Under the pieces are notes generated by a model. That model saw only the letters and a program-made list of their open reading frames with translations. It was not told the DNA's origin and did not search any database. Both the position numbers and the translations under genes were made by a program. From the NCBI RefSeq assembly GCF_900100665.1, contig NZ_FNCS01000003.1:1-64000 (forward strand): a stretch of DNA of 64,000 nt, given 5' to 3'. The stretch comes from Pelagibacterium luteolum. Its GTDB lineage: Bacteria; Pseudomonadota; Alphaproteobacteria; Rhizobiales; Devosiaceae. This document shows, piece after piece, positions 1 through 64,000 of the stretch (position 1 is its first letter; each line of letters starts with the position of its first letter).

Positions 1-343
1 CCTCGCATTCGAAGCCTATGTCGAGCAGGTTCTGGTGCCCGAGTTGCGGCCCGGCGACATCGTGATCATGGACAACCTCTCCAGCCACAAAGGAACCCGG
101 ACCCGTGAACTGATTGAGGCAGCGGGCGCATCACTCAGGTTCCTGCCGCCCTATAGCCCCAACTTTAATCCGATCGAAAACGCCTTCTCCAAACTCAAGG
201 CGATGCTTCGCAAAGCAGCAGAGCGAACCGTTGATGCGCTCTGGAACAGAATTGGCAAACTGGTCCAAACCTTCACGCCCAAAGAGTGCGCCAACTACTT
301 TGCAGCCGCTGGATACGATGCAGACTGATAGGATTCCGCTCTA
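1..343 (+). mobile_element. Right end of an IS630-family insertion sequence (partial)
   Basis: The window opens inside an IS630-type element. The transposase C-terminus stops at 328 and the likely element boundary is the CTAG at 341-344; IS630/Tc1-mariner elements duplicate a TA target, here probably 342-343. Immediately after this the sequence reads as in-frame flagellin, so the element has inserted into a flagellin gene. The left end and terminal inverted repeat lie outside the window, so the exact boundary is inferred. Confidence 0.8.
2..328 (+). CDS. IS630-family transposase, C-terminal part
   Basis: A partial DDE transposase open at the window edge. The visible 108 residues carry the second catalytic Asp in the motif DNLSSHK and the block [11 protein letters not shown], whose Glu completes the DDE triad. 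Both are hallmarks of IS630-family transposases, which cut and paste DNA into TA dinucleotides. The reading frame is open at the left edge, so no start is visible. The first possible internal start (GTG at 35) would lie downstream of most of the catalytic domain and is not a real gene start. Confidence 0.9.
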
Positions 344-1242
344 GCAGTGTAACGGCCCAAATCGGAACTGGTGCGGATGCCGACAAGCTTCGCTTCGTTG
401 CTCGCGAGGCAGGTGCGGGCACCATCGCCGTCACCGGAACGGACTCGGCTCTGTTCGGAGCTGCAACCGCCGGCGCCGCTGAAACAGTCAATGCCAACGG
501 AACAGTTGCAAAATCTGTCGATGAGCTGGTAACCGAAATTAATCGGGCGAAAAACGCAGATCAGACGGACAATGCACTTTTCGGCAAAATCCGTGCCTCA
601 AACGACAACGGCAAGCTCCGAATCGAAAACCTTTCGACGAGCGACCTGAGCATCGGCGGCGCGACCACCGGCAATGTCGTTGACGGAACCACAGCTGCAG
701 GCACAAGTTCTGCCGAAATCGGAGGTAACACGGTCCGTGCAGACCTGGCCAAGCAGTTCAACGAACTGCGCGATCAGCTCGACAAACTGGCCGATGACGC
801 TTCGTTTAACGGCATTAACTTGCTGCGTGGCGATAATCTACAGATCACGTTCAACGAAACCGGCACGTCTGAAATCAACATTCAGACAAAAGAAGCCAAG
901 ACGATCAACTCGACAAATCTGGGCATCCAGACCACAATCGAGGCCTCCCAGTTGGATGATGACTCCTCGATCGATGACTTCTTGTCGGAAATCAAGGGCG
1001 CCATCAATGATGTTCGTTCGCAGTCTTCTGCTTTTGGCTCGAACCTGTCGGTCGTTCAGAACCGCCAGGACTTCACCAAAAACATGATCAACACCCTGCA
1101 AACCGGTGCGGCCAATCTGACCCTCGCCGACTCCAACGAAGAAGCTGCCAACCTTCTGGCCCTCCAGACCCGTCAGCAGCTGTCCTCGACAGCCCTGTCG
1201 ATGGCTTCGCAGCAGGATCAGTCGGTACTGCGTCTGTTCTAA
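344..1242 (+). pseudogene. Flagellin, C-terminal portion, interrupted by the IS
   Basis: About 298 codons continuing in frame from the IS junction to TAA at 1242. The last ~180 residues look like the C-terminal flagellin D1/D0 region: a helix with NELRDQLDKLADDASFNGINLL, a second helix beginning near FLSEIKGAINDVRSQSSAFGS, and the terminal helix ending in LLALQTRQQLSSTALSMA and QSVLRLF. The upstream ~120 residues are Ala/Thr/Gly-rich, as in the variable surface domain. The conserved N-terminal helices are absent because the IS splits the gene. The part left of the IS cannot be seen, so whether the strain keeps another flagellin is unknown. A terminator and flbT-flaF follow. Confidence 0.85.
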
Positions 1243-1267
1243 GAATAAGAACAGCGATCATTTTCGG

Positions 1268-1296
1268 AAAGGGCGGTCCAGAAGGGCCGCCCTTTT
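1268..1296 (+). terminator. Rho-independent terminator after flagellin
   Basis: A 9-bp stem (AAAGGGCGG with CCGCCCTTT) around a 10-nt loop, ending in a short T run, 26 bp after the flagellin stop codon. It separates the flagellin transcript from flbT. Confidence 0.8.
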
Positions 1297-1346
1297 CATT
1301 TGCCGGCCCTCGGGCCATAATTCACTGAATTTGCGGGGAAAGAATC

Positions 1347-1772
1347 ATGGCACTAAAGGTCGAACTCAAGCCCGGCGAAAAGCTGCTCGTCGGCAATTGC
1401 GTGATCACCAATTCCGACCAGCGCACCCGCCTGTTCATCGACGGCAAGGCGCCCATCCTCCGCGAGAAGGACATCCTCTCCCCCACAACCGCCGACACAC
1501 CGGCCAAGGCCGTTTATCTGGCCATCCAGATCATGTACGTGGAAGGAAATGTCGAAAAACTGACGACAAATTACTTCTCCCTGATCAATGACGTGGTCAA
1601 GGCAGCGCCATCAACCCTCCCCATTATCGACCAGATCAATAATGAGATATTAACCGGCGATTTGTACAAAGCATTGAAGGCTGCAAAGAAACTGATCGAA
1701 TACGAAGGGGAGCTGCTGTCGCATGCATCAGGGGGCACTCGCATATCAGAAGACGGCTCAGCAGACCGCTAG
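1347..1772 (+). CDS. flbT: Flagellin mRNA regulator FlbT
   Basis: A 141-residue protein matching the alphaproteobacterial FlbT family from its first residues (MALKVELKPGEK). In Caulobacter FlbT binds the 5' leader of flagellin mRNA and blocks its translation until the hook is finished; in Brucella and other Hyphomicrobiales it can act positively. The ATG follows a GGGGAAAG ribosome site at a normal distance. It sits directly downstream of flagellin and overlaps flaF by 50 bp, the usual FlbT-FlaF pairing, so the two are probably translationally coupled. Length is typical of the family. The C-terminal tail is Ser/Gly-rich and probably disordered. Confidence 0.93.
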   Translation: MALKVELKPGEKLLVGNCVITNSDQRTRLFIDGKAPILREKDILSPTTADTPAKAVYLAIQIMYVEGNVEKLTTNYFSLINDVVKAAPSTLPIIDQINNEILTGDLYKALKAAKKLIEYEGELLSHASGGTRISEDGSADR

Positions 1773-2091
1773 CCCCCGCAATCTCGAAGCCGCGCTACTC
1801 GCTCGCTTTGCCTCCCAGCTCCAGCAGATTCGTGACACTTGGCCCGAGCGCATGGACGAGCTCGACGGCGTCCTCAACAAGAACCGCAAGGTCTGGTCGA
1901 TCTTCGTTTCCGCCGTGACCAAGGACGATCATCCCCTGCCCGCCCCCGTGCGCCAGAACGTCGCCAATCTCGGCATTTTCGTCATGGGCCAGACCTATGA
2001 GTTGATGGCCGCCCCACGCCCCGAAAAGCTCGACGCCCTGATCAACATCAATCGCCAGATCTCCGCTGGCCTCCGCGGCGCCAATAGCTGA
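1723..2091 (+). CDS. flaF: Flagellar biosynthesis regulator FlaF
   Basis: A 122-residue FlaF-family protein with the SPRNLEAALL segment near residue 17 and the downstream NRKVWSIF block. FlaF works with FlbT: in Caulobacter it binds flagellin and is needed for flagellin translation and secretion. The chosen ATG has a GGGGAG ribosome site about 10 bp upstream, inside the flbT reading frame, giving a 50-bp overlap. No in-frame ATG closer to the flbT end fits the family length as well. A strong terminator follows the stop codon. Confidence 0.92.
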   Translation: MHQGALAYQKTAQQTASPRNLEAALLARFASQLQQIRDTWPERMDELDGVLNKNRKVWSIFVSAVTKDDHPLPAPVRQNVANLGIFVMGQTYELMAAPRPEKLDALININRQISAGLRGANS

Positions 2092-2111
2092 CCGCCAGCG
2101 CCATTCCATAC

Positions 2112-2142
2112 AAAAAGCCCCGGCATCGACCGGGGCTTTTTG
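2112..2142 (+). terminator. Rho-independent terminator after flaF
   Basis: A perfect 12-bp stem (AAAAAGCCCCGG with its complement) closing a 6-nt loop and ending in five T residues. The A run on its 5' side means it could also work on the minus strand for the convergent flgE-flgK-flgL transcript. Confidence 0.88.
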
Positions 2143-2164
2143 TTCTCAAGCGCTTTAGGAATGC

Positions 2165-2275
2165 CTATTCGGCCGGACCATCCTGTCGCCCATTGTTGCG
2201 CGTGACGTAGAGCCCGAAAACGCCAATTGCGCCGAGGACGAAGGGAATCCATAGCCACAGAACCAGAGTTTCCAT
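2165..2275 (-). CDS. Tiny membrane protein (36 aa)
   Basis: A 36-codon gene starting one base after the TGA of the 75-codon gene upstream (TGA-G-ATG), so it is almost certainly translationally coupled. The product begins METLVLWLWIPF, has one hydrophobic helix over roughly residues 4-24 (ending in GVFGLYVT) and a polar tail NNGRQDGPAE: a single-pass protein with a short, probably cytoplasmic C-terminus. I do not recognise the family. It is the last gene of the flgE-flgK-flgL unit, before the shared terminator. The evidence is start-stop coupling, hydrophobicity and position; no homology is claimed. Confidence 0.55.
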   Translation of the reverse strand: METLVLWLWIPFVLGAIGVFGLYVTRNNGRQDGPAE

Positions 2276-2276
2276 C

Positions 2277-2504
2277 TCATTCCCTCAATCGAGAAAGCAC
2301 GCGTTGTGCCAGCAAATGTAGCACGATCGCCGACACGATACCAAGTAAGCTCAGAGATACGACATTCCAAGTGTTCTGCTCGGGCATGGTTCCCAGAGCA
2401 ATGCCGACCAGTGGCCCGACGAGAGATACCGTAACAGTCCCGGATGCAACGGCGTTCATGAACCCGGCCGTCAACTTGGTGCGTTCGTTCTCAACGAGAC
2501 TCAT
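2277..2504 (-). CDS. Small two-helix membrane protein (75 aa)
   Basis: A 75-residue protein starting 18 bp after the flgL stop on the same strand. It opens with a polar segment (MSLVENERTKLTAGF) followed by two hydrophobic stretches at about residues 17-38 and 45-66 separated by a short polar turn, and ends with a basic tail (QRVLSRLRE). I believe similar small hypothetical proteins starting with an NERTKLTA-like motif are common in Hyphomicrobiales, with no known function. Its stop codon is one base from the start of the 36-codon gene, making a tightly packed pair at the end of a flagellar operon. A flagellar role is suggested only by position. Confidence 0.65.
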   Translation of the reverse strand: MSLVENERTKLTAGFMNAVASGTVTVSLVGPLVGIALGTMPEQNTWNVVSLSLLGIVSAIVLHLLAQRVLSRLRE

Positions 2505-2522
2505 CGTACGCCCCCGCCTTGC

Positions 2523-4016
2523 CTACAGATAGTTCACCAGGCTCAACTGGCTGGCCATCGCGGTGGCCTGATAGCTCGCCTGCAATTGCGTCTGCAGCGT
2601 CAAAAGCATCATGGCGATCTCTTCGCGCGGCGCGGTGGCGATATCGGACAGCATGGTCTGGAGCTGCGCGTTATACTGGGTATGCCGCTGCTTCACCGTG
2701 TTGATCGTCGACGAGGCCAGCCCCAGTTCCATGGTGATCAATTCGATCGACCCCGGCTTGGAATTGTTGCTCTCAGAAAGCCGCGCCCGCTGGATATCCA
2801 CCATCGCGTCGTAGCGCGCGGCATTGGTCGTGTCGAGCGCGCTGAGATCATCGGAGACCGCAAACACCGCCAGCCCCTTGATCAGCTCCACGAACCCCTT
2901 CTCATTGGCCTGAACACCATAATGCGCCTTGGTGTTCTCGTCGACATTCGCGGTCACCGTCTGACGCGGATTGGTGGAATCCTGCCCCTTGTACCACGCC
3001 GCCGCGTTAGGATCCTGCGCCTCGCCGGTCGCGTTGAAGAAACGATCCGCCGCCGCATAGGCCGATGATGATTTCAGCTCCGTTGCGGCAAGGGTCTCGA
3101 ATTTCCCGGTCACCGCGGCACCAAGATTTGCCGCCGTCGACTCTGGCGTGTCGCCGATCCTGAAGCTTCCCGCAGGCAAGGGATCGGTATCCCCCGCCAC
3201 TGCTTTCAGCGTCACATATTTGATCGTGTCGCGATCGTGGGGATAGGTGATCCCGATCGTCACCGTATCGCCCGGGCTGGGCTGCGCGTCGACAGTCATT
3301 GCATAGCTTGCGCCGACTGGAGCGTCCGGATCGGAAACATCGGCCGGCGTCGGCACCACCGATATGCTGCCTGGAGGATTGACCGCGACGCTGGTCAACT
3401 TGATCCCTGCATCGGGATTGTCCGCTTCACCCAAGACCACCTGGCTGCCTGTCGCCGTCGCCGTGACGTTGCCGGTCGGCGCAACCCCCGGAACGCTCGA
3501 GGTGGCGCCATCGAGAACATTGCGATCCGCCACGAACTGCCGAAAGCCGTTCGGACCGTTCATGATCTCTTCAAAGCTCGAAACCGGCTTGGTGTCAGAC
3601 TTGTTGCCGCCGAAAATGAACTGCCCGGTGATGTCGGTATTGAGAACGTCGATCACTTCCTTGAGCAAATTCGTTGCCTGGTTGCGCGAATTGGCGAAGT
3701 TGATCCCGTCGGTGCCATAAGCACCGGGAACCGCCAGCGCCCGCGCATCGGCTTCGATCTGGTCCAGTCGTTCGAGCCCGTTGGTGTAAAAGCTCATCCG
3801 GTTTTCGACGGTAAGGATATTGGACTGAAACCCCTCGATCCGTGTCAGCCGCGCTCGGATATTGAGCTCGTGCACCCGGTCGCCGCCCATCTCCGCCAGC
3901 GTATTGTAGCGCTTGCCGGTCGCCAGTTGCAGCTGAAGGCTCTCGAACTGCTTTTGCATCTGAGTGATGGCGCTCAGATCGCGCGAGACAGGGTACATCG
4001 ATTTATTGATGATCAT
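2523..4016 (-). CDS. flgL: Flagellar hook-filament junction protein FlgL
   Basis: FlgL (HAP3) forms the second junction zone between hook and filament and is exported by the flagellar type III system. The 497-residue product has flagellin-like ends: an N-terminal helix (SAITQMQKQFESLQLQLATGKR) and a C-terminal helix (LQTQLQASYQATAMASQLSLVNYL). The stretch QFIFGGNKSDTKPV near residue 135 is typical of FlgL. It is longer than enteric FlgL (about 320 residues) because of a large Ser/Thr/Gly-rich middle domain (about residues 150-370), presumably surface exposed. It lies 10 bp downstream of flgK, as in most flagellar operons. Confidence 0.93.
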   Translation of the reverse strand: MIINKSMYPVSRDLSAITQMQKQFESLQLQLATGKRYNTLAEMGGDRVHELNIRARLTRIEGFQSNILTVENRMSFYTNGLERLDQIEADARALAVPGAYGTDGINFANSRNQATNLLKEVIDVLNTDITGQFIFGGNKSDTKPVSSFEEIMNGPNGFRQFVADRNVLDGATSSVPGVAPTGNVTATATGSQVVLGEADNPDAGIKLTSVAVNPPGSISVVPTPADVSDPDAPVGASYAMTVDAQPSPGDTVTIGITYPHDRDTIKYVTLKAVAGDTDPLPAGSFRIGDTPESTAANLGAAVTGKFETLAATELKSSSAYAAADRFFNATGEAQDPNAAAWYKGQDSTNPRQTVTANVDENTKAHYGVQANEKGFVELIKGLAVFAVSDDLSALDTTNAARYDAMVDIQRARLSESNNSKPGSIELITMELGLASSTINTVKQRHTQYNAQLQTMLSDIATAPREEIAMMLLTLQTQLQASYQATAMASQLSLVNYL

Positions 4017-4026
4017 GGCTTCAGCC

Positions 4027-5856
4027 CTACATCCTCAAAAGCGAGTCGATCAGTTGCTGCACGGTCGAGACCACTCGGGCGCTCGCCGCATAGGCATTCT
4101 GCAATTGCATCAGCCGCGACATTTCCTCGTCGACATTGACCCCATACTCGGCGCTCATCCGCGTCGTGATCGACTCCAGTGTAAACCGCGAGGCTGAATT
4201 TTGGCTTTCCGCCCGTGACACCACATTGCCCTGATGGTTGATCATCTGGGCGACGAGTTCCGATACCTTGCCCGAAAGCCGAACGCCGCCATCGCGAAGG
4301 TCCGTCATCTTTTCGGAGGTAAAGCTCATCGATTTCAGGCTGTCGAGCAGGTGCTGCGGGCGCGTCGCATCGCCCATCGAAACGCCGTCCGCATATTGAA
4401 CAAGACCGCCATTGTTCAGGATCAGCGCAGGGTTCACTGATATCCGCCCGGCAAACCCGACCTTCTGCCCATTGCCGTCGAGGCTGTTGGTGAACGCCGC
4501 GCCGTGCGTATCGACGAACAGGTTCAGTGCGCCCGAGGCATCCCCGCCAGCGCCTGCGGTGATCCGCGACACAAGCGACGATACCGTCCCCGTCCCGTTC
4601 TCGACGGAAAGTTCGCTACCCGCGCTGGAAAAATTGAACCGTGCCGAAAGCTGCGGATCTGCACCCAGCGCAGCAGCGATGGCCGCAGCGGGATCGCCGC
4701 CCGAAATATCGACCCCGATCACCCGCTCGCCCGTCGCGCTGGGCGATTTGAGCGGCAGCGTCGATGCATCGCCGACAGCCACGACGCGCACGTTCTGGTT
4801 GCCATAGCTGAGCGACAGGGAATTCCCCGCCTTCATGCCGGCCAGGTCGAGTTCGAAAACACCGCTACCCTCGGTCGTCTCGCTGCCTTCGGTCACCACG
4901 GTATTCATCGCCTGCGCCAGCGCCGCGGCAATTTCGTCGAGCTGGTTCTGCGTATCGACAAGCGTCTTGTCGCGCAATTCGATCAGGCCGGCCAGGCGAC
5001 CCGACGAAATCAGGTTCTGGCTCGCCAGATCGACCTCGAGCCCCGAAGGCGTGCGCAGCGTCAACTGCCCCACCCCGCTCTTGGCCGGATCGCTGTCGAA
5101 GAGCGCGTTCGAGTTCAGCGCCCCGCCCGATTTGAAGCCGAACTGCGAAGGCTCGACGTCGAGAATGCCGACACCGCTCTCGGTCATCAGCGCGACGGTA
5201 CCGTCCTGCCGATAGGTGGTCCGCACGTCGATCTTTTCCGAGATCGCGCCGACCAGCCTGTCGCGCTCGTCCATCAGGCTCAACCGCGCCGTCTGGTCCT
5301 GCGAGAGGTCGAGGATGCGCGTGTTGATATCGGCAAGCTGGGTCAGCTGCCGGTTGAGTTCGGCCACTCCGTTGGAAATCTGGCTTTCCGCCTCGCGCCG
5401 CATTTCCTGCACGGCGCCGGTCAGCCCGTTCAGTTGCTCGGCCAGCTGCTGGGCCGCGTTGAGCACGCCGGCCCGGGTCGTCACGTCATTGGGATTGGTC
5501 GCCAGCGACTGCAGCGCATTCTCGAACCCTGCATAGAGCGTATCGAGCGAATTGGTGTCGCCCGGTTGGCCCAGATGCATCTGCAGCCGGTCGAGAAAGC
5601 TTGCCCGCACATCGTGATAGGAGGTCTGCGACACAGCGACGAGGTGCTGCTTTTCCAGCGCCTCGGAAAAGGCGCGCGACAGCGTCGAAGCCCGCACCTG
5701 CGCGCTCGTGCCGTAGGCTGTTTCCTCGATGACGATCGACTGGCGATGATAGCCCGGCGTCCCCTGGTTCGCGATGTTGCGCGAAACCACATCGATGCCC
5801 CGCTGGCTGGCCGTCATGCCCCCCAGTGCATTCGAGAGTGTCGAACTCAATCCCAT
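4027..5856 (-). CDS. flgK: Flagellar hook-associated protein FlgK
   Basis: FlgK (HAP1) is the first hook-filament junction protein. The 609-residue product starts MGLSSTLSNALGGM and carries the rod/hook signature SRNIANQGTPGYHRQ near residue 30, then coiled N-terminal helices, a large variable domain, and the C-terminal helix ending in LMQLQNAYAASARVVSTV and LIDSLLRM. I place the start at 5856, where a GGAG ribosome site lies about 8 bp upstream, rather than at an in-frame start at 5979. The longer form would add 41 unrelated residues and run into the structured repeat at 5907-6023. It is followed after 10 bp by flgL. Confidence 0.93.
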   Translation of the reverse strand: MGLSSTLSNALGGMTASQRGIDVVSRNIANQGTPGYHRQSIVIEETAYGTSAQVRASTLSRAFSEALEKQHLVAVSQTSYHDVRASFLDRLQMHLGQPGDTNSLDTLYAGFENALQSLATNPNDVTTRAGVLNAAQQLAEQLNGLTGAVQEMRREAESQISNGVAELNRQLTQLADINTRILDLSQDQTARLSLMDERDRLVGAISEKIDVRTTYRQDGTVALMTESGVGILDVEPSQFGFKSGGALNSNALFDSDPAKSGVGQLTLRTPSGLEVDLASQNLISSGRLAGLIELRDKTLVDTQNQLDEIAAALAQAMNTVVTEGSETTEGSGVFELDLAGMKAGNSLSLSYGNQNVRVVAVGDASTLPLKSPSATGERVIGVDISGGDPAAAIAAALGADPQLSARFNFSSAGSELSVENGTGTVSSLVSRITAGAGGDASGALNLFVDTHGAAFTNSLDGNGQKVGFAGRISVNPALILNNGGLVQYADGVSMGDATRPQHLLDSLKSMSFTSEKMTDLRDGGVRLSGKVSELVAQMINHQGNVVSRAESQNSASRFTLESITTRMSAEYGVNVDEEMSRLMQLQNAYAASARVVSTVQQLIDSLLRM

Positions 5857-5906
5857 CGCAAGAACTCCAGCTTCGTCATCAATCCAGTGCCCCATGCACT
5901 GAGGAA

Positions 5907-6023
5907 GGCCGATCAAGGTGGAGCGAAAATGAGTGTTTCCGAGAACCGGAGCGGAGCGTACATTTGGGTACGTGAGCACCGGAAGCGCAGGAAACGCTCA
6001 TTTGCAGCCCGCCTTCACCGGCC
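5907..6023. repeat. Structured palindromic repeat, copy A
   Basis: About 117 bp that fold into a long hairpin. The core (GAACCGGAGCGGAGCGTAC, then GTACGTGAGCACCGGAAGCG) recurs at 22283-22400 and 57115-57261. The arms AAATGAGTGTTTCC and GGAAACGCTCATTT pair with one G-U, and AAGGTGG pairs with CCGCCTT. The other copies have different arm sequences that still pair. It lies 9 bp after the flgE stop, between flgE and flgK. Confidence 0.85.
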
Positions 6024-6032
6024 GGGCGGCCA

Positions 6033-7646
6033 TTACCTCATCATGTTCAAGGCTTCTTGCATCATTTCATCCGCCGTCGAGACGATGCGGGTGCCGGCGG
6101 AGTAGGCCTGCTGGGTAACGATCAGCTTGGTGAACTCTTCCGAGATGTCGGTGTTTGACGTCTCGAGCGCCCCGCCGGTCATGCCACCATCGATCGAGAT
6201 GATCGCCTCGCCCGACTCTGCTGTCGAACTGTAGACGCCGCCATCGAGCCGCTTGAGCTGGTTTTCGGCATTGAAATTGGCGGTCACGATCTGGAACAGC
6301 TCGATCTGCTTGCCGTTCGAATAGGTCGCAACCACGCGCCCGCTGTCATTGACCGCGACGGACATGAACGACCCTGCCGGATACCCGTCCTGGGTCAACG
6401 TCGAGACCGAAGCGCGACCATTGGCGTTGTCGAACTGGGTCAGCCCACCGGCGCCCAGATCGATCTCGACATCGCCGACCACCGTTCCGTTCACAGACAG
6501 CCCGGGGATCTGAATCACCAGCGTGTCTTCGAGCGAAACTGTGCTCCCGTTGTGCCGCGACAGCACGCCATCATCGAACTCGAATTCCGCGTTCGGCACC
6601 GGCGTCCACGACTGCGGCTGCGACTTATCCATGTAGTAGAGCTGCCAGGTGTCCGGCTCGCCCGAAAGCTTGCCCCAGCGCATCTGGACGTTCACCGACG
6701 CGCCGTTCGCGGCATAGACGGTGATCGCGCCACCCTCCACAGAGCGGTTGACGAACTGGGACGCGTTCAGATGCACCGGCGGGGGCGCCGCCGCCGTCAG
6801 CGTCGTGTACATCTGCGTTGCGCCATCGCCCGAGAGCGTGATCGCGTAGTCGGCGTCGATCGGCGATACCGCCAGGCGCCCGGCTTCGTCCAGCCGCGCA
6901 TTGGCAGCGCCAGTGTTGTTCACCCAGGCAATCAGATCGTCCAGCGTCGTGCCGTCAGTACCTTCGGTAAACGTATGGGTTGTTCCATTGATGGTCATGG
7001 CGAACGTGTCGCCTGCTGTCCACCCGAGATCGGCGGCCAGCTCGGAATCGCCATCGAGCTGATCTGCGTTCGACAAAACGGTCGCAAAATCCGCTGACAG
7101 ACCGCTTGCGGGTTCGGCCGGCAGGTTCAGCTCATATTTGATCCGCCCGGTCGCCTCGGCCCCGATCAACCCGTTGGACACCTTGATCATCTGGGGCACC
7201 GAGCCCGAAACGTTACCGGTCGAGGAATCGATCGGCACACCCATCAGATAATAGCCGGCGCCGTTGCGCAGATAGCCTTCGCTATCCATCTCGAAATCGC
7301 CGCGCCGCGAATAATACTGCGCCTGCCCGAATACCGCCGCGCCATCCGAGGTCCCGGTCTTTTCGGCAACGACGAAATACCCCGACCCGTTGAGCGCGAC
7401 GTGCGTACCCGTGGGCGAAGTGACGATGTCGCCGCGCACGTCATTGGTCGAACGCGAATATCCCAGCACCGCACCCGGCACCTGCCGCCCGACTGCAGCG
7501 TCCGGGATCAGGTCGATAAACCCGGTCTCCATGCGCTTGTAGCCGGTGGTCTGCGAGTTCGCGATATTGCCCGAGATGTTCTCCAACGCAAACGACTGCG
7601 CCGCCATCCCGGTCACTGCCGTCGCCAATGCCCCATAGATACCCAT
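6033..7646 (-). CDS. flgE: Flagellar hook protein FlgE
   Basis: FlgE polymerises into the hook, the universal joint between basal body and filament. The 537-residue product has the family N-terminus (MGIYGALATAVTGMAAQ), the signature NISGNIANSQTTGYKR near residue 24, the block NGSGYFVV near residue 88, and the C-terminal flagellar basal-body motif (TEFTKLIVTQQAYSAGTRIV-like) followed by STADEMMQEALNMMR. The ATG has a GGAG site 7 bp upstream. It heads the flgE-flgK-flgL unit and is preceded by a sigma-54-like promoter at 7700-7715, matching the class of control known for hook genes in Caulobacter and Rhodobacter. Confidence 0.93.
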   Translation of the reverse strand: MGIYGALATAVTGMAAQSFALENISGNIANSQTTGYKRMETGFIDLIPDAAVGRQVPGAVLGYSRSTNDVRGDIVTSPTGTHVALNGSGYFVVAEKTGTSDGAAVFGQAQYYSRRGDFEMDSEGYLRNGAGYYLMGVPIDSSTGNVSGSVPQMIKVSNGLIGAEATGRIKYELNLPAEPASGLSADFATVLSNADQLDGDSELAADLGWTAGDTFAMTINGTTHTFTEGTDGTTLDDLIAWVNNTGAANARLDEAGRLAVSPIDADYAITLSGDGATQMYTTLTAAAPPPVHLNASQFVNRSVEGGAITVYAANGASVNVQMRWGKLSGEPDTWQLYYMDKSQPQSWTPVPNAEFEFDDGVLSRHNGSTVSLEDTLVIQIPGLSVNGTVVGDVEIDLGAGGLTQFDNANGRASVSTLTQDGYPAGSFMSVAVNDSGRVVATYSNGKQIELFQIVTANFNAENQLKRLDGGVYSSTAESGEAIISIDGGMTGGALETSNTDISEEFTKLIVTQQAYSAGTRIVSTADEMMQEALNMMR

Positions 7647-7699
7647 TGATCACTCCATTACTTCGGCACGCCGAGCACGCGCCCCTTCGGCAACACCAA

Positions 7700-7715
7700 A
7701 GCAAGGACAATGCCA
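7700..7715 (-). promoter_or_regulatory. Candidate sigma-54 (-24/-12) promoter for flgE
   Basis: On the minus strand the sequence is TGGCATTGTCCTTGCT, which fits the RpoN consensus TGGCAC-N5-TTGCW with one mismatch and exact spacing between the GG and GC elements. The predicted transcription start lies about 40 bp before the flgE ATG. No enhancer site was identified. Confidence 0.6.
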
Positions 7716-8063
7716 AAACCCCAATGCTTTGAAACTGTTACGCTTTACAATCAGCGCCCGATCCTCCGACCCCGCCCACCCGGAATCTTTCACCCCCCAC
7801 CCGGCAATTTGTGCCCTTCTGCCCAACCATACCCAGCCGGCATCACACCCCTCACCTCCGCGCCCTCTAAGCCCCCTTGTTGCGCCCACCAACCAACGGA
7901 CGCGACCTGCGACCCAGCACCCGCCGCGCACGCTCCTACATCCACAGCGCCACCAACCCACCAGCCCCAATGCCGACCTCACCCACAAACGCCACCCCGG
8001 ACGCGCCCCGCGACCCACCACCCTCCGCGCCCGCCTCTCCATCCAAACCGCCGCCCAACCCCA

Positions 8064-8095
8064 CCGTCATCCTCGGGCTCGACCCGAGGACCCAG
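8064..8095. repeat. REP-like palindrome (CTCGGG type)
   Basis: CGTCATCCTCGGG, a 5-nt loop, and CCCGAGGACCCAG. It shares its consensus with copies at 20735, 21785, 24840 and 54032. Confidence 0.8.
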
Positions 8096-8230
8096 CGCAG
8101 CGCCGCCAGAAGCACGGCCACCAACCCACCAGCCCCAACGCCGACCTCCCCCACAACCGCCACCCCGGACGCGCCCCGCGACCCAGCACCTCCCGCGCCC
8201 GCCTCTCCATCCAAACCGCCCAACCCACCA

Positions 8231-8261
8231 CCGTCATCCCGGGCTTGACCCGGGACCCAGT
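8231..8261. repeat. REP-like palindrome (CCCGGG type)
   Basis: CGTCATCCCGGG, a 5-nt CTTGA loop, and CCCGGGACCCAG. It closes the second unit of the tandem duplication. Confidence 0.8.
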
Positions 8262-8410
8262 ATCCTCCGCATCTGCGGCTCCATCGACCGCACCCCTCCA
8301 CCAAATGGGCACCCCAAGGCGCCCCGATCCACCGCTGCCCACTGGACGCCCACCCCATATGAATTTATGCAGGCGGGAGACGTAACGCCCGACCCACCGC
8401 AGGCCCGCCC

Positions 8411-9292
8411 ATGCTCTTTGCCTCCGCCGCCGAATTCCGCTCCAGCCCCCGCAAGGCGGTGACCGTGTTTGGCATGGCCGGGGTGGGCAAGACGCGGCTG
8501 GGCAACATATTGCGCCGCGCCGACTGGTTTCACTTCTCGGTCGATTTCCGTATCGGCACGCGCCACATGGGCGAATTCATCGTCGACAATTTCAAGCGCG
8601 AGGCGATGAAGGTCCCGTTCCTCGCCGAACTCCTGCGCTCGGACTCGATCTCCATCCAGTCCAATCTCAGCTTCGACAATCTCGAGCCGCTCTCGACCTA
8701 TCTCGGCACCCCGGGCAATCCCGCCAAGGGCGGCCTCACCTTTGCGGAATACCAGCGCCGCCAGGAACAGCACCGCGTCGCCGAAATCTACGCCCTGCTC
8801 GACGTCCCCTATTTCATCGAGCGCGCCAAGGCGCTTTACGGCTATGACGATTTCCTCTGCGACACCGGCGGCTCGCTGATCGAGGTCCTCGATCCCCACA
8901 ACCCGAACGACCCCGTCGTCAAGGCGTTGGCGGATAACACGACCCTTCTCTATCTGCGCGGCACCGAAAACGATGCCCAGCGCCTCATCGATCGTTTCAA
9001 ATCCAACCCCAAGCCGATGTACTACCCCCCCGATTTTCTCATCGGCAAATGGGACGAGTTCAAATCGATCAACGGCGTTACCCATGACGACGACGTCGAT
9101 CCCGACGCCTTTGCCGTCTGGGGTTTCGAGGCCCTCCTGCGCGACCGCCTGCCCCGCTATCAGGCCCTCGCCGACAATTTCGGCTATGCGATCGACGCCA
9201 CCGAACTCTCTGACGTGCGCGATGAAAAAGACTTCATGGAGCTCATGTGCCGGGCCATCGCCGCACGCTCGGTGGTGGCCGCAAAAAGCTGA
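8411..9292 (+). CDS. P-loop ATPase, alphaproteobacterial conserved
   Basis: A 293-residue soluble protein with a clear Walker A loop, GMAGVGKT, at about residues 21-28, directly after a beta strand (AVTVF). The remainder is rich in charged helices and has no membrane segment. The segment FHFSVDFRIGTRHM after the P-loop suggests a zeta-toxin/kinase-like or AAA-like nucleotide-binding core, but I cannot identify a substrate. Similar proteins are annotated simply as ATPase in related genomes. It is followed by metA after 61 bp on the same strand; co-transcription is possible but a functional link is not established. The ribosome site before the ATG is weak. Confidence 0.8.
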   Translation: MLFASAAEFRSSPRKAVTVFGMAGVGKTRLGNILRRADWFHFSVDFRIGTRHMGEFIVDNFKREAMKVPFLAELLRSDSISIQSNLSFDNLEPLSTYLGTPGNPAKGGLTFAEYQRRQEQHRVAEIYALLDVPYFIERAKALYGYDDFLCDTGGSLIEVLDPHNPNDPVVKALADNTTLLYLRGTENDAQRLIDRFKSNPKPMYYPPDFLIGKWDEFKSINGVTHDDDVDPDAFAVWGFEALLRDRLPRYQALADNFGYAIDATELSDVRDEKDFMELMCRAIAARSVVAAKS

Positions 9293-9353
9293 ACGCCCTC
9301 TCCGCTTTATCGAGTTTCAGACTTATATAGGCTTGCTCTAAAGGAGCATCTTC

Positions 9354-10274
9354 ATGCCCATTCGCATTCCCGACCAGCTCCCCGCCCGTATCACCCTCGA
9401 AAACGAGGGCGTGGCGGTCATGGATTCCACCCGCGCAGCGCGCCAGGATATCCGTCCGCTGCAATTTGGCCTGCTCAATCTGATGCCCAACAAGGAGCGG
9501 ACCGAAACCCAGTTCGCGCGCCTTATCGCCTCGAGCCCGCTGCAGATCGACCTGACGCTCGTCCGGGTCTCCGACCACCAGTCGAAAAATACGCCCGAAG
9601 ACTATCTCCAGTCCTTCTATTCGACTTGGGAAGAGGTTCGCGAAAAGAAGTTCGACGGCTTTGTCGTCACCGGCGCGCCGATCGCCCACATGCCCTTCGA
9701 GGACGTGCGCTATTGGCCCGAAATGCTCGAAATCATGGATTGGACGCAGACCAACGTCCACCACACGATGTTCATCTGCTGGGGCGCCCAGGCCGCATTG
9801 CACCATTTCCATGGCGTAAGACGCTTCCGCATGCCCACAAAGGCGTTCGGCGTCTATCGCCACCGCCTCGTGAACCGCCGCTCCCCGCTGCTCCGTGGCA
9901 TGAGCGACAGCCCCATGGTGCCGGTCTCGCGCTACAACGACATCGACCGCACGAGCATACCTGGCGATCTCGACATCCTCATCGACAATGACGAGGTCGG
10001 CATCTGCATGCTCGAAGATCGCAAATACCGCGCGGCCTACATGCTCAACCATCTCGAATACGACAATCGCTCACTGGCCGACGAATACCACCGCGACCTG
10101 AGCGCCGGCCTCAATCCCGAACCGCCCGCAAACCTGTTCCCAAATGGCGACACCTCCATCGACCCCGAAAACCGCTGGCGCAGCCACGCCCATCTCTTGT
10201 TCCAGAACTGGATCAACGAAATCTACCAGACCACCCCCTATGACCTGAACAAGGTCGGGACAGGCGAGTGGTAG
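9354..10274 (+). CDS. metA: Homoserine O-acyltransferase MetA
   Basis: MetA activates L-homoserine by O-acylation (succinyl-CoA or acetyl-CoA), the first committed step of methionine synthesis. The 306-residue product has the family N-terminus (MPIRIPDQLPA), the catalytic Cys at residue 142 in FICWGAQAAL, and the His-x-Glu pair in NHLEYD near residues 233-235. Residue 111, which separates acetyl (Glu) from succinyl (Gly) users in characterised enzymes, is Ala here (GAPIAH), so the acyl donor cannot be assigned from it. An AAAGGAG ribosome site precedes the ATG. The leader is only 61 bp and I could not build a SAM-II riboswitch in it. Confidence 0.95.
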   Translation: MPIRIPDQLPARITLENEGVAVMDSTRAARQDIRPLQFGLLNLMPNKERTETQFARLIASSPLQIDLTLVRVSDHQSKNTPEDYLQSFYSTWEEVREKKFDGFVVTGAPIAHMPFEDVRYWPEMLEIMDWTQTNVHHTMFICWGAQAALHHFHGVRRFRMPTKAFGVYRHRLVNRRSPLLRGMSDSPMVPVSRYNDIDRTSIPGDLDILIDNDEVGICMLEDRKYRAAYMLNHLEYDNRSLADEYHRDLSAGLNPEPPANLFPNGDTSIDPENRWRSHAHLLFQNWINEIYQTTPYDLNKVGTGEW

Positions 10275-10302
10275 TGCAAAATAAGCCGCCCGCGCGCCGA
10301 AC

Positions 10303-10348
10303 CCATCTCGGCATCCGGGGCGAAGACCCGGAACCAAGTATGCTCTGA
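10303..10348. repeat. Degenerate REP-like palindrome
   Basis: CATCCGGGGCGAAGACCCGG followed by AACCAAGTATGCTCTGA. It is a diverged relative of the element at 10534-10578, including the TATGCTCYGA tail. Confidence 0.6.
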
Positions 10349-10533
10349 AGTCCATCGGGTCCGCGGTGCCCGCCGAATACGGGCGCCGCGGCGATCCGCC
10401 CAAAAAAATCTTAAGAAATGCCGGGCAGCAGGCGCCTGCCCGACGCCGCACATCCCACTCAGCCGCGCCGCCTTGCGCAGAGCGACGCCCAGGCACCCCG
10501 CTCGCGCCAATACCCAGCGCGCGCCAAACCCAC

Positions 10534-10578
10534 CCCGTCATCCCGGGCGAAGACCCGGGACCCATTATGCTCCGAATA
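10534..10578. repeat. REP-like palindrome (GCGAAGA loop)
   Basis: CGTCATCCCGGGCGAAGACC then CGGGACCCATTATGCTCCGA. With the copy at 10303 it fills most of the 371-bp gap between metA and the BrnA-like gene, in which I see no other feature. Confidence 0.75.
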
Positions 10579-10645
10579 TGTCGCGTGCCGCCTCTTCACC
10601 AGCGCCACAGACCTAAGCAGTGCAACAGCCCCAGTCGCCCGCCTC

Positions 10646-10879
10646 TCACTCCAGTCCCGCCGCCACCCTCAGCGCCGCATTGATCCGATCCTGCCATCCC
10701 GGCCCGTCATCCTGAAAATGCTCGAGCACATCGCGATCGATGCGCAGCGACACCTGCTCTTTCCCGGTCGGAATGACATTGGTCTTCGTCTTCGGCGCCT
10801 CGGGCTTGGTCGTCGCTGCTTTGAACAGCGCCTCGGCACGTTCCTTGCCGCTGGTTGGTCGACGTGGCGAATGGGCCAT
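10646..10879 (-). CDS. BrnA/DUF4415-like antitoxin, orphan
   Basis: A 77-residue basic protein whose C-terminal half (VSLRIDRDVLEHFQDDGPGWQDRINAALR) matches the ribbon-helix-helix module of BrnA/DUF4415 antitoxins. These bind their own promoter and neutralise a BrnT RNase. The Lys/Pro-rich N-terminus (GKERAEALFKAATTKPEAPKTK) is probably disordered. The start at 10879 follows an AGGGGGA ribosome site; an in-frame start 21 bp upstream is less likely. No BrnT-like toxin gene is visible on either side, so it may be a solitary DNA-binding protein or a relic of a toxin-antitoxin pair. Confidence 0.75.
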   Translation of the reverse strand: MAHSPRRPTSGKERAEALFKAATTKPEAPKTKTNVIPTGKEQVSLRIDRDVLEHFQDDGPGWQDRINAALRVAAGLE

Positions 10880-11353
10880 ATAGGTCCCCCTACTTTGCAA
10901 GATGGAATTCAGCTCTCAACGCGTTCGTCGAACGTCCGCGAACCTCGGGCCGGCGCCGCAGCAGTCTAGATCAAACCAATCGGCGTCACGCTGCTTCCGC
11001 GGCCGGGCCCCGGCTAGCCCCAGCCATATCCGATGGTCCCAGCAATGTCAGCCTGCCCCGCGCACCAAAGCCCGTCAACCCGGTGCGTACGCCTCACAAG
11101 TCCTCCCCGCCGCACCTCACGGTCCCAGCGGCCCGTCAGACCTCCCTCTCGATCACCCCCAAACGCCGCGACCTCGGTGCCGCTCCACAGCACATGCAAA
11201 AGCTAGCCACCACCGCAAGTGGCGTCAAGAACAAAATAGGAACTCCCCACCGCCACGCAGCCATTCGTCCTCCCCCAATTCCAAATACCGCGCCCGCGCC
11301 CTTCACATTCCCTAACCCACCCCCTATTTTCTCGGCGAACGCGGAGTCCCCCC
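10880..11353. other. Spacer without recognised genes
   Basis: About 470 bp between the BrnA-like gene and ycjX. Open frames exist on both strands but are Pro/Arg/Ser-rich or Gly-rich with no recognisable domain and poor ribosome sites. It should contain the promoters of two divergent genes, but I could not place them. Confidence 0.5.
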
Positions 11354-12811
11354 TTGCCCAGCCTGCCGACAACCCTCACCGACGAACTGGGCATTGCGCT
11401 CGGCAATCTCGCGGACGCCGCCACCGGCACGATAACCCCCACGCTTCGCCTCGGCGTCACCGGCCTGTCGCGCGCCGGGAAAACCATTTTCATCACCGCG
11501 CTGATCCATAATCTCTTGACCGGCGCCCGCCTTCCAGGCTTTGTCCCCATGGCCGAGGGCCGGCTGATCGGCGCCCGCCTTGCCGAACACCCCGACAACG
11601 CCACTCCGCGCTTTGCCTACGAAAACCACCTCGCCGCCCTCACCGGATCGCCCCCGGTCTGGCCCGAGAGTACGCGCCGCATTTCCCAGCTTCGCCTCAC
11701 CCTGCGCTATCAGTCAAACAACTGGCTCAAAGCGCAATTCGGCACGCAGACGCTCAATCTCGACATCGTCGATTACCCCGGCGAATGGCTGCTCGATCTA
11801 CCCCTGCTCACCAAAACCTATGCCGAATGGAGCGCCGAGGCCCTGGCCCTCGCCCGCCGCCCTGCCCGCGAAGCCGAAGCAAAACCCTTTCTCGACGCCC
11901 TCGCCTCCCTCGACCCCTCACGCGAGGCCGACGACGTCACCGCCGAAACCCTCGCCGCCGCCTTCACGCAATATCTGCGCGCGTCCAAAGGCGATGCCCG
12001 GGCCCTGTCCACCCTGCCGCCGGGTCGCTTCCTCATGCCCGGCGATCTCGAAGGCTCGCCCGCGCTCACCTTCGCGCCCCTGCCTGATCCCGTCTCGACG
12101 CTGCGTCATTCCAGCCTTTACGCCATGCTCGAGCGCCGCTACGAAGCCTATAAATCCGTCGTCGTCCGCCCGTTCTTTCGCGACCACTTCGCCCGGCTGG
12201 ATCGCCAGATCGTCCTCGTCGATGCTCTGCGCGCGCTGAACGCCGGCCCCGAAGCCGTCGCCGATCTCGAAACCGCGCTCACTGCCGTGCTCTCCTGCTT
12301 CCGCCAGGGCACCTCGAACCCCATTTCGCGGCTCCTCACCCGCCGCATCGACAAGATCCTCTTTGCCGCCACCAAGGCCGATCTGCTCCACCACACCTCG
12401 CACACAAGGCTCGAAGCCATTCTCAACCGCCTCGTGGCCAGCGCGGCCCGCCGCGCGCATTTTTCGGGCACCGAAACCCGCCCCCTCGCCATCGCCGCCA
12501 TCCGCGCCACCCGCGAGGGCGCGATCAAGGACAACGGCGAGACCTTGCACACCATCATCGGCACCCCGGAAGAAGGCCAGCGCCTCGGCGACACCGTCTA
12601 TGACGGAAAAACCGAAATCGCGTTGTTTCCCGGCGACTTGCCTGAAAATCCGGATTCATTGTTCAAGACACATGAATCGACACCTCAACTCAATTTTCTG
12701 CGCTTCCTGCCGCCGAAAATCCTTTCGCCCAGCCAAACAGGCGATCCGGTCTTTCCGCACATCCGGCTCGATCGCGCGCTCGATTTCCTCATCGGGGATA
12801 AGATGCAATGA
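11354..12811 (+). CDS. ycjX: YcjX-family P-loop NTPase (DUF463)
   Basis: A 485-residue member of the YcjX/DUF463 family of predicted GTP-binding proteins. The Walker A loop GLSRAGKT lies at about residues 37-44 and a Walker B-like segment IDIVDYPGEW-type (here LNLDIVDYPGEW) follows the block typical of the family. Family members are linked to envelope stress in enterics, but their molecular role is unknown. The best start is a TTG at 11354, 7 bp after GCGGAG. It overlaps ycjF by 4 bp (ATGA), so the two are translationally coupled, as this pair is in many proteobacteria. Confidence 0.9.
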   Translation: MPSLPTTLTDELGIALGNLADAATGTITPTLRLGVTGLSRAGKTIFITALIHNLLTGARLPGFVPMAEGRLIGARLAEHPDNATPRFAYENHLAALTGSPPVWPESTRRISQLRLTLRYQSNNWLKAQFGTQTLNLDIVDYPGEWLLDLPLLTKTYAEWSAEALALARRPAREAEAKPFLDALASLDPSREADDVTAETLAAAFTQYLRASKGDARALSTLPPGRFLMPGDLEGSPALTFAPLPDPVSTLRHSSLYAMLERRYEAYKSVVVRPFFRDHFARLDRQIVLVDALRALNAGPEAVADLETALTAVLSCFRQGTSNPISRLLTRRIDKILFAATKADLLHHTSHTRLEAILNRLVASAARRAHFSGTETRPLAIAAIRATREGAIKDNGETLHTIIGTPEEGQRLGDTVYDGKTEIALFPGDLPENPDSLFKTHESTPQLNFLRFLPPKILSPSQTGDPVFPHIRLDRALDFLIGDKMQ

Positions 12812-13830
12812 GAGAGCCCCGCGCGATGCCCATACGCCCTACAGCGCCAGCCGAGGCGCCGCGTAGCCCCCGCGCTTTTAACGCAGCGATCGTCGAGGAA
12901 GCGCCCGACGTTTTCGAAGCAACGCCGGCCGAACTGGCGGACACCGACATCGCCCCCGCCCCGAAACGCCTCGGCCGCTTCTGGCGCAATCTCGCGCTCT
13001 GGACGGGCGGCACACTCATCTCCCTCGGCCTTGGCCTCGCCGCCGACCGGCTGATCCGCGATCTCTTCGCAGCCTATTCCTGGCTCGGCTGGGTCGGTCT
13101 CGCCGCCCTCGCCGTGTTCGTCCTCGCGCTCACCGTCCTCGTTTTCCGCGAGCTGATCGGCCTCGCCCGCCTGCGCACCCTGGACAAACTCCGCGACCGA
13201 GCCTCGTCAGCGCTTTTGGCCGATGACCTCGCGGCGGCCCAAAAGATCGAAGCCGAACTCCAGTCGATTTATTCCACCCGCGCCGATCTCGCCCGCGCCC
13301 GCGACAATCTCGCCACCGACGCAAAATCCATCCTCGACGGCGCCGAGCTAATCAAAACCGCCGAGCGCGCCCTCATGGCCCCGCTCGATGCCCGCGCCCG
13401 CGCGCTTACAGCGTCCAGCGCCCGCCGCGTCGCGCTCGTCACCGCCGTGGCACCGCGCGCTTTGATCGATATCGCTTTTGTGATTTTCGAAAGTTTCCGC
13501 CTCGCCCGCAACATCGCCGATCTCTACGGCGCCCGCCCGGGCCTTTTCGGCTTTTTTCGCCTCGTGGGCGCCATTCTCGCGCACCTCGCCGTCACTGGCG
13601 GCCTCGTGCTCACCGATGGCGTCGTCGAACAGCTGGTCGGCCATGGCGTTGCCGCGAAACTCTCGGCCCGCCTCGGCGAAGGCGTCCTCAACGGCCTGAT
13701 GACCGTCCGCGTCGGCATCGCTGCAATGAAGGTGGTCCGCCCGCTGCCCTTCGCCACCCAGAAGTCCCCTGTCGTCTCCGACTTCCTCCCCGACCTCGTC
13801 AAACTCGCCGCCGATCCCAAGCAGAGATAG
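12808..13830 (+). CDS. ycjF: YcjF-family membrane protein (DUF697)
   Basis: A 340-residue protein of the YcjF/TIGR01620 family. Residues 1-55 are hydrophilic and Ala/Pro-rich. Two membrane helices follow at about 61-82 and 94-117, then a charged helical region, and a C-terminal DUF697 domain containing RARALTASSARRVALVTAVAP-type sequence and the motif DIAFVIFESFRLARNIADLYG. Family function is unknown; it is consistently encoded next to YcjX and presumably forms a membrane partner for that NTPase. The start overlaps the ycjX stop (ATGA). Confidence 0.9.
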   Translation: MREPRAMPIRPTAPAEAPRSPRAFNAAIVEEAPDVFEATPAELADTDIAPAPKRLGRFWRNLALWTGGTLISLGLGLAADRLIRDLFAAYSWLGWVGLAALAVFVLALTVLVFRELIGLARLRTLDKLRDRASSALLADDLAAAQKIEAELQSIYSTRADLARARDNLATDAKSILDGAELIKTAERALMAPLDARARALTASSARRVALVTAVAPRALIDIAFVIFESFRLARNIADLYGARPGLFGFFRLVGAILAHLAVTGGLVLTDGVVEQLVGHGVAAKLSARLGEGVLNGLMTVRVGIAAMKVVRPLPFATQKSPVVSDFLPDLVKLAADPKQR

Positions 13831-13867
13831 ATTGGCGCAATCGGTAGAGGTTGTACGAACAACCCGA

Positions 13868-13883
13868 AGCCGTTTTCACGGCT
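13868..13883. terminator. Weak hairpin between convergent genes
   Basis: AGCCGT-TTTC-ACGGCT lies between the ends of ycjF (+) and the exported-protein gene (-). There is no T run, so termination activity is uncertain. Confidence 0.3.
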
Positions 13884-13899
13884 CCGGGAGAACACCGCG

Positions 13900-14238
13900 T
13901 CAGTCGTCGTCTTCGTGAAGAAGCTGAACCTGCATTGGCCCACCATTGGTCAGCGTGCTGCCCATCGTCATGGGCGCGCCGGCGATAAGGCCTGCAGCCT
14001 GACAGTCCGCGTATGTTATGCTGCGGAGCTCGATCGTCGGGGTCGACAACTCCGCTGGTGTCGAGGGCTCTTCGGCGGCAGCATCGGCGATGCCGTCGGC
14101 CTCCAGGGTCGCACAATAATCCTGGACATAGGCCCAATCATGCGCACTCACGTTGATACCGCCAATTTCCGCAGAAAGAACTGGCGCCGTGAGGCCAGAT
14201 GCAAAGACAAGTGATGCGAAGAACACACTAGGTTTCAT
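13900..14238 (-). CDS. Small exported protein, paralogue 1
   Basis: A 112-residue protein with a typical Sec signal peptide (MKPSVFFASLVFASGLTAPVLSA, cleavage probably after AxA-type SA). The mature part is acidic and contains two Cys, in YVQDYCATL and ITYADCQAAGL, likely to form a disulfide in the periplasm. It aligns over most of its length with the neighbour at 14435-14743: VSAxDWxxVxxYC and DCxxAGLxxGxP are shared. The start at 14238 follows GGAGACCAAC; an upstream in-frame ATG overlaps that ribosome site. I do not recognise the family. It ends with the acidic tail LLHEDDD. Confidence 0.75.
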   Translation of the reverse strand: MKPSVFFASLVFASGLTAPVLSAEIGGINVSAHDWAYVQDYCATLEADGIADAAAEEPSTPAELSTPTIELRSITYADCQAAGLIAGAPMTMGSTLTNGGPMQVQLLHEDDD

Positions 14239-14386
14239 GTTGGTCTCCATTGACCCAAATGCCGATTTTTTGACATTTCACAGGCGCGGCAGTCCAACGA
14301 TTGTCGACGCAGAAAAACCGCGCCTCGTACAAAACGCATTGCCCTTGATAAGGTTTCCAAGGAACACGGAATTCATTGCCCAACAA

Positions 14387-14412
14387 AAGGGCAGCGCTAA
14401 TGCGCTGCCCTT
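14387..14412 (-). terminator. Rho-independent terminator after paralogue 2
   Basis: On the minus strand AAGGGCAGCGC-ATTA-GCGCTGCCCTT is followed by TTG with a T run. It is an 11-bp perfect stem just after the stop of the 14435-14743 gene, so the two exported-protein genes are separate transcripts. Confidence 0.85.
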
Positions 14413-14434
14413 AAACTTATAGAAGTATCCCGAA

Positions 14435-14743
14435 TTAGTTAGGAACGGTCGGGGACTCCATCGTCACGCCCGCATCCGGACCACCTTCAACCAGGCCCGC
14501 TTCAACACAATCGTCACGTGTCAGAAGGCTGAGGTCGATAGAGGTCGTCGCGAGTTCCTGAGTTGCGGAGGGCTCATTCTCGGAGGCCTCAGGGTTGTTC
14601 AGATCACCGAGATCGGAGCAATAGGCCTCAACGGCCGGCCAGTCTTCTGCGCTGACGGTCGTGCCAGCGATTTCCTGAGCGAACGCAGGAGCGGCCAGAC
14701 CAGCAGTGAGAGCAATCGAAGCGAAAAGAGCGGTGCGTTTCAT
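14435..14743 (-). CDS. Small exported protein, paralogue 2
   Basis: A 102-residue protein with a clear signal peptide (MKRTALFASIALTAGLAAPAFAQ, AFA cleavage site). The mature part is strongly acidic with two conserved Cys, in VEAYCSDLG and TRDDCVEAGL. It is a paralogue of the 13900-14238 product: the segments around both Cys and the EIxGxxVSAxDW start of the mature region match. The chosen ATG lies 7-8 bp after GGAG; the in-frame ATG 12 bp upstream overlaps that site. The function is unknown. Acidity, two Cys and export suggest a small periplasmic disulfide-bonded protein. Confidence 0.78.
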   Translation of the reverse strand: MKRTALFASIALTAGLAAPAFAQEIAGTTVSAEDWPAVEAYCSDLGDLNNPEASENEPSATQELATTSIDLSLLTRDDCVEAGLVEGGPDAGVTMESPTVPN

Positions 14744-15277
14744 TTTTATCTCCATGTCTTTTTAGACCGGGCGCAAGGGCTGCGCCTCCCTCACAGCGCT
14801 CTATGGAGAAGACTTCATCTCCCGGCGCTGCTTCGCCCAGTAAATGGCTCGCCACCCAAATCGGTTTCGAAAAACCCCAATAATTCAAGTTTGACTAACA
14901 TATGTGATTTTCAAGCTTGCTGATCGCCTTCCGATCTGTGCTGCCCAATGGGGAGCCAGCCACCATCATCCACCCTCATACTGCGCCACCCCGCCTTTCC
15001 CCAGACATGCCTCCTTACACCACGCGCGGGTATGCGCCACCACCTTCGCCCATATCACCCGTCCTCAACTGCCCGGCCCTCACCACACCGGCGTCATTCC
15101 GGGATTTATCTCCGGGCCCCAGCCATGCGCCGTCTGGCACGTGAATACTTATCTCCTATCCCTCCTGCGCCCCCCTCACTCCAGACATATCGACTGCCCA
15201 CCAGCAACGCCAGACACACCCATCTGACCCGCCCCCTCCGCCACCGCCACAAAAAATCTGCTTGCCCTCTCACCTAC
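14744..15277. other. Spacer upstream of the ars operon
   Basis: About 530 bp. It contains the promoter region of the exported-protein gene (left) and a REP-like hairpin at 15092-15122 (CGTCATTCCGGGATT, then CTCCGGGCCCCAG). Plus-strand open frames here are Pro/His-rich and are not convincing genes. Confidence 0.5.
15092..15122. repeat. REP-like palindrome (ATTTAT loop)
   Basis: CGTCATTCCGGGATTTATCT then CCGGGCCCCAG. The ATTTAT-type loop is shared with the copies at 20845, 54591 and 58916. Confidence 0.6.
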
Positions 15278-15297
15278 ATATCGATATTTCTCGATAT
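15278..15297 (+). promoter_or_regulatory. Probable ArsR operator
   Basis: A perfect inverted repeat, ATATCGA-TATTTC-TCGATAT, that ends at the base before the arsR ATG. AT-rich dyads of this size at the promoter are typical ArsR/SmtB binding sites. Its position suggests that repression covers the start of transcription and that the mRNA has little or no leader. Confidence 0.7.
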
Positions 15298-15654
15298 ATG
15301 GATACAAACGCTGCTCTCGACGCTTTCGCCGCCTTGTCCCAGCCAACCCGGCTGGCGATCTTCCGGCTGTTGATCAAGGCCGGCCCCAAGGGCATGCCCG
15401 CAGGCGAGATCGCCGATGCGGTCGATGGGCGGCAGAACACCGTCTCGACTCACCTTGCCGCACTCACCCGCGCCGGCCTCATCGCCTCAGAGCGCGACGG
15501 GCGCGTCATTCGCTACGCCGCCAGCTTTGCGACCGCCGGCGATCTGGTCGCTTTCCTTCTCGAAGACTGTTGCGGTGGCCGCCCCGAAGTCTGCGCGCCG
15601 CTGATTGCCAATCTCTCCTGCCTGCAACCGAGCGCCGAGGCCTGCTGTGACTGA
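15298..15654 (+). CDS. arsR: Arsenic-responsive repressor ArsR
   Basis: A 118-residue winged-helix ArsR/SmtB-family repressor. The helix-turn-helix is in PAGEIADAVDGRQNTVSTHLAALTRAGLI (about residues 42-70). The Cys-rich C-terminus (EDCCGGRPEVC and later AEACC) provides thiols for As(III), as in the alphaproteobacterial CCGG-type ArsR group. I start at the ATG at 15298 rather than an upstream in-frame start because the operator dyad occupies the preceding 20 bp. It overlaps the next gene by 8 bp and leads the arsenic operon, which it should repress until arsenite binds. Confidence 0.92.
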   Translation: MDTNAALDAFAALSQPTRLAIFRLLIKAGPKGMPAGEIADAVDGRQNTVSTHLAALTRAGLIASERDGRVIRYAASFATAGDLVAFLLEDCCGGRPEVCAPLIANLSCLQPSAEACCD

Positions 15655-16147
15655 TCCTGTCTATAACGCCCTCTTCCTGTGCACCGGCAATTCCGCCCGT
15701 TCGATCATCGCCGAAGCCTTGCTCAACCGCGACGGACAGGGCCGCTTCAAGGCGTATTCCGCCGGCAGCCAGCCCAGGGGCGACGTTCACCCCTACACAC
15801 TCGATCTGCTGCGCGGCCTCGGCATCGATACCGATTTCGCCCGCTCGAAAAGCTGGGACGAATTTGCGGGGCCCGGCGCGCCCGAGTTCGATTTCATCTT
15901 CACCGTCTGCGACAGCGCCGCCAATGAGGCCTGCCCGATCTGGCCCGGCCATCCCATGACCGCCCATTGGGGCATTCCCGATCCTGCCGCGGCCGAGGGG
16001 ACAGACGCCGAAAAACACCTCGCCTTCGCAGAGGCAACGCGCCAGCTCTCCACCCGTATCTCTCTCCTCCTCGCGCTGCCGCTCAAGAGCCTCGACCGGC
16101 TCGCGCTGAAATCCCGCCTCGACGCCATCGGCCAGACGAAAGACTAG
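15647..16147 (+). CDS. arsC: Arsenate reductase, LMW-phosphatase type
   Basis: A 166-residue protein of the low-molecular-weight phosphotyrosine phosphatase fold. The P-loop is CTGNSARS with the nucleophile near residue 12. The [11 protein letters not shown] segment holds further Cys in the position of the redox pair of thioredoxin-type ArsC enzymes, and the WPGHP block is typical. It should reduce As(V) to As(III) for export by Acr3. The GTG at 15647 overlaps the arsR end by 8 bp, implying translational coupling. A second, unrelated arsenate reductase follows Acr3, so the operon has two reductase chemistries. Confidence 0.88.
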
Positions 16148-16152
16148 ACCCC

Positions 16153-17211
16153 ATGACCACCGACACCACCGCACCCGCTCCGGCGGGCGGCATAGGCTTT
16201 TTCGAAAAATGGCTGTCCGTCTGGGTCGCTGCCTGCATCATTGCCGGCATCGCACTAGGCAATCTCGCCCCGGGCCTGTTCGCCGCCCTCGCCGGGCTGG
16301 AATACGCTTCGGTCAATTTCGTCGTCGCCGTGCTGATCTGGGCCATGGTCTACCCGATGATGGTCGCCGTAGATTTCACCGCCATCGGCCAGGTCGGGCG
16401 CCAGCCCAAAGGCCTGATCCTCACCCTGGCGGTCAACTGGCTCATCAAGCCATTCACAATGGCCCTGCTGGCCGTCCTGTTCTTCAATTTTCTCTTCGCC
16501 CCGCTGATCGACCCCGCCGACGCCCAGCAATATATTGCCGGCCTCATCCTCCTCGGCGCCGCGCCCTGCACCGCGATGGTCTTCGTCTGGTCGCAACTGA
16601 CCAAGGGCGATCCCAATTACACCCTCGTTCAGGTCTCGGTGAACGACGCCATCATGGTGGTCGCCTTCGCGCCCATCGTCGCGATCCTCCTCGGCCTCAC
16701 CGAAATCACCGTGCCGTGGGAAACCCTCCTGCTCTCGGTCGGGCTCTACATCATAATCCCGCTCGTTGCCGGCGCCATCACCCGCCAACTGATCCTTGGC
16801 GGATCGAGGGACACAGGCCGCATCGATGCCTTCACGGCGCGCATAAAACCCGCCTCCGTCCTCGGCCTGCTGGCGACCGTGGTCCTCCTCTTTGGCTTCC
16901 AGGGCGAAACGATCCTCGCCAATCCGCTGGTCATCCTCCTGATCGCCATTCCGCTGCTGATCCAGTCCTATGGCATTTTCGGCCTCACCTATTGGGCCGC
17001 CTGGAAGTGGAAAATCCCCTTCAATATCGCCGCGCCCTGCGCGCTGATCGGCACGTCGAACTTTTTCGAGCTCGCCGTCGCAGTCGCCATCTCGCTCTTC
17101 GGGCTCAATTCAGGCGCCGCGCTCGCAACCGTCGTCGGCGTTCTCGTGGAAGTACCGGTGATGCTCTCGCTGGTTGCCCTCGCCAACCGCACCCGTCACC
17201 ATTTTTCGTAA
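16153..17211 (+). CDS. acr3: Arsenite efflux transporter Acr3
   Basis: A 352-residue membrane protein with about ten transmembrane helices, of the Acr3 family in the BART superfamily. Recognisable segments are [18 protein letters not shown] at the start, [11 protein letters not shown], and [15 protein letters not shown], which contains the conserved Cys of the arsenite path. Also typical are NDAIMV and [15 protein letters not shown]. It pumps As(III) out using the proton motive force. The ATG is 5 bp after the preceding stop. Acr3 rather than ArsB is the usual arsenite pump in Hyphomicrobiales. Confidence 0.95.
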
Positions 17212-17220
17212 GGCCCCGCC

Positions 17221-17640
17221 ATGATCACCATCTACCACAACCCCGATTGCGGCACCTCGCGCAACACCCTCGCCATGATCCGCCAATCGGGCGAGGAGCC
17301 CGCGATCATCGAGTACCTCACGACCCCTCCGAGCCGCGAAACCCTCATCGATCTCATCGCAAAATCCGGCCTAACGGTCCGCGACGCCATGCGCAGGAAA
17401 GAAGCACCCTACACCGATCTTGGCCTCGACGCCCCCACAACGACCGACGCGCAATTGCTCGACGCCATGCTGGCCCACCCCATCCTCATCAACCGCCCCT
17501 TCGTCGTGACCGAGAAGGGCGTTCGCCAGTGCCGCCCGTCCGAAGTCGTCCTCGACATTCTCCCCAATCCCGACATCGGCCCCTTCACCAAGGAAGACGG
17601 CGAAGTCATCATAAATTCAGAAGGCAAGCGCCTTGTCTGA
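17221..17640 (+). CDS. arsC: Arsenate reductase, glutaredoxin type (ArsC)
   Basis: A 139-residue ArsC of the thioredoxin-fold family. The catalytic Cys is residue 10 in [12 protein letters not shown]. The arginines that bind arsenate are in RRKEAPY, NRPFVV and RQCRPSEV, at positions near 60, 94 and 107 as in the E. coli plasmid enzyme. It uses glutathione and glutaredoxin to reduce arsenate. It lies 9 bp after acr3 and overlaps arsH by 8 bp. Confidence 0.95.
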
Positions 17641-18352
17641 CATCGACACCTTCCCCGCCCTCGCCGAAGACCACTTCCGCCCGGTCAATGAGGCCGCCCT
17701 CTTCACCCCCGATCGCAAAACCCACGCCCCGCGCATCCTGTTGCTCTACGGGTCCCTGCGCGAACGCTCCTACTCGCGCTTCGCCACCTTTGAGGCCGCC
17801 CGCATCCTGCGCCGCTTTGGCGCCGAAACCCGCATCTTCAACCCCGAGGGCCTGCCACTCCCCGACGGCGCGCCCAAGGATCATCCCAAGGTCGCCGAAC
17901 TGCGTGAGTTGGCACAATGGTCCGAAGGCATGGTCTGGTGCTCGCCCGAGCGCCACGGCGCCATGACCGGCGTCATGAAATCCCAGATCGACTGGATTCC
18001 CCTCGCCATGGGCAGCATCCGCCCCACACAAGGGCGCACGCTTGCCGTCATGCAGGTCAATGGCGGCAGCCAGTCCTTCAACGCCGTCAACCAGTTGCGC
18101 ATTCTCGGCCGCTGGATGCGGATGATCACCATCCCCAACCAGTCGTCTGTCCCAAAGGCCTTCAACGAGTTCGACGAGGCCGGTCGCATGCGCCCTTCGC
18201 CCTTCTACAACCGCATCGTCGACGTCATGGAAGAGCTGATTAAATTCACCCTCCTGACCCGCGACCGCGCCGACTATCTCACCGACCGCTACTCCGAACG
18301 CGTCGAAGCCGCCGAGGCGCTGAGCAAGCGGGTCAATCAGAAAACGATCTGA
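17633..18352 (+). CDS. arsH: ArsH, NADPH-dependent FMN reductase
   Basis: A 239-residue flavodoxin-like protein. The FMN phosphate loop is [11 protein letters not shown] near residue 39 and the segment [20 protein letters not shown] is a typical ArsH block. ArsH proteins oxidise trivalent organoarsenicals or act as NADPH:FMN/quinone reductases, protecting against methylated arsenic. The start appears to be a TTG at 17633 overlapping the arsC end by 8 bp. It is the last gene of the operon; a convergent methyltransferase gene ends 2 bp further on. Confidence 0.93.
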
Positions 18353-18354
18353 TT

Positions 18355-19038
18355 TTACGCGTACGCCACCCACCCGCGCATGCTCAGCCCGGCATAAAAC
18401 AACTCCGTCCCCGTGAACCCGGCCTCCGCCAGCATCGCCTCTTCCTTCGCGGGCGATAGGATCGTCAGCCGCGTTCCGATAGCCTCCTGCGCTGCCTCTG
18501 CCCGCTCGGGGTCCACCCCGCCATACGCAACGTGTCGCGCGATCCACTGCGAGCGCTCCGGTTCAGTCTGCGCAAAACTGATATGGGCCACAACGAACGG
18601 CGCCCCCGGCACCAGCCGGCGGCGAATTTCACGCAGCGTCGATAGACGCTTCTCCCGCGCGATGAAATGGAACGTCAGAAGGCATACAGCGCCATCGAAC
18701 GGCCCCTCCGGCGCGTCCTCTATATAGCTCTCGAGCAACCGCACCCGATCGCCATGCGGCACAACCATGCGCTCCGCCACGGCGAGCATCTCCGCTGAAG
18801 GATCCACCCCGTCAAAATTCCAACCCGCATGCGCGTCCGCCAGAACTTTTAGCTCCAGCCCGCCCCCGGCGCCCAGCACGAGCACCCGGCCCGTATCGGG
18901 CACGCGCTCTGCCAAAAGCTGCGATGTCATCTTGTGCAGCCCGTCGAGTCCCGGCACCTGCCGCCGCGGGCCCTCGCCATAAGATTGCGCATGCCCGGCC
19001 CCGAAGGCCCCTGTCTTCTGCGTATCGCTCGTGCTCAT
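18355..19038 (-). CDS. Class I SAM-dependent methyltransferase
   Basis: A 227-residue methyltransferase. Motif I is VLVLGAGGGLELKVL (about residues 53-67), with the acidic residue ending strand 2 in FDGVDPSAEML and a later DGAVCLLTFHFI block at the strand-4 position. The substrate is not evident. It is convergent with arsH with a 2-bp gap; an arsenic methyltransferase would need conserved Cys residues, which are absent, so I do not link it to the ars operon. The start MSTSDTQ at 19038 is preferred over an in-frame start 36 bp upstream. Confidence 0.85.
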   Translation of the reverse strand: MSTSDTQKTGAFGAGHAQSYGEGPRRQVPGLDGLHKMTSQLLAERVPDTGRVLVLGAGGGLELKVLADAHAGWNFDGVDPSAEMLAVAERMVVPHGDRVRLLESYIEDAPEGPFDGAVCLLTFHFIAREKRLSTLREIRRRLVPGAPFVVAHISFAQTEPERSQWIARHVAYGGVDPERAEAAQEAIGTRLTILSPAKEEAMLAEAGFTGTELFYAGLSMRGWVAYA

Positions 19039-19163
19039 GTATTTATGTGCGTTCCCTGAATTCCAACGTATCAAACGGCCGTCGTTGCTGCCCTTCCCCC
19101 GATCCCGCGAATCGCATCACTTGGTCCCTCGCACCAGACCGCGTCAGCCCCAAGGCCACCCAG

Positions 19164-19754
19164 ATGCCCATCGCCCCCGTCACCCTTTCTGGCGCCCATG
19201 TCCAGCTCGTCCCCCTCGATCCCGCCCATCACGACGGTCTCGTCGATGCGGTCCGCGATGGCGATCTCTGGAGGCTCTGGTACACGACCATCCCGTCCCC
19301 CGACGGCATGGCCGCCGAAATCGACCGTCGCCTCCGCCTCCAATCGGAAGGCACCATGCTGCCGTTCACCGTTCAGAATGCCGATGGCCGCATCGTTGGC
19401 ATGACCACCTACATGAACATAGACCAGGCCGCCCCCCGCCTCGAAATCGGCTTCACTTGGTACGCCTCAAGCGTCCAGCGCACGCCGCTCAATACCGAAG
19501 CCAAGCTGCTGCTGCTCACCCATGCCTTCGAAACCCTTGAGTGCCTGGCCGTCGAATTCCGCACCCACGTGCATAACCTCCAGAGCCGCCGCGCCATCGA
19601 GCGCCTCGGCGCGCGCTTGGACGGCATCATGCGCCACCATCTGCGCATGCGCGACGGCACCATCCGCGACACCGCGGTCTATTCCATCACCGCGCCCGAC
19701 TGGCCCGCGGTCCACTCCCACCTCTCCTGGCAACTTGAGCGTCCCCGCTCCTGA
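19164..19754 (+). CDS. GNAT-family N-acetyltransferase (RimJ/RimL-like)
   Basis: A 196-residue protein with the RimJ/RimL layout: an N-terminal LVPLDPAHHDGLVDAV segment, a central LEIGFTWYASSVQRTPLNTEAKLLLLTHAFE block (the CoA-binding strand and helix), and a late VHNLQSRRAIERLGA segment. Members acetylate small molecules or protein N-termini; the substrate here is unknown. I start at ATG 19164. The frame stays open upstream to 18924, but that region overlaps the divergent methyltransferase. Confidence 0.85.
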   Translation: MPIAPVTLSGAHVQLVPLDPAHHDGLVDAVRDGDLWRLWYTTIPSPDGMAAEIDRRLRLQSEGTMLPFTVQNADGRIVGMTTYMNIDQAAPRLEIGFTWYASSVQRTPLNTEAKLLLLTHAFETLECLAVEFRTHVHNLQSRRAIERLGARLDGIMRHHLRMRDGTIRDTAVYSITAPDWPAVHSHLSWQLERPRS

Positions 19755-19790
19755 CCCATCCCGGGCTCAACCGCACGCCGCGCAACCAGC

Positions 19791-20405
19791 CTACTGCTTG
19801 AGCACGATATAGGCCGCCGCCCCGGCCATCGCCCCCGCCGCCCCGCGATTGAGCGCCTTCAGCGCCCGCGGATTGCGCAGGAAATCGCGCGCCTTGGTCG
19901 CCAGCGCGATATAGGGCAGCAGCACCAGATACAGCACGACGATTGTCGTCAGCACCAACCCGGCAAACCGCTCCGGCGTCACTTCGTCCAGCTTCACCAC
20001 GGTCGGCAGCAGCGCCATATAGAAGATGATGGTTTTGGGATTGCCCAGCGTCACGGCATAGCCGCCCGCTATCGACGCCCAGACCCCATTGCCCCGGCGC
20101 GCTTCGACCTTGTCCGGATCGATCCCCGCCTTCCAGAAGCTCCAGGCGAGGTAAACCAGATAGGCCGCACCCAGCACCTTGATGACAACAAAAATCCCGG
20201 AAAACGCGGCCGCCACCGCCGCCAGCCCCAAAACCGCCAGCGTCAGATAGGTGAGGTCCCCAAGCACCAGCCCGGTCCCGAACCACATCGCCGGTCGAAA
20301 CCCCGCCCCCAGCGCCTTGCCCACACACGCCGCGATCCCCGGCCCGGGAATCCCCGCCGCGATCGCCAGCGCAATGGCATAGGGAAGATACTCGAAAATC
20401 GACAT
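19791..20405 (-). CDS. LysE/RhtB-family amino-acid exporter
   Basis: A 204-residue integral membrane protein with about six helices. The family motif GIPGPGIAACVGKALG is near residue 18 and a second conserved block, GYAVTLGNPKTIIFYMALLP, is in the middle. LysE/RhtB proteins export amino acids and related compounds. The start MSIFEYLP at 20405 fits the family; 28 upstream in-frame codons are Arg/Cys-rich and non-homologous. It is convergent with the acetyltransferase gene. Confidence 0.92.
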   Translation of the reverse strand: MSIFEYLPYAIALAIAAGIPGPGIAACVGKALGAGFRPAMWFGTGLVLGDLTYLTLAVLGLAAVAAAFSGIFVVIKVLGAAYLVYLAWSFWKAGIDPDKVEARRGNGVWASIAGGYAVTLGNPKTIIFYMALLPTVVKLDEVTPERFAGLVLTTIVVLYLVLLPYIALATKARDFLRNPRALKALNRGAAGAMAGAAAYIVLKQ

Positions 20406-20567
20406 GGCACGACCGAACGAAGCGACGAATTTCCGCTCTATACACCCACGGGCAACGCCGCAAAAGAGCCCATCACGGTTCCAAACCACGCTGCTCCCAA
20501 CGGCCCACTATCCCCCGCCACACGCTCAGCGCCCGGAGCTCTGCCGCACCGCCAATCAACCCCACCA

Positions 20568-20598
20568 CCGTCATCCCGGCCTTGAGCCGTGACCCAGT
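20568..20598. repeat. REP-like palindrome
   Basis: CGTCATCCCGGCCTTGAGCC then GTGACCCAG, a slightly degenerate stem resembling the copy at 26931. Confidence 0.7.
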
Positions 20599-20734
20599 AA
20601 GCTCCGGGCCCGACGGTATCCCCGCTGTCAAACACTTACACCCGAGCATACCGAATCCCGGCTCGTCGCCCGGGACGACAGCGAATGGTTGGCAGGTCCG
20701 AGGCCAGTCACTCGCCCCTCACTCCACCCACCAC

Positions 20735-20787
20735 CCGTCATCCTCGGGCTCGACCCGAGGACCCAGCCTCGCGCCGTCCGGCGCGAG
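20735..20787. repeat. Two-hairpin REP-like element
   Basis: The first hairpin is CCTCGGG-CTCGA-CCCGAGG. After CAG a second, perfect hairpin CTCGCGCC-GTCC-GGCGCGAG follows (20768-20787). The element at 21785 has the same layout with altered but still pairing second-stem bases. Confidence 0.8.
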
Positions 20788-20844
20788 AAAGGACTCATCC
20801 TGGGCAAAGAGACATTGGATCGCCGAGCCAACTTCCACCCGCCT

Positions 20845-20875
20845 CCATCCCGGGATGTATTCCCGGGATCCAGCG
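20845..20875. repeat. REP-like palindrome (ATGTATT loop)
   Basis: CATCCCGGGATGTATTCCCG then GGATCCAG. It is closest to the copy at 54591. Confidence 0.7.
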
Positions 20876-20906
20876 CAGCACCAGCCAAGTCCCAAACGAT
20901 TTCGCC

Positions 20907-21679
20907 CTACGCCGCCACCTTCACGCCATCGAGCTCGCCATCCGATTGAAACGTCTCGATCATCGGCTTGGCAAAGATATAGCCCTGTACGAGATCGACC
21001 CCACACGAGCGCACAGCATCGAGCTCGCCCCGCGTCTCGATCCCCTCGGCGATCACTTCGATCCCAAGCGCGCGCGCAATCGAAACGATACCCGAAACGA
21101 TCACCCGCCGGTCTGCGGAGTCCCCGATCCCCCGGATCAGCTCCATGTCGATCTTGATCAGATCGGGCCGCAGATTGGCCAATAGGCCAAGTCCGGCATA
21201 TCCCGCGCCGAAATCGTCGATGGCCGTCGTGAACCCCATGTGCCGATAGGCTTCGACGATGTTTTTGACATGGGCCGTGTCACGCATCTCTTCGTTCTCG
21301 GTGAATTCGAACATCAGATGCCGTGTATCGAACTGCGCCCGCTCGGCCGCCGCCAGCGACGCCTGAATGCAGGCGCGCGGTTCGTAAACCGCATTGGGCA
21401 TGAAGTTGATCGACAGCTTCGGCGCCACCTGCCCCCGCAGTTTCGCCCCGGCCAACTCGATGGCCTTTACCCGGCACGCCTGATCGAACGCGTAGCGGTT
21501 TTCGTCAGTCACCTTCGACAGCACGGCGCCGGCGCCTTCGCCATTGACCCCGCGCACCAGCGCCTCATAGCCCCATATCTGGGCCGCCTTCATATCCACG
21601 ATGGGATGAAACGCATGGTAAAGGCGTGCTCGAAACCGTCACCATTGCGGCAGGCTTCGCATTTCTTGGAATGGGTCAT
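20907..21679 (-). pseudogene. EAL-domain c-di-GMP phosphodiesterase, frameshifted
   Basis: The EAL domain is read from about 21599 to 20907. It has YEALVRG, SINFMPNAVY, FEFTENEEM, DDFGAGYAG, LIKIDMELI, AEGIET and QGYIFAKP, so the metal and substrate residues are intact. The natural start is ATG 21679, giving MTHSKKCEACRNGDGF and FEHAFTM, but this frame ends at 21590. Adding one base near 21620 would restore the expected FTMAFHPIVDM join. The gene therefore looks disrupted by a 1-bp loss, or the base is a sequencing error. Without the shift it would be about a 257-residue protein with an N-terminal CxxC. Confidence 0.75.
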
Positions 21680-21784
21680 GACAGAACTCTAAAGAAAGAC
21701 CCCCGCACTTTGCCCATTCAAATTTAATTATGTATGACGACGCGCCCCATGCTCGTCGTGTAGCAGCGCCCTCGCCCACCACAC

Positions 21785-21837
21785 CCGTCATCCTCGGGCT
21801 TGACCCCAGGCCCCAGCCTTGCGTCGCCCGGCGCAAG
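21785..21837. repeat. Two-hairpin REP-like element
   Basis: CCTCGGGCTTGACCCCAGG is followed by a second hairpin, CTTGCGTC-GCCC-GGCGCAAG (21818-21837). Relative to 20735 the changes CTCG/CGAG to CTTG/CAAG are compensatory. Confidence 0.78.
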
Positions 21838-21915
21838 GAAAAAGACTCTTCTAATGACATGAATGACGATAAGGGCGCCGCTTTTCAGCGATAGCGCCCG
21901 GCCGAAGTCAGCGCC

Positions 21916-22245
21916 CTAGGCCGCTTCTTCCTGCCGTGCCGAATCCGCCAGCGTCACCCGCAATCCGTCAAGCTCTTCGCTCATCAGGATCTGGCACGAC
22001 AGCCGCGAATTGGCCTCATAATCAGCGACCGAATCCAGCATGTCCTCTTCCTCGTCGGTCGGCGGATTAAGCTTGTCCTGCCACTCGGGATCGACGAACA
22101 CGTGACACGTCGCGCAGGCGCACGAGCCGCCGCACTCCGCTTTGATGTTCAAACCCCAGTCACGGATCACCTCCATCACCCGCCACCCTTCAAGAGCTTC
22201 GAGTTCGTGTTCGGTGCCGTCCTGATCGGTGACGAATATCCGCAT
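21916..22245 (-). CDS. 2Fe-2S ferredoxin, adrenodoxin type
   Basis: A 109-residue ferredoxin with the cluster motif C-x5-C-x2-C in ECGGSCACATCH and the fourth Cys in RLSCQILM. The acidic stretch DEEEDMLD is typical of the adrenodoxin/ISC-Fdx and FdxE-type group. Such ferredoxins pass single electrons to P450s, Fe-S assembly or other oxidoreductases. It lies downstream of a ferredoxin/flavodoxin reductase gene with only the structured repeat between, so the two may form a reductase-ferredoxin couple. A second ferredoxin of the same type is at 29953-30273. Confidence 0.93.
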   Translation of the reverse strand: MRIFVTDQDGTEHELEALEGWRVMEVIRDWGLNIKAECGGSCACATCHVFVDPEWQDKLNPPTDEEEDMLDSVADYEANSRLSCQILMSEELDGLRVTLADSARQEEAA

Positions 22246-22282
22246 GGTGGAGATCCTGTTCGCGTGAGGTCGTTAGGTCCCT

Positions 22283-23443
<1,161 letters not shown>

Positions 23444-23453
23444 TTAGAAATAA

Positions 23454-23494
23454 CAAGCTGATGCTTGGAATATATAGAAGACGCCGCCTGTCAA
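23454..23494 (-). promoter_or_regulatory. Candidate promoter of the ferredoxin reductase
   Basis: On the minus strand a consensus TTGACA (23489-23494) is followed by an AT-rich TATATATT region. A dyad CAAGC-ATCA-GCTTG (23454-23467) lies just downstream. Spacing to the best -10 is not ideal. If real, the reductase can be transcribed independently of the cys genes, and the dyad could be an operator. Confidence 0.4.
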
Positions 23495-23517
23495 GTATGG
23501 GCGGCGATGATGGGACT

Positions 23518-24798
23518 TTACTCGGGCCGCCGCAGGAAGGGACGCGTACCCGCCGGCACTTCGTGCCGCTCACCGATCGGCTGGTAATACAGCGGCACCT
23601 CGGCCAGCGCATCTTTTTCAAGCGCCTCGCGCGTCGCCTTGTTGGTGACCACGAACGCATCGATCCCGCACCGGCGCATGAAGGGAATCTGGTCGGTCAG
23701 CACGTCGCCCACCGCCCGCAATTCGCCCTCATAGCCGAACCGCTCGCGCAACAGCCGCGCGCTCGAATACCCGCGCCCATCGGTAAAGGCCCTGAAATTG
23801 ATCGCCACCGACGAAAACCGCGCCAGATCGCCTTCGATGTCCTCGACCTTCTCGCCGGGATTGACCTGCAACCCGATCGGGTGCGGGCTGGCCAGAAACG
23901 CCGCACGGTGTTCAACGAAAACGCTGACCGGCACATGCGTATAGCGCACATCGGCCGGCTCATCGCCTTCGGCCCATGCTTTCCAGGGATCCGCCTTGAA
24001 CGCGCCGTCCTTGAACAAATGCAGAGAAGATTGGCTCACCGGCTTCGCGATGCTCCCGTTGAAATCGAAATGAATGCCGCACTCGCGCTTGTCGCGACCG
24101 CGCCAGCGTCCTGCCCTCGGGTCCTCGCCCTCGGCCACCGCGCTCGTGCACGGCGCGCAACCGATGGACTTGTATCCCTCGCCGTAAAGCGGATGCTCGG
24201 GCAGGTCATGGCGCGCCTTGTACGCTTCCACGTCCTCATTGGTAAAGTAGGCCAAAGGATTGACCTTGATGCGATCGTCGCTCGTCAATTCGAAATGCGG
24301 CAACACCCCGCGCTCGGCCGTCTGGAATCGCTTGCGCCCGGTCACCCACCCGCCATATCCGCTCAAGACGTCTTCGAGCGGTTCGGTCTTGCGAATATGG
24401 CAGCACGAATCCGGATCGGTCTCCCACAGCGTGCCATCCGGATCGAACCGGGCCAGATCGGCGCTGTCGGGATAAAGCGCGATGACATTGGTCAGCCCCA
24501 GCCGCTGTTTCAGCGTCTCGACATAATCCAGCGTCTCGACAAAATGCTTGCCCGTCTCGAGGAAATACACCGGCAAATTCTTGTCGACGAGGCTTACCAG
24601 ATGCAGCAGCACAGCCGAATCCGCGCCGAACGACGAGACCATGGCGATATCGCCCGGCAACAGTTCGTCCACCGCCTGCCGCAGCACCGCCTCGGCATCC
24701 ATCTCGTCGAACATGCCATTGAGCGCCAATATTCCCAGCGCCTTGAGCTTGTCATGCTTGGGCGCCGGCGCACTCAACACCGAACTAATCGCGGCCAT
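23518..24798 (-). CDS. cysH: APS/PAPS reductase CysH fused to DUF934
   Basis: A 426-residue two-domain protein. Residues ~1-240 are CysH: the pyrophosphatase-type P-loop SSFGADSAVLL, KHFVETLDYV, and two Cys pairs, in SCCHIRKTEPL and GCAPCT. These bind a 4Fe-4S cluster and mark the APS-using assimilatory branch. Residues ~270-415 form a DUF934 domain (VSVFVEH, then FRAFTDGRGYSSARLLRERFGYEGELRAVGD with IPFMRRCGIDAF). DUF934 is normally a separate small gene next to cysH/cysI, so this is a fusion of two neighbours. The reaction is reduction of APS to sulfite with thioredoxin. It lies about 100 bp downstream of cysI. Confidence 0.93.
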   Translation of the reverse strand: MAAISSVLSAPAPKHDKLKALGILALNGMFDEMDAEAVLRQAVDELLPGDIAMVSSFGADSAVLLHLVSLVDKNLPVYFLETGKHFVETLDYVETLKQRLGLTNVIALYPDSADLARFDPDGTLWETDPDSCCHIRKTEPLEDVLSGYGGWVTGRKRFQTAERGVLPHFELTSDDRIKVNPLAYFTNEDVEAYKARHDLPEHPLYGEGYKSIGCAPCTSAVAEGEDPRAGRWRGRDKRECGIHFDFNGSIAKPVSQSSLHLFKDGAFKADPWKAWAEGDEPADVRYTHVPVSVFVEHRAAFLASPHPIGLQVNPGEKVEDIEGDLARFSSVAINFRAFTDGRGYSSARLLRERFGYEGELRAVGDVLTDQIPFMRRCGIDAFVVTNKATREALEKDALAEVPLYYQPIGERHEVPAGTRPFLRRPE

Positions 24799-24839
24799 GT
24801 AAAACCCCTGACTTAGCCATTTCGAGCGCCCCAGACACT

Positions 24840-24872
24840 CCCGTCATCCTCGGGCTTGACCCGAGGATCCAG
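24840..24872. repeat. REP-like palindrome between cysI and cysH
   Basis: CGTCATCCTCGGG-CTTGA-CCCGAGG then ATCCAG. It sits inside the cys gene cluster, where it could modulate the relative mRNA levels of cysI and cysH. Confidence 0.8.
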
Positions 24873-24902
24873 TGCAGCGCATCCACGCGCTCCGAGCGAA
24901 CC

Positions 24903-26561
24903 TCAACCATTCCCATACAACGCCTCCTTGAACGGCGCGTCGCCCAGCCGCCGATAGGCCGCTATGAACGTCTCGTCCTCGGTCGTGCGGCGTGCGATAT
25001 AGGCATCCACCAGCCGCTCGATCGCCCCCGGCACTTCGTCGGCGACGAATCCCGGGCCCAAAATCTTGCCCACCGCCGCATCCTCGGTCCCGTCACCACC
25101 TACGGTGATCTGGTACAATTCGGTGCCCTTCTTCTCGACACCCAAAATCCCGATATGGCCCACATGGTGATGCCCGCAGGCATTGATGCAGCCCGAAATC
25201 TTGATCTTGAGCTTGCCGATTTCCTTGGCCCGCTCGGGCGCTGCGAACCGGCGCGAAATATCCTGCGCAATCGGGATCGAACGCGCATTCGCCAAGGCAC
25301 AGAAATCGAGCCCCGGGCAGGTGATCATGTCGGTGATTTCACCAGCATTGGCATCCGCCAACCCGGCCTCGCCCAGCGCGTCATACACCGCCCGCAGATC
25401 GGCAATCGCCACATGTGGCAAAACCAGATTCTGCTCGTGGGTCACCCGCAATTCGTCGAACGAATACTTCTCGGCGATGTCGGCAACCGCCTCCATCTGC
25501 TCGGCCGTCGCATCCCCCGGCGCCCCGCCGATCGGCTTGAGTGACACGGTGATCGACGTGTACCCGCTCCGCGCATGCGGAAACGTGTTGTTCTCCAAAA
25601 ACCGCCCATAGGCCGGATCGAGGATCTTCTCGCGCTCCACATCCACCGACACCACGCCATGATCGACATAGGCCGGCTGCGCGAAATAGGAATTGATCCG
25701 GTCCAGCTCCGCGTCCGGCAGCGTCAGAACGCCCCCGCGAATGTGCGAAAACTCGTCCTCGACCTGCCCCTTGATGTTTTCCAGACCCTCTTCATGGACG
25801 AGGATCTTGATGCGCGCCTTATACTTGTTGTCGCGCCGCCCATAGCGGTTATAGACCCGCAAAATGCTCTCGAGATACGCCAGCAGATGCTCGTGCGGCA
25901 CGAACCCGTTGATCAGTTTCCCGACCATCGGCGTGCGTCCCAGCCCGCCGCCAACATAGACGGCCCAGCCGACATCGCCCGCGCCATTGGTCTGCGCCAT
26001 CAGCCCGATATCGTGAAATTTCACCGCCGCCCGATCGTTGGGCGCGCCGGTGATCGCGATCTTGAACTTGCGCGGCAAGAACGTGAACTCGGGATGGATC
26101 GACGACCACTGCCGAATGATCTCCGCCACCGGACGCGGATCGATGATCTCATCGGCCGCAGCGCCCGCGAACTGATCCGTCGTCACGTTCCGAATGCAAT
26201 TGCCCGACGTCTGGATCGCGTGCATCTCGACGCTGGCGAGGTGGGCCAAAATCGCCGGAATATCGCGCAGCTTGGGCCAGTTGTACTGAATGTTCTGCCG
26301 CGTCGTGAAATGCCCGTACCCACGGTCATATTTCCGCGCGATATGCCCCAGCATGCGCATTTGCTTGCTCGACAGCGTGCCATAGGGCACCGCCACCCGC
26401 AGCATATAGGCGTGCAACTGCAAATAGAGCCCGTTCATCAGCCGCAGCGGCCGAAACTGGTCCTCGGTCAATTCCCCCGCAATGCGCCGGCGCACCTGGT
26501 CGGAAAACTGCGCAACGCGTTCATTTACAAACGCGGCGTCAAATTCGTCATAGCGATACAT
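24903..26561 (-). CDS. cysI: Assimilatory sulfite reductase CysI (ferredoxin-type)
   Basis: A 552-residue siroheme-4Fe-4S enzyme that reduces sulfite to sulfide with six electrons. The cluster Cys are in TCPGLDFC (C-x5-C) and GCINAC (C-x3-C), separated by the usual distance, with HHHVGHIGILG after them. The early block GHFTTRQNIQYNW and the segment TSGNCIRNVTTD are typical of the nitrite/sulfite reductase half-domains. I start at MYRYDEFD (26561), which overlaps the DUF2849 gene by 14 bp; the frame extends upstream but that region is Arg-rich and non-homologous. The electron donor is probably ferredoxin, as no CysJ flavoprotein is encoded nearby. Confidence 0.94.
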   Translation of the reverse strand: MYRYDEFDAAFVNERVAQFSDQVRRRIAGELTEDQFRPLRLMNGLYLQLHAYMLRVAVPYGTLSSKQMRMLGHIARKYDRGYGHFTTRQNIQYNWPKLRDIPAILAHLASVEMHAIQTSGNCIRNVTTDQFAGAAADEIIDPRPVAEIIRQWSSIHPEFTFLPRKFKIAITGAPNDRAAVKFHDIGLMAQTNGAGDVGWAVYVGGGLGRTPMVGKLINGFVPHEHLLAYLESILRVYNRYGRRDNKYKARIKILVHEEGLENIKGQVEDEFSHIRGGVLTLPDAELDRINSYFAQPAYVDHGVVSVDVEREKILDPAYGRFLENNTFPHARSGYTSITVSLKPIGGAPGDATAEQMEAVADIAEKYSFDELRVTHEQNLVLPHVAIADLRAVYDALGEAGLADANAGEITDMITCPGLDFCALANARSIPIAQDISRRFAAPERAKEIGKLKIKISGCINACGHHHVGHIGILGVEKKGTELYQITVGGDGTEDAAVGKILGPGFVADEVPGAIERLVDAYIARRTTEDETFIAAYRRLGDAPFKEALYGNG

Positions 26562-26856
26562 GTTCGTCCTCGCCCAAATGCTGGCGGTCAAATTTCGGCG
26601 CCGTCGGGCCACCGGCCCGTATCTGCGCCCGTGTCCGGCTCGGCGTAATCACGCCCTCGATGATCTCGACATCCTCATCTTCGAGGCTGATCACCCGTCC
26701 GCTCGCCTTGGCCGCGGCCAGCGCCGCTTCATAGGCAGCCTCGTCATCCTTCTCATACACCCGCGCCGCCTGCAGCTCCTCTACCCACCGCCCGTCGGCA
26801 TCGAGATAAACCACAGCCCCGGAGAGCAATTCATTTCCTGTGAGGATTTTCGTCAT
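26548..26856 (-). CDS. DUF2849 protein linked to sulfite reductase
   Basis: A 102-residue protein of the DUF2849 family, found almost only between cysG and cysI in alphaproteobacteria. It begins MTKILTGNELLSGAVVYLD and has a conserved acidic middle (EDEDVEIIEGV). The ATG at 26856 fits the family better than a TTG 9 bp upstream. Its C-terminus overlaps the cysI start by 14 bp, implying coupled translation. Its biochemical role is unknown; a helper function in assembly or regulation of sulfite reductase is a guess from context. Confidence 0.9.
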   Translation of the reverse strand: MTKILTGNELLSGAVVYLDADGRWVEELQAARVYEKDDEAAYEAALAAAKASGRVISLEDEDVEIIEGVITPSRTRAQIRAGGPTAPKFDRQHLGEDEHVSL

Positions 26857-26930
26857 TTCACTCAATATGTTACGACATTCGTCGGATTCATTTTATCGCT
26901 AAACAGCACCGCCACGTGCCCAATCCACCA

Positions 26931-26961
26931 CCGTCATCCCGGCCGTGAGCCGGGACCCAGT
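26931..26961. repeat. REP-like palindrome between cysG and DUF2849
   Basis: CGTCATCCCGGCCGTGAGCC then GGGACCCAG. It is the only structured feature in the 133-bp gap within the cys cluster. Confidence 0.75.
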
Positions 26962-26989
26962 ATGCGCGCCGCTCTCGGCACCATCCCCA

Positions 26990-28447
26990 TCACGCCACCC
27001 GCTCCGCCAGAGCCGCAATCGTCTCCGCCGACGCCCAGTCGCCCTGCGCCACGGCCTCACCGACAAAAATCACCGTCGGCCCATCGACAAAATCGATCTC
27101 ACCGCCCGCCAACGCGCCCACCGTCCCGGCATAGAGCGCCTTGTCCGCCCGCCCGGCATTGACCACGATCCCCACCGGCACCGAACCACTCAGCCCATGC
27201 GCCATCAGATCGCCGGCCACCTTGGAGGCGATCGATTTGCCCATATAAAGCCCCAGAGTCAGCCCCGATCCGGCCAGTGACGCCCAGTGCCGGACATCCT
27301 CATCGTCTGCCCCATGCGCCGTCGCGAACACAAACCCCGACGAAACCTTGCGCAGCGTCACCGGCGTTGCCGTATCGGCTGCCGCCGCCAGCGCTGCCGT
27401 GACACCCGGCACGATCTGGTACGCAATCTGGGCCTTGCGCAGTGCGGCAATTTCCTCGCCCGCGCGCCCGAACACCATCGGATCGCCCGACTTCAGCCGC
27501 GCGACCTTCTTGCCCTCGCCCGCCAGCCGCACGATCAACGTATTGATCTGCGCCTGTGAAAACGAATGATGCCCCTTGGCCTTGCCCACCGAAATCCGTT
27601 CGGCATCGCGCCGCCCCATCTCGACGACGGCCGCTGGCACCAATTGATCGTGAACGATCACGTCCGCTTCCTGCAGCAAGCGCTGCGCCCGCAGCGTCAA
27701 GAGGTCGACCGACCCCGGCCCGGCGCCGATCAGCCACACGACGCCCGTACCTGCCGCTGTACGCGCATGCGCATCCAGCAGCGCATCGGCCACCGCCGCG
27801 CCCTGCCCCTTGGCCAGCGCATCCTCGATGCCCGACGCCACGACCAGCGCCTCATAATACCGCCGCCGCGCCACGCCATCCTTGAGCACGGCCGCAACAC
27901 GATCCCGCATCGATCCCGCCAGCCGGGCGATATCGCCAAACCTGGGCGACAGCATCGCCTCGATCCGCGCCCTGACCAGCCGCGCCAGAACCGGCGCATC
28001 GCCCTCCGATGAAATCGCGATCGAAATCGGCGCCCGGTCGACGATCGCCGGCGTGAAGAAATCGCAATTGTCAGGAACGTCCACTTCATTGGCCGGCACG
28101 CCAGCCAGCCGCGCCATCCGCAAGGCCCGCTGTCCCGCAGCACCATGATCGGCAACGAACACCATCGCCGCACCGAAGAAATCGCACGGCACAGCGTCGC
28201 GCGCGACAAGCGTCACGTCCAGCCCCAAAAAATCGGCCTCGAACTCGGGCGCGACGACAAAAGTCTCGCCATTGGTTTTCGCCGCCAGCCGCGCCTTGGC
28301 CAACGCCTCATCGTCACCGCCAACGATGACGATGCGACGTCCGGCAACTTTCATCGAAACCGGAAATGTGTTGAGCCGCGCCACGGGTGAGGGTTCTCCG
28401 AGCAATTTGGGGTTTTCAGGGGTTGCAGATTTAGCGCAATACGTCAT
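26990..28447 (-). CDS. cysG: Siroheme synthase CysG
   Basis: A bifunctional protein that makes siroheme for CysI. The N-terminal ~200 residues (FPVSMKVAGRRIVIVGGDDEALAKARL) form the NAD-dependent precorrin-2 dehydrogenase/ferrochelatase. The C-terminal ~260 residues form the uroporphyrinogen-III methyltransferase, with VWLIGAGPGSVDLLTLRAQRLL, SGDPMVFGRAGEE and the IVPGVTAALAAAA block. The first 21 codons from 28447 look non-homologous, so translation may instead begin at GTG 28384 (VARLNTFPV). It heads the cys cluster. Confidence 0.93.
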   Translation of the reverse strand: MTYCAKSATPENPKLLGEPSPVARLNTFPVSMKVAGRRIVIVGGDDEALAKARLAAKTNGETFVVAPEFEADFLGLDVTLVARDAVPCDFFGAAMVFVADHGAAGQRALRMARLAGVPANEVDVPDNCDFFTPAIVDRAPISIAISSEGDAPVLARLVRARIEAMLSPRFGDIARLAGSMRDRVAAVLKDGVARRRYYEALVVASGIEDALAKGQGAAVADALLDAHARTAAGTGVVWLIGAGPGSVDLLTLRAQRLLQEADVIVHDQLVPAAVVEMGRRDAERISVGKAKGHHSFSQAQINTLIVRLAGEGKKVARLKSGDPMVFGRAGEEIAALRKAQIAYQIVPGVTAALAAAADTATPVTLRKVSSGFVFATAHGADDEDVRHWASLAGSGLTLGLYMGKSIASKVAGDLMAHGLSGSVPVGIVVNAGRADKALYAGTVGALAGGEIDFVDGPTVIFVGEAVAQGDWASAETIAALAERVA

Positions 28448-28506
28448 GGACGCATGTCGCGCATCAAAAACCTGCTGGAAAATAGGGATTTTGCGCCATC
28501 CCGTCT

Positions 28507-28523
28507 AGCGTCGCCACGACGCT
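28507..28523. promoter_or_regulatory. Inverted repeat upstream of cysG
   Basis: AGCGTCG-CCA-CGACGCT, a perfect 7-bp dyad about 60 bp before the cysG frame. It could be an operator for the cys cluster, but dyads of this size occur by chance in GC-rich DNA. Confidence 0.3.
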
Positions 28524-28639
28524 GGGTGAGTTATTTCGCTGCGCTGCCACCACTTAGAACGCCCGCAATGGCCCACCCTCTTCCGCGCGAAATCATTCCG
28601 CAATGCGACACGGGTGAAAAACACGACCTAACACATCGT

Positions 28640-29878
28640 CTAATCATTGAAAGCACAGCCTTCCGCCGGTGAGCCCGCAAATCGCGCCGCCGTCCAGTCC
28701 ATGAGCGGTCCGATCAGCGGCGAATCCGGCGCGACCAGCGAAACATGGTCCCGCCCCGCAAAGGTCAGATAGTCCACATCCTGCCCATCGGCACACAATT
28801 GCGCGACAAACCCGGCCTGCACGGGCTCGAGCACAAGATCGTCCTCATCCCCCTGCGCAACCAGAACCGGCATCGCATATGCGCCCAGCGGCACATTGTC
28901 AGCCAGCCGTGCGCCAAGCGCCCCCTCTTTCGGATCGGACTGAAATATCCCACCAGCAGGAAGCAGCATCGTTTCGGCCACGGAAAACAGCGTTTCCCGC
29001 CCGCCGACACATCGCCCGGCAATATCGGATGCCAGCACGCCGGCCAGTCCCCCGACATACGCGCTCCTGTCGATTTCTGGATAGGTCTGGCTGTAGGACG
29101 CCATCAGATAGGAAGAGACGATCTTGCCGAACAGCCCCGATCGCGCCGTCTCGACAAGTGCCGGCAAGTCGCTCGCCGGCGCCAGGCCGGCCACTCCTGC
29201 GACGGTGATCTCGGGCGCATAATCGGGCGCGATCAATCCCGCCCACAACGCCACGCCGCCGCCCTGCGAATGCCCCCAGACCACGGTTTCCGGCAAGAGA
29301 TCCACAGCGTCCATATCCACAGCGGCACGCACCGCATCGAGCACCCCCTGCGCCGACTCCCGCCCTACGAGATAGGCGTGCCCGCCCTCGGTGCCCAGCC
29401 CGACATAGTCGGTCGCCACATATGCCCATCCGGCATCGAGAAGCTTAGGAACGCCGGGCACATTGGCAAACGGCGCAAACACCGAGGGTGCGCACCCAGC
29501 GACGACCCCCGTCGTTCCATGCGCCCAACTCACCATAGGCAGCGGTCCGATCGCATCGACAGGCGTCATGACCACGGCACTGGCCGGTGCCAAATCGCCA
29601 TGTTCACGCGTCGTCACATAGATGATGCGCCAGGCTTCCGCCCCGTCCGGCACGTCGAGACTATAAGGCTCGACCGCGATCAGATCTCCTGCCGCCGCCC
29701 CCTGGGGTACTGCAGCATTTTCGAGAAAATCACCCACCGCGTCGGGCCGCGCCCAAACCCAGGCCACGACAATGCCCAGCAGCGCCAACGCCACAAGCAG
29801 GCCAACCAGCCATGAAAGGATTTTCACGAGCCTCACCGCACACCCCCGCGCGCGGTCGTCCCATCCCGTCATTATCAA
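28640..29878 (-). CDS. Secretory-lipase-type alpha/beta hydrolase
   Basis: A 412-residue protein with an N-terminal hydrophobic helix (SWLVGLLVALALLGIVVAWVWA, about residues 22-44) acting as signal or anchor. An alpha/beta-hydrolase domain of the fungal/bacterial secretory lipase type follows. The nucleophile elbow is GHSQGGGVALWAG near residue 205. A DYVGLGTEGGHAYLVG segment is typical of this family, and the late Asp (AQGDEDDLV) and His (GRDHVSL) complete a Ser-Asp-His triad. It probably hydrolyses esters outside the cytoplasm. The start is uncertain: GTG codons 15 and 18 are alternatives to 29878. Confidence 0.85.
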   Translation of the reverse strand: MIMTGWDDRARGCAVRLVKILSWLVGLLVALALLGIVVAWVWARPDAVGDFLENAAVPQGAAAGDLIAVEPYSLDVPDGAEAWRIIYVTTREHGDLAPASAVVMTPVDAIGPLPMVSWAHGTTGVVAGCAPSVFAPFANVPGVPKLLDAGWAYVATDYVGLGTEGGHAYLVGRESAQGVLDAVRAAVDMDAVDLLPETVVWGHSQGGGVALWAGLIAPDYAPEITVAGVAGLAPASDLPALVETARSGLFGKIVSSYLMASYSQTYPEIDRSAYVGGLAGVLASDIAGRCVGGRETLFSVAETMLLPAGGIFQSDPKEGALGARLADNVPLGAYAMPVLVAQGDEDDLVLEPVQAGFVAQLCADGQDVDYLTFAGRDHVSLVAPDSPLIGPLMDWTAARFAGSPAEGCAFND

Positions 29879-29952
29879 AACAGATCGGGACAGCCGACAA
29901 CGGCGCGGCGATATCTTATCCCCGCACCCTCATCTTGCGCTACCCTGGGCGA

Positions 29953-30273
29953 TTATCCCTGCCGGCTCGGTACTTTCACAACCAGCCCGTCGAGTTCGTC
30001 ACGAATGCGAATCTGGCACGACAGCCGGCTGGTGTCTTTCACATCGAAGGCGAAATCGAGCATATCCTCTTCCATCGAGGATGGGCCACCCGTCACGCCG
30101 AACCATTCCTCTTCGACATAGACATGACACGTCGCGCATGTGCAGGCCCCGCCGCACTCTGCCACCACGCCCCGCACGCCATTGCGGATCGCCGTTTCCA
30201 TCAATGTCGCACCGTTTTCCGCTTCAACGTCACGGCGCGCGCCATCGGATTCGACGAAGGTGATCATAGGCAT
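29953..30273 (-). CDS. 2Fe-2S ferredoxin, adrenodoxin type (second copy)
   Basis: A 106-residue ferredoxin with the motif ECGGACTCATCH (C-x5-C-x2-C) and the fourth Cys in RLSCQIRI. The MEEDMLDFA segment marks the adrenodoxin-like group. It starts at MPMITFVESDG (30273), preceded by GGAG at about 9 bp. The frame is open upstream, but those residues are unrelated. It is a paralogue of the ferredoxin at 21916-22245, with similar length and cluster spacing but different flanks. No reductase lies next to it. Confidence 0.92.
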   Translation of the reverse strand: MPMITFVESDGARRDVEAENGATLMETAIRNGVRGVVAECGGACTCATCHVYVEEEWFGVTGGPSSMEEDMLDFAFDVKDTSRLSCQIRIRDELDGLVVKVPSRQG

Positions 30274-30417
30274 GAAAGAAGGCTCCGGGGATAAGTGTTT
30301 CGCCCCGGATATAGGGTCATGGGTCGGCGCGCACAACCGTGTTGCCAACCGCGATATAGCGCGGTCGATCACGTACACAATCGCCGATCTCGACCCATAT
30401 ATGCGGGGTTGTGCAGG

Positions 30418-30798
30418 TCAGTCTTCGACGATCGCGGAGATATAGGCGCAGACTTCGGCGACGGCCATCGCGAGATCGTCCAGCGTCTCGTCATCGAGCG
30501 CACCCGAGTCGCGAAACTCATGCTCCGCAGCCTCCGAAAGCGCTGCCAGGGTCACTGCCCCCACCCCGCGTGACGCACCCTTAAGTGTATGCAATCCAAG
30601 CGTAATTTCATAAGTGTCGCCGCTGGCGCGTACCCGGTCGAAATACGCGGTCACCTGCCCGGAAAACATCCGCAGCACCTCGTGCTCCAGCGCCCTGTCG
30701 CCCATCGTCTGGCGTGCCAGATGCACGAGATCGATGGGCCGGTTGGTTCTGTCGATCCGCGGGGAATCGAGGCTCGGTCTCGGGCTCGGCAGCACCAT
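30418..30798 (-). CDS. Hpt-domain phosphotransfer protein
   Basis: A 126-residue protein with a single histidine phosphotransfer domain. The phospho-accepting His is in LGLHTLKGASRGVGA, followed by the usual small-residue helix (LAALSEAAEHEF). Residues 1-35 are Pro/Ser/Arg-rich and probably flexible. Stand-alone Hpt proteins relay phosphate between hybrid histidine kinases and response regulators. The start is the ATG at 30798 after GAGGG. It is divergent from the giant growth-pole gene, and the shared intergenic region holds a CtrA-type box. Whether it takes part in the CckA-CtrA relay is unknown; it is too short to be ChpT. Confidence 0.88.
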   Translation of the reverse strand: MVLPSPRPSLDSPRIDRTNRPIDLVHLARQTMGDRALEHEVLRMFSGQVTAYFDRVRASGDTYEITLGLHTLKGASRGVGAVTLAALSEAAEHEFRDSGALDDETLDDLAMAVAEVCAYISAIVED

Positions 30799-31131
30799 GG
30801 TTTTCCCTCTACGCAACACAAAAAATGGGATGTTTCGACCTTAACCAACGGTCAATGAAAACTCCCTTAACCGCCGATAACCACTCGATTTTCTTAACAA
30901 AGTGTATGGTTGAAAAAAGCCGTTAACGGTCTTTTAATAAAGATTTCAGCAAGCGCGGCAAAAGGTGTATAAGGCTATGATAGAGCAGAAGGCAGTGTGG
31001 GAAGCTGCGGGGGGCACCTCGCATTCCGGCCCACGATTTTCGGCAATGACGCGTTTACGCACGAGGCCCCGTAAGTCATTGTCGCAATTGCCGTTTCTGC
31101 AGTGCGGCGCATTGAGTAAAGAGTATTGAGT
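30799..31131. other. AT-rich divergent regulatory region
   Basis: 333 bp between the Hpt gene (-) and the growth-pole gene (+), clearly more AT-rich than its surroundings. It carries several TTAAC words (around 30840, 30866, 30893 and 30923), one of which forms a complete CtrA-type box, listed separately. I see no gene in it. Confidence 0.6.
30923..30937. promoter_or_regulatory. CtrA-type binding site
   Basis: TTAACGGTCTTTTAA is an exact TTAA-N7-TTAA match, the full consensus of the cell-cycle regulator CtrA in alphaproteobacteria. It lies 195 bp before the growth-pole ATG and 125 bp before the divergent Hpt gene. Confidence 0.55.
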
Positions 31132-34100
31132 ATGGCGAACAAGTCGACCCCCCCCAAGGACGATCCGGCAGCCCTTGCGTTTTCGGCTGTCGAAAACGCG
31201 CTGAAGGACTCGGTCTTTTCGATGGACGACAAACCGGCCAGAAAGGTCGAGAGCCAACCCGCCGCAAAGCGCGAGCCCAAACGCGAGCCTAAGCGGGAAA
31301 ACCCCAGCAATACCGAGCGTTTACGCGCTGCCGACAAGATCGCTGCGCAGGCATCTTCGGTCGCAAATGACGACCGCTCGCCCGCATCCTCGGGCCTTTT
31401 CGCCTTTAATTCCCGCGCCTCGAACGCGCCGATCTGGGTCGCGATCTTCGCCTCGATCCTCTGGCTCGCCGGCGTCGGGGTCATCGCCTCGCTGCGCTAT
31501 TCCGGCCAGTTCGCCGACGGCCTGACCCTGGGCGAATTCGTCCAAACCCTTGATTTTGCTGCCCTTGCAGCCATCGCCGCGTTGCCCATCCTGGCGATGA
31601 TCTCCATCGCCTTCCTCATCCGGCGCGCTCAGGATCTTCGCCTCGCCGCCGCTTCGATGACCCAGGCCGCCATGCGGCTCTCCGAACCCGAATCCGCCGC
31701 CGCCCACAAGATCGCCACCGTCGGCCAGGCCGTCCGCCGCGAGGTCAACGCCATCGGCGACGGCCTCGAACGCGCCCTCTCCCGCGCCGGCGAACTCGAG
31801 GTGATGGTCCACAACGAAGTGACCGCCCTCGAGCGCACCTATTCCGACAACGAAACGCGCATGCGCCAGCTCATCGAAGAGCTCTCCAGCCAGCGCGAAG
31901 CCGTGGTCACGAATTCCGAGCGCATGCGCGAAGCCATCGTTGCGCTGCACGGAAATATGTCCACTGAAATCAATGAGATAGGCACATCGATCACCGATCG
32001 CCTGCGCAATGCCGGCACCGAAATCACCTCGGCAATTTCCGAGCGCGGCAATGCCGTCGCCGAGTCCATCGAGACCGCCGGCAATACGATCGAAACCACG
32101 TTCGAGCGCCGCAGCCAGTCCTTCACCGAAGCCGTGGATTCGCGCACGTCCGACCTGATCCTGGCCCTCGACGATACCGCCAGCCGCCTCGACGGTACGC
32201 TCACCGACCGCACCGATACGCTGACATCGGCCATCGCCAACTCCACCGATCGCCTCGACACCACCCTCACGGCCAGTGCCGAGAGCGTGCATAAGTCCTT
32301 GGAAGGTCACGCCAATCTCATCGAGTCAGCGCTGAGCGGCACCACTGGCCGGCTCAACTCCCTGCTCGATGAAGGCGCCTTGACGCTCACCAGCGCGCTC
32401 GACGCTCGCAATGCCACGTTGGCCGAAACCATCACCGCCGGCGCCGCCCAGATCGAAGCCGCCTTTGGCGACCGCTCCGACCGCTTGGCCGAAGCGCTTG
32501 ATCGCGGCACGGCATCGGTTGCCGAAACCGTCGATGCCCGCATCAACACTCTGGTCAATGCGCTCGACTCGCACACCATCACCTTCTCCGCTGCCGTCGA
32601 AGAAAAATCCGCCAGCCTATCCGACATCCTCCGCGGCTCGACGGAATCTATCCTCACGGACTTCTCCCGTCGTTCGGATACGCTTGGCACCACCTTCGCC
32701 GCCCTCGGCGATCGGCTGTCAAAGGACCTCCTCGCCCGCTCGGACGAAGCGGAAACCACGATCAACCGCATCACCGATCGTCTGGACGAGACCTTCTCGA
32801 TCCAGTCCAACGCGTTGGAAAGCCAGATCAATTCGATGACCTTGCGTCTCGACGGCGCTCTGGAAGAATCGGGTGATCGCGCCCGCCAGGCCCTGTCGCG
32901 TGCCGGCGATGAAACGCTCGCGCAGCTCAATGCACGCGTTGACGAAATCTCCGTCATCCTCGACAGCCGCATCGGCCAGGTCGACTCGATCGTCGGTGAA
33001 AAGGGCGAAAAGCTCATCTCCTCGCTCGATGCCCACACAGGCGAAATTTCCGAGCGCAGCGCACGACTGGAGTCGATCCTCGACGACAAGGGCCGCGCCC
33101 TTTCCAACGTGCTCGAAACAACGTCGGACAGCTTCTCTGCCCTCGCCGACGCCAAGACCAGCGCTCTCACCGAAGCGCTCGACAGCCGCGTGGAATCCCT
33201 CGCCAGCGCCATCGATATCCGCACCGACACGCTCGCCAGCGCCCTGGAACTGCGTGCCGACGCGCTGAATTCGGCCATCGACATCCGCACGGATTCGCTG
33301 ACCTCCGGCCTGGATCTGCGCACCGAGCAGTTGACCTCAGTATTCGACAGCCGCGTCGATCAGGTCACCAACGCCCTCGACAGCCGCACCGATGCCCTGA
33401 CCTCCGCGCTCGACGACCGCACCGGGCGCTTCTCCACCGAGTTCGATAGTCGCGCCCGCGCCCTCACCGAGTCGCTCGACGAGCGCACCGGCCAGCTCAA
33501 CTCGGCTCTCGATGGCCGCACGGAAGCACTCACCTCCGCATTCGAGGGCCGCACGCAGGAAATCAGCGAGGCTCTGGACTCCGGCGCCCGCGCAATCTCT
33601 TCTGCATTCGAGGGCCGCACCGAGGCGATTTCGTCGGCCTTTGAGGGCCGCACACAGGAGATCACCGAAGCGCTCGATGTCGGCGCCCGCGCCATTTCCT
33701 CAGCGTTTGAAGGCCGCACCGATGAAATCAATGCGGCCATCGACGCCCGCGCCCAGTCTCTGACCTCGGCATTCGACGAACGTACCACCCAATTTACCGC
33801 GTCGCTCGACGAGCGCACGGAGCGCTTCGGCTCGGTGCTGGATGGCCGCGCCGAACAGTTCACGTCCGCGCTCGACGACCGCTCCGAGCAGATGGCATCG
33901 GCGCTCGACACCCGCACGAACGCGCTCACCTCGGCGCTCGACAGCCGTACCGTGCAGCTCGACACGACGCTCTCGGCCCGCACCACCCAGCTGGACGACA
34001 CGCTGGCCGAACGTGCCAATGCGATGAATTCGATGCTCGACATCACGGCCAGCCAGCTGTCCGAAACCCTCACCGAACGCACCCGCTATCTCGGTGGCGT

Positions 34101-36645
34101 GGTCGATGAATCATCCGAGCGGCTTGAACGTTCGCTCACCGATCGCGCGCGGTTGCTGGAAACCGCGCTAGACGAAAAATCCGCCCAGATGTCGGAAACC
34201 ATCGCGTCGCGCACCGGCGAACTCACCGGCGCCATGGAAGCCTCGGGCGAGAGCTTCCGCTCGACCGTCGACGCCAGCCTCATCCAGGTCACCGACACGA
34301 TGGAGACTCGGACCAGCCAGGTGTCCCAGCTCATCGAAAGCAAGGTCGCCGAGGTCAATTCCAATATCGGTCGGGAGATCGACACCGCCGTTTCCAAGCT
34401 CTCCGATGCCGAAACCGGCGTCACGGCGCGGATCGGCGAAGCGGCATCCTCCGTCAGCCAGAGCGCCCGCGATGCGGCCGATCTCGTGGAATCGCGTCTT
34501 ACCGAAGCTCGCACCGCCATCACCGAAATGGTCGACGATCGCCTCGGCACCCTGCCCGAAGCCATCACGACCCGCGCCGAAATCACCGCCGAGCGCCTGG
34601 CCGCGCTCAACGAAGCTATCCACGGCACGATCACCGATTCCATGCGTGATCTCGAAACCGGTGCCGATCGGATCGAATCTACACTCACCGGTTCGATCCA
34701 CAGCGCCATCGGCCAGTCGATGGCCGATCTGGAATCCGGCGCCAGCCGCATCGAAACCGTGCTCAACGACAAGCTGGCCAACGTCACCGCCAATATTTCG
34801 TCCGATGTTGAACAGACAGCGATGCGGATGGATGCCGTGGTCCGCAAGGCCATGGAAGAGCTCAAGACAGCCGCGGTGCACATCGAGGACCTCGTCGAAG
34901 TCCGCGCCGTCCATACCGCCGACGAGCTTGGTCGCAAGGCTTCGGAAATCAACCGCATGGTGTCCGAGCACACCGACCGGTTTGCGGAAATCATCGACAC
35001 CAAGCAGAACCAGCTCACCAATGCTCTGGGTGCCCAGACCAATCTGCTCCGCGCCGCTCTCGAGGGCACGGCCCGCGACAGCGAAGAAATCATGGCGGAA
35101 TCGTCGAACCGCATCCAGCACGAGGTCACCGAGTCGCTGCGCAAGCTCAACGACGCAAACCTCCTGCTGCAGCGTGTTCTCGAGTCCTCGACCGGAAACC
35201 TCGCCCGCCTTCAGGGCAGCGTCGCCGAACAGACCCAGTCCTACTCCGGCGCCGTCCGGGATGCCCTCTCAGGCACCGAGGAAGCCGGCCAGATCATGGG
35301 CCAGCACGTCGAAGCGTTGCAGTCGACGATTGCAGCGATGCTCGATCAGTTCAGCCAGATGTCGGGCAAGCTCCAGAGCGAAACCGGCGATTTCACCTCC
35401 GCCGCGGCCAATCTCGCCGAAGTCTCGAACTCGACGATGGACACGCTGGAAAACCGCCGTGGCGCCATGGAATCTCTCGCCGAAGGCTTTGCCGCCCGCA
35501 CCGACGAAATCGACAACCGCCTGCGCGGGTTCGCCCAGTCGATCGCGGAAACGGTCAACCAAACCGAACGTCGCCTGATCGCCGCGCGCAAGGCTATGGA
35601 AGAGGCGCTCGAAACGACATCGGAATCGGTAGCCGGCCAGATCTCTTCGATTGGCGATCTTGCGACTGGCGAAGGTCAGCGCGCCAGCGAAGCCCTGCGC
35701 AAGTCCCAATCGGACCTCTTGGCCGACATCGAGCGCGCCTATTCCGACGCGACGCGCCGGTTTACCGACACCGCAGATGCGATGCGCATGACGGCATCTC
35801 AGCTCGGCCAGGAACTGGAATCGACCCGCAACGAACTGCAGCGCTCGGTCCTCGATTTGCCCGAAGAAACCCGCGCCAGCGCCGCTGCCATGCGTCGCGT
35901 CGTGGCCGAACAGATCGAGGCGCTGTCCGAACTCAATGCCATCGTACGTGCCCAGCCGGGTACGCACGAGGTATCGACCCGCTCGACACCGCGCACGCCT
36001 TCGGCCCGCCTCGCGGCGCCGGAGCCCGTCCGTCGCGCGGAGCCGGCCACACAGCCACAGCCTCAGCCGCGCCCTGCTCCGGCCCGCGAGCCGGAACAGC
36101 CCCGCCAGCAGGCGCCCGTGGCGACAGCCTCGCGCCCCGCTGCAGAGCCGCAGAAGACGCCATCCGACCGGCTGAACGAAGCGCTCGCCCAGTCGCGCAG
36201 CAGCCAGCAGGCGCCCGCAGCGCCTCAGGCCGCCCCGCAGGAAGGCGGCTGGCTACGTGATGTCCTCCGCAACGCGTCGGCAAGCCAACAGGCCGGCACC
36301 CAGCGCCCGCTGAACCTCTCGAGCCTTACCGAAGAGATCGCCCGTGCCATGGATACGGACGCGCTCTCGACGGCGTGGACACGCTATCAGGACGGTGAGT
36401 CGGGTGCATTCAATCGCCGGCTCTATACGATCACCGGCCAGGCGACCTTCGACGAAGTCCGCCGCCGCCTGCAGCGCGATGCCGAGTTCAGCCGCACAGC
36501 CAGCGCCTATATGAGCGAGTTTGAACAGCTCCTGGGTGAGGCTGCAAACGGTCCCAACGGCATGCAGGCCACTTTCGGCCAGCTCACCTCCAACCGTGGC
36601 AAGGTCTATACGATGCTCGCCCACGCCAGCGGCCGACTGACCTGA
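31132..36645 (+). CDS. rgsE: Giant growth-pole-ring (GPR/RgsE)-type protein
   Basis: An 1837-residue protein. Residues 1-97 are hydrophilic and basic. Two membrane helices (about 100-121 and 143-163) follow. From about 300 to 1370 there is a nearly unbroken series of 11-residue repeats of the type DxRTxxLTSAL, giving one extremely long amphipathic helix (apolipoprotein-like). Residues ~1610-1720 are Pro/Gln/Ala-rich, and the last ~110 residues form a conserved C-terminal domain (NLSSLTEEIARAMDTDALS onward). This layout matches GPR of Agrobacterium and RgsE of Sinorhizobium, inner-membrane proteins forming a ring at the growing pole needed for unipolar growth. The ATG at 31132 is preferred over TTG 31126. 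Confidence 0.82.
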   Translation: MANKSTPPKDDPAALAFSAVENALKDSVFSMDDKPARKVESQPAAKREPKREPKRENPSNTERLRAADKIAAQASSVANDDRSPASSGLFAFNSRASNAPIWVAIFASILWLAGVGVIASLRYSGQFADGLTLGEFVQTLDFAALAAIAALPILAMISIAFLIRRAQDLRLAAASMTQAAMRLSEPESAAAHKIATVGQAVRREVNAIGDGLERALSRAGELEVMVHNEVTALERTYSDNETRMRQLIEELSSQREAVVTNSERMREAIVALHGNMSTEINEIGTSITDRLRNAGTEITSAISERGNAVAESIETAGNTIETTFERRSQSFTEAVDSRTSDLILALDDTASRLDGTLTDRTDTLTSAIANSTDRLDTTLTASAESVHKSLEGHANLIESALSGTTGRLNSLLDEGALTLTSALDARNATLAETITAGAAQIEAAFGDRSDRLAEALDRGTASVAETVDARINTLVNALDSHTITFSAAVEEKSASLSDILRGSTESILTDFSRRSDTLGTTFAALGDRLSKDLLARSDEAETTINRITDRLDETFSIQSNALESQINSMTLRLDGALEESGDRARQALSRAGDETLAQLNARVDEISVILDSRIGQVDSIVGEKGEKLISSLDAHTGEISERSARLESILDDKGRALSNVLETTSDSFSALADAKTSALTEALDSRVESLASAIDIRTDTLASALELRADALNSAIDIRTDSLTSGLDLRTEQLTSVFDSRVDQVTNALDSRTDALTSALDDRTGRFSTEFDSRARALTESLDERTGQLNSALDGRTEALTSAFEGRTQEISEALDSGARAISSAFEGRTEAISSAFEGRTQEITEALDVGARAISSAFEGRTDEINAAIDARAQSLTSAFDERTTQFTASLDERTERFGSVLDGRAEQFTSALDDRSEQMASALDTRTNALTSALDSRTVQLDTTLSARTTQLDDTLAERANAMNSMLDITASQLSETLTERTRYLGGVVDESSERLERSLTDRARLLETALDEKSAQMSETIASRTGELTGAMEASGESFRSTVDASLIQVTDTMETRTSQVSQLIESKVAEVNSNIGREIDTAVSKLSDAETGVTARIGEAASSVSQSARDAADLVESRLTEARTAITEMVDDRLGTLPEAITTRAEITAERLAALNEAIHGTITDSMRDLETGADRIESTLTGSIHSAIGQSMADLESGASRIETVLNDKLANVTANISSDVEQTAMRMDAVVRKAMEELKTAAVHIEDLVEVRAVHTADELGRKASEINRMVSEHTDRFAEIIDTKQNQLTNALGAQTNLLRAALEGTARDSEEIMAESSNRIQHEVTESLRKLNDANLLLQRVLESSTGNLARLQGSVAEQTQSYSGAVRDALSGTEEAGQIMGQHVEALQSTIAAMLDQFSQMSGKLQSETGDFTSAAANLAEVSNSTMDTLENRRGAMESLAEGFAARTDEIDNRLRGFAQSIAETVNQTERRLIAARKAMEEALETTSESVAGQISSIGDLATGEGQRASEALRKSQSDLLADIERAYSDATRRFTDTADAMRMTASQLGQELESTRNELQRSVLDLPEETRASAAAMRRVVAEQIEALSELNAIVRAQPGTHEVSTRSTPRTPSARLAAPEPVRRAEPATQPQPQPRPAPAREPEQPRQQAPVATASRPAAEPQKTPSDRLNEALAQSRSSQQAPAAPQAAPQEGGWLRDVLRNASASQQAGTQRPLNLSSLTEEIARAMDTDALSTAWTRYQDGESGAFNRRLYTITGQATFDEVRRRLQRDAEFSRTASAYMSEFEQLLGEAANGPNGMQATFGQLTSNRGKVYTMLAHASGRLT
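32029..35250 (+). repeat. 33-bp coding periodicity (hendecad repeats)
   Basis: The DNA encoding residues ~300-1370 of the giant protein has a 33-bp periodicity. It is most regular at about 33150-34060, where units encode D-x-R-T-x-x-L-T-S-A-L. One phase change was seen: an 18-residue unit (11+7) at about residues 632-650. Confidence 0.85.
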
Positions 36646-36670
36646 TCTCTAGGGATCATCGACCTTTGTA

Positions 36671-36697
36671 AGCGGCCCCAAACGGGGCCGCTTTTTT
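36671..36697 (+). terminator. Rho-independent terminator after the giant gene
   Basis: A 9-bp stem, AGCGGCCCC with GGGGCCGCT, with an AAAC loop and six T residues, 25 bp after the stop codon. Confidence 0.9.
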
Positions 36698-36699
36698 GT

Positions 36700-37896
36700 C
36701 TAGCGCTTGATTTCCTTGATCGCCAACGATGCAAAAACCATCGCGGCTCCCAGCCCCGCCAGCACCGCGGCAGCGTAAAAACTGTCCAGACCGTAGCGGG
36801 CGACCAACGGCCCGAACACGATCAGGGCGATGACCGACGCAATCTGGCGCAGCACCACATAAAAACTCTGCGCCTGCGCCGCGATGTCCTCGCTGGTCCA
36901 GTTGGCGATGAAGTTGATGATGCCCATGTAAGCCAGTCCGAACGTCAGCATATGCAGGGCCTGTAGCCCCGCCAGGAGCCAGATATCGGTGCCCATCGCC
37001 ATGCCCACCCAGCGGAGAACCCCTCCAAGGCAGGCGGCAAGCAGAAGGTGGCGCGCTGAAAACCGTTTGGCGAAATGGGCAAAGAACAGCATCGTCACGA
37101 TCTCGCAGATCGGCGCGACGATCCACAAAATCCCCAGCGCCGCTTCAGGTACACCGGCCTGTACCCAGAGCAGGGCCCCAAAGCTGATCAGCAGCATATG
37201 GCTGGCCTGCAACAGGGCCGTTCCGCCAAGCGTCAGAAGGAACCAGGGCTTTAGCACCTGCCGCATCGTCGTCGCCATCTCCGGCGACAGAACGGGTGCA
37301 GCAGCGTGCACATCCACCGGCCCCTCGGGTGCGCGGAAGAATGGCAGTGGAAGCGCCGCCGCCCCGCGCATCAGGCATGTCGCGATCATCATCGGTACGA
37401 ACACCGCGATCCCGATCCAGCCGAACAGCAGCCCGGCCAGAGCCGTGATGGCGATATAGCCGAACGTGCCCCAGATCCTCACCTTGGCAAAATCGCTGCC
37501 GCGGCGCCGTGTCATGCGAATGGCCGCCGCATCGATCACCGGCTCGATCGCCATGATGGGGATGACGACCAGCGTATTGAACAGCAAAACGCCCCAGAAT
37601 TCGTCGATGAAGATAAACCCAAGCGATACGACCGCGCTCACCAACGACCCCGCCACGATCACGCTGCGCCAGTCCTTTGCCCGGTCGGCAATGCGCCCGA
37701 CGAAGAGGTTGAGCAGGATCATGATCATGATGGGCGTGGCGCTGATCACCCCGATTTCCTCAGGGGGAATACCCTGGGCATCGAGCCAGATCGGCAGCAG
37801 CAGGGTCGAAACACCTGCCGGCAGGAACATTGCGCTGTAGTATAGACCCGTGCGCATCTCGGGCGTGGTGAACCGCGCGGGCAGAACGTTCGTCAT
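36700..37896 (-). CDS. MFS transporter (HcaT/PPT-like)
   Basis: A 398-residue transporter with about twelve membrane helices, resembling the MFS_1-like/3-phenylpropionate-transporter group. Typical features are the N-terminal YYSAMFLPAGVSTLLLPIWL helix, the loop GRIADRAKDWR between helices 2 and 3, and RIWGTFGYIAITALAG before helix 5. The substrate is unknown. Its 3' end abuts the terminator of the convergent giant gene. The start at 37896 gives the expected length. Confidence 0.88.
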   Translation of the reverse strand: MTNVLPARFTTPEMRTGLYYSAMFLPAGVSTLLLPIWLDAQGIPPEEIGVISATPIMIMILLNLFVGRIADRAKDWRSVIVAGSLVSAVVSLGFIFIDEFWGVLLFNTLVVIPIMAIEPVIDAAAIRMTRRRGSDFAKVRIWGTFGYIAITALAGLLFGWIGIAVFVPMMIATCLMRGAAALPLPFFRAPEGPVDVHAAAPVLSPEMATTMRQVLKPWFLLTLGGTALLQASHMLLISFGALLWVQAGVPEAALGILWIVAPICEIVTMLFFAHFAKRFSARHLLLAACLGGVLRWVGMAMGTDIWLLAGLQALHMLTFGLAYMGIINFIANWTSEDIAAQAQSFYVVLRQIASVIALIVFGPLVARYGLDSFYAAAVLAGLGAAMVFASLAIKEIKR

Positions 37897-37985
37897 AGGA
37901 AAACCAGGTGGAGGGTATAAGGCTCAACCATGCGCAGGGGCGCTTCAGGCTGGCAAGCGTCAATACCGTCGATTTCGAGGAAATC

Positions 37986-38789
37986 CTACTCCGTGGCTCG
38001 CAACCGCCCCAGCCCACGTTTGCGACGCGGTGGTGCTGTCAGTTCCTTCCAGCGGATCAATTCGAACGCCCCGTCATGATCTTCGATCACCGCGGTGCAG
38101 CTCTCCACCCAATCGCCTGAATTGATGTAGTGGATGCCGAATTTGTGATGCATGGCCGCAAAGTGGATGTGGCCACAGATGACGCCTTCGACCTCGGAAT
38201 TGCGAGCCTCGTGCGACAGTGCTTCCTCGAAACGCCCCATGATGCTCACGGCGTTCTTGACCTTGCGCTTCGCCCAGGCCGACAGCGACCAATAGGCAAG
38301 CCCCATGCGTCGGCGCACCCAGTTGATCGGCGCGTTGATGGTGAGAGCGAAATTGTACGCCCAGTCTCCGATATGGGCGAGCCATTTGGCATTGGCGACG
38401 ACGACGTCGAACTGGTCGCCATGGATCACCAGATAGCGCTTGCCATCGGCCGTGACGTGGATCATCCGGTCGACGATCTCGACGCCCCCAAAATAGGTGC
38501 CCATATAGTCGCGCAAAAACTCGTCGTGATTGCCCGCGAGATAGACGATCCGCGCGCCATTGCGGGCCTTTTCGAACAGCGCATGCGCGAGTTCGTCGTA
38601 GATCGGTGGCCAGTTCCATTCCTTCTGAAGCCGCCACCCATCGATAAGATCGCCGATGATGTAGATCGTATCGGCTTCATAGAGCGCGAGGAACTTGAGC
38701 AGCTCTTCGACCTGGATCGCCTGCATGCCAAGGTGTACGTCGCTGAAAAACAGCGCCCTGACCCGCCGGACGGCCCTCGTCTCTTCCAT
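37986..38789 (-). CDS. LpxH-like calcineurin-type phosphoesterase
   Basis: A 267-residue metallophosphoesterase with all five metal-binding blocks: FFSDVHLG, GDLIDGW, AGNHDEFLRD, HGDQFD and CGHIHFA. The family is annotated as UDP-2,3-diacylglucosamine diphosphatase, which would place it in lipid A synthesis. Many alphaproteobacteria use LpxI for that step, so another phosphoester substrate is possible. The start MEETRAVRR (38789) is preferred over a longer frame with a Gly-rich extension. Confidence 0.87.
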   Translation of the reverse strand: MEETRAVRRVRALFFSDVHLGMQAIQVEELLKFLALYEADTIYIIGDLIDGWRLQKEWNWPPIYDELAHALFEKARNGARIVYLAGNHDEFLRDYMGTYFGGVEIVDRMIHVTADGKRYLVIHGDQFDVVVANAKWLAHIGDWAYNFALTINAPINWVRRRMGLAYWSLSAWAKRKVKNAVSIMGRFEEALSHEARNSEVEGVICGHIHFAAMHHKFGIHYINSGDWVESCTAVIEDHDGAFELIRWKELTAPPRRKRGLGRLRATE

Positions 38790-38915
38790 TAAGGCGCCCC
38801 TTGTTCCTGCCACAGGCCCGTAACCGATTCCCATCGGACCGCGCGCACTTTAGACGAGCACCCGCGCTGGGCAAAACCGTTTCGGCCCCCGCATGCGCGT
38901 TCGCGCCCACCTGTG

Positions 38916-39512
38916 TCAGATGAGAAACAGCACGACGGCGATAAGCATCAATGCTGCCAGCACGCCGCCGAGAAAACGCTCGCCTCCGGTGCGCTGTAGG
39001 AATGTGATCAACGCACGGCCGCCAACCATCCAGAGAGCGCATGACATCGGGCTCAGCATTGCGCTGCCGATCGAAAGTACGAGCAAATTGACGATGCGCC
39101 CTTCTCCAGGCGGAACGAAAAACGCGGCAAAGCTCACGGCAGTTGCCCAGGCTTTGGGATTGATCCACTGAAACAGCGCTGCTTCATAGGCCCGCATCGG
39201 CCGTTCGCTGCCGCTGGCCGGTCCGATTGAAATCCCCAGCATGGTCCACGCCATCCACAAGAAGTACGCCGCGGCGGCATAGCGCATGATCGTGCTCAGC
39301 ACGGGATAGGCCGTAAAAACCTCCCCTAGCCCCAAGCCAACGACAAACAGCATGACGGGAAAACCGAAGATGATCCCGATCGCGTGCGGCATCGTCGCGG
39401 CCAAGCCGAACTTGGCGCTCGATGTCATCAGCATGAGATTGTTCGGTCCGGGCGAAAAATACGCGGTGACCGCGGCCAGAAAAAAGGCCGCCAGCATTGT
39501 CGGTTCAAGCAT
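38916..39512 (-). CDS. LysE/RhtB-family exporter (second copy)
   Basis: A 198-residue protein with about six membrane helices. The family motif is AAVTAYFSPGPNNLMLMTSS and a second block is ALFQWINPKAWATAVSF. It is probably an amino-acid or homoserine-type exporter; the substrate cannot be told from sequence. Sequence similarity to the exporter at 19791-20405 is limited to the family motifs. Confidence 0.92.
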   Translation of the reverse strand: MLEPTMLAAFFLAAVTAYFSPGPNNLMLMTSSAKFGLAATMPHAIGIIFGFPVMLFVVGLGLGEVFTAYPVLSTIMRYAAAAYFLWMAWTMLGISIGPASGSERPMRAYEAALFQWINPKAWATAVSFAAFFVPPGEGRIVNLLVLSIGSAMLSPMSCALWMVGGRALITFLQRTGGERFLGGVLAALMLIAVVLFLI

Positions 39513-39577
39513 GGACGCCCCACAACGTCAGTATTGCTGACGTATTGTTAGCATTGTCCGTGCTTCCCTTCAATGAC

Positions 39578-40111
39578 TCACAGCGCGTCGGCGATCTTTT
39601 TGACCGTATTGAAATTCCGAGACGTACCTACTCCTGCACGCTTCGGCGTCATCACTCCGGCCAGCCGCGACGTGCCTATGCCTCCCGCGAAATAGACCCA
39701 CGGATCGCCGTCCACGAACCGGACGATTTCCTCCGCGCTCGCTCTTTCTTCGAGTAGCTTTCGCGCCGCAGCGGTCACCGGCTCGCGCATTACACGAACC
39801 GCAACGTGGGACGGATCGGTACGCGTCTGCTCGGGAAACGGATTGGCCGCAACCAGCCGTGCCCAACCTGCCGCATCGCGAACGATGAAGTCGATGTGCC
39901 GGCCGAACCGCTCGGCGAAGGCCGCCTCGAACTCCCGTTCGATGCCACGCGCATCATCCGAATTCGCGTCGAAAACCACGTTGCCCGTCGCAAGCAGTGC
40001 TTTGGGATTGCTGTGGCCAAGCCCTTCGATCAGTTCACAAAAGGGCGCATTGAGCACCCGTTTGCCCGAACCAATGGTGATCGAGTACAGCAGGCCAACG
40101 AACCGTGTCAC
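39578..40111 (-). CDS. DUF1697 family protein
   Basis: A 177-residue protein matching DUF1697: N-terminal FVGLLYSITIGSGKRV (the family usually reads YVALLRGINVGG), then ALLATGNVVFDA and a late SRLAGVMTPKRAGVGTSRNFNTVKKI, where the family has TxRNWNTVxKL. The function is unknown. Translation appears to begin at the GTG at 40111, overlapping the stop of the upstream hexosaminidase gene by 4 bp, so the two are coupled. Confidence 0.88.
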   Translation of the reverse strand: MTRFVGLLYSITIGSGKRVLNAPFCELIEGLGHSNPKALLATGNVVFDANSDDARGIEREFEAAFAERFGRHIDFIVRDAAGWARLVAANPFPEQTRTDPSHVAVRVMREPVTAAARKLLEERASAEEIVRFVDGDPWVYFAGGIGTSRLAGVMTPKRAGVGTSRNFNTVKKIADAL

Positions 40112-41205
40112 GGCACGATGCCCATCCGGCGCTTGAGGGACATGATCCGCTGATAGCTCGCCTCGACCAGCCGCGCGAAATCGGGGTCCGCCTCTGCTTC
40201 GGCAACCAAAATAGAATGAATTTCGGCACCCAATTCCGGGTCATATTCGGCCGTATTGGAAAACAGCAAAATGTCGTTTCCTGCCCGAACCGAACGCGAA
40301 ATGGTTTCGCTCAGGCCGAACCGGCTGCGGATCGCGCCCATCTCCAGATCGTCGCTGATCACCACGCCGTCATAGCCTAATTGGCCGCGCAGCACGCCGG
40401 TGATCCATTCGTGCGACAGCGTCGCCGGCAATTGCAGCGCATCCCCGCTCTGGATCTCGCCGTTAAAGAGATGCGCGACCATCACCATGTCCACGAGCCC
40501 ACGCCCGATCAGATTGCGATAGGGCTCGAGTTCGACTGGATCCCAGACATCGGTCACATCCACGAAACCGTCATGGGTGTCGTCCTCGCTCGACCCATGC
40601 CCTGGAAAATGCTTGAGCGCTGTCGCAACGCCCGCGCTGTGGTGCCCCTCGATGAACGCCGCAGCGAGGTCCGTCACGGCATCGGCGTCGTCCCCAAACG
40701 CGCGCTCATAGCGCGCGATGATCGGGTTGGCCGGATTGAGATTGAGGTCGACCACCGGGCCGAAGTTGAGGTTGAACCCCTGACGCGCGAGATCGCTGGC
40801 CAGCGCCGTATATATCGCCTCGGCGTGCTCGACCCCGCCTGCCGCCACGTCTTCCGCCGACGGGATTTCCGCAAACCCTACGGCGCTGGTCAGCCGCTCG
40901 ATCTGGCCACCCTCCTGATCGAGTGCGATGAACGGCGGCAACCAGGGGCGCGCTGTATTGAGACTACCGTTGATGGCGCGCACGCGCGGAAGACTGGCGA
41001 CATTGGTGCGCAGATACATCACGCCCCCGATCTCTCCCCGCGCGATCTGGTCACGCACCGCCCGCACCCCGGCATCAGACTGGGAATCGCCGTTGAACCC
41101 CATCAGGACCATCTGCCCCGCCATGTCCTCGATACTCTGCGCCTGAGCCGGCAAGCCGGTAAAGGCGATCGAAAGGCTGACGATGACGAGGGTGGCAAGG
41201 CGCAT
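40108..41205 (-). CDS. GH3 beta-N-acetylhexosaminidase (exported)
   Basis: A 365-residue glycoside hydrolase family 3 protein with an N-terminal signal peptide (MRLATLVIVSLSIAFTGLPAQAQ). The substrate block KHFPGHGSSEDDTHDG holds the His-Asp acid/base pair of NagZ-type enzymes, and SDDLEMGAI supplies the nucleophile Asp. IALDQEGGQIERL is another family block. Classic NagZ is cytoplasmic and recycles cell-wall GlcNAc-anhydro-muropeptides; the signal peptide indicates that this copy acts in the periplasm or outside. The start is ATG 41205. It overlaps the DUF1697 gene by 4 bp. Confidence 0.9.
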   Translation of the reverse strand: MRLATLVIVSLSIAFTGLPAQAQSIEDMAGQMVLMGFNGDSQSDAGVRAVRDQIARGEIGGVMYLRTNVASLPRVRAINGSLNTARPWLPPFIALDQEGGQIERLTSAVGFAEIPSAEDVAAGGVEHAEAIYTALASDLARQGFNLNFGPVVDLNLNPANPIIARYERAFGDDADAVTDLAAAFIEGHHSAGVATALKHFPGHGSSEDDTHDGFVDVTDVWDPVELEPYRNLIGRGLVDMVMVAHLFNGEIQSGDALQLPATLSHEWITGVLRGQLGYDGVVISDDLEMGAIRSRFGLSETISRSVRAGNDILLFSNTAEYDPELGAEIHSILVAEAEADPDFARLVEASYQRIMSLKRRMGIVP

Positions 41206-41332
41206 GAACAATCTCGCTTGGTGGATCGAGAAGCAGTGTGCCCGATTCTACGGCGCTGCCACCAAATACCTTTGGCGGCTCGAAAGAAAATGGGCGGCGA
41301 AGGCATCATCTGGACCGGCTATGTGGCGTAAA

Positions 41333-44071
41333 TCAGCCGATCATGCGCGTCGTGAACTTGTCCTGCTCGGCCCCCGAGAGCAGAGCGATGATCTGAGCCG
41401 CCGGTGCCGGTCGGGCGAAGTAATAGCCCTGACCGATCTTGCAGCCGGCCAGGCGCAGGAGCCACGCTTGGTCCTGGGTCTCAATCCCTTCGGCCACAAC
41501 ATTCTTGCCCAGCGATTCCGAAAGCATCAGCACAGTGCGCACGATCGCAGACGCCTCGGCATCCTGCGGCAGTCCCCGGATGAAGCTCTGGTCGATCTTG
41601 ATCGTATCAATCGGCAGGCGCCCCAGATAGCTGAGCGATGAATACCCCGTGCCGAAATCGTCCAGCGCCACCCCGACGCCTATGTCACGCAATGCCAGAA
41701 GCTTGGTCGCGGCACGCGATGTTTCCGTCACCAGCAGGCTCTCGGTGATCTCGACCTGCAATCGGTTGGGCGCAAGGCCCGAGGCCGCAAGCGCCGCCTC
41801 CACGTCGCCGACGATATCGCCATAGTCGAACTGAAGCGGCGAAACGTTGACCGAAAGCCGTACCGGCTTGTCCCATGTCGCGACTTCCGCACAAGCCGTA
41901 TCGAGCACCCAGCGCCCGAGTTCGAGTATGAGCCCGGTCTCCTCGGCCGCCGGAATGAACTCGGCGGGAGAAACAGTACCCAGAAGCGGATGCGTCCACC
42001 GCGTCAACGCCTCAACGCCAATGATCTCCCCCGTCTCCAGATCGACCTGCGGCTGATAGTGGACAGTGAACTCGTTATTGGACAAGGCGGCGCGCAGCGC
42101 GATCTCCATGTCCTGTTTGGTCTTGATCCTTGCGTCCATGTCCTTGGAAAAGGTGACGGCGCAATTGCCTTGCTGGTCGATAGCGATCGACAGCGCCAGG
42201 CTGGCATGCGTCACGATCGCTTCGGGCGAACTCCCCGAAAGATCGGAATCGCTCATGCCCACCCGTGCCCCGATAATCGCTTGGTGCCCATCGAGGTGAT
42301 AGGGCCGGGAGATGGTTTCGATCAATTGGTCGGCGAACGCGCGCCCGTCGTCGGTAGTGGTCAGGCCCTGCCGCAGCACGGCAAATGCGTTACCCTCAAG
42401 CCGGGCGACGCTGATCGGACCCAAAAGATCGAGCCGCGAAACGACCTGTTTGAGCAACGCATCGCCATGCGCATGGCCGAGCGTATCGTTGATCGTCTTG
42501 AGCCGCGACAGGCCGATGAGAAAGACGCCGACACCACGAAACCTGTCCGCGGGCTTGATCAACTGCTTGCCCACTTCGTCCAGAAACCGCGCGCGCGATG
42601 CAGCGCCGGTCAGTGGATCGTGCAGGGCAAGATAGCTCATGCGCTCTTCGTCATGGCGCCGCTCGGTCACGTCACGGAAGGTGAGACACGCCACCCGCCC
42701 CGTGCTTTCGTCAGCATCGATATCTGAAAGCGTGACGACAAATTCGATGACCCGCTCGACATCTTTAAAGGCAATGGCGGTCTCGCAAACCGCATCCATG
42801 GCATCACCATGATCAAGCGCTCGCTCGAGGGCATGGCGGAAGGGCGCCGGCAGAACCTCTTCGAGCCGCTTGCCAACGAGGCCCGGCCCTACCAGATCTT
42901 CCGCCAGCCGGCTGGCTGCACGGATCGTCTTGTTGCGGTCGATCACGACCACGCCATCGAAATTGTCGGCAACCACGCGCTCCAGCATCGACCGCATCGC
43001 ATCGCGCTCACGCGAAGCTTTGCTGAGCGACTGGGACTTCTGCTCGAGCTCATGCCAGAACGCCGCAATGATCAACCCGGCCTGCGCCACATGAATGCCG
43101 GCCGTCTCGAGCAGCAGCCCGGAATGGACTTGCAGCACCAGCGCCACGAATTCGAGAACGCCGCTATAGGCCGCTGACCCCAGCAGAGCCGAACGAAGCG
43201 TCATGCTCGGTCGCAGGATTGCAAAAACCAGCGTGCCGGCAATGATGATGATCCCGACCGGCATTCCGCCCATCGAGCGCAACATGCGATCCTGGCGCAC
43301 GCTTTCGGCAGCCAGAAGTTCCACGGCCGGGGTCGAAAGCATGCCATACCGAGGCACGGTCTGGGTCGAAATCTGGGCGTAGCTCGCCAATCCGATTACG
43401 ACATCCCGATCCAGGAAGAACTCCGGCGCAGTATTTCCGTCGAACAGGTTGGACAGGGTAACCCGCGGCACCGTCGCATAATCGATCGCGTAGTCGACAA
43501 AGAAACTGTCCGGACGGATGTCGCGGCTCGGCGTTAGCGCGGTCGCAAAGGATTCGATCACCCAGCCATCGTGCATGGCGGTGGTATCATACGTACCCTT
43601 CAGCCGGTCCCGGCCCATCACCGCGTCGATATAGACAGGCGGCGCGATGGAGGCGAACAGCGGCGACGGGAACGCCAGGGTGAGATCACCGCCGCTCTCG
43701 CCCCGATGCGTCGTGATCGTCCTGACACGCCCTGCATGGGTCTGCAAGGTCCGGACAAGTGCGGCGTCACCGGGGTCGGGTTCCCGGCTCGATACCGAGA
43801 TCCCAAGAGTGACCGAGCGCGCGCCGCGGATGAACAACTCTTCTATCGCGCGGGCATAAAGCCCTCGTGTACCCACACCCACGCCAGTGTTGGCCACGGC
43901 CTCGGCATCGATCTCGACCAGAATGATCTCACCGGTCGCTGGGCGGTTAGTGAGGGAAAACCGCACATCGCGCATCGCGCCATCGAGCGCGGCAAACCAT
44001 CCTGCGGCCACACCGACCAGTGTGAACGCGCAGACCGCAGCGATGATGATGAGTTGCCGCTGCCTATCCAC
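41333..44071 (-). CDS. CHASE2-PAS-GGDEF-EAL signalling protein
   Basis: A 912-residue membrane sensor. A helix near residues 8-28 precedes a periplasmic CHASE2 domain (~35-265, with LVEIDAEAVANTG). About three more helices (~270-345) lead into a PAS-like region (~365-470), a GGDEF domain (~480-640) and an EAL domain (~655-900). In the GGDEF signature the sequence is EGNAF near residue 557 instead of GGDEF, so cyclase activity is very unlikely. The EAL domain is intact: GVEALTRW, SVNVSP, ITESLL, DDFGTGYSS, IDQSFI, AEGIET and QGYYFARP. It should hydrolyse c-di-GMP under control of an extracytoplasmic signal. The start is GTG. Confidence 0.92.
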   Translation of the reverse strand: MDRQRQLIIIAAVCAFTLVGVAAGWFAALDGAMRDVRFSLTNRPATGEIILVEIDAEAVANTGVGVGTRGLYARAIEELFIRGARSVTLGISVSSREPDPGDAALVRTLQTHAGRVRTITTHRGESGGDLTLAFPSPLFASIAPPVYIDAVMGRDRLKGTYDTTAMHDGWVIESFATALTPSRDIRPDSFFVDYAIDYATVPRVTLSNLFDGNTAPEFFLDRDVVIGLASYAQISTQTVPRYGMLSTPAVELLAAESVRQDRMLRSMGGMPVGIIIIAGTLVFAILRPSMTLRSALLGSAAYSGVLEFVALVLQVHSGLLLETAGIHVAQAGLIIAAFWHELEQKSQSLSKASRERDAMRSMLERVVADNFDGVVVIDRNKTIRAASRLAEDLVGPGLVGKRLEEVLPAPFRHALERALDHGDAMDAVCETAIAFKDVERVIEFVVTLSDIDADESTGRVACLTFRDVTERRHDEERMSYLALHDPLTGAASRARFLDEVGKQLIKPADRFRGVGVFLIGLSRLKTINDTLGHAHGDALLKQVVSRLDLLGPISVARLEGNAFAVLRQGLTTTDDGRAFADQLIETISRPYHLDGHQAIIGARVGMSDSDLSGSSPEAIVTHASLALSIAIDQQGNCAVTFSKDMDARIKTKQDMEIALRAALSNNEFTVHYQPQVDLETGEIIGVEALTRWTHPLLGTVSPAEFIPAAEETGLILELGRWVLDTACAEVATWDKPVRLSVNVSPLQFDYGDIVGDVEAALAASGLAPNRLQVEITESLLVTETSRAATKLLALRDIGVGVALDDFGTGYSSLSYLGRLPIDTIKIDQSFIRGLPQDAEASAIVRTVLMLSESLGKNVVAEGIETQDQAWLLRLAGCKIGQGYYFARPAPAAQIIALLSGAEQDKFTTRMIG

Positions 44072-44190
44072 GCCGCTCCGCCGTTCCTGATCAGACGGCG
44101 ATTATTACCACCGGCGCTGAACAAGCCGTAAATCTTGAGGTGGCGATGTCCGATAAAACGCCGCCACCTTAGAGATAAATGCTTGTCCGA

Positions 44191-46140
<1,950 letters not shown>

Positions 46141-46267
46141 GGCTTCCTCCACAAATGATTTGGCCCTGTCTTAACCCGGCGTTTCCGATAGGAGCAAGCC
46201 ATGCCGTCCGCTCACCTTTTCTTAGCCACGCTCCGGCTAGTCTTTGCGCCAATCAGGGAGCCGGACA

Positions 46268-46855
46268 ATGACCGATCCGCAGATCACGCCATCACAGATG
46301 ACCGCGCGCGGTGCCACTGAAGCCGACATCAATGACGTCCATCGGGAGTTGATGGATCTGATCGATTCGATGCCCTATTACGGCGAGCGCTTCAAAGCCT
46401 ATGAGAAAGCGCGCTTCGACCGAACATTCCTGCGCACGCTCATGGCCATCGACCCCTGGCACGTCCTGCTTTTGGAAACCGACGGCAAGACCGGCGGCTT
46501 TTTGATCTCCGGTCCGGCCAACGGCACGATCTTCCAGTTCTGGTCGGCAATTTATCCCGATTTCCGCGGCACTCCGCTGGGCCGCTTCGGCATGGAAGCG
46601 TTCATCTCCCACTGGGACAACAACCGCTTCCACAAAGCCTCGACCTACACCCGCCCCGACAATCGCCCTGCCCTCGTCCTCCTCAAGCGCTTCGGCTACC
46701 AGCAGGTCGCCCATCTCGAAGACCATATCTTTGGCGAAGACTATTTCGTCATGGAGCGCAAATTCACAAAATCCATCGACGGCTACGACGACGGCATCCG
46801 CTTGCCTCTGGCAACGCGGCTGAAACTCAAGCTCAAGGCATTGAGCGACCGCTAG
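46268..46855 (+). CDS. Probable GNAT-like acetyltransferase
   Basis: A 195-residue soluble protein. Its central strand pattern (WHVLLLETDGKTGGFLISGP, then a fold resembling the GNAT core with FRGTPLGRFGMEAFISHW and late VLLKRFGYQQVAHLE) suggests a GNAT N-acetyltransferase, but the CoA-binding R/Q-x-x-G-x-G/A loop is not clear, so this is tentative. The start at 46268 follows GGGAG. Its stop codon overlaps that of the convergent flippase gene by 4 bp (CTAG). Confidence 0.6.
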   Translation: MTDPQITPSQMTARGATEADINDVHRELMDLIDSMPYYGERFKAYEKARFDRTFLRTLMAIDPWHVLLLETDGKTGGFLISGPANGTIFQFWSAIYPDFRGTPLGRFGMEAFISHWDNNRFHKASTYTRPDNRPALVLLKRFGYQQVAHLEDHIFGEDYFVMERKFTKSIDGYDDGIRLPLATRLKLKLKALSDR

Positions 46856-48162
46856 GCCGCCACCGGCCGCCGACGCAACAGTCCAAAGATGGACACATCC
46901 ACCTTCGCCCTGTGCAACGCCGTGAGCCACAGCGTTACCGACCAGATCGAAACCGCGATAAAGGCGGAAACAGCCGCGCCCATCAGCCCATAGGGCGGCA
47001 CCAGCGTCCAGTTGCCGATCACAAGCGCCATCACGCCCAAACCCACGGCCGGCAGGCTGGCCCACGGCCGGTCGTGCATCGAGAGCACCAGAGAGGCCGG
47101 CCCGAACGCCGCGCGCACCACAAGCCCAAGGCACAATATCGCCACTGGCAGGGCGCCATCGGCGAAGTCCTCGCCAAAGATCATCAGCACATAGCGTCCG
47201 AAGATCAAAACGCCGAGAAACAACAGAACCGCGAGCCCCGTAGCCACAAGATTGGCCTCGCCCACCCGCTTTGCGAACGCCTGCTGGTCAGGGTCCCGCT
47301 CTGCATCGAACATGTTGGGCAGCGTCAGCGCATAGACGGCCACGACCCCGAACGCCGCAAGAGCAAAAATCCGCGTCGACACACCGAAAATCGCCAGATC
47401 CTCACGCCCCAGCAGTCCGGCCAGAAGGATCAGATTGATGTCGAAGAAATAGTCTGACGCCAGTGTCACCAGAACCCAGGGCGCGGCAAACCGCCACCAG
47501 CGGCGCGGCTCCTTGGCACGCCACGCATCCTGCGTCGGCACCGCCAGCACCGCCTTGCGCACCGAAAGGCACTGCCAGGCGAACAGCACAAGCAGTGCGA
47601 CCGCCAAAACCCAAAGCATTCTCGCCATGTCCGGCGCCGTCGAAAGCACAGCCACAAGCCCGAACGCCAGCAGCGTCAGCCCCGGCCGAAACAGCATGTC
47701 GGGCAGATACCCGGTCATCGGCTGCTTGAGCCCCACGAGAATGGTCGTTGAGACATAAGTCAGCCCAGTTGCCACACCGATCACGACCGTTTGCAGCCAT
47801 AGCGGTCGCAGATGCTCACCAGCCTCTCCCATCAAATGGGTCAGCGGCCATCCAAGCACCAGCGCCACTACGCCCATGACGGCGAGATATACATAGCTCC
47901 GCCTGACGAACCGGCGCAGATGATTGCCCTCACCACGCGATCCATACTCGGCGGCAAAATAGGTGGCGACTGTCTGGAAGCCCAATGGCAACGCCACGCC
48001 GATGAGGTTCGCCGCCGCAATCACCAAAAGGAAATCGCCCAGCGACTCCGCCCCCCAGACGCGCGAAATCGCTGCCTGCACCAGAAAGATGAAACCAGCG
48101 CCAAAAATGCGCAACCCGAAAATCAGAACCGATTTCGACGCAAGCTTGCCCGCAATACTCAT
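46852..48162 (-). CDS. Polysaccharide flippase, Wzx/MATE-like
   Basis: A 436-residue membrane protein with about twelve to fourteen helices, resembling the Wzx/MurJ-type oligosaccharide flippases (GKLASKSVLIFGLRIFGAGF at the start, then RVWGAESLGDFLLVIAAANL). Members move lipid-linked sugars across the inner membrane. The ATG at 48162 lies one base after the stop of a FemAB-like gene, so the two are translationally coupled and probably work in one surface-polysaccharide or capsule pathway. No glycosyltransferases lie in this window. Confidence 0.85.
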   Translation of the reverse strand: MSIAGKLASKSVLIFGLRIFGAGFIFLVQAAISRVWGAESLGDFLLVIAAANLIGVALPLGFQTVATYFAAEYGSRGEGNHLRRFVRRSYVYLAVMGVVALVLGWPLTHLMGEAGEHLRPLWLQTVVIGVATGLTYVSTTILVGLKQPMTGYLPDMLFRPGLTLLAFGLVAVLSTAPDMARMLWVLAVALLVLFAWQCLSVRKAVLAVPTQDAWRAKEPRRWWRFAAPWVLVTLASDYFFDINLILLAGLLGREDLAIFGVSTRIFALAAFGVVAVYALTLPNMFDAERDPDQQAFAKRVGEANLVATGLAVLLFLGVLIFGRYVLMIFGEDFADGALPVAILCLGLVVRAAFGPASLVLSMHDRPWASLPAVGLGVMALVIGNWTLVPPYGLMGAAVSAFIAVSIWSVTLWLTALHRAKVDVSIFGLLRRRPVAA

Positions 48163-48163
48163 A

Positions 48164-49312
48164 TCAGCGTCGCCCCATCCGGCGCATCGCCGCAAGTCTG
48201 AGCGCCGTCACCCGATCCCGGCTCCGCGTCACCCACTCCCGCGCCTTGTAGGCAAAAGTCCCCGCCAGCCGGGCCCGCGTATGGGTGGCAAAATTATAGA
48301 CCGGAGGCAGCGGGCTGATATGCCCGGCCTCGCCGACCATCCCACTTTTAAATTGCTGCAGCCCGGCAAAGCCGTCCGTCCCACCCAGGTCATAGAGCTT
48401 GGCGCGCGTGTTCTCGCGTAGCCATCTGATGATGTGCCAGTGGAGGAAATAGCCAGCCCGCAGGTCGAGCGCTGCATTATTCGTCGCGCCGTAGAGATAG
48501 CAGGCCGTATCGCCAGCCGTAAAAATCATGGCGCCGGCGACAGTCTCGCCGCTATGCGTCACGAAAAACAGCTCGGGCCGCGCAGTACCATCAGGCATCG
48601 CCATCAGCGCATCGACGGTATCAATTCCGGAATAATCGGCAAACATCTTGCGCTCGGTCATGGCACGGTAAAGCGTCATGAATCGCCCAAGGTCCGCGGG
48701 CGTCCCGTGTTCGATCTCCAGACCGGCCTTGAACGCCTTGCGTAGATTGTAACGCCATTTCTGCCCGAACGCCGCCATGCGCGCCTCGTCCTCAAGGGTC
48801 ACATCGACCACATAGCGCAGCGGATATTTGACGCCCACACCGGCCGAAAACCCGCGCGCCTCAAGCATCCGCGCCACCCGGTTTTCATGTCCCGGCTCGA
48901 CCTTGGGCATGATCGAAACCATCATCCCCCTCCGGTCGGCATATTCGGCGATCATCGCCTCGACCATGCCGGCCATGATGCGCCCCGACGGGTCCGAAGC
49001 ACCATCAGCAAGGATCGGCCCCCATTTGCACAGCGCCACGCTCGCCAGCCCCAGCGGCAGTTTCTGCACCATGACCAGCGACCCGCCGACAACGGCGCCA
49101 CCGTCCGAAAACAGCATTGGCTCCAGCGTCACACCCGGCCAGCGACGGGACGCATAGGCATAAAGCTGTTCTTGGCAAACCCCATCGAACCCCGAAACCG
49201 TGCGGTCCCAGCCATCCCCATCGGTCGCCGTCATAACGAACCCTTGGGTCGGCGCTGCGGCAGACGTCCGCTTAAGCGCCGGAAAGGCTGAGCTATGGCT
49301 GGTCGAAATCAT
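48164..49312 (-). CDS. FemAB-like / GNAT acyltransferase
   Basis: A 382-residue protein with the double-GNAT FemAB fold. It has the block KWRYNLRKAFKAGLEIEHG, a late AGAMIFTAGDTACYLYGATN strand-helix region, and a C-terminal LYDLGGTDGFAGLQQFKSGM. In Gram-positives FemAB proteins add amino acids to lipid II. In alphaproteobacteria the homologues usually sit in exopolysaccharide or lipid-modification clusters and act on sugars or lipids (my recollection of the family). It is coupled to the flippase gene that starts 1 bp after its stop. Confidence 0.8.
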   Translation of the reverse strand: MISTSHSSAFPALKRTSAAAPTQGFVMTATDGDGWDRTVSGFDGVCQEQLYAYASRRWPGVTLEPMLFSDGGAVVGGSLVMVQKLPLGLASVALCKWGPILADGASDPSGRIMAGMVEAMIAEYADRRGMMVSIMPKVEPGHENRVARMLEARGFSAGVGVKYPLRYVVDVTLEDEARMAAFGQKWRYNLRKAFKAGLEIEHGTPADLGRFMTLYRAMTERKMFADYSGIDTVDALMAMPDGTARPELFFVTHSGETVAGAMIFTAGDTACYLYGATNNAALDLRAGYFLHWHIIRWLRENTRAKLYDLGGTDGFAGLQQFKSGMVGEAGHISPLPPVYNFATHTRARLAGTFAYKAREWVTRSRDRVTALRLAAMRRMGRR

Positions 49313-49454
49313 GGTTCACTCGATAGCGGGATTGAATTGCCGCAATCTAACCCACCCGCCCCTGCCGAATACTTTCACCCTAGGGCCGAAAGTGCTCCAC
49401 TTCCCACCGTGGTAAAAAAAGCTTTAGACGTCCCCGACAAATCGCGCGGATTAC

Positions 49455-49865
49455 CTATCGAACCTCGGGAGCAACGCTCTCCCCCTCGAGCCGTCGGATG
49501 ATCGGACATTCTGGCCGCTCATCGCCGTGGCAAGTGTCTGCCAGGGTCTTCAGCGTATCGACCATGTCCTGCAGCTTTGCGATCCTGCCTTCCAGATCGG
49601 CGACGTGTTCCCGCGCGATCCGCTTGACGTCCGCACTCTGCCGAGTCCTGTCCCGCCACAGGCCCAAAAGCGTGGCGATTTCGGCAACCGAAAACCCAAG
49701 ATCGCGCGCCCGGCGAATGAACCGCAATTGATGAACGTCAGGCGTGGAATAGTCGCGATACCCCGACGTTGTACGATCCGCCGGCGGCACAAGCCCGATC
49801 TCCTCATAATAGCGGATCATCTTGGCCGAAACGCCCGAAAGCTTTGCTGCTGCACCGATATTCAT
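49455..49865 (-). CDS. cueR: Copper-responsive MerR regulator CueR
   Basis: A 136-residue MerR-family regulator. The winged helix lies at residues 1-70 (MNIGAAAKLSGVSAKMIRYYEEIGLV), followed by a long dimerisation helix. The metal loop has CHGDERPEC, two Cys with seven residues between them as in CueR, followed by PIIRRL. This pattern indicates Cu(I)/Ag(I) sensing. It is divergent from a promoter with the classic CueR box and 19-bp spacer at 49884-49914, which drives the DUF305 and glutaredoxin-MauE genes. No copA gene is in the window. Confidence 0.9.
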   Translation of the reverse strand: MNIGAAAKLSGVSAKMIRYYEEIGLVPPADRTTSGYRDYSTPDVHQLRFIRRARDLGFSVAEIATLLGLWRDRTRQSADVKRIAREHVADLEGRIAKLQDMVDTLKTLADTCHGDERPECPIIRRLEGESVAPEVR

Positions 49866-49883
49866 AATGCGTCGAGACCTCGC

Positions 49884-49914
49884 TTGACCTTCCCATGGTT
49901 GGAAGCCTTACACA
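49884..49914 (+). promoter_or_regulatory. CueR-type promoter and operator
   Basis: The -35 TTGACC (49884-49889) and a -10-like TACACA (49909-49914) are separated by 19 bp, the over-long spacer that MerR proteins correct by twisting DNA. The box ACCTTCC-CATGGTT-GGAAGCC (49887-49907) lies between and matches the CueR consensus. Confidence 0.85.
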
Positions 49915-49981
49915 TATAGGTCCAGACTCACGCCCACATCAATCCTTGCGCTCTCCGAACAAGATAAGGACCATCGCGATC

Positions 49982-50356
49982 ATGAAACCGCTTGCGCTTG
50001 CCGTACTCATTGCCCTGACCGGCGCCCCTGGAATTGCCGCTGCACAGGACACGTCAACCGGCGGCCACGACGCCCATATGCAGCATTCTTCGGTGGCCGA
50101 CGACCCGGCCACTGCCGCGTACCAGGCCGCCAATGCACGTATGCACGAAGACATGGCCATCGATTTCACCGGCGATCCCGATATCGACTTCATGCTCGCG
50201 ATGATCCCGCATCATCAGGGCGCTATAGATATGGCAGAAGTGGCACTCGAACACGCCACCGATCCCGAGGTGCTTGCCTTGGCGGAAGAGGTCATCGCCA
50301 CTCAGAATGCCGAAATCGAAATGATGCGCGCCTGGCTTGCCGAGCGCGGCCAGTAA
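49982..50356 (+). CDS. Exported DUF305 protein, copper-linked
   Basis: A 124-residue protein with a signal peptide (MKPLALAVLIALTGAPGIAAAQ). The mature part starts with a Met/His-rich segment (HDAHMQHSS) and contains the DUF305 core: DIDFMLAMIPHHQGAIDMAEVAL, with the HH pair. DUF305 proteins resemble four-helix bundles and often sit in copper or metal resistance loci; His and Met residues could bind Cu(I). Transcription from the CueR promoter just upstream makes a copper role likely, but the mechanism is not known. The start at 49982 lies about 10 bp after AAGGA. Confidence 0.88.
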   Translation: MKPLALAVLIALTGAPGIAAAQDTSTGGHDAHMQHSSVADDPATAAYQAANARMHEDMAIDFTGDPDIDFMLAMIPHHQGAIDMAEVALEHATDPEVLALAEEVIATQNAEIEMMRAWLAERGQ

Positions 50357-50376
50357 TCAAAGTAACGAGACAAACA

Positions 50377-51135
50377 ATGACAACCGTCACCAAGACCGCC
50401 GATCTCTACCGCATGGTCACCGACCAGCACACGTGCCCTTATGGCCTGAAATCTCTCGATCTCCTGAAGCGAAATGGCTACGCAGTCAACGATCATAAGC
50501 TCGCCTCGCGCCCCGAGATCGATGCCTTCAAGGCCGAGCACGACGTCAAGACCACCCCTCAGACCTTCATCAATGGCCAGCGCATCGGCGGCTATGACGA
50601 TCTGGCGCGCCATTTCGGCAAGAAGGTCAAGGACAAGAACGCCGTCACCTACACGCCGGTGATCGCTTTGTTCGCCATGGCGGCGCTCATGGCGCTCGCC
50701 GCCAGTTGGGCGGCGTTTGGCAGTCTCGCGACCATCCAGACCGCAGAATGGTTCGTCGCATTCTCGATGTGCCTGCTGGCCCTGCAAAAGCTCAAGAACG
50801 TCGAGAGCTTCGCTACGATGTTTCTGAACTACGACCTGCTCGCCCAGCGCTGGGTGCGCTATGGTTATGTCTATCCCTTCGCCGAAGGTCTGGCCGGGCT
50901 GCTGATGGTCGCCGGCGCCTTGATGTGGCTTTCGATCCCGCTGGCGCTCGTTATCGGCACGGTCGGAGCGGTCTCGGTTTTCAAGGCTGTCTATATCGAC
51001 AAACGCGAACTCAAATGCGCCTGTGTCGGCGGCGACAGCAACGTCCCTTTGGGCTTTGTGTCACTGACCGAAAACTTGATGATGGTCGCCATGGCCATCT
51101 GGATGCTCGCCAAGCCATTCGTCCTGGGCCACTGA
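50377..51135 (+). CDS. Glutaredoxin-MauE fusion membrane protein
   Basis: A 252-residue protein. Residues 1-85 are glutaredoxin-like with the active site TCPYG and the cis-Pro region KTTPQTFINGQRIGGYDDL. After a linker, residues ~92-250 form a MauE/DoxX-type domain with four helices and the late Cys pair in KCACVGGDSNVPLGF. This could pass electrons across the membrane to periplasmic thiols. It follows the DUF305 gene by 20 bp and shares its CueR promoter, so I infer a role in copper handling, such as keeping copper-binding Cys reduced. A terminator follows. Confidence 0.88.
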   Translation: MTTVTKTADLYRMVTDQHTCPYGLKSLDLLKRNGYAVNDHKLASRPEIDAFKAEHDVKTTPQTFINGQRIGGYDDLARHFGKKVKDKNAVTYTPVIALFAMAALMALAASWAAFGSLATIQTAEWFVAFSMCLLALQKLKNVESFATMFLNYDLLAQRWVRYGYVYPFAEGLAGLLMVAGALMWLSIPLALVIGTVGAVSVFKAVYIDKRELKCACVGGDSNVPLGFVSLTENLMMVAMAIWMLAKPFVLGH

Positions 51136-51180
51136 GCCCGGCGAAACGCACCGGCAGTCGTTATATGAGGGATCACCGTG

Positions 51181-51202
51181 AACCCCTCGAAAGAGGGGTT
51201 TT
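51181..51202 (+). terminator. Terminator of the copper-linked operon
   Basis: AACCCCTC-GAAA-GAGGGGTT followed by a T run; the GAAA tetraloop is very stable. It lies between the glutaredoxin-MauE stop and the tRNA gene on the other strand. Confidence 0.85.
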
Positions 51203-51278
<76 letters not shown>

Positions 51279-51363
51279 ACAAAACCCGGCGGCACGTTGC
51301 GGCACCGCCGGAATGGCGCCTCTCTAGCAAACAGCTTTCAGCCTGTCCACCCAAAAAGCGATA

Positions 51364-51975
51364 TCAGGGGAATGGGTTTTCGCTGGTCCCCAGAAAGGCC
51401 TGATCGCCCCACAATTGCTCGATCACCCGGTCGCGCCCACACCCGATGCGATAAGCGTTGTAGCGGACCGGATTGGTGATGTGGAAATCCTGATGATAGT
51501 CGTCAGCAGCATAAAACGGTGCCGCATCCTTGATTTCCGTCACGATCGTGTAGCCGCTTTGCTGCGCGATCGCCGCCTTGCTGGCCTCGGCCGTCTGCTT
51601 TTGCTCAGGCGTCAACGCGAATATGGCCGGCCGATATGAACTGCCCTGATCGCAGAACTGGCCGTCGGCATCGGTGGGGTCTGTGCTGTGCCAATAAACG
51701 GTTAGCAACTGATCATAGCTCACGATTTCCGGATCATACTCGATCTCGACAACTTCGTAGTGTCCGGTATCGGTATAGACCACGTCTTCATAGCTCGGGT
51801 TTTCGACATGCCCACCGGCAAAGCCCGAGGTCGTCGCCGTTACGCCCTCGACCTTGTCGAAATTGGATTCGACGCTCCAGAAGCACCCGCCCGCAAACAG
51901 CGCCGTATCGGCCATGGCTGGCGTAGCCATCAGCGCCAGTCCGGCCACGCTCGATGCGATGATTTTTCGATACAT
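51364..51975 (-). CDS. msrA: Peptide methionine-S-sulfoxide reductase MsrA, exported
   Basis: A 203-residue MsrA with a signal peptide (MYRKIIASSVAGLALMATPAMA), so it repairs oxidised methionine in the periplasm. The catalytic Cys is in GGCFWS near residue 31. Other family blocks are GHVENPSYEDV, HYEVVEIEYDP, QFCDQGSSYRPAIF and FYAADDYHQDF. The Cys in RIGCGRD near the C-terminus is the likely resolving residue. The start at 51975 has an AGGAG site 7 bp upstream. No separate periplasmic MsrB is visible nearby. Confidence 0.94.
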   Translation of the reverse strand: MYRKIIASSVAGLALMATPAMADTALFAGGCFWSVESNFDKVEGVTATTSGFAGGHVENPSYEDVVYTDTGHYEVVEIEYDPEIVSYDQLLTVYWHSTDPTDADGQFCDQGSSYRPAIFALTPEQKQTAEASKAAIAQQSGYTIVTEIKDAAPFYAADDYHQDFHITNPVRYNAYRIGCGRDRVIEQLWGDQAFLGTSENPFP

Positions 51976-52153
51976 TGCATATCTCCTCATTCCAAATCCA
52001 CTAGCTGCCGAGCCAACTCGGCCTGCAAGTCAAACCCGCGTGAACGAAAGCCGATCTGTGTTGCCAGAGTAGATACGGTAAGCAACCGGAAATGATTGCA
52101 CGGCTACCATCACATTCGGTTCATCGCGCGAACCAGCTTTGCAAGGACCAACG

Positions 52154-53002
52154 GTGCCCCTGACAACATCCTCCGGCGATTTTGCCTTGGGCCGCCTGGC
52201 CCTTGCCACTGCATATTGGCTGCGCCCGGTCCGCGCGCACCATGTGCCGTTTCTCGTCGCTGGTCTGGTGCGGGACCGCATCAGGCGCCCTCGGCCAGTC
52301 CCCGATGCCTCGATGATCGCCTCCCGTCCGCCCGGTTTTGCGGGCCTTGCGCGTGACCTGTCCTCACCCGTGGTTCTTAAAGCCATGGCGCGCGGCTTTT
52401 ATCCCCAAAGCCATTGGGGCACGATGAAATGGTGGTCTCCACCGGAGCGCGCCGTCATGCATTTGAGCGACGTTCACATCGCCAAGCGTTTCCGACGCAC
52501 GATGCGCCAGACCGACATGACCGTCGCCTTCGATACCGATTTCGCCGGCGTCATCGATGGCTGTGCCGCCCCCAGGCACGAGGGCAAGCCCAACCTCACC
52601 TGGATCACGCCGACGGCTCGCGCGCTCTATGTTCGTCTCCACGACGAAGGTCATGCCCATTCGGTCGAGGTTCTCGACGCGGACGGCAAACTGGTCGGAG
52701 GCCTGTTCGGCGTCACAATTGGCGGCGTCTTTTCCGCGCTCTCCATGTTTCACACAGTCGATAACGCATCGAAATTCGCCATCGTCAGCCTCTACCATCA
52801 TCTCGCCGATGCTGGCTTTGCCTCGGTCGACCACCAGATCATGTCCCCTTGGGTCGAGGCCCTTGGCGGCACTGTGCTGCCGCGCGAAGACTACTGCGCG
52901 CTCCTTGACCGCCACGCCGACACCGTTCGTGCGCCCGGCAGATGGCAGGCCCGCTTCACTCTTGCCGAAACTTCCACCTGGGACGCAACCACCCATCCCT
53001 GA
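52154..53002 (+). CDS. Divergent leucyl/phenylalanyl-tRNA transferase-like protein
   Basis: A 282-residue protein with a GNAT-like Aat domain at residues ~80-270. It has ARGFYPQSHWGTMKWWSPPERAV (Aat proteins usually read GIFPW then WWSPDPRAV), FRRTMRQTDMTVAFDTDFAGVIDGCA, VGGLFGVTIGGVFSALSMFHTVDNASKFAIV, and SVDHQIMSPWVEALGG. Canonical Aat has D-x-Q-x(3)-H-L-xx-LG. Here the His after the conserved Pro is Trp, and there is an ~80-residue N-terminal extension. It may be an N-degron transferase with changed specificity or a different aminoacyl-tRNA-dependent enzyme. GTG 52154 follows AAGGA; an upstream TTG is possible. Confidence 0.8.
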   Translation: MPLTTSSGDFALGRLALATAYWLRPVRAHHVPFLVAGLVRDRIRRPRPVPDASMIASRPPGFAGLARDLSSPVVLKAMARGFYPQSHWGTMKWWSPPERAVMHLSDVHIAKRFRRTMRQTDMTVAFDTDFAGVIDGCAAPRHEGKPNLTWITPTARALYVRLHDEGHAHSVEVLDADGKLVGGLFGVTIGGVFSALSMFHTVDNASKFAIVSLYHHLADAGFASVDHQIMSPWVEALGGTVLPREDYCALLDRHADTVRAPGRWQARFTLAETSTWDATTHP

Positions 53003-53065
53003 CCCCGCTTGTCCGCCACGCGCAACAGGCGCATCATGGCGGCAACCATTGTGGGGGGAACACCA

Positions 53066-53437
53066 ATGCAACTCGGCGCTTTTTCGCTCAGCCTGGCCGT
53101 CAAGGACATCGCCCGGTCGCTCGAATTCTACCAAAAGCTCGGCTTTAAGGTCATCCACGGGGATCAGGCCCAGAACTGGCTGATCCTCTCGAACGGCACC
53201 ACAAGTATCGGCCTGTTCCAGGGCATGTTCGAAAAGAATATGCTCACCTGCAACCCCGGCTGGGGCCTCGACGGCGCGCCGCTCGACAGCTTTGAAGACA
53301 TCCGCGACCTGCAGGAAAAACTCAAAGCATCGGGCATCGCCCTCGATAGCGAAGCGGACACCACCAACACAGGCCCGGCCCACGCCATGCTCACCGACCC
53401 CGATGGCAATCCCATCCTCATCGACCAGCATCGCTAA
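53066..53437 (+). CDS. VOC-family (glyoxalase-like) protein
   Basis: A 123-residue vicinal-oxygen-chelate protein with two beta-alpha-beta-beta-beta modules. It begins [25 protein letters not shown] and ends in [16 protein letters not shown], the classic glyoxalase/bleomycin-resistance C-terminal motif. The substrate is unknown. The ATG at 53066 follows GGGGGGAA; an upstream in-frame start is less likely. It lies 15 bp before a DUF1801 gene, with which it is probably co-transcribed. Confidence 0.9.
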
Positions 53438-53452
53438 AGGAGCCAACGCAGC

Positions 53453-53878
53453 GTGGCCGAGATCAAGACCAAACCGACCCAAATGGATGTCGACACCTTC
53501 ATCGCCGCCGTCGAAAAGCCCGTCCGCCGCGCCGACGCGATCGTCCTGCGCGACATGATGGAGCGCATCACCGGCGAACCCGCCACCATGTGGGGACCCT
53601 CGATCATCGGCTTCGGCAGCTACCACTACCGCTATGACAGTGGCCACGAAGCCGACATGTGTCGCGTGGCCTTTTCCCCCCGCGCCGCCAATCTCGTCCT
53701 CTATCTCGGCGGCTTCCCCGAGTTCGACGAACTCGTTGCCAAACTCGGCAAACACAAGCGCTCCAAAGCCTGCCTCTACGTCAACAAGCTCGCCGACATC
53801 GACATGGCGGTCCTGGAAGAAATCACGCATCTGACCTTCGAGGCTACCGACGGCTCCCAGACCTCTTCGGCGTGCTAG
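53453..53878 (+). CDS. DUF1801 (YdhG-like) protein
   Basis: A 141-residue protein of the DUF1801 family. Recognisable segments are VDTFIAAVEKPVRRADAIVLRDMM near the start, PATMWGPSIIGFGSYHYRYDSG, the AFSPRAANLVLYLG strand and LGKHKRSKACLYVNKLADIDMAVLEEI near the end. The family fold is known but its function is not. The start is a GTG 15 bp after the VOC stop codon. Confidence 0.9.
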   Translation: MAEIKTKPTQMDVDTFIAAVEKPVRRADAIVLRDMMERITGEPATMWGPSIIGFGSYHYRYDSGHEADMCRVAFSPRAANLVLYLGGFPEFDELVAKLGKHKRSKACLYVNKLADIDMAVLEEITHLTFEATDGSQTSSAC

Positions 53879-54031
53879 CCCGAGAAGGCTGCCGCATACT
53901 CAGCGAACAACGCCGTCACAAATTCTTCCTCCTTGCCACCCCCAACAGTTCACTCGCTAAGTCACCCGCCGCACATGCAGAGAACCCAACCGCCGTCACA
54001 GACCTGATCCAGCGCGCCCACCACCCCCCAA

Positions 54032-54062
54032 CCGTCACCCTCGGGCTCGACCCGAGGGCCCA
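54032..54062. repeat. REP-like palindrome (CTCGGG type)
   Basis: CGTCACCCTCGGG-CTCGA-CCCGAGGGCCCAC. It faces an inverted, diverged copy at 54119. Confidence 0.7.
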
Positions 54063-54118
54063 CGCAGCTTGGCCATGCCCAGCAAGGCAGGAGGGTTCTA
54101 CCTGTGGCGGCGCAGTCC

Positions 54119-54147
54119 GGGTCCTTGTGTCCAGCCCGAGGATGACG
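54119..54147 (-). repeat. REP-like element, inverted copy
   Basis: The minus strand reads CGTCATCCTCGGGCTGGACA then CAAGGACCC, a diverged relative of the 54032 element in reverse orientation. Its own stem is broken. Confidence 0.55.
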
Positions 54148-54195
54148 TGCATGGACCAGGCACCCTCGTGCGTCGGGACGCTACCACCCGCTCTG

Positions 54196-54561
54196 TCACG
54201 CCGATGACTTGATCCCGTCCGGCCCGGTCAGGAAGGGCATGACATCCACCCCGTCTCCCGGAAACACTGTGACATGCGGATGATCCACAAACAGCGCCGC
54301 AGCCGCCTCGGCGGTCTCGGCTTCAACGATCACATAGCCGCAGAAATCATTGACGCCCGGCCCGACGCCATTCTTGGTCGCCCGCGTGGTCTTGCCGACC
54401 ATCCCGCCGAGTTTTCGCAGATGAGCAGCGTTCTTTTCTTCCCATGCCGACCAGAGGGGCAGCCCTTTTGCATCGACAGCATCCTGCTCGGCCTTGGGCA
54501 TTGCCCGAAACCGCGCAAGGTCCTCGCGCTTCATCGTATAAACGGCAAGAAAGATCGGCAT
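54196..54561 (-). CDS. YCII-related protein
   Basis: A 121-residue ferredoxin-like alpha/beta protein resembling YCII/DGPF-type small proteins. It starts MPIFLAVYTMKREDL, has a WSAWEEKNAAHLRKLGGMVG segment, then CGYVIVEAETAEAAAALFVDHPHV (the usual strand-helix repeat) and a C-terminal VDVMPFLTGPDG. Members are small enzymes or sensor-like proteins of unknown substrate. The family assignment is moderate. Confidence 0.7.
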   Translation of the reverse strand: MPIFLAVYTMKREDLARFRAMPKAEQDAVDAKGLPLWSAWEEKNAAHLRKLGGMVGKTTRATKNGVGPGVNDFCGYVIVEAETAEAAAALFVDHPHVTVFPGDGVDVMPFLTGPDGIKSSA

Positions 54562-54590
54562 AGGTTACCCCTCCAGGCGAGATCCTACAG

Positions 54591-54622
54591 CAGTCATCCC
54601 GGGATTTATTCCCGGGATCCAG
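54591..54622. repeat. REP-like palindrome (ATTTATT loop)
   Basis: GTCATCCCGGGATTTATTCC then CGGGATCCAG. It lies downstream of leuA on the minus strand and may serve as its 3' end; no T run is present. Confidence 0.75.
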
Positions 54623-54655
54623 TTGCAGCACAAGCCAAATGCCTACGAGTATCGA

Positions 54656-56209
54656 CTACCCCGCCAGCGCGCCCTGTGCCGGCGCACCGCGCTCGACCAG
54701 CAGCCTGTTATACGCATTGAGATAGGCGCGCGCCGAAGCCACCAGCGTATCGGGCTCGGTCGCATTGCCCGAGGCTATCCGCCCGTTCAGTTCCAGCCGC
54801 ACATGCGCGTTGGCCTGCGCATCGGTCCCGCCGGTCACGCCATCGACCGCATAGAGCACCAGATGCGGATGGGCGCCCACAGCCTCCTTGATCGCCGAAA
54901 AGATCGCATCGACCGACCCGGTGCCGTCAAACGACACTTCGACCGGCGCACCATCCACCGACACCTTCAACTCGCACCGATGAATACCGCCAGTCTTGGA
55001 CATCACGCTCATATCGACCAGGCGGATACGATCGGCACCCGATCCCATCTCATCATCGACCAGCGCAATGATATCGTCGTCATAAACGTTCTTCTTGCGG
55101 TCCGCCAAATCCTTGAAGCGCTGAAAAGCTTCCTGAAACTGGTTGTCCGCCAATTCATAGCCCAGATCGGCCAGCTTCTGCTTGAACGCATGCCGCCCCG
55201 AATGCTTGCCCATCACCAGCGAGGTCGATTTGATCCCCACGCTTTCGGGCGTCATGATCTCGTAGGTCAAAGCGTTCTTGAGCATCCCGTCCTGATGGAT
55301 GCCGCTCTCATGGGCGAACGCGTTCTTGCCCACGATGGCCTTGTTGTACTGCACCGGGAAATTGGCCGCCGCCGACACCACTTTCGACGCGCGCGACAGG
55401 CTTGTCGATTCGATAGCGGTGTGGAAGGGCAACGCATCGACACGGGTCTTGAGCGCCATCACGACTTCTTCGAGAGCCGCATTACCGGCCCGCTCGCCGA
55501 TCCCGTTGATCGTGCATTCCACCTGCCGCGCCCCCGCCCGCACGCCGGCCAGGGAATTGGCGACGGCCATGCCCAGATCATTATGGCAGTGGGTCGAGAA
55601 AATCGCCTGATCGGAATTGGGCACCATCTCGATCAGCGTCTTGATCAGCGCGTAGTAATCTTCCGGCGTCGAGTACCCGACGGTGTCGGGAATATTGATC
55701 GTCGTCGCCCCGGCCTTGATCGCAGCCTCGGTACAGCGCGCCAGAAACTCGACCGGCGTGCGGGTGGCGTCCATGCCCGACCATTCGACATCGTCGATCA
55801 GATTGCGCGCCTGCGTCACCGTCCTGGTGACGATTTCCAGCACCTCGTCCTCGGTCTTTTTCATCTGGTGTGCCAGATGGATGGGCGAGGTCGAAACGAA
55901 GGTATGAATACGCCCGCGCTTGGCAAAGCGCACCGCCTCGCCGGCCCTGTCGATATCGGCCGAGATCGCGCGCGCCAGCCCGCAGATCACAGCGTTCTTG
56001 GCCCGCTTGGCAATCGTCGCCACCGCCTCGAAATCGCCGTTCGACGCGATCGGAAACCCGGCCTCGATGATATCGACGCCCATCGTGTCCAGAATTTCGG
56101 CCACCTGGAGCTTTTCTTCCAGCGTCATCGTCGCGCCGGGGCTCTGTTCGCCATCGCGCAAGGTCGTGTCGAAAATATAGACGCGGTCGGTATTGGATTG
56201 GGTGGTCAT
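54656..56209 (-). CDS. leuA: 2-isopropylmalate synthase LeuA
   Basis: A 517-residue enzyme that joins acetyl-CoA and 2-oxoisovalerate, the first committed step of leucine synthesis. The catalytic TIM barrel has TTLRDGEQSPGATM at the start, the metal-binding HxH in STHCHNDLGMAVAN, and GIGERAGNAALEEV. Residues ~390-510 form the LeuA regulatory domain that binds leucine for feedback inhibition. The ATG at 56209 follows an AGGGAAG site. A 42-codon, Leu-rich leader peptide lies upstream, suggesting transcription attenuation or leader-controlled translation. Confidence 0.96.
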   Translation of the reverse strand: MTTQSNTDRVYIFDTTLRDGEQSPGATMTLEEKLQVAEILDTMGVDIIEAGFPIASNGDFEAVATIAKRAKNAVICGLARAISADIDRAGEAVRFAKRGRIHTFVSTSPIHLAHQMKKTEDEVLEIVTRTVTQARNLIDDVEWSGMDATRTPVEFLARCTEAAIKAGATTINIPDTVGYSTPEDYYALIKTLIEMVPNSDQAIFSTHCHNDLGMAVANSLAGVRAGARQVECTINGIGERAGNAALEEVVMALKTRVDALPFHTAIESTSLSRASKVVSAAANFPVQYNKAIVGKNAFAHESGIHQDGMLKNALTYEIMTPESVGIKSTSLVMGKHSGRHAFKQKLADLGYELADNQFQEAFQRFKDLADRKKNVYDDDIIALVDDEMGSGADRIRLVDMSVMSKTGGIHRCELKVSVDGAPVEVSFDGTGSVDAIFSAIKEAVGAHPHLVLYAVDGVTGGTDAQANAHVRLELNGRIASGNATEPDTLVASARAYLNAYNRLLVERGAPAQGALAG

Positions 56210-56228
56210 AGTGGTCTTCCCTATTCGG

Positions 56229-56351
56229 CCCCTGCGCGAAATCTCGCTGAATGCAGCAGGTCATGGCCGGACATCTGATGTCGTTGTTCGGCGGCTTGGC
56301 ACAATCCCCTGACGACCCGTCCGTTCTAAGCGGACTGCCGGTGATCAGGGG
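56229..56351 (-). promoter_or_regulatory. Candidate leuA attenuator structures
   Basis: In the leuA transcript CCCCTGA at the end of the leader ORF can pair with TCAGGGG about 40 nt downstream (56345-56351 with 56306-56312). An inner stem GTCCG/CGGAC supports this hairpin. The same CCCCTG could instead pair with CAGGGG at 56229-56234 near the leuA ribosome site. Two alternative partners fit a leader-controlled switch. The first hairpin is followed by ATTGT rather than a T run, so its nature as a terminator is uncertain. Confidence 0.55.
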
Positions 56352-56473
56352 CTGATAAGGAGGAGTAGAAGGCCGAGCGAGGCGAGCATCGCCGTGCCCA
56401 TGAGGATACGAGCCTGCAAAGCTTTGTGCTTGCTGGCGGCTATGGCGACGGCGCGGTTTTGGCTGCGGCGCAT
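56345..56473 (-). CDS. Leucine-rich leader peptide of leuA (42 aa)
   Basis: A 42-codon ORF from ATG 56473 to TGA 56345, about 135 bp before leuA. The peptide starts MRRSQNRAVAIAA and ends in MLASLGLLLLLISP, with five consecutive Leu codons (CTT CTA CTC CTC CTT) seven to three codons before the end, and 10 Leu overall. The stop codon lies within the first strand of the candidate hairpin. This is the classic layout of an amino-acid attenuator: ribosomes stall at Leu codons when charged tRNA-Leu is low. A start at the internal ATG codon 25 would also keep the Leu run. Confidence 0.7.
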   Translation of the reverse strand: MRRSQNRAVAIAASKHKALQARILMGTAMLASLGLLLLLISP

Positions 56474-56629
56474 CGATACGGCCCTGGTATCCTTGTCTTC
56501 AACGCACCAAACATGAGCCAATTGCGCCGCAAGCGCAACCCTTTACGCACGCTTCTTTTGGGTGTGTGGCTACCGGACGCGCAGAACATTGCCGTTTAGA
56601 GCCCGCCATCACCTGAATAGCCGCAAAGC

Positions 56630-57052
56630 CTAGTTGAAAGCGAACACCGCCGCGAAGATCACGATCAGCCCCGAAATCCCCGTCACCGCCGACGCGCGCT
56701 TGGCGATTGCCGCCGCCCGCACGTCCCCGGCCCGCCCTTTGCGGAAATTGACAGCCCCGATTCCCAGCGCCGCGCTGAGGATCACCACAAAGACGATCTT
56801 GATCCAGAACCAGAAATCCAGCCCTGAAACTCCGCCATATTTGAGCCAGACCACCAGCGGCCCGGTGATCCAGAGCACCGCCAGCCCCACATGCCCATTG
56901 CGCCCGAGGATCGAGATTAGTCCATCGAACGCCGTGGCATCCGCGCTGCCCGCCATGGCGCGCCTGACGCCCGACATCGCCATGCCCGACCCCATGCCCA
57001 GAACCAACCCGAAGATATGGAGAAAAATCAGGATATTGATAAAGACGTCCAT
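56630..57052 (-). CDS. Four-helix membrane protein of unknown function
   Basis: A 140-residue protein with four hydrophobic helices (about residues 5-25, 53-72, 82-101 and 119-139). It starts MDVFINILIFLHIFGLVLGMG. A His in each of LHIFG and NGHVGLA lies in or near a helix, reminiscent of CopD/DUF-type heme- or metal-binding membrane proteins, but I cannot assign a family with confidence. It lies between the leuA leader and the structured repeat copy C, and is probably its own transcript. Confidence 0.7.
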   Translation of the reverse strand: MDVFINILIFLHIFGLVLGMGSGMAMSGVRRAMAGSADATAFDGLISILGRNGHVGLAVLWITGPLVVWLKYGGVSGLDFWFWIKIVFVVILSAALGIGAVNFRKGRAGDVRAAAIAKRASAVTGISGLIVIFAAVFAFN

Positions 57053-57114
57053 CGGCCCCTCCCGCGCACGACATGCAAGCCCAGCTTAGCTGATTCGACC
57101 TTCAACACCGCGCC

Positions 57115-57261
57115 TTAGGATGCTTGGAGATTCAGGTCAGGGTGGAGCGAGAAGGGTGCTTAACGAGAACCGGAGCGGAGCGTACTCCAGTACGTGAGTA
57201 CCGGAAGCGCAGATAAGCGGCATTCGCAGCCCAACCTCACCTGAATATCGGGGCATCCTAA
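57115..57261. repeat. Structured palindromic repeat, copy C
   Basis: The core GAACCGGAGCGGAGCGTAC and GTACGTGAGTACCGGAAGCG matches copies A and B. The outer arms ATTCAGGT/ACCTGAAT and TTAGGATGC/GCATCCTAA pair perfectly and differ from the other copies. The last arm includes the stop codon of the phzF gene. Confidence 0.85.
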
Positions 57262-58151
57262 TCGTCGAGATCGATCATGCCTTCGGCCAGCACCACCGCC
57301 GATCCACCGATCCCCGCATGCTTGAGCACACCGCCTTCGATATTGAACTGCACCGCGATTTCGCTCGGGCGCCCCATCTCGCGCCCCTGGCGTAGTCTCA
57401 GCGCATGGTGCCCATCGCCATAAAGCCCCGAATCCGCCAGCTGTCCGATCAGCGCCGCAGCCGCCGATCCCGTCGCCGCATCCTCGCCCGACCCATGAGC
57501 GATGTGGAACATGCGCGCCGCGTAATCATTGCCGCGCTCATTGGGCGTTGCGGTGTAGACATAGACCGAGTTCCGCTCCCCCGGAAACGTATCGGCCCAC
57601 CCGCGGCGCTCGAGCGTAATCGCCTCCAGCGCCCGCGCGTCCTTGAGCGGCACGAGATAGAACGAAACCCCGGCCGAATAGCGTGACGGCATCATCCCGT
57701 CACACCCAATATCGGACGTAGCCAGCCCGAGCCGGGCTGCCACCTGATCGATATCGAGATCGCAGTCGAGCCGCTCAGGCAGATGCGGCAAGGTAAACTT
57801 CGCCTCTCCGGTACGCTTATCGGTGCGCTCCAGAACGGCCGTCACCAGCCCCACGCCCAACTCCAGCCGCACCGCGGTCAAACGCGATTGCAGCCCCAGC
57901 AGCACCGTCGCGCCCACAGTCGGATGCCCCGCAAACGGCATTTCAGTTACAGGCGAAAAAATCCGCAGCCGCGCATTGTGCCGCTCGTTCTGCGGCGCGA
58001 GCACGAACACCGTTTCGGATAGATTGAACTCCCGAGCGATCGATTGCATCCGCGCGCCAGACAGCTCGTCTGCCTTGAGCACCACAGCCAGCGGATTGCC
58101 GCTCAGCCGATCGCGGGTGAACACATCGAGGAGATAATAGGGCAACTTCAT
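57258..58151 (-). CDS. PhzF-family epimerase/isomerase
   Basis: A 297-residue protein with the duplicated PhzF/diaminopimelate-epimerase fold. It begins LPYYLLDVFTRDRLSGNPLAVV; the catalytic Glu lies in FNLSETVFVL near residue 44, and RIFSPVTEMPFAGHPTVGA and GSGEDAATGSAAAAL are family blocks. Members isomerise small metabolites; the best known is PhzF of phenazine synthesis, but most homologues have unknown substrates and no phenazine genes are nearby. The start at 58151 follows AAGGA. Confidence 0.92.
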   Translation of the reverse strand: MKLPYYLLDVFTRDRLSGNPLAVVLKADELSGARMQSIAREFNLSETVFVLAPQNERHNARLRIFSPVTEMPFAGHPTVGATVLLGLQSRLTAVRLELGVGLVTAVLERTDKRTGEAKFTLPHLPERLDCDLDIDQVAARLGLATSDIGCDGMMPSRYSAGVSFYLVPLKDARALEAITLERRGWADTFPGERNSVYVYTATPNERGNDYAARMFHIAHGSGEDAATGSAAAALIGQLADSGLYGDGHHALRLRQGREMGRPSEIAVQFNIEGGVLKHAGIGGSAVVLAEGMIDLDD

Positions 58152-58290
58152 CGCAACGTCCTTGCATCGGGGCCTCACGAACAGCGCGCGATACGCCCTT
58201 GCCAACGATGTTTAGGAGGCTTTTGATAAGGCAGCGTTAATCGCCCGGCAACATGTGTGGCAAACGCCGAAAACCGAGGGAGCAACCGCC

Positions 58291-58848
58291 ATGGGCAAAC
58301 TGATCGTCTGGAACATCGCCAGCCTCGACGGCTGTTTTGAAGGCCCAGACCCGTGGGATCTGTCCCTGCACGAAACGGTCTGGGGCGACGAGCTCGAAGC
58401 CCTGTCGAACACCCAGCTCGACGAGGCCGAAGCGCTGTTGTTCGGCCGCAAGACCTATGAAGGCATGGCTACCTATTGGGCCAACGAAACCGGCCAGATC
58501 GCCGACGGCATGAACACCATCCGCAAATACGTCGTGTCCAACACGCTCTCGGACGCCAAATGGAACAATTCGCACCTGATTTCGGGTGATGTCGTTAAAG
58601 CCATCGCCGAGCTCAAGCGCAACGCCGAGCGCAATATCTACATCTTCGGCAGCGCTGACCTCCTCGCCACCCTCCTCCCTGCCGGTCTCATCGACGAATA
58701 CCGCCTCGGCATCGCCCCGCTTATCCTCGGCCGCGGCACCCCGCTCTTCAAACCCTCCGACCACCGCATCGATCTGGATCTCATCAAAACCCAGCCCCTC
58801 ACCGGCGGCGGTATTGTCCTGTTCTATGGTGTAAAAAACGGCGCATAA
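58291..58848 (+). CDS. RibD-C/dihydrofolate-reductase-like protein
   Basis: A 185-residue protein of the RibD C-terminal/DHFR superfamily. It has a start like LIVWNIASLDGCFEG, LLFGRKTYEGMATYW (NADPH-binding helix), KYVVSNTLSDAKWNNSHLI, and IYIFGSADLLATLLPAGLIDEYRLGIAPLILGRGTPLF. These YwjB/YyaP-type proteins probably reduce small substrates with NADPH; the exact reaction is unknown. The ATG at 58291 follows GGGAG. Confidence 0.9.
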   Translation: MGKLIVWNIASLDGCFEGPDPWDLSLHETVWGDELEALSNTQLDEAEALLFGRKTYEGMATYWANETGQIADGMNTIRKYVVSNTLSDAKWNNSHLISGDVVKAIAELKRNAERNIYIFGSADLLATLLPAGLIDEYRLGIAPLILGRGTPLFKPSDHRIDLDLIKTQPLTGGGIVLFYGVKNGA

Positions 58849-58849
58849 A

Positions 58850-58874
58850 AAAGGGCCGGCACAGCCGACCCTTT
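58850..58874. terminator. Bidirectional terminator between the reductase gene and ilvC
   Basis: AAAGGGCCGGC-ACA-GCCGACCCTTT, a stem with one mismatch. On the minus strand it is followed by TTTTTT and is about 105 bp downstream of ilvC. It can also serve the plus-strand gene that ends at 58848. Confidence 0.8.
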
Positions 58875-58915
58875 CTCATCATTTTTGGAAAGCACTGCAC
58901 CCAGCGCCCGCCCAC

Positions 58916-58948
58916 CCGTCACCCCGGGATTTAGTCCCGGGGTCCAGT
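58916..58948. repeat. REP-like palindrome (ATTTAGT loop)
   Basis: CGTCACCCCGGGATTTAGTC then CCGGGGTCCAG. It lies downstream of ilvC on the minus strand. Confidence 0.75.
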
Positions 58949-58978
58949 AAAGGCGCCAGAAGCGGGGCCGTAGCCCAA

Positions 58979-60668
<1,690 letters not shown>

Positions 60669-60735
60669 CGTGACATCCCGAATTCAATGCGGTACAGATC
60701 GATCAAGCCGGTCCGAACAGGCCCTCGAATTGAGG

Positions 60736-60751
60736 CGTACCGTACGGTACG
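60736..60751. promoter_or_regulatory. Probable TetR operator palindrome
   Basis: CGTACCGTACGGTACG is a perfect 16-bp palindrome between the tetR start and the kup end. TetR proteins commonly bind such sites and autoregulate. Confidence 0.65.
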
Positions 60752-60797
60752 GTTCGGCACTTTTCAAGCCCCGAACCGACCACCGTTGACGGTTTTT

Positions 60798-62717
60798 TCA
60801 GTACCCCACCTGCATCCCGATTTCCACCACGCGCCCAGTCGGCAAGTGGAAATGCGCGGTCGCGTCACTGGCATTGTGCGCCATCGCCGAAAATACGCGG
60901 TCTTCCAGGTTCTGTATCGCCCCGAGCTTTTGCGCCAGCTTGAGCCGCCGCCGCGACAGGAAGAACGATGTGTTCATCACGTCGTAGTCAAAGCCCAGCT
61001 TGCGCGCCAGCCCAAGCGTCACCGGCACGTTGGGCGTCTCGCGATAGCCGAACGTCATAACCATGCGGCTGAACCGCTCGTCATAGCCTGAATATTGCAC
61101 CTTGGCGTCGTCGGGCACCCGCGGCATCGACGCCGTCCGCACGGTGAGGATCACGTTGTGTTCGTGGAGCACCTTGTAGTGCTTGAGCGAGTGCAAAAGC
61201 GCCGTGGGCGCGCTGGCCTCGTCGGCCGTCAGAAACACCGCTGTGCCCGGAACGATCGTGCGATCGCGCGATTTGAGGCTGCTCAGCAGCGTCATTAGCG
61301 GCAGTTCGCTCCGCCGGGTCTTGGTGGCCAATCGGTTGCGCCCCCGCATCCAGATCAGCATCAGCAGCGTCAACACTGCGGCTACCGCCATCGGCACCCA
61401 GCCGCCATCGTTGAACTTGGACGCGTTGACCGCGAAAAATCCGACATCGAGCACGGCAAACACCGCGCCGAACGCAATCACCGCACCCAGCGGCCATTTC
61501 CACCGTCTGCGCATGATCACCAGCAATAGGGCCAGCGTCACCACCATGATGCCCGACACCGCCACGCCATAGGCGGCCGACAGCGCTGCCGAACTGCCGA
61601 ACGCCAGCACCATGATGATCACCGCGACCATCAGCGCCGTGTTGATCTGGGGCAGGTAAATCTGCCCGCTTTCGGTGTCGGAGGTGTGCTGCACCACCAT
61701 GCGTGGCAGAAGGTCCATCGCCATGGCTTGTTGCGTCAGGCTGTAGGCGCCCGTGATCACAGCCTGGCTGGCGATCACCGTCGCCACCGTGGTCAACCCG
61801 ATCAGCGGCAACAGCGTCCAGTCGGGATGCATCTCGTAGAACGGGCTCTCGACGGCATCGACGCCAACAGCGAGCACATAGGCGCCCTGCCCGAAATAAT
61901 TGAGCACGAGGCAAGGAAAGACCAGCGCAAACCAGCCGACAACGATAGGCCGCCGCCCGAAATGCCCCATATCGGCATAGAGCGCCTCGGCGCCGGTGAT
62001 GGCGAGAAACGCCGCCCCCATCACCACCACGGCCAGTTCCGGATGCGCAACGAGAAACGCAATCGCGTAGTAGGGATTGAGTGCCGCCAGCACCTCCGGG
62101 TTCTCGATCACCTGCCAGAGCCCGGAAATCCCCAGCACCAGGAACCACACCGCAGTGATCGGCCCAAACGCTGCCCCGACCTTCCCGGTCCCGAATTTCT
62201 GGACGAGAAACAGCCCGACGATGATCGCCAGTGTGATCGGGATCACGAACCGCGTCAGGTTCGGCGCCACGAGTTCGATACCTTCAACCGCCGAAAGCAC
62301 CGAAATCGCCGGCGTCAGCATCGCATCGCCATAAAACAGCGCTGCGCCAAGAACGCCCAGACCGGTGATCCAGAACGGCGCCTTTGTGTAGGTCTTGCGC
62401 GCCAGCGCCACGAGAGAGAGCGTACCACCCTCCCCGCCATTATCGGCTCGCGTCACAAACAGCGCGTATTTGACGGCCACCGACAGCGTCAAAATCCAGA
62501 CGATCAGCGACAACAGTCCCAGCACCACCATTTCAGGCGGCTGCGCGCCCTCGCTCGCCGCGAGCGCCTCGCGAAACGCGTAGATGGGGCTGGTGCCGAT
62601 ATCACCGAACACCACGCCGATTGCACCGATGAGAAGAAGGGGAAATTTGCTGGCTCGATGAGCCGTGTCGGCGGCTTCGTGAGAAGCCGGCACACCGACA
62701 CTACTAACCTGCGTCAT
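60798..62717 (-). CDS. kup: Potassium uptake protein Kup
   Basis: A K+ symporter with about twelve N-terminal helices and a cytoplasmic C-terminal tail. The family signature is GAIGVVFGDIGTSPIYAFREA near residue 31, with ADNGGEGGTLSL after helix 3, GDAMLTPAISVLSAVEG and TGAEALYADMGHFG. It imports potassium with protons and matters at low pH or for osmotic balance. The ATG at 62717 is preferred (639 residues), with a TTG at 62756 as an alternative. Its end is about 130 bp from the tetR start, with the TetR palindrome between. Confidence 0.95.
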   Translation of the reverse strand: MTQVSSVGVPASHEAADTAHRASKFPLLLIGAIGVVFGDIGTSPIYAFREALAASEGAQPPEMVVLGLLSLIVWILTLSVAVKYALFVTRADNGGEGGTLSLVALARKTYTKAPFWITGLGVLGAALFYGDAMLTPAISVLSAVEGIELVAPNLTRFVIPITLAIIVGLFLVQKFGTGKVGAAFGPITAVWFLVLGISGLWQVIENPEVLAALNPYYAIAFLVAHPELAVVVMGAAFLAITGAEALYADMGHFGRRPIVVGWFALVFPCLVLNYFGQGAYVLAVGVDAVESPFYEMHPDWTLLPLIGLTTVATVIASQAVITGAYSLTQQAMAMDLLPRMVVQHTSDTESGQIYLPQINTALMVAVIIMVLAFGSSAALSAAYGVAVSGIMVVTLALLLVIMRRRWKWPLGAVIAFGAVFAVLDVGFFAVNASKFNDGGWVPMAVAAVLTLLMLIWMRGRNRLATKTRRSELPLMTLLSSLKSRDRTIVPGTAVFLTADEASAPTALLHSLKHYKVLHEHNVILTVRTASMPRVPDDAKVQYSGYDERFSRMVMTFGYRETPNVPVTLGLARKLGFDYDVMNTSFFLSRRRLKLAQKLGAIQNLEDRVFSAMAHNASDATAHFHLPTGRVVEIGMQVGY

Positions 62718-62883
62718 TTGGAATGCCACTTGGGCTGTTGCAGAAGGCGTGCTCAATTACGCCTGTCCATGCACCTGGTCAAGAACGGCAATATACTGCC
62801 AATGCATGGAACGATTGCGCTCACCACACTTTGGACCAATCACCGCAAGAGATTTACACTTTGATTAGCTCGAGAGTCGCCCC

Positions 62884-63288
62884 ATGAAACTTACAGTTCT
62901 TGCCACAATCGCCGCCACCTTCTGCATTGCCCTGCCCGCGACGGCGCAGGATGAGGCGACCTTCGCCCCGGTGGTCGGCGCCTCGCTGACCGAAAAGTTC
63001 TGGGTCGAAGCCGAAGAGGACTCCGGGCGCCCCGGCGCCATGGTCCTTTTCCTTTCGGAAGGCACCATGATGCAGACCTCTTGCTGGGAAGGCTATCGCC
63101 TGTCGAACTGGCAGATGACCGGCGACGAATCGCTGAGCTGGCAGGAAGACACCGTGACAATCGATGCCGATATCGTTGAACTCAACGAAGCCGAACTTGT
63201 CCTCGCCCTCAACCTTGTCGACGATGTCGTCGAACGCCGCTTCACGGTCTCCCCGGTCCCCTATGTCTGCCCCGATATGCCGCGCTAA
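62884..63288 (+). CDS. Exported protein of unknown function
   Basis: A 134-residue protein with a signal peptide (MKLTVLATIAATFCIALPATAQ). The mature part is acidic and predicted mostly beta (MVLFLSEGTMMQTSCWEGYRLSNWQM, then TVTIDADIVELNEAELVLAL), with two Cys, SCWEGY and VCPDMPR, likely to form a disulfide. The pattern resembles small lipocalin-like or META-type periplasmic proteins, but I do not recognise a family. It is divergent from kup. Confidence 0.75.
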   Translation: MKLTVLATIAATFCIALPATAQDEATFAPVVGASLTEKFWVEAEEDSGRPGAMVLFLSEGTMMQTSCWEGYRLSNWQMTGDESLSWQEDTVTIDADIVELNEAELVLALNLVDDVVERRFTVSPVPYVCPDMPR

Positions 63289-63344
63289 ATAACGACCATA
63301 GTCATGGCTGGATCCATTCCCGCGATCCGACCCGAGAAGTCGGC

Positions 63345-63866
63345 CTAGTTCGAAAAATCGCAGATATACTGCGTCCGCCCCTGGAACGTGCCAAACGCCG
63401 CGCTGGCGCCGACGATGTTTTCCGGATCGTCGGCCATCCGCTGGTTGGACGACACCGCCAGCGGCGCAAAAGTGTCGGCCACGCCGATATCCTCGGCATC
63501 GAAAACCACGCTGAACGCGCTGATACCGTTGTCTATGCCCGCAAGGATGAGTAGCCCATCCACCCGATGGCCCTGCCATACTCCATCGACCGGCACAACG
63601 ATCTCGCGGTAGTCGTCATGCACCGCAATCTGCGCTTCGACGAAATGCTCGGCAGCTCCCGGCGGCAGGATATAGGATCCATCGGCCACCAATTGCTCTC
63701 GGAACACAGCGAGGTCGGGGGACATCTCGCACCCTTCGGCCAGCCCGGCCAGCATGGTATCCATCACGAAGGGCTGGTCAGTTTCGGGCGCCAGCCCAAC
63801 CAGCGACAGCGCCGAAAACGCCGTCCCCAACATGAAATCGGTTGCTCCACCGAGCCAGTCCAACAT
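63345..63866 (-). CDS. Hypothetical protein (173 aa)
   Basis: A 173-residue protein beginning MLDWLGGATDFMLGTAF, with a moderately hydrophobic N-terminal helix (LGTAFSALSLVGL) but no clear signal cleavage site. The mature part is acidic and contains three strand-rich segments, e.g. IAVHDDYREIVVPVDG and GLLILAGIDNGISAFSVVF, and ends in TQYICDFSN. It has no motif that I recognise. ATG 63866 lies about 9 bp after GGGG. It is convergent with the exported-protein gene. Confidence 0.65.
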   Translation of the reverse strand: MLDWLGGATDFMLGTAFSALSLVGLAPETDQPFVMDTMLAGLAEGCEMSPDLAVFREQLVADGSYILPPGAAEHFVEAQIAVHDDYREIVVPVDGVWQGHRVDGLLILAGIDNGISAFSVVFDAEDIGVADTFAPLAVSSNQRMADDPENIVGASAAFGTFQGRTQYICDFSN

Positions 63867-63933
63867 GGTTAACACCCCGTAAACATCGCACTCGCTCTAA
63901 TCGCCGAGCGTGACCAAACAGCGGCGCGCGGCA

Positions 63934-63966
63934 CAAAAAAAAGGCCGCCCCGATCGGGACGGCCTT
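63934..63966 (-). terminator. Terminator for a minus-strand gene to the right
   Basis: AAGGCCG-CCCCGATCGGGA-CGGCCTT, a stem with one mismatch. On the minus strand it is followed by eight T residues, so it ends a transcript coming from beyond 63966. A TAA in the minus strand near 63996 could be the stop codon of that gene, which lies outside the window. Confidence 0.8.
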
Positions 63967-64000
63967 GTCGTTCGCTTGGAGGAGAGACGAACGATTATTC

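What the first reader, a model, noticed from the sequence alone, without database searches (positions are those of the whole stretch)
5907..6023. A ~117-bp structured repeat with covarying arms, three copies
Copies at 5907, 22283 and 57115 share a core (GAACCGGAGCGGAGCG and GAGYACCGGAAGCGC around a small hairpin), while the flanking arms differ in sequence yet stay complementary, e.g. AAATGAGTG with CGCTCATTT against AAATGGTGATGACC with GGTCATTGCCATTT. That is compensatory change, evidence for selection on structure. It resembles RIME/Bru-RS palindromic elements in kind; I cannot assign it to a named family.
Basis: seen in the sequence. Interest (0 to 1): 0.7.

Follow-up and report, generated by a model that had tools for sequence, protein, structure and literature searches.

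The report
Mobile gene-end hairpin repeat in Alphaproteobacteria
The three repeats are copies of a widespread, apparently mobile DNA element of about 140 bases that usually sits just after the stop codon of a gene in many Alphaproteobacteria and folds into a long hairpin whose core stays almost unchanged while its arms change in matching pairs; why that strand-specific fold is kept is still unknown.

Summary
The genome holds nine model matches, not three; genus relatives hold up to 21 distinct copies, a named Mesorhizobium 44. The unit is a ~140-nt rod, often flanked by YTAR tetranucleotides, the right one commonly holding the neighbour's stop codon. Covariation is strong: 27 of 40 pairs change on both sides, 0 of 500 shuffles reach this; fixed-offset pairing holds in 184 copies. 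At orthologous loci the core differs at 6.6% of sites, arms at 26%. Wobble pairs fall on the strand antisense to the right-hand gene, whichever way the left gene runs, so host mRNA is probably not the selected molecule. Orientation also follows the chromosome in six of seven genomes tested; Agrobacterium vitis does not. One clean empty site and a 141-bp tandem pair support insertion at YTAR. No Rfam match (window and 14 loci); no Y1 transposase in the genus (0 of 13); no mobilising enzyme found. Most likely a MITE-like repeat, later kept as a strand-specific hairpin; that function is inferred. RIME, Bru-RS and CIR sequences could not be compared.

The parts
5895..6035 (+). Copy 1 (unit by core -50/+47), between flgK and flgE; right arm reaches the flgE stop codon (TTA at 6033-6035); no YTAR at the expected offsets
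   Evidence: orthologous spacer sought in 13 genomes and read in 10 of them
5945..5988 (+). Conserved core of copy 1 (CCGG/CCGG, GC/GC, GGA/GA loop, GCGTAC/GTACGT hairpin)
22272..22411 (+). Copy 2, between a 2Fe-2S ferredoxin gene and a pyridine-nucleotide-disulphide oxidoreductase gene; right arm includes the last codons of the latter; TTAG at 22273-22276 inside the left end, no YTAR at the expected offsets
22322..22364 (+). Conserved core of copy 2
57119..57257 (+). Copy 3, complete unit between YTAR tetranucleotides
57115..57118 (.). Left YTAR (TTAG) of copy 3
57258..57261 (.). Right YTAR (CTAA) of copy 3, containing the stop codon of the PhzF-like gene 57258-58205 (-)
57169..57210 (+). Conserved core of copy 3

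Best explanation
A non-autonomous, MITE-like family of about 140-nt hairpin elements in Alphaproteobacteria. SHOWN: preferred ends at YTAR; usual position beside a gene's stop codon, antisense to that gene; loci occupied in some species and not in others; a nearly invariant core with conserved internal loops; arms that diverge but keep pairing; an excess of wobble pairs on the antisense (motif) strand. INFERRED: it spreads in trans through an unidentified transposase or recombinase that uses YTAR, and settled copies are kept because the motif strand must fold. Of the possible reasons for that last step I think most likely that the fold acts in the RNA made when transcription comes from the far side (convergent read-through or antisense transcription), where a protein-binding rod stops or clears that RNA before it runs into the gene. 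I give that last step about 0.3 by itself; a folded single DNA strand is nearly as likely. The rivals below overlap with this statement, so the odds do not add up to one.
For: Ends: YTAR starting 46-48 nt after the core in 69 of 184 copies against a mean of 0.44 per 6-nt flank window; left 31 of 184 against 3.0. A clean empty site at locus 6 (G007) and a site with a single YTAR but an altered spacer at locus 20; a tandem pair in A. vitis with period 141 sharing one TTAA. Gene rule: right gene antisense in 72 of 84 copies and 36 of 43 loci, its stop usually about 48-72 nt from the centre; 25 of the 30 best of 86 copies in two Mesorhizobium genomes and A. vitis. Structure: 0 of 500 shuffles; 82.3% paired against 60.0% with right arms redealt; Watson-Crick 73% against 23-34% when slid. 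Constraint: core 95 of 1448 sites differ, arms 600 of 2294, in orthologue pairs; double changes keep pairing 167 times and fail 24 times. Strand: isolated mismatches 59 G.T against 9 A.C; one-sided changes 89 against 39; in (-,-) loci, where host mRNA should carry only the other strand, 107 against 14, or 75 against 14 without the pair that wobbles most. At the copy-2 locus the far arm matches the host gene's own, lineage-specific synonymous codons (by eye).
Against: No mobilising enzyme found: Y1 transposase 0 of 13 genomes; IS630-type DDE_3 not found in G007, G001, G006 and G012, which have copies; the DUF4096 (IS5-type) family not found in copy-rich G011 (84% complete). No gene family lies in more than 4 of 80 named loci. 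No promoter or transcript of the motif strand was shown. Most copies lack an intact YTAR on one or both sides, copies 1 and 2 of the window among them. Some orthologous sites may be repeat insertions rather than inheritance (locus 6). Orthologue pairs are not independent. The CM alignment used leans towards standard pairs, and redealt arms already give G.T/A.C 1.50 (observed 2.96). Neighbour calls rest on an ORF heuristic that disagrees between orthologues at some loci (locus 6).
Confidence: 0.45

Rival explanations
1. A hairpin read as folded single-stranded DNA: a recombinase or transposase recognises the folded motif strand and cuts and joins at YTAR, much as integron integrase reads the bottom strand of attC (recalled), and the fold is selected for mobility.
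For: Orientation follows the chromosome: 16 of 16, 19 of 21, 16 of 18 and 8 of 8 copies on one strand in G009, G008, G007 and G001 (these genomes share loci); two-arc model 21 of 22 and 39 of 44 in two Mesorhizobium chromosomes, 0 of 2000 permutations each. Motif strand more stable with DNA parameters in 38 of 39. The strand bias does not depend on host transcription direction.
Against: The strand exposed at the fork and in a transcription bubble would usually be the other one (inference). A. vitis chromosome shows no chromosomal bias (12 of 16, p 0.58). attC boxes in 0 of 184. No Y1 transposase in 13 genomes. Core conservation at old orthologous loci is unexpected for a purely selfish element.
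Confidence: 0.25
2. An ordinary MITE moved as double-stranded DNA by a YTAR/TA-target DDE transposase (IS630 or IS5 type). Arm complementarity is maintained mainly by template switching, and orientation bias is survivorship, because the more stable hairpin is tolerated only on the less exposed strand.
For: YTAR ends; IS711 is reported to duplicate TA within YTAR (PMC2266754, passages); a template-switch patch in L047; tip or core deletions in L061, L261, L285, L287 and L069, as expected of palindromes; the more stable strand lies antisense and on the C-rich strand in this genus.
Against: Terminal arms differ between subtypes, unlike transposase binding ends. In 80 named loci 3 of 62 Mesorhizobium-type ends lacked a core: two are the ends of one insert of about 0.46 kb in L147, the third lies at a sequence edge, so no transposase-sized element was seen. 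Template switching would erase the internal loops, yet they persist. Core constraint at orthologous loci.
Confidence: 0.25
3. A 3' UTR element of the right-hand gene, acting in its mRNA as terminator or end protection.
For: Position beside the stop codon; at two loci looked at by eye a separate terminator-like hairpin follows (L288, L114), so there it lies within the 3' UTR; the mRNA strand also folds.
Against: G.U pairs would be expected on the mRNA strand; the opposite is seen, also in tandem (-,-) loci, 107 against 14. RNAalifold energy -60.3 for the motif strand, -35.9 for the mRNA strand. No U tract within the consensus.
Confidence: 0.12
4. The family is an already described alphaproteobacterial repeat (RIME, Bru-RS or CIR) under another name.
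For: Same hosts and size range: CIR ~110 bp in Caulobacter, Brucella and relatives (PMC2229807, passages); GANTC occurs in 112 of 184 copies, 159 sites against 93 expected from composition.
Against: CIR RNAs are described as two arms joined by a linker with GANTC at a terminal loop; this is one rod, and 115 of the 159 GANTC sites are at two arm positions (-40, -25). RIME and Bru-RS letters were not available.
Confidence: 0.2

Closest known systems
Bru-RS1/Bru-RS2 (Brucella palindromic repeats)
   Same: Palindromic repeats in a Hyphomicrobiales genus, reported as preferred targets of IS711, whose target is YTAR (PMC2266754, passages)
   Different: Sequences not compared; covarying arms, conserved loops or gene-end antisense orientation not mentioned in the passages seen
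RIME (Rhizobium-specific intergenic mosaic elements)
   Same: About the same size, intergenic, palindromic, rhizobia (recalled)
   Different: Not compared; paper not held
CIR1-4 (Caulobacter CcrM-associated intergenic repeats)
   Same: Structured ~110-bp intergenic repeats shared across Alphaproteobacteria, with TA at termini (PMC2229807, passages)
   Different: Described as two arms with linker and GANTC in a loop; here a single rod, GANTC mainly at two arm positions of some copies
bcr1-type repeats of the Bacillus cereus group
   Same: Interspersed MITE-like repeats, often in UTRs and operon spacers (PMC3446304, passages)
   Different: Other phylum; unrelated sequence (recalled); no gene-end antisense rule known to me
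Integron attC sites
   Same: Just after the stop codon, variable arms that pair, folded antisense strand is the one read (attC side recalled)
   Different: No RYYYAAC/GTTRRRY boxes (0 of 184); copies lie beside ordinary genes such as flgE
REP/REPIN elements with RAYT
   Same: Dispersed extragenic hairpins
   Different: Longer; no Y1 transposase in the 13 genomes of the genus

Membership tests
Rfam RNA families (release 15) | covariance-model score at gathering threshold | tested here: not met
   Window: only a tRNA. Copy 1 and long-form copy L295: best scores far below gathering. 12 further loci: none
MITE (non-autonomous, IS-mobilised) | short, no coding gene, many dispersed copies | tested here: met
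MITE (non-autonomous, IS-mobilised) | target duplication | tested here: inconclusive
   YTAR enriched at both ends; one clean empty site and a period-141 tandem; many copies lack one side; 4-bp YTAR and TA cannot be told apart
MITE (non-autonomous, IS-mobilised) | terminal repeats shared with an autonomous IS | tested here: inconclusive
   No IS with Mesorhizobium-type ends in 80 named loci; not searched in whole genomes
REP/RAYT | Y1 transposase (PF01797) in the genome | tested here: not met
   0 of 13 genomes of the genus; positive in 5 of 14 control genomes
Integron attC | RYYYAAC ... GTTRRRY boxes | tested here: not met
   0 of 184 within 30 nt of the two ends; reversed order 12 of 184; box letters recalled
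Integron attC | integron integrase in the genome | not tested
CIR | GANTC at a terminal loop, two arms and linker (as described in PMC2229807, passages) | tested here: not met
   Single rod; GANTC absent from 72 of 184 copies and elsewhere mainly at arm positions -40 and -25
RIME | sequence match to published RIME1 | not testable with these tools
   paper not held
Bru-RS | sequence match to published Bru-RS1/2 | not testable with these tools
   only citing papers seen

The most novel reading that the evidence does not exclude
A chromosomal gene-end system unlike known repeats: the element is placed at the stop codon and read on the antisense single strand, as a folded DNA recombination site (attC-like in logic, unrelated in sequence) or as an antisense-RNA checkpoint, kept at each locus by selection on that strand across Alphaproteobacteria.
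Probability: 0.2. Interest if true: 0.85.

Novelty: new variant of a known kind. Interest (0 to 1): 0.55.

Why it matters
Bacterial palindromic repeats are often taken for mobile debris. Here well over a hundred natural copies give base-by-base evidence of which strand folds, at which gene ends and in which orientation, so the question whether such repeats work as RNA, as single-stranded DNA or not at all becomes directly testable. No Rfam family matched it here, and most of the plasmid records listed have no annotation under the match.

Tried and rejected
Tried without result: Rfam at gathering and permissive thresholds; full-text search for the core letters, 0 papers; papers on repeats in Sphingomonadales, rhizobia, Brucella and MITEs (capped listings), none of which, in listing or in the passages read from six papers, describes this element; phage records, no match; long-form pattern in IMG/VR, 0; Y1, DDE_3 and DUF4096 transposases as partners; a recurrent neighbouring gene; an IS with the same ends. 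A first MAFFT test of four copies misaligned because L004 was given on the wrong strand; redone with 32. A first clustering of loci read the wrong BLAST column and split every locus; redone. Considered and set aside: intrinsic terminator (no U tract in the consensus), mRNA 3' UTR function (wobble pairs on the wrong strand), attC membership (no boxes), phage origin (10 of 48 IMG/VR contigs looked at; most of the adjoining genes look, by eye, like gene transfer agent genes, one like a phage tail sheath).

Results against my reading: the A. vitis chromosome has no orientation bias; other genomes with copies on both strands, such as G059, were not tested for it; IS630 and IS5 families do not track copy number; redealt arms already show G.T/A.C 1.50; orthologue pairs are not independent; copies 1 and 2 of the window lack YTAR at the expected offsets; of nine sites compared only locus 6 is a clean empty site, the others having altered spacers, other inserts, a deleted derivative or, at locus 43, a long-form copy. 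Dropped before counts: G012 (nearly identical to G009); the second, opposite-strand matches of L047 and L059; orthologue pairs with few differences (under 6 columns, under 5 arm sites or 35 core sites); copies whose core did not fit the pattern or lay within 120 nt of an end from the 184, in which near-identical copies were kept.

Full report
WHAT IS THERE. With a covariance model built from 32 copies the 4.30-Mb genome has nine matches, one of them without the tip (L061). The window is bases 1-64000 of a 471,935-bp contig. The copies sit between flgK and flgE, between a 2Fe-2S ferredoxin gene and a pyridine-nucleotide-disulphide oxidoreductase gene, and between a gene without Pfam match and a PhzF-like gene.

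DISTRIBUTION. A strict core pattern occurs in 11 of 101 genomes, the window's own included, and a looser one in 22 of 397 genomes of the order, in 5 of 141 genera; the pattern read backwards is found in none of their rows. The model finds matches in 9 of 13 genomes of the genus, up to 22 (one of the 22 is the opposite strand of L047). Thirty-two plasmid records hold a partial match, phage records none, and 48 IMG/VR contigs match the core.

ANATOMY. Consensus of 32 copies: outer helix H1; a 3x3 loop; GGTG/CACC-type pairs with a bulged A and two or three more pairs; a GA/GCA loop; a 14-pair helix H3; a GAGAA/AAGCGCA loop; CCGG/CCGG; an A.A mismatch; GC/GC; a GGA/GA loop; GCGTAC/GTACGT; and a loop of about 4-6 nt. 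The offsets are fixed: YTAR most often ends 50 nt before the core (41-45 nt, mostly 43) and begins 47 nt after it. G007 and G008 also carry a long form with two extra hairpins in the core, whose first hairpin differs by paired changes between copies.

COVARIATION. Cells paired 95.1% against 77.9% shuffled; 27 of 40 pairs change on both sides; 0 of 500 shuffles reach any of the five measures; slid structures give 34.6-39.3%. Nine of the 12 core pairs never vary and say nothing either way. With fixed offsets and no structural alignment, 82.3% of positions pair in 184 copies against 60.0% with right arms redealt, and the Watson-Crick fraction is 69-82% in each of four source groups. At orthologous loci, in 45 pairs of copies, both-sided changes keep pairing 167 times and fail 24 times. 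The core differs at 95 of 1448 sites and the arms at 600 of 2294. Some of these loci may be repeat insertions at one hot spot (locus 6). At the copy-2 locus inheritance is clearer: the gene end (LGVA, in G002 LGVV, then stop) is kept in the seven genomes read that lack the element, and the far arm matches the gene's own synonymous codons differently in two lineages (by eye).

STRAND. Isolated mismatches inside helices are 59 G.T against 9 A.C on the motif strand in 32 copies. One-sided changes between orthologues are 89 against 39, with 67 others. The bias is in the same direction whichever way the genes run: (+,-) 70 to 11, (-,-) 107 to 14, (+,+) 13 to 5, (-,+) 10 to 0; by locus 39 to 2 with 2 ties. 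In (-,-) loci the host mRNA should contain only the other strand, so an mRNA-level function is unlikely. RNAalifold gives -60.3 for the motif strand and -35.9 for its complement. Part of the excess is compositional: redealt arms give a ratio of 1.50, observed 2.96. DNA parameters also favour the motif strand, in 38 of 39 copies, so RNA and single-stranded DNA cannot be separated this way.

POSITION AND ORIENTATION. The right-hand gene is antisense to the motif in 72 of 84 copies and 36 of 43 loci, and in 8 of 10, 8 of 10 and 9 of 10 of the best copies in two Mesorhizobium genomes and A. vitis. Where only one gene end adjoins, the right-hand antisense gene is preferred 16 to 5, 12 to 3 and 33 to 6 (p 0.027, 0.035, 1e-5); the last comes from 65 cores in named loci, 7 of which had no near gene. 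Against the chromosome: 16 of 16, 19 of 21, 16 of 18 and 8 of 8 copies lie on one strand in G009, G008, G007 and G001, which share loci; a two-arc model fits 21 of 22 and 39 of 44 copies in the Mesorhizobium chromosomes (0 of 2000 permutations) but only 12 of 16 on the A. vitis chromosome (p 0.58). Terminator-like hairpins follow the element at two loci seen by eye (L288; L114), so there it lies within the 3' UTR rather than being the terminator.

MOBILITY AND DECAY. At locus 6 the G007 site is cleanly empty with one CTAG where G008 and G011 carry the element; at locus 20 the G009 site has one YTAR and an altered spacer; the other seven sites are less clear. Between flgE and flgK the element is in G000, G007, G008, G011 and, without the tip, G001; G009 and G012 have a short GC-rich hairpin instead, and G002, G003 and G005 a short spacer; G004, G006 and G010 were not read, because the script picked another frame. 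Tandem copies have period 141 in A. vitis and about 142 in another genome. Deletions of the tip or core occur (L061, L261, L285, L287, L069). In L047 an internal loop has been replaced by the exact complement of the other arm: a template-switch-like event, which shows that part of the covariation can be mutational.

INTERPRETATION. Mobile origin, YTAR ends, gene-end antisense placement and a strand-specific fold are supported. Which enzyme moved it and what the fold does are not. Y1 transposases were not found in the genus, and two DDE families do not track copy number. I rank antisense-RNA control, single-strand DNA recognition and an ordinary MITE with template switching close together, the first slightly ahead, because core conservation at old loci and independence from the left gene are best explained by a job done at each gene end.

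KNOWN OR NEW. No Rfam match in what was searched. The paper searches showed no description of it in the listings or passages seen. Bru-RS, RIME and CIR are the nearest in kind; CIR differs in described shape (PMC2229807, passages); the other two could not be compared. I therefore call it a new variant of a known kind, with about one chance in five that it is already named.

Noticed in passing
chromosomes G001, G007, G008, G009 (samples L088-L107, L309-L368, L436-L455); window: GC skew is nearly one-signed round the chromosome: 16 of 20, 17 of 20, 16 of 20 and 35 of 40 samples share one sign (the 40 of G009 are not evenly spaced), and all 8 window bins are negative, whereas 20 samples of a Mesorhizobium chromosome average about -0.009. 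The element lies on the C-rich strand. Very unequal replichores or another bias could explain it.
   Followed up: partly
L047 (G008) against L033, L039: A template-switch-like patch turned an internal loop of the palindrome into a perfect inverted repeat.
   Followed up: partly
L295, L296, L283, L284 (G007, G008): Long form of about 222 nt with two extra hairpins in the core; L295 and L296 have near-identical cores while their outer arms differ but still pair.
   Followed up: partly
L475, L482, L484, L469, L495, L478, L464, L466, L487, L496 (IMG/VR): In 8 of 10 'viral' contigs looked at, of 48, the element lies 58-76 nt from an antisense gene end; by eye (no family search) most of these genes look like gene transfer agent capsid, tape-measure or terminase genes.
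   Followed up: partly
window 8-232: IS630-type DDE_3 fragment at the contig edge.
   Followed up: no
L114: Two consecutive genes in a Mesorhizobium each carry their own copy at the 3' end, same orientation (by eye).
   Followed up: no
L313 (G009): A different insertion bounded by CTAG at the site where relatives carry this element.
   Followed up: no
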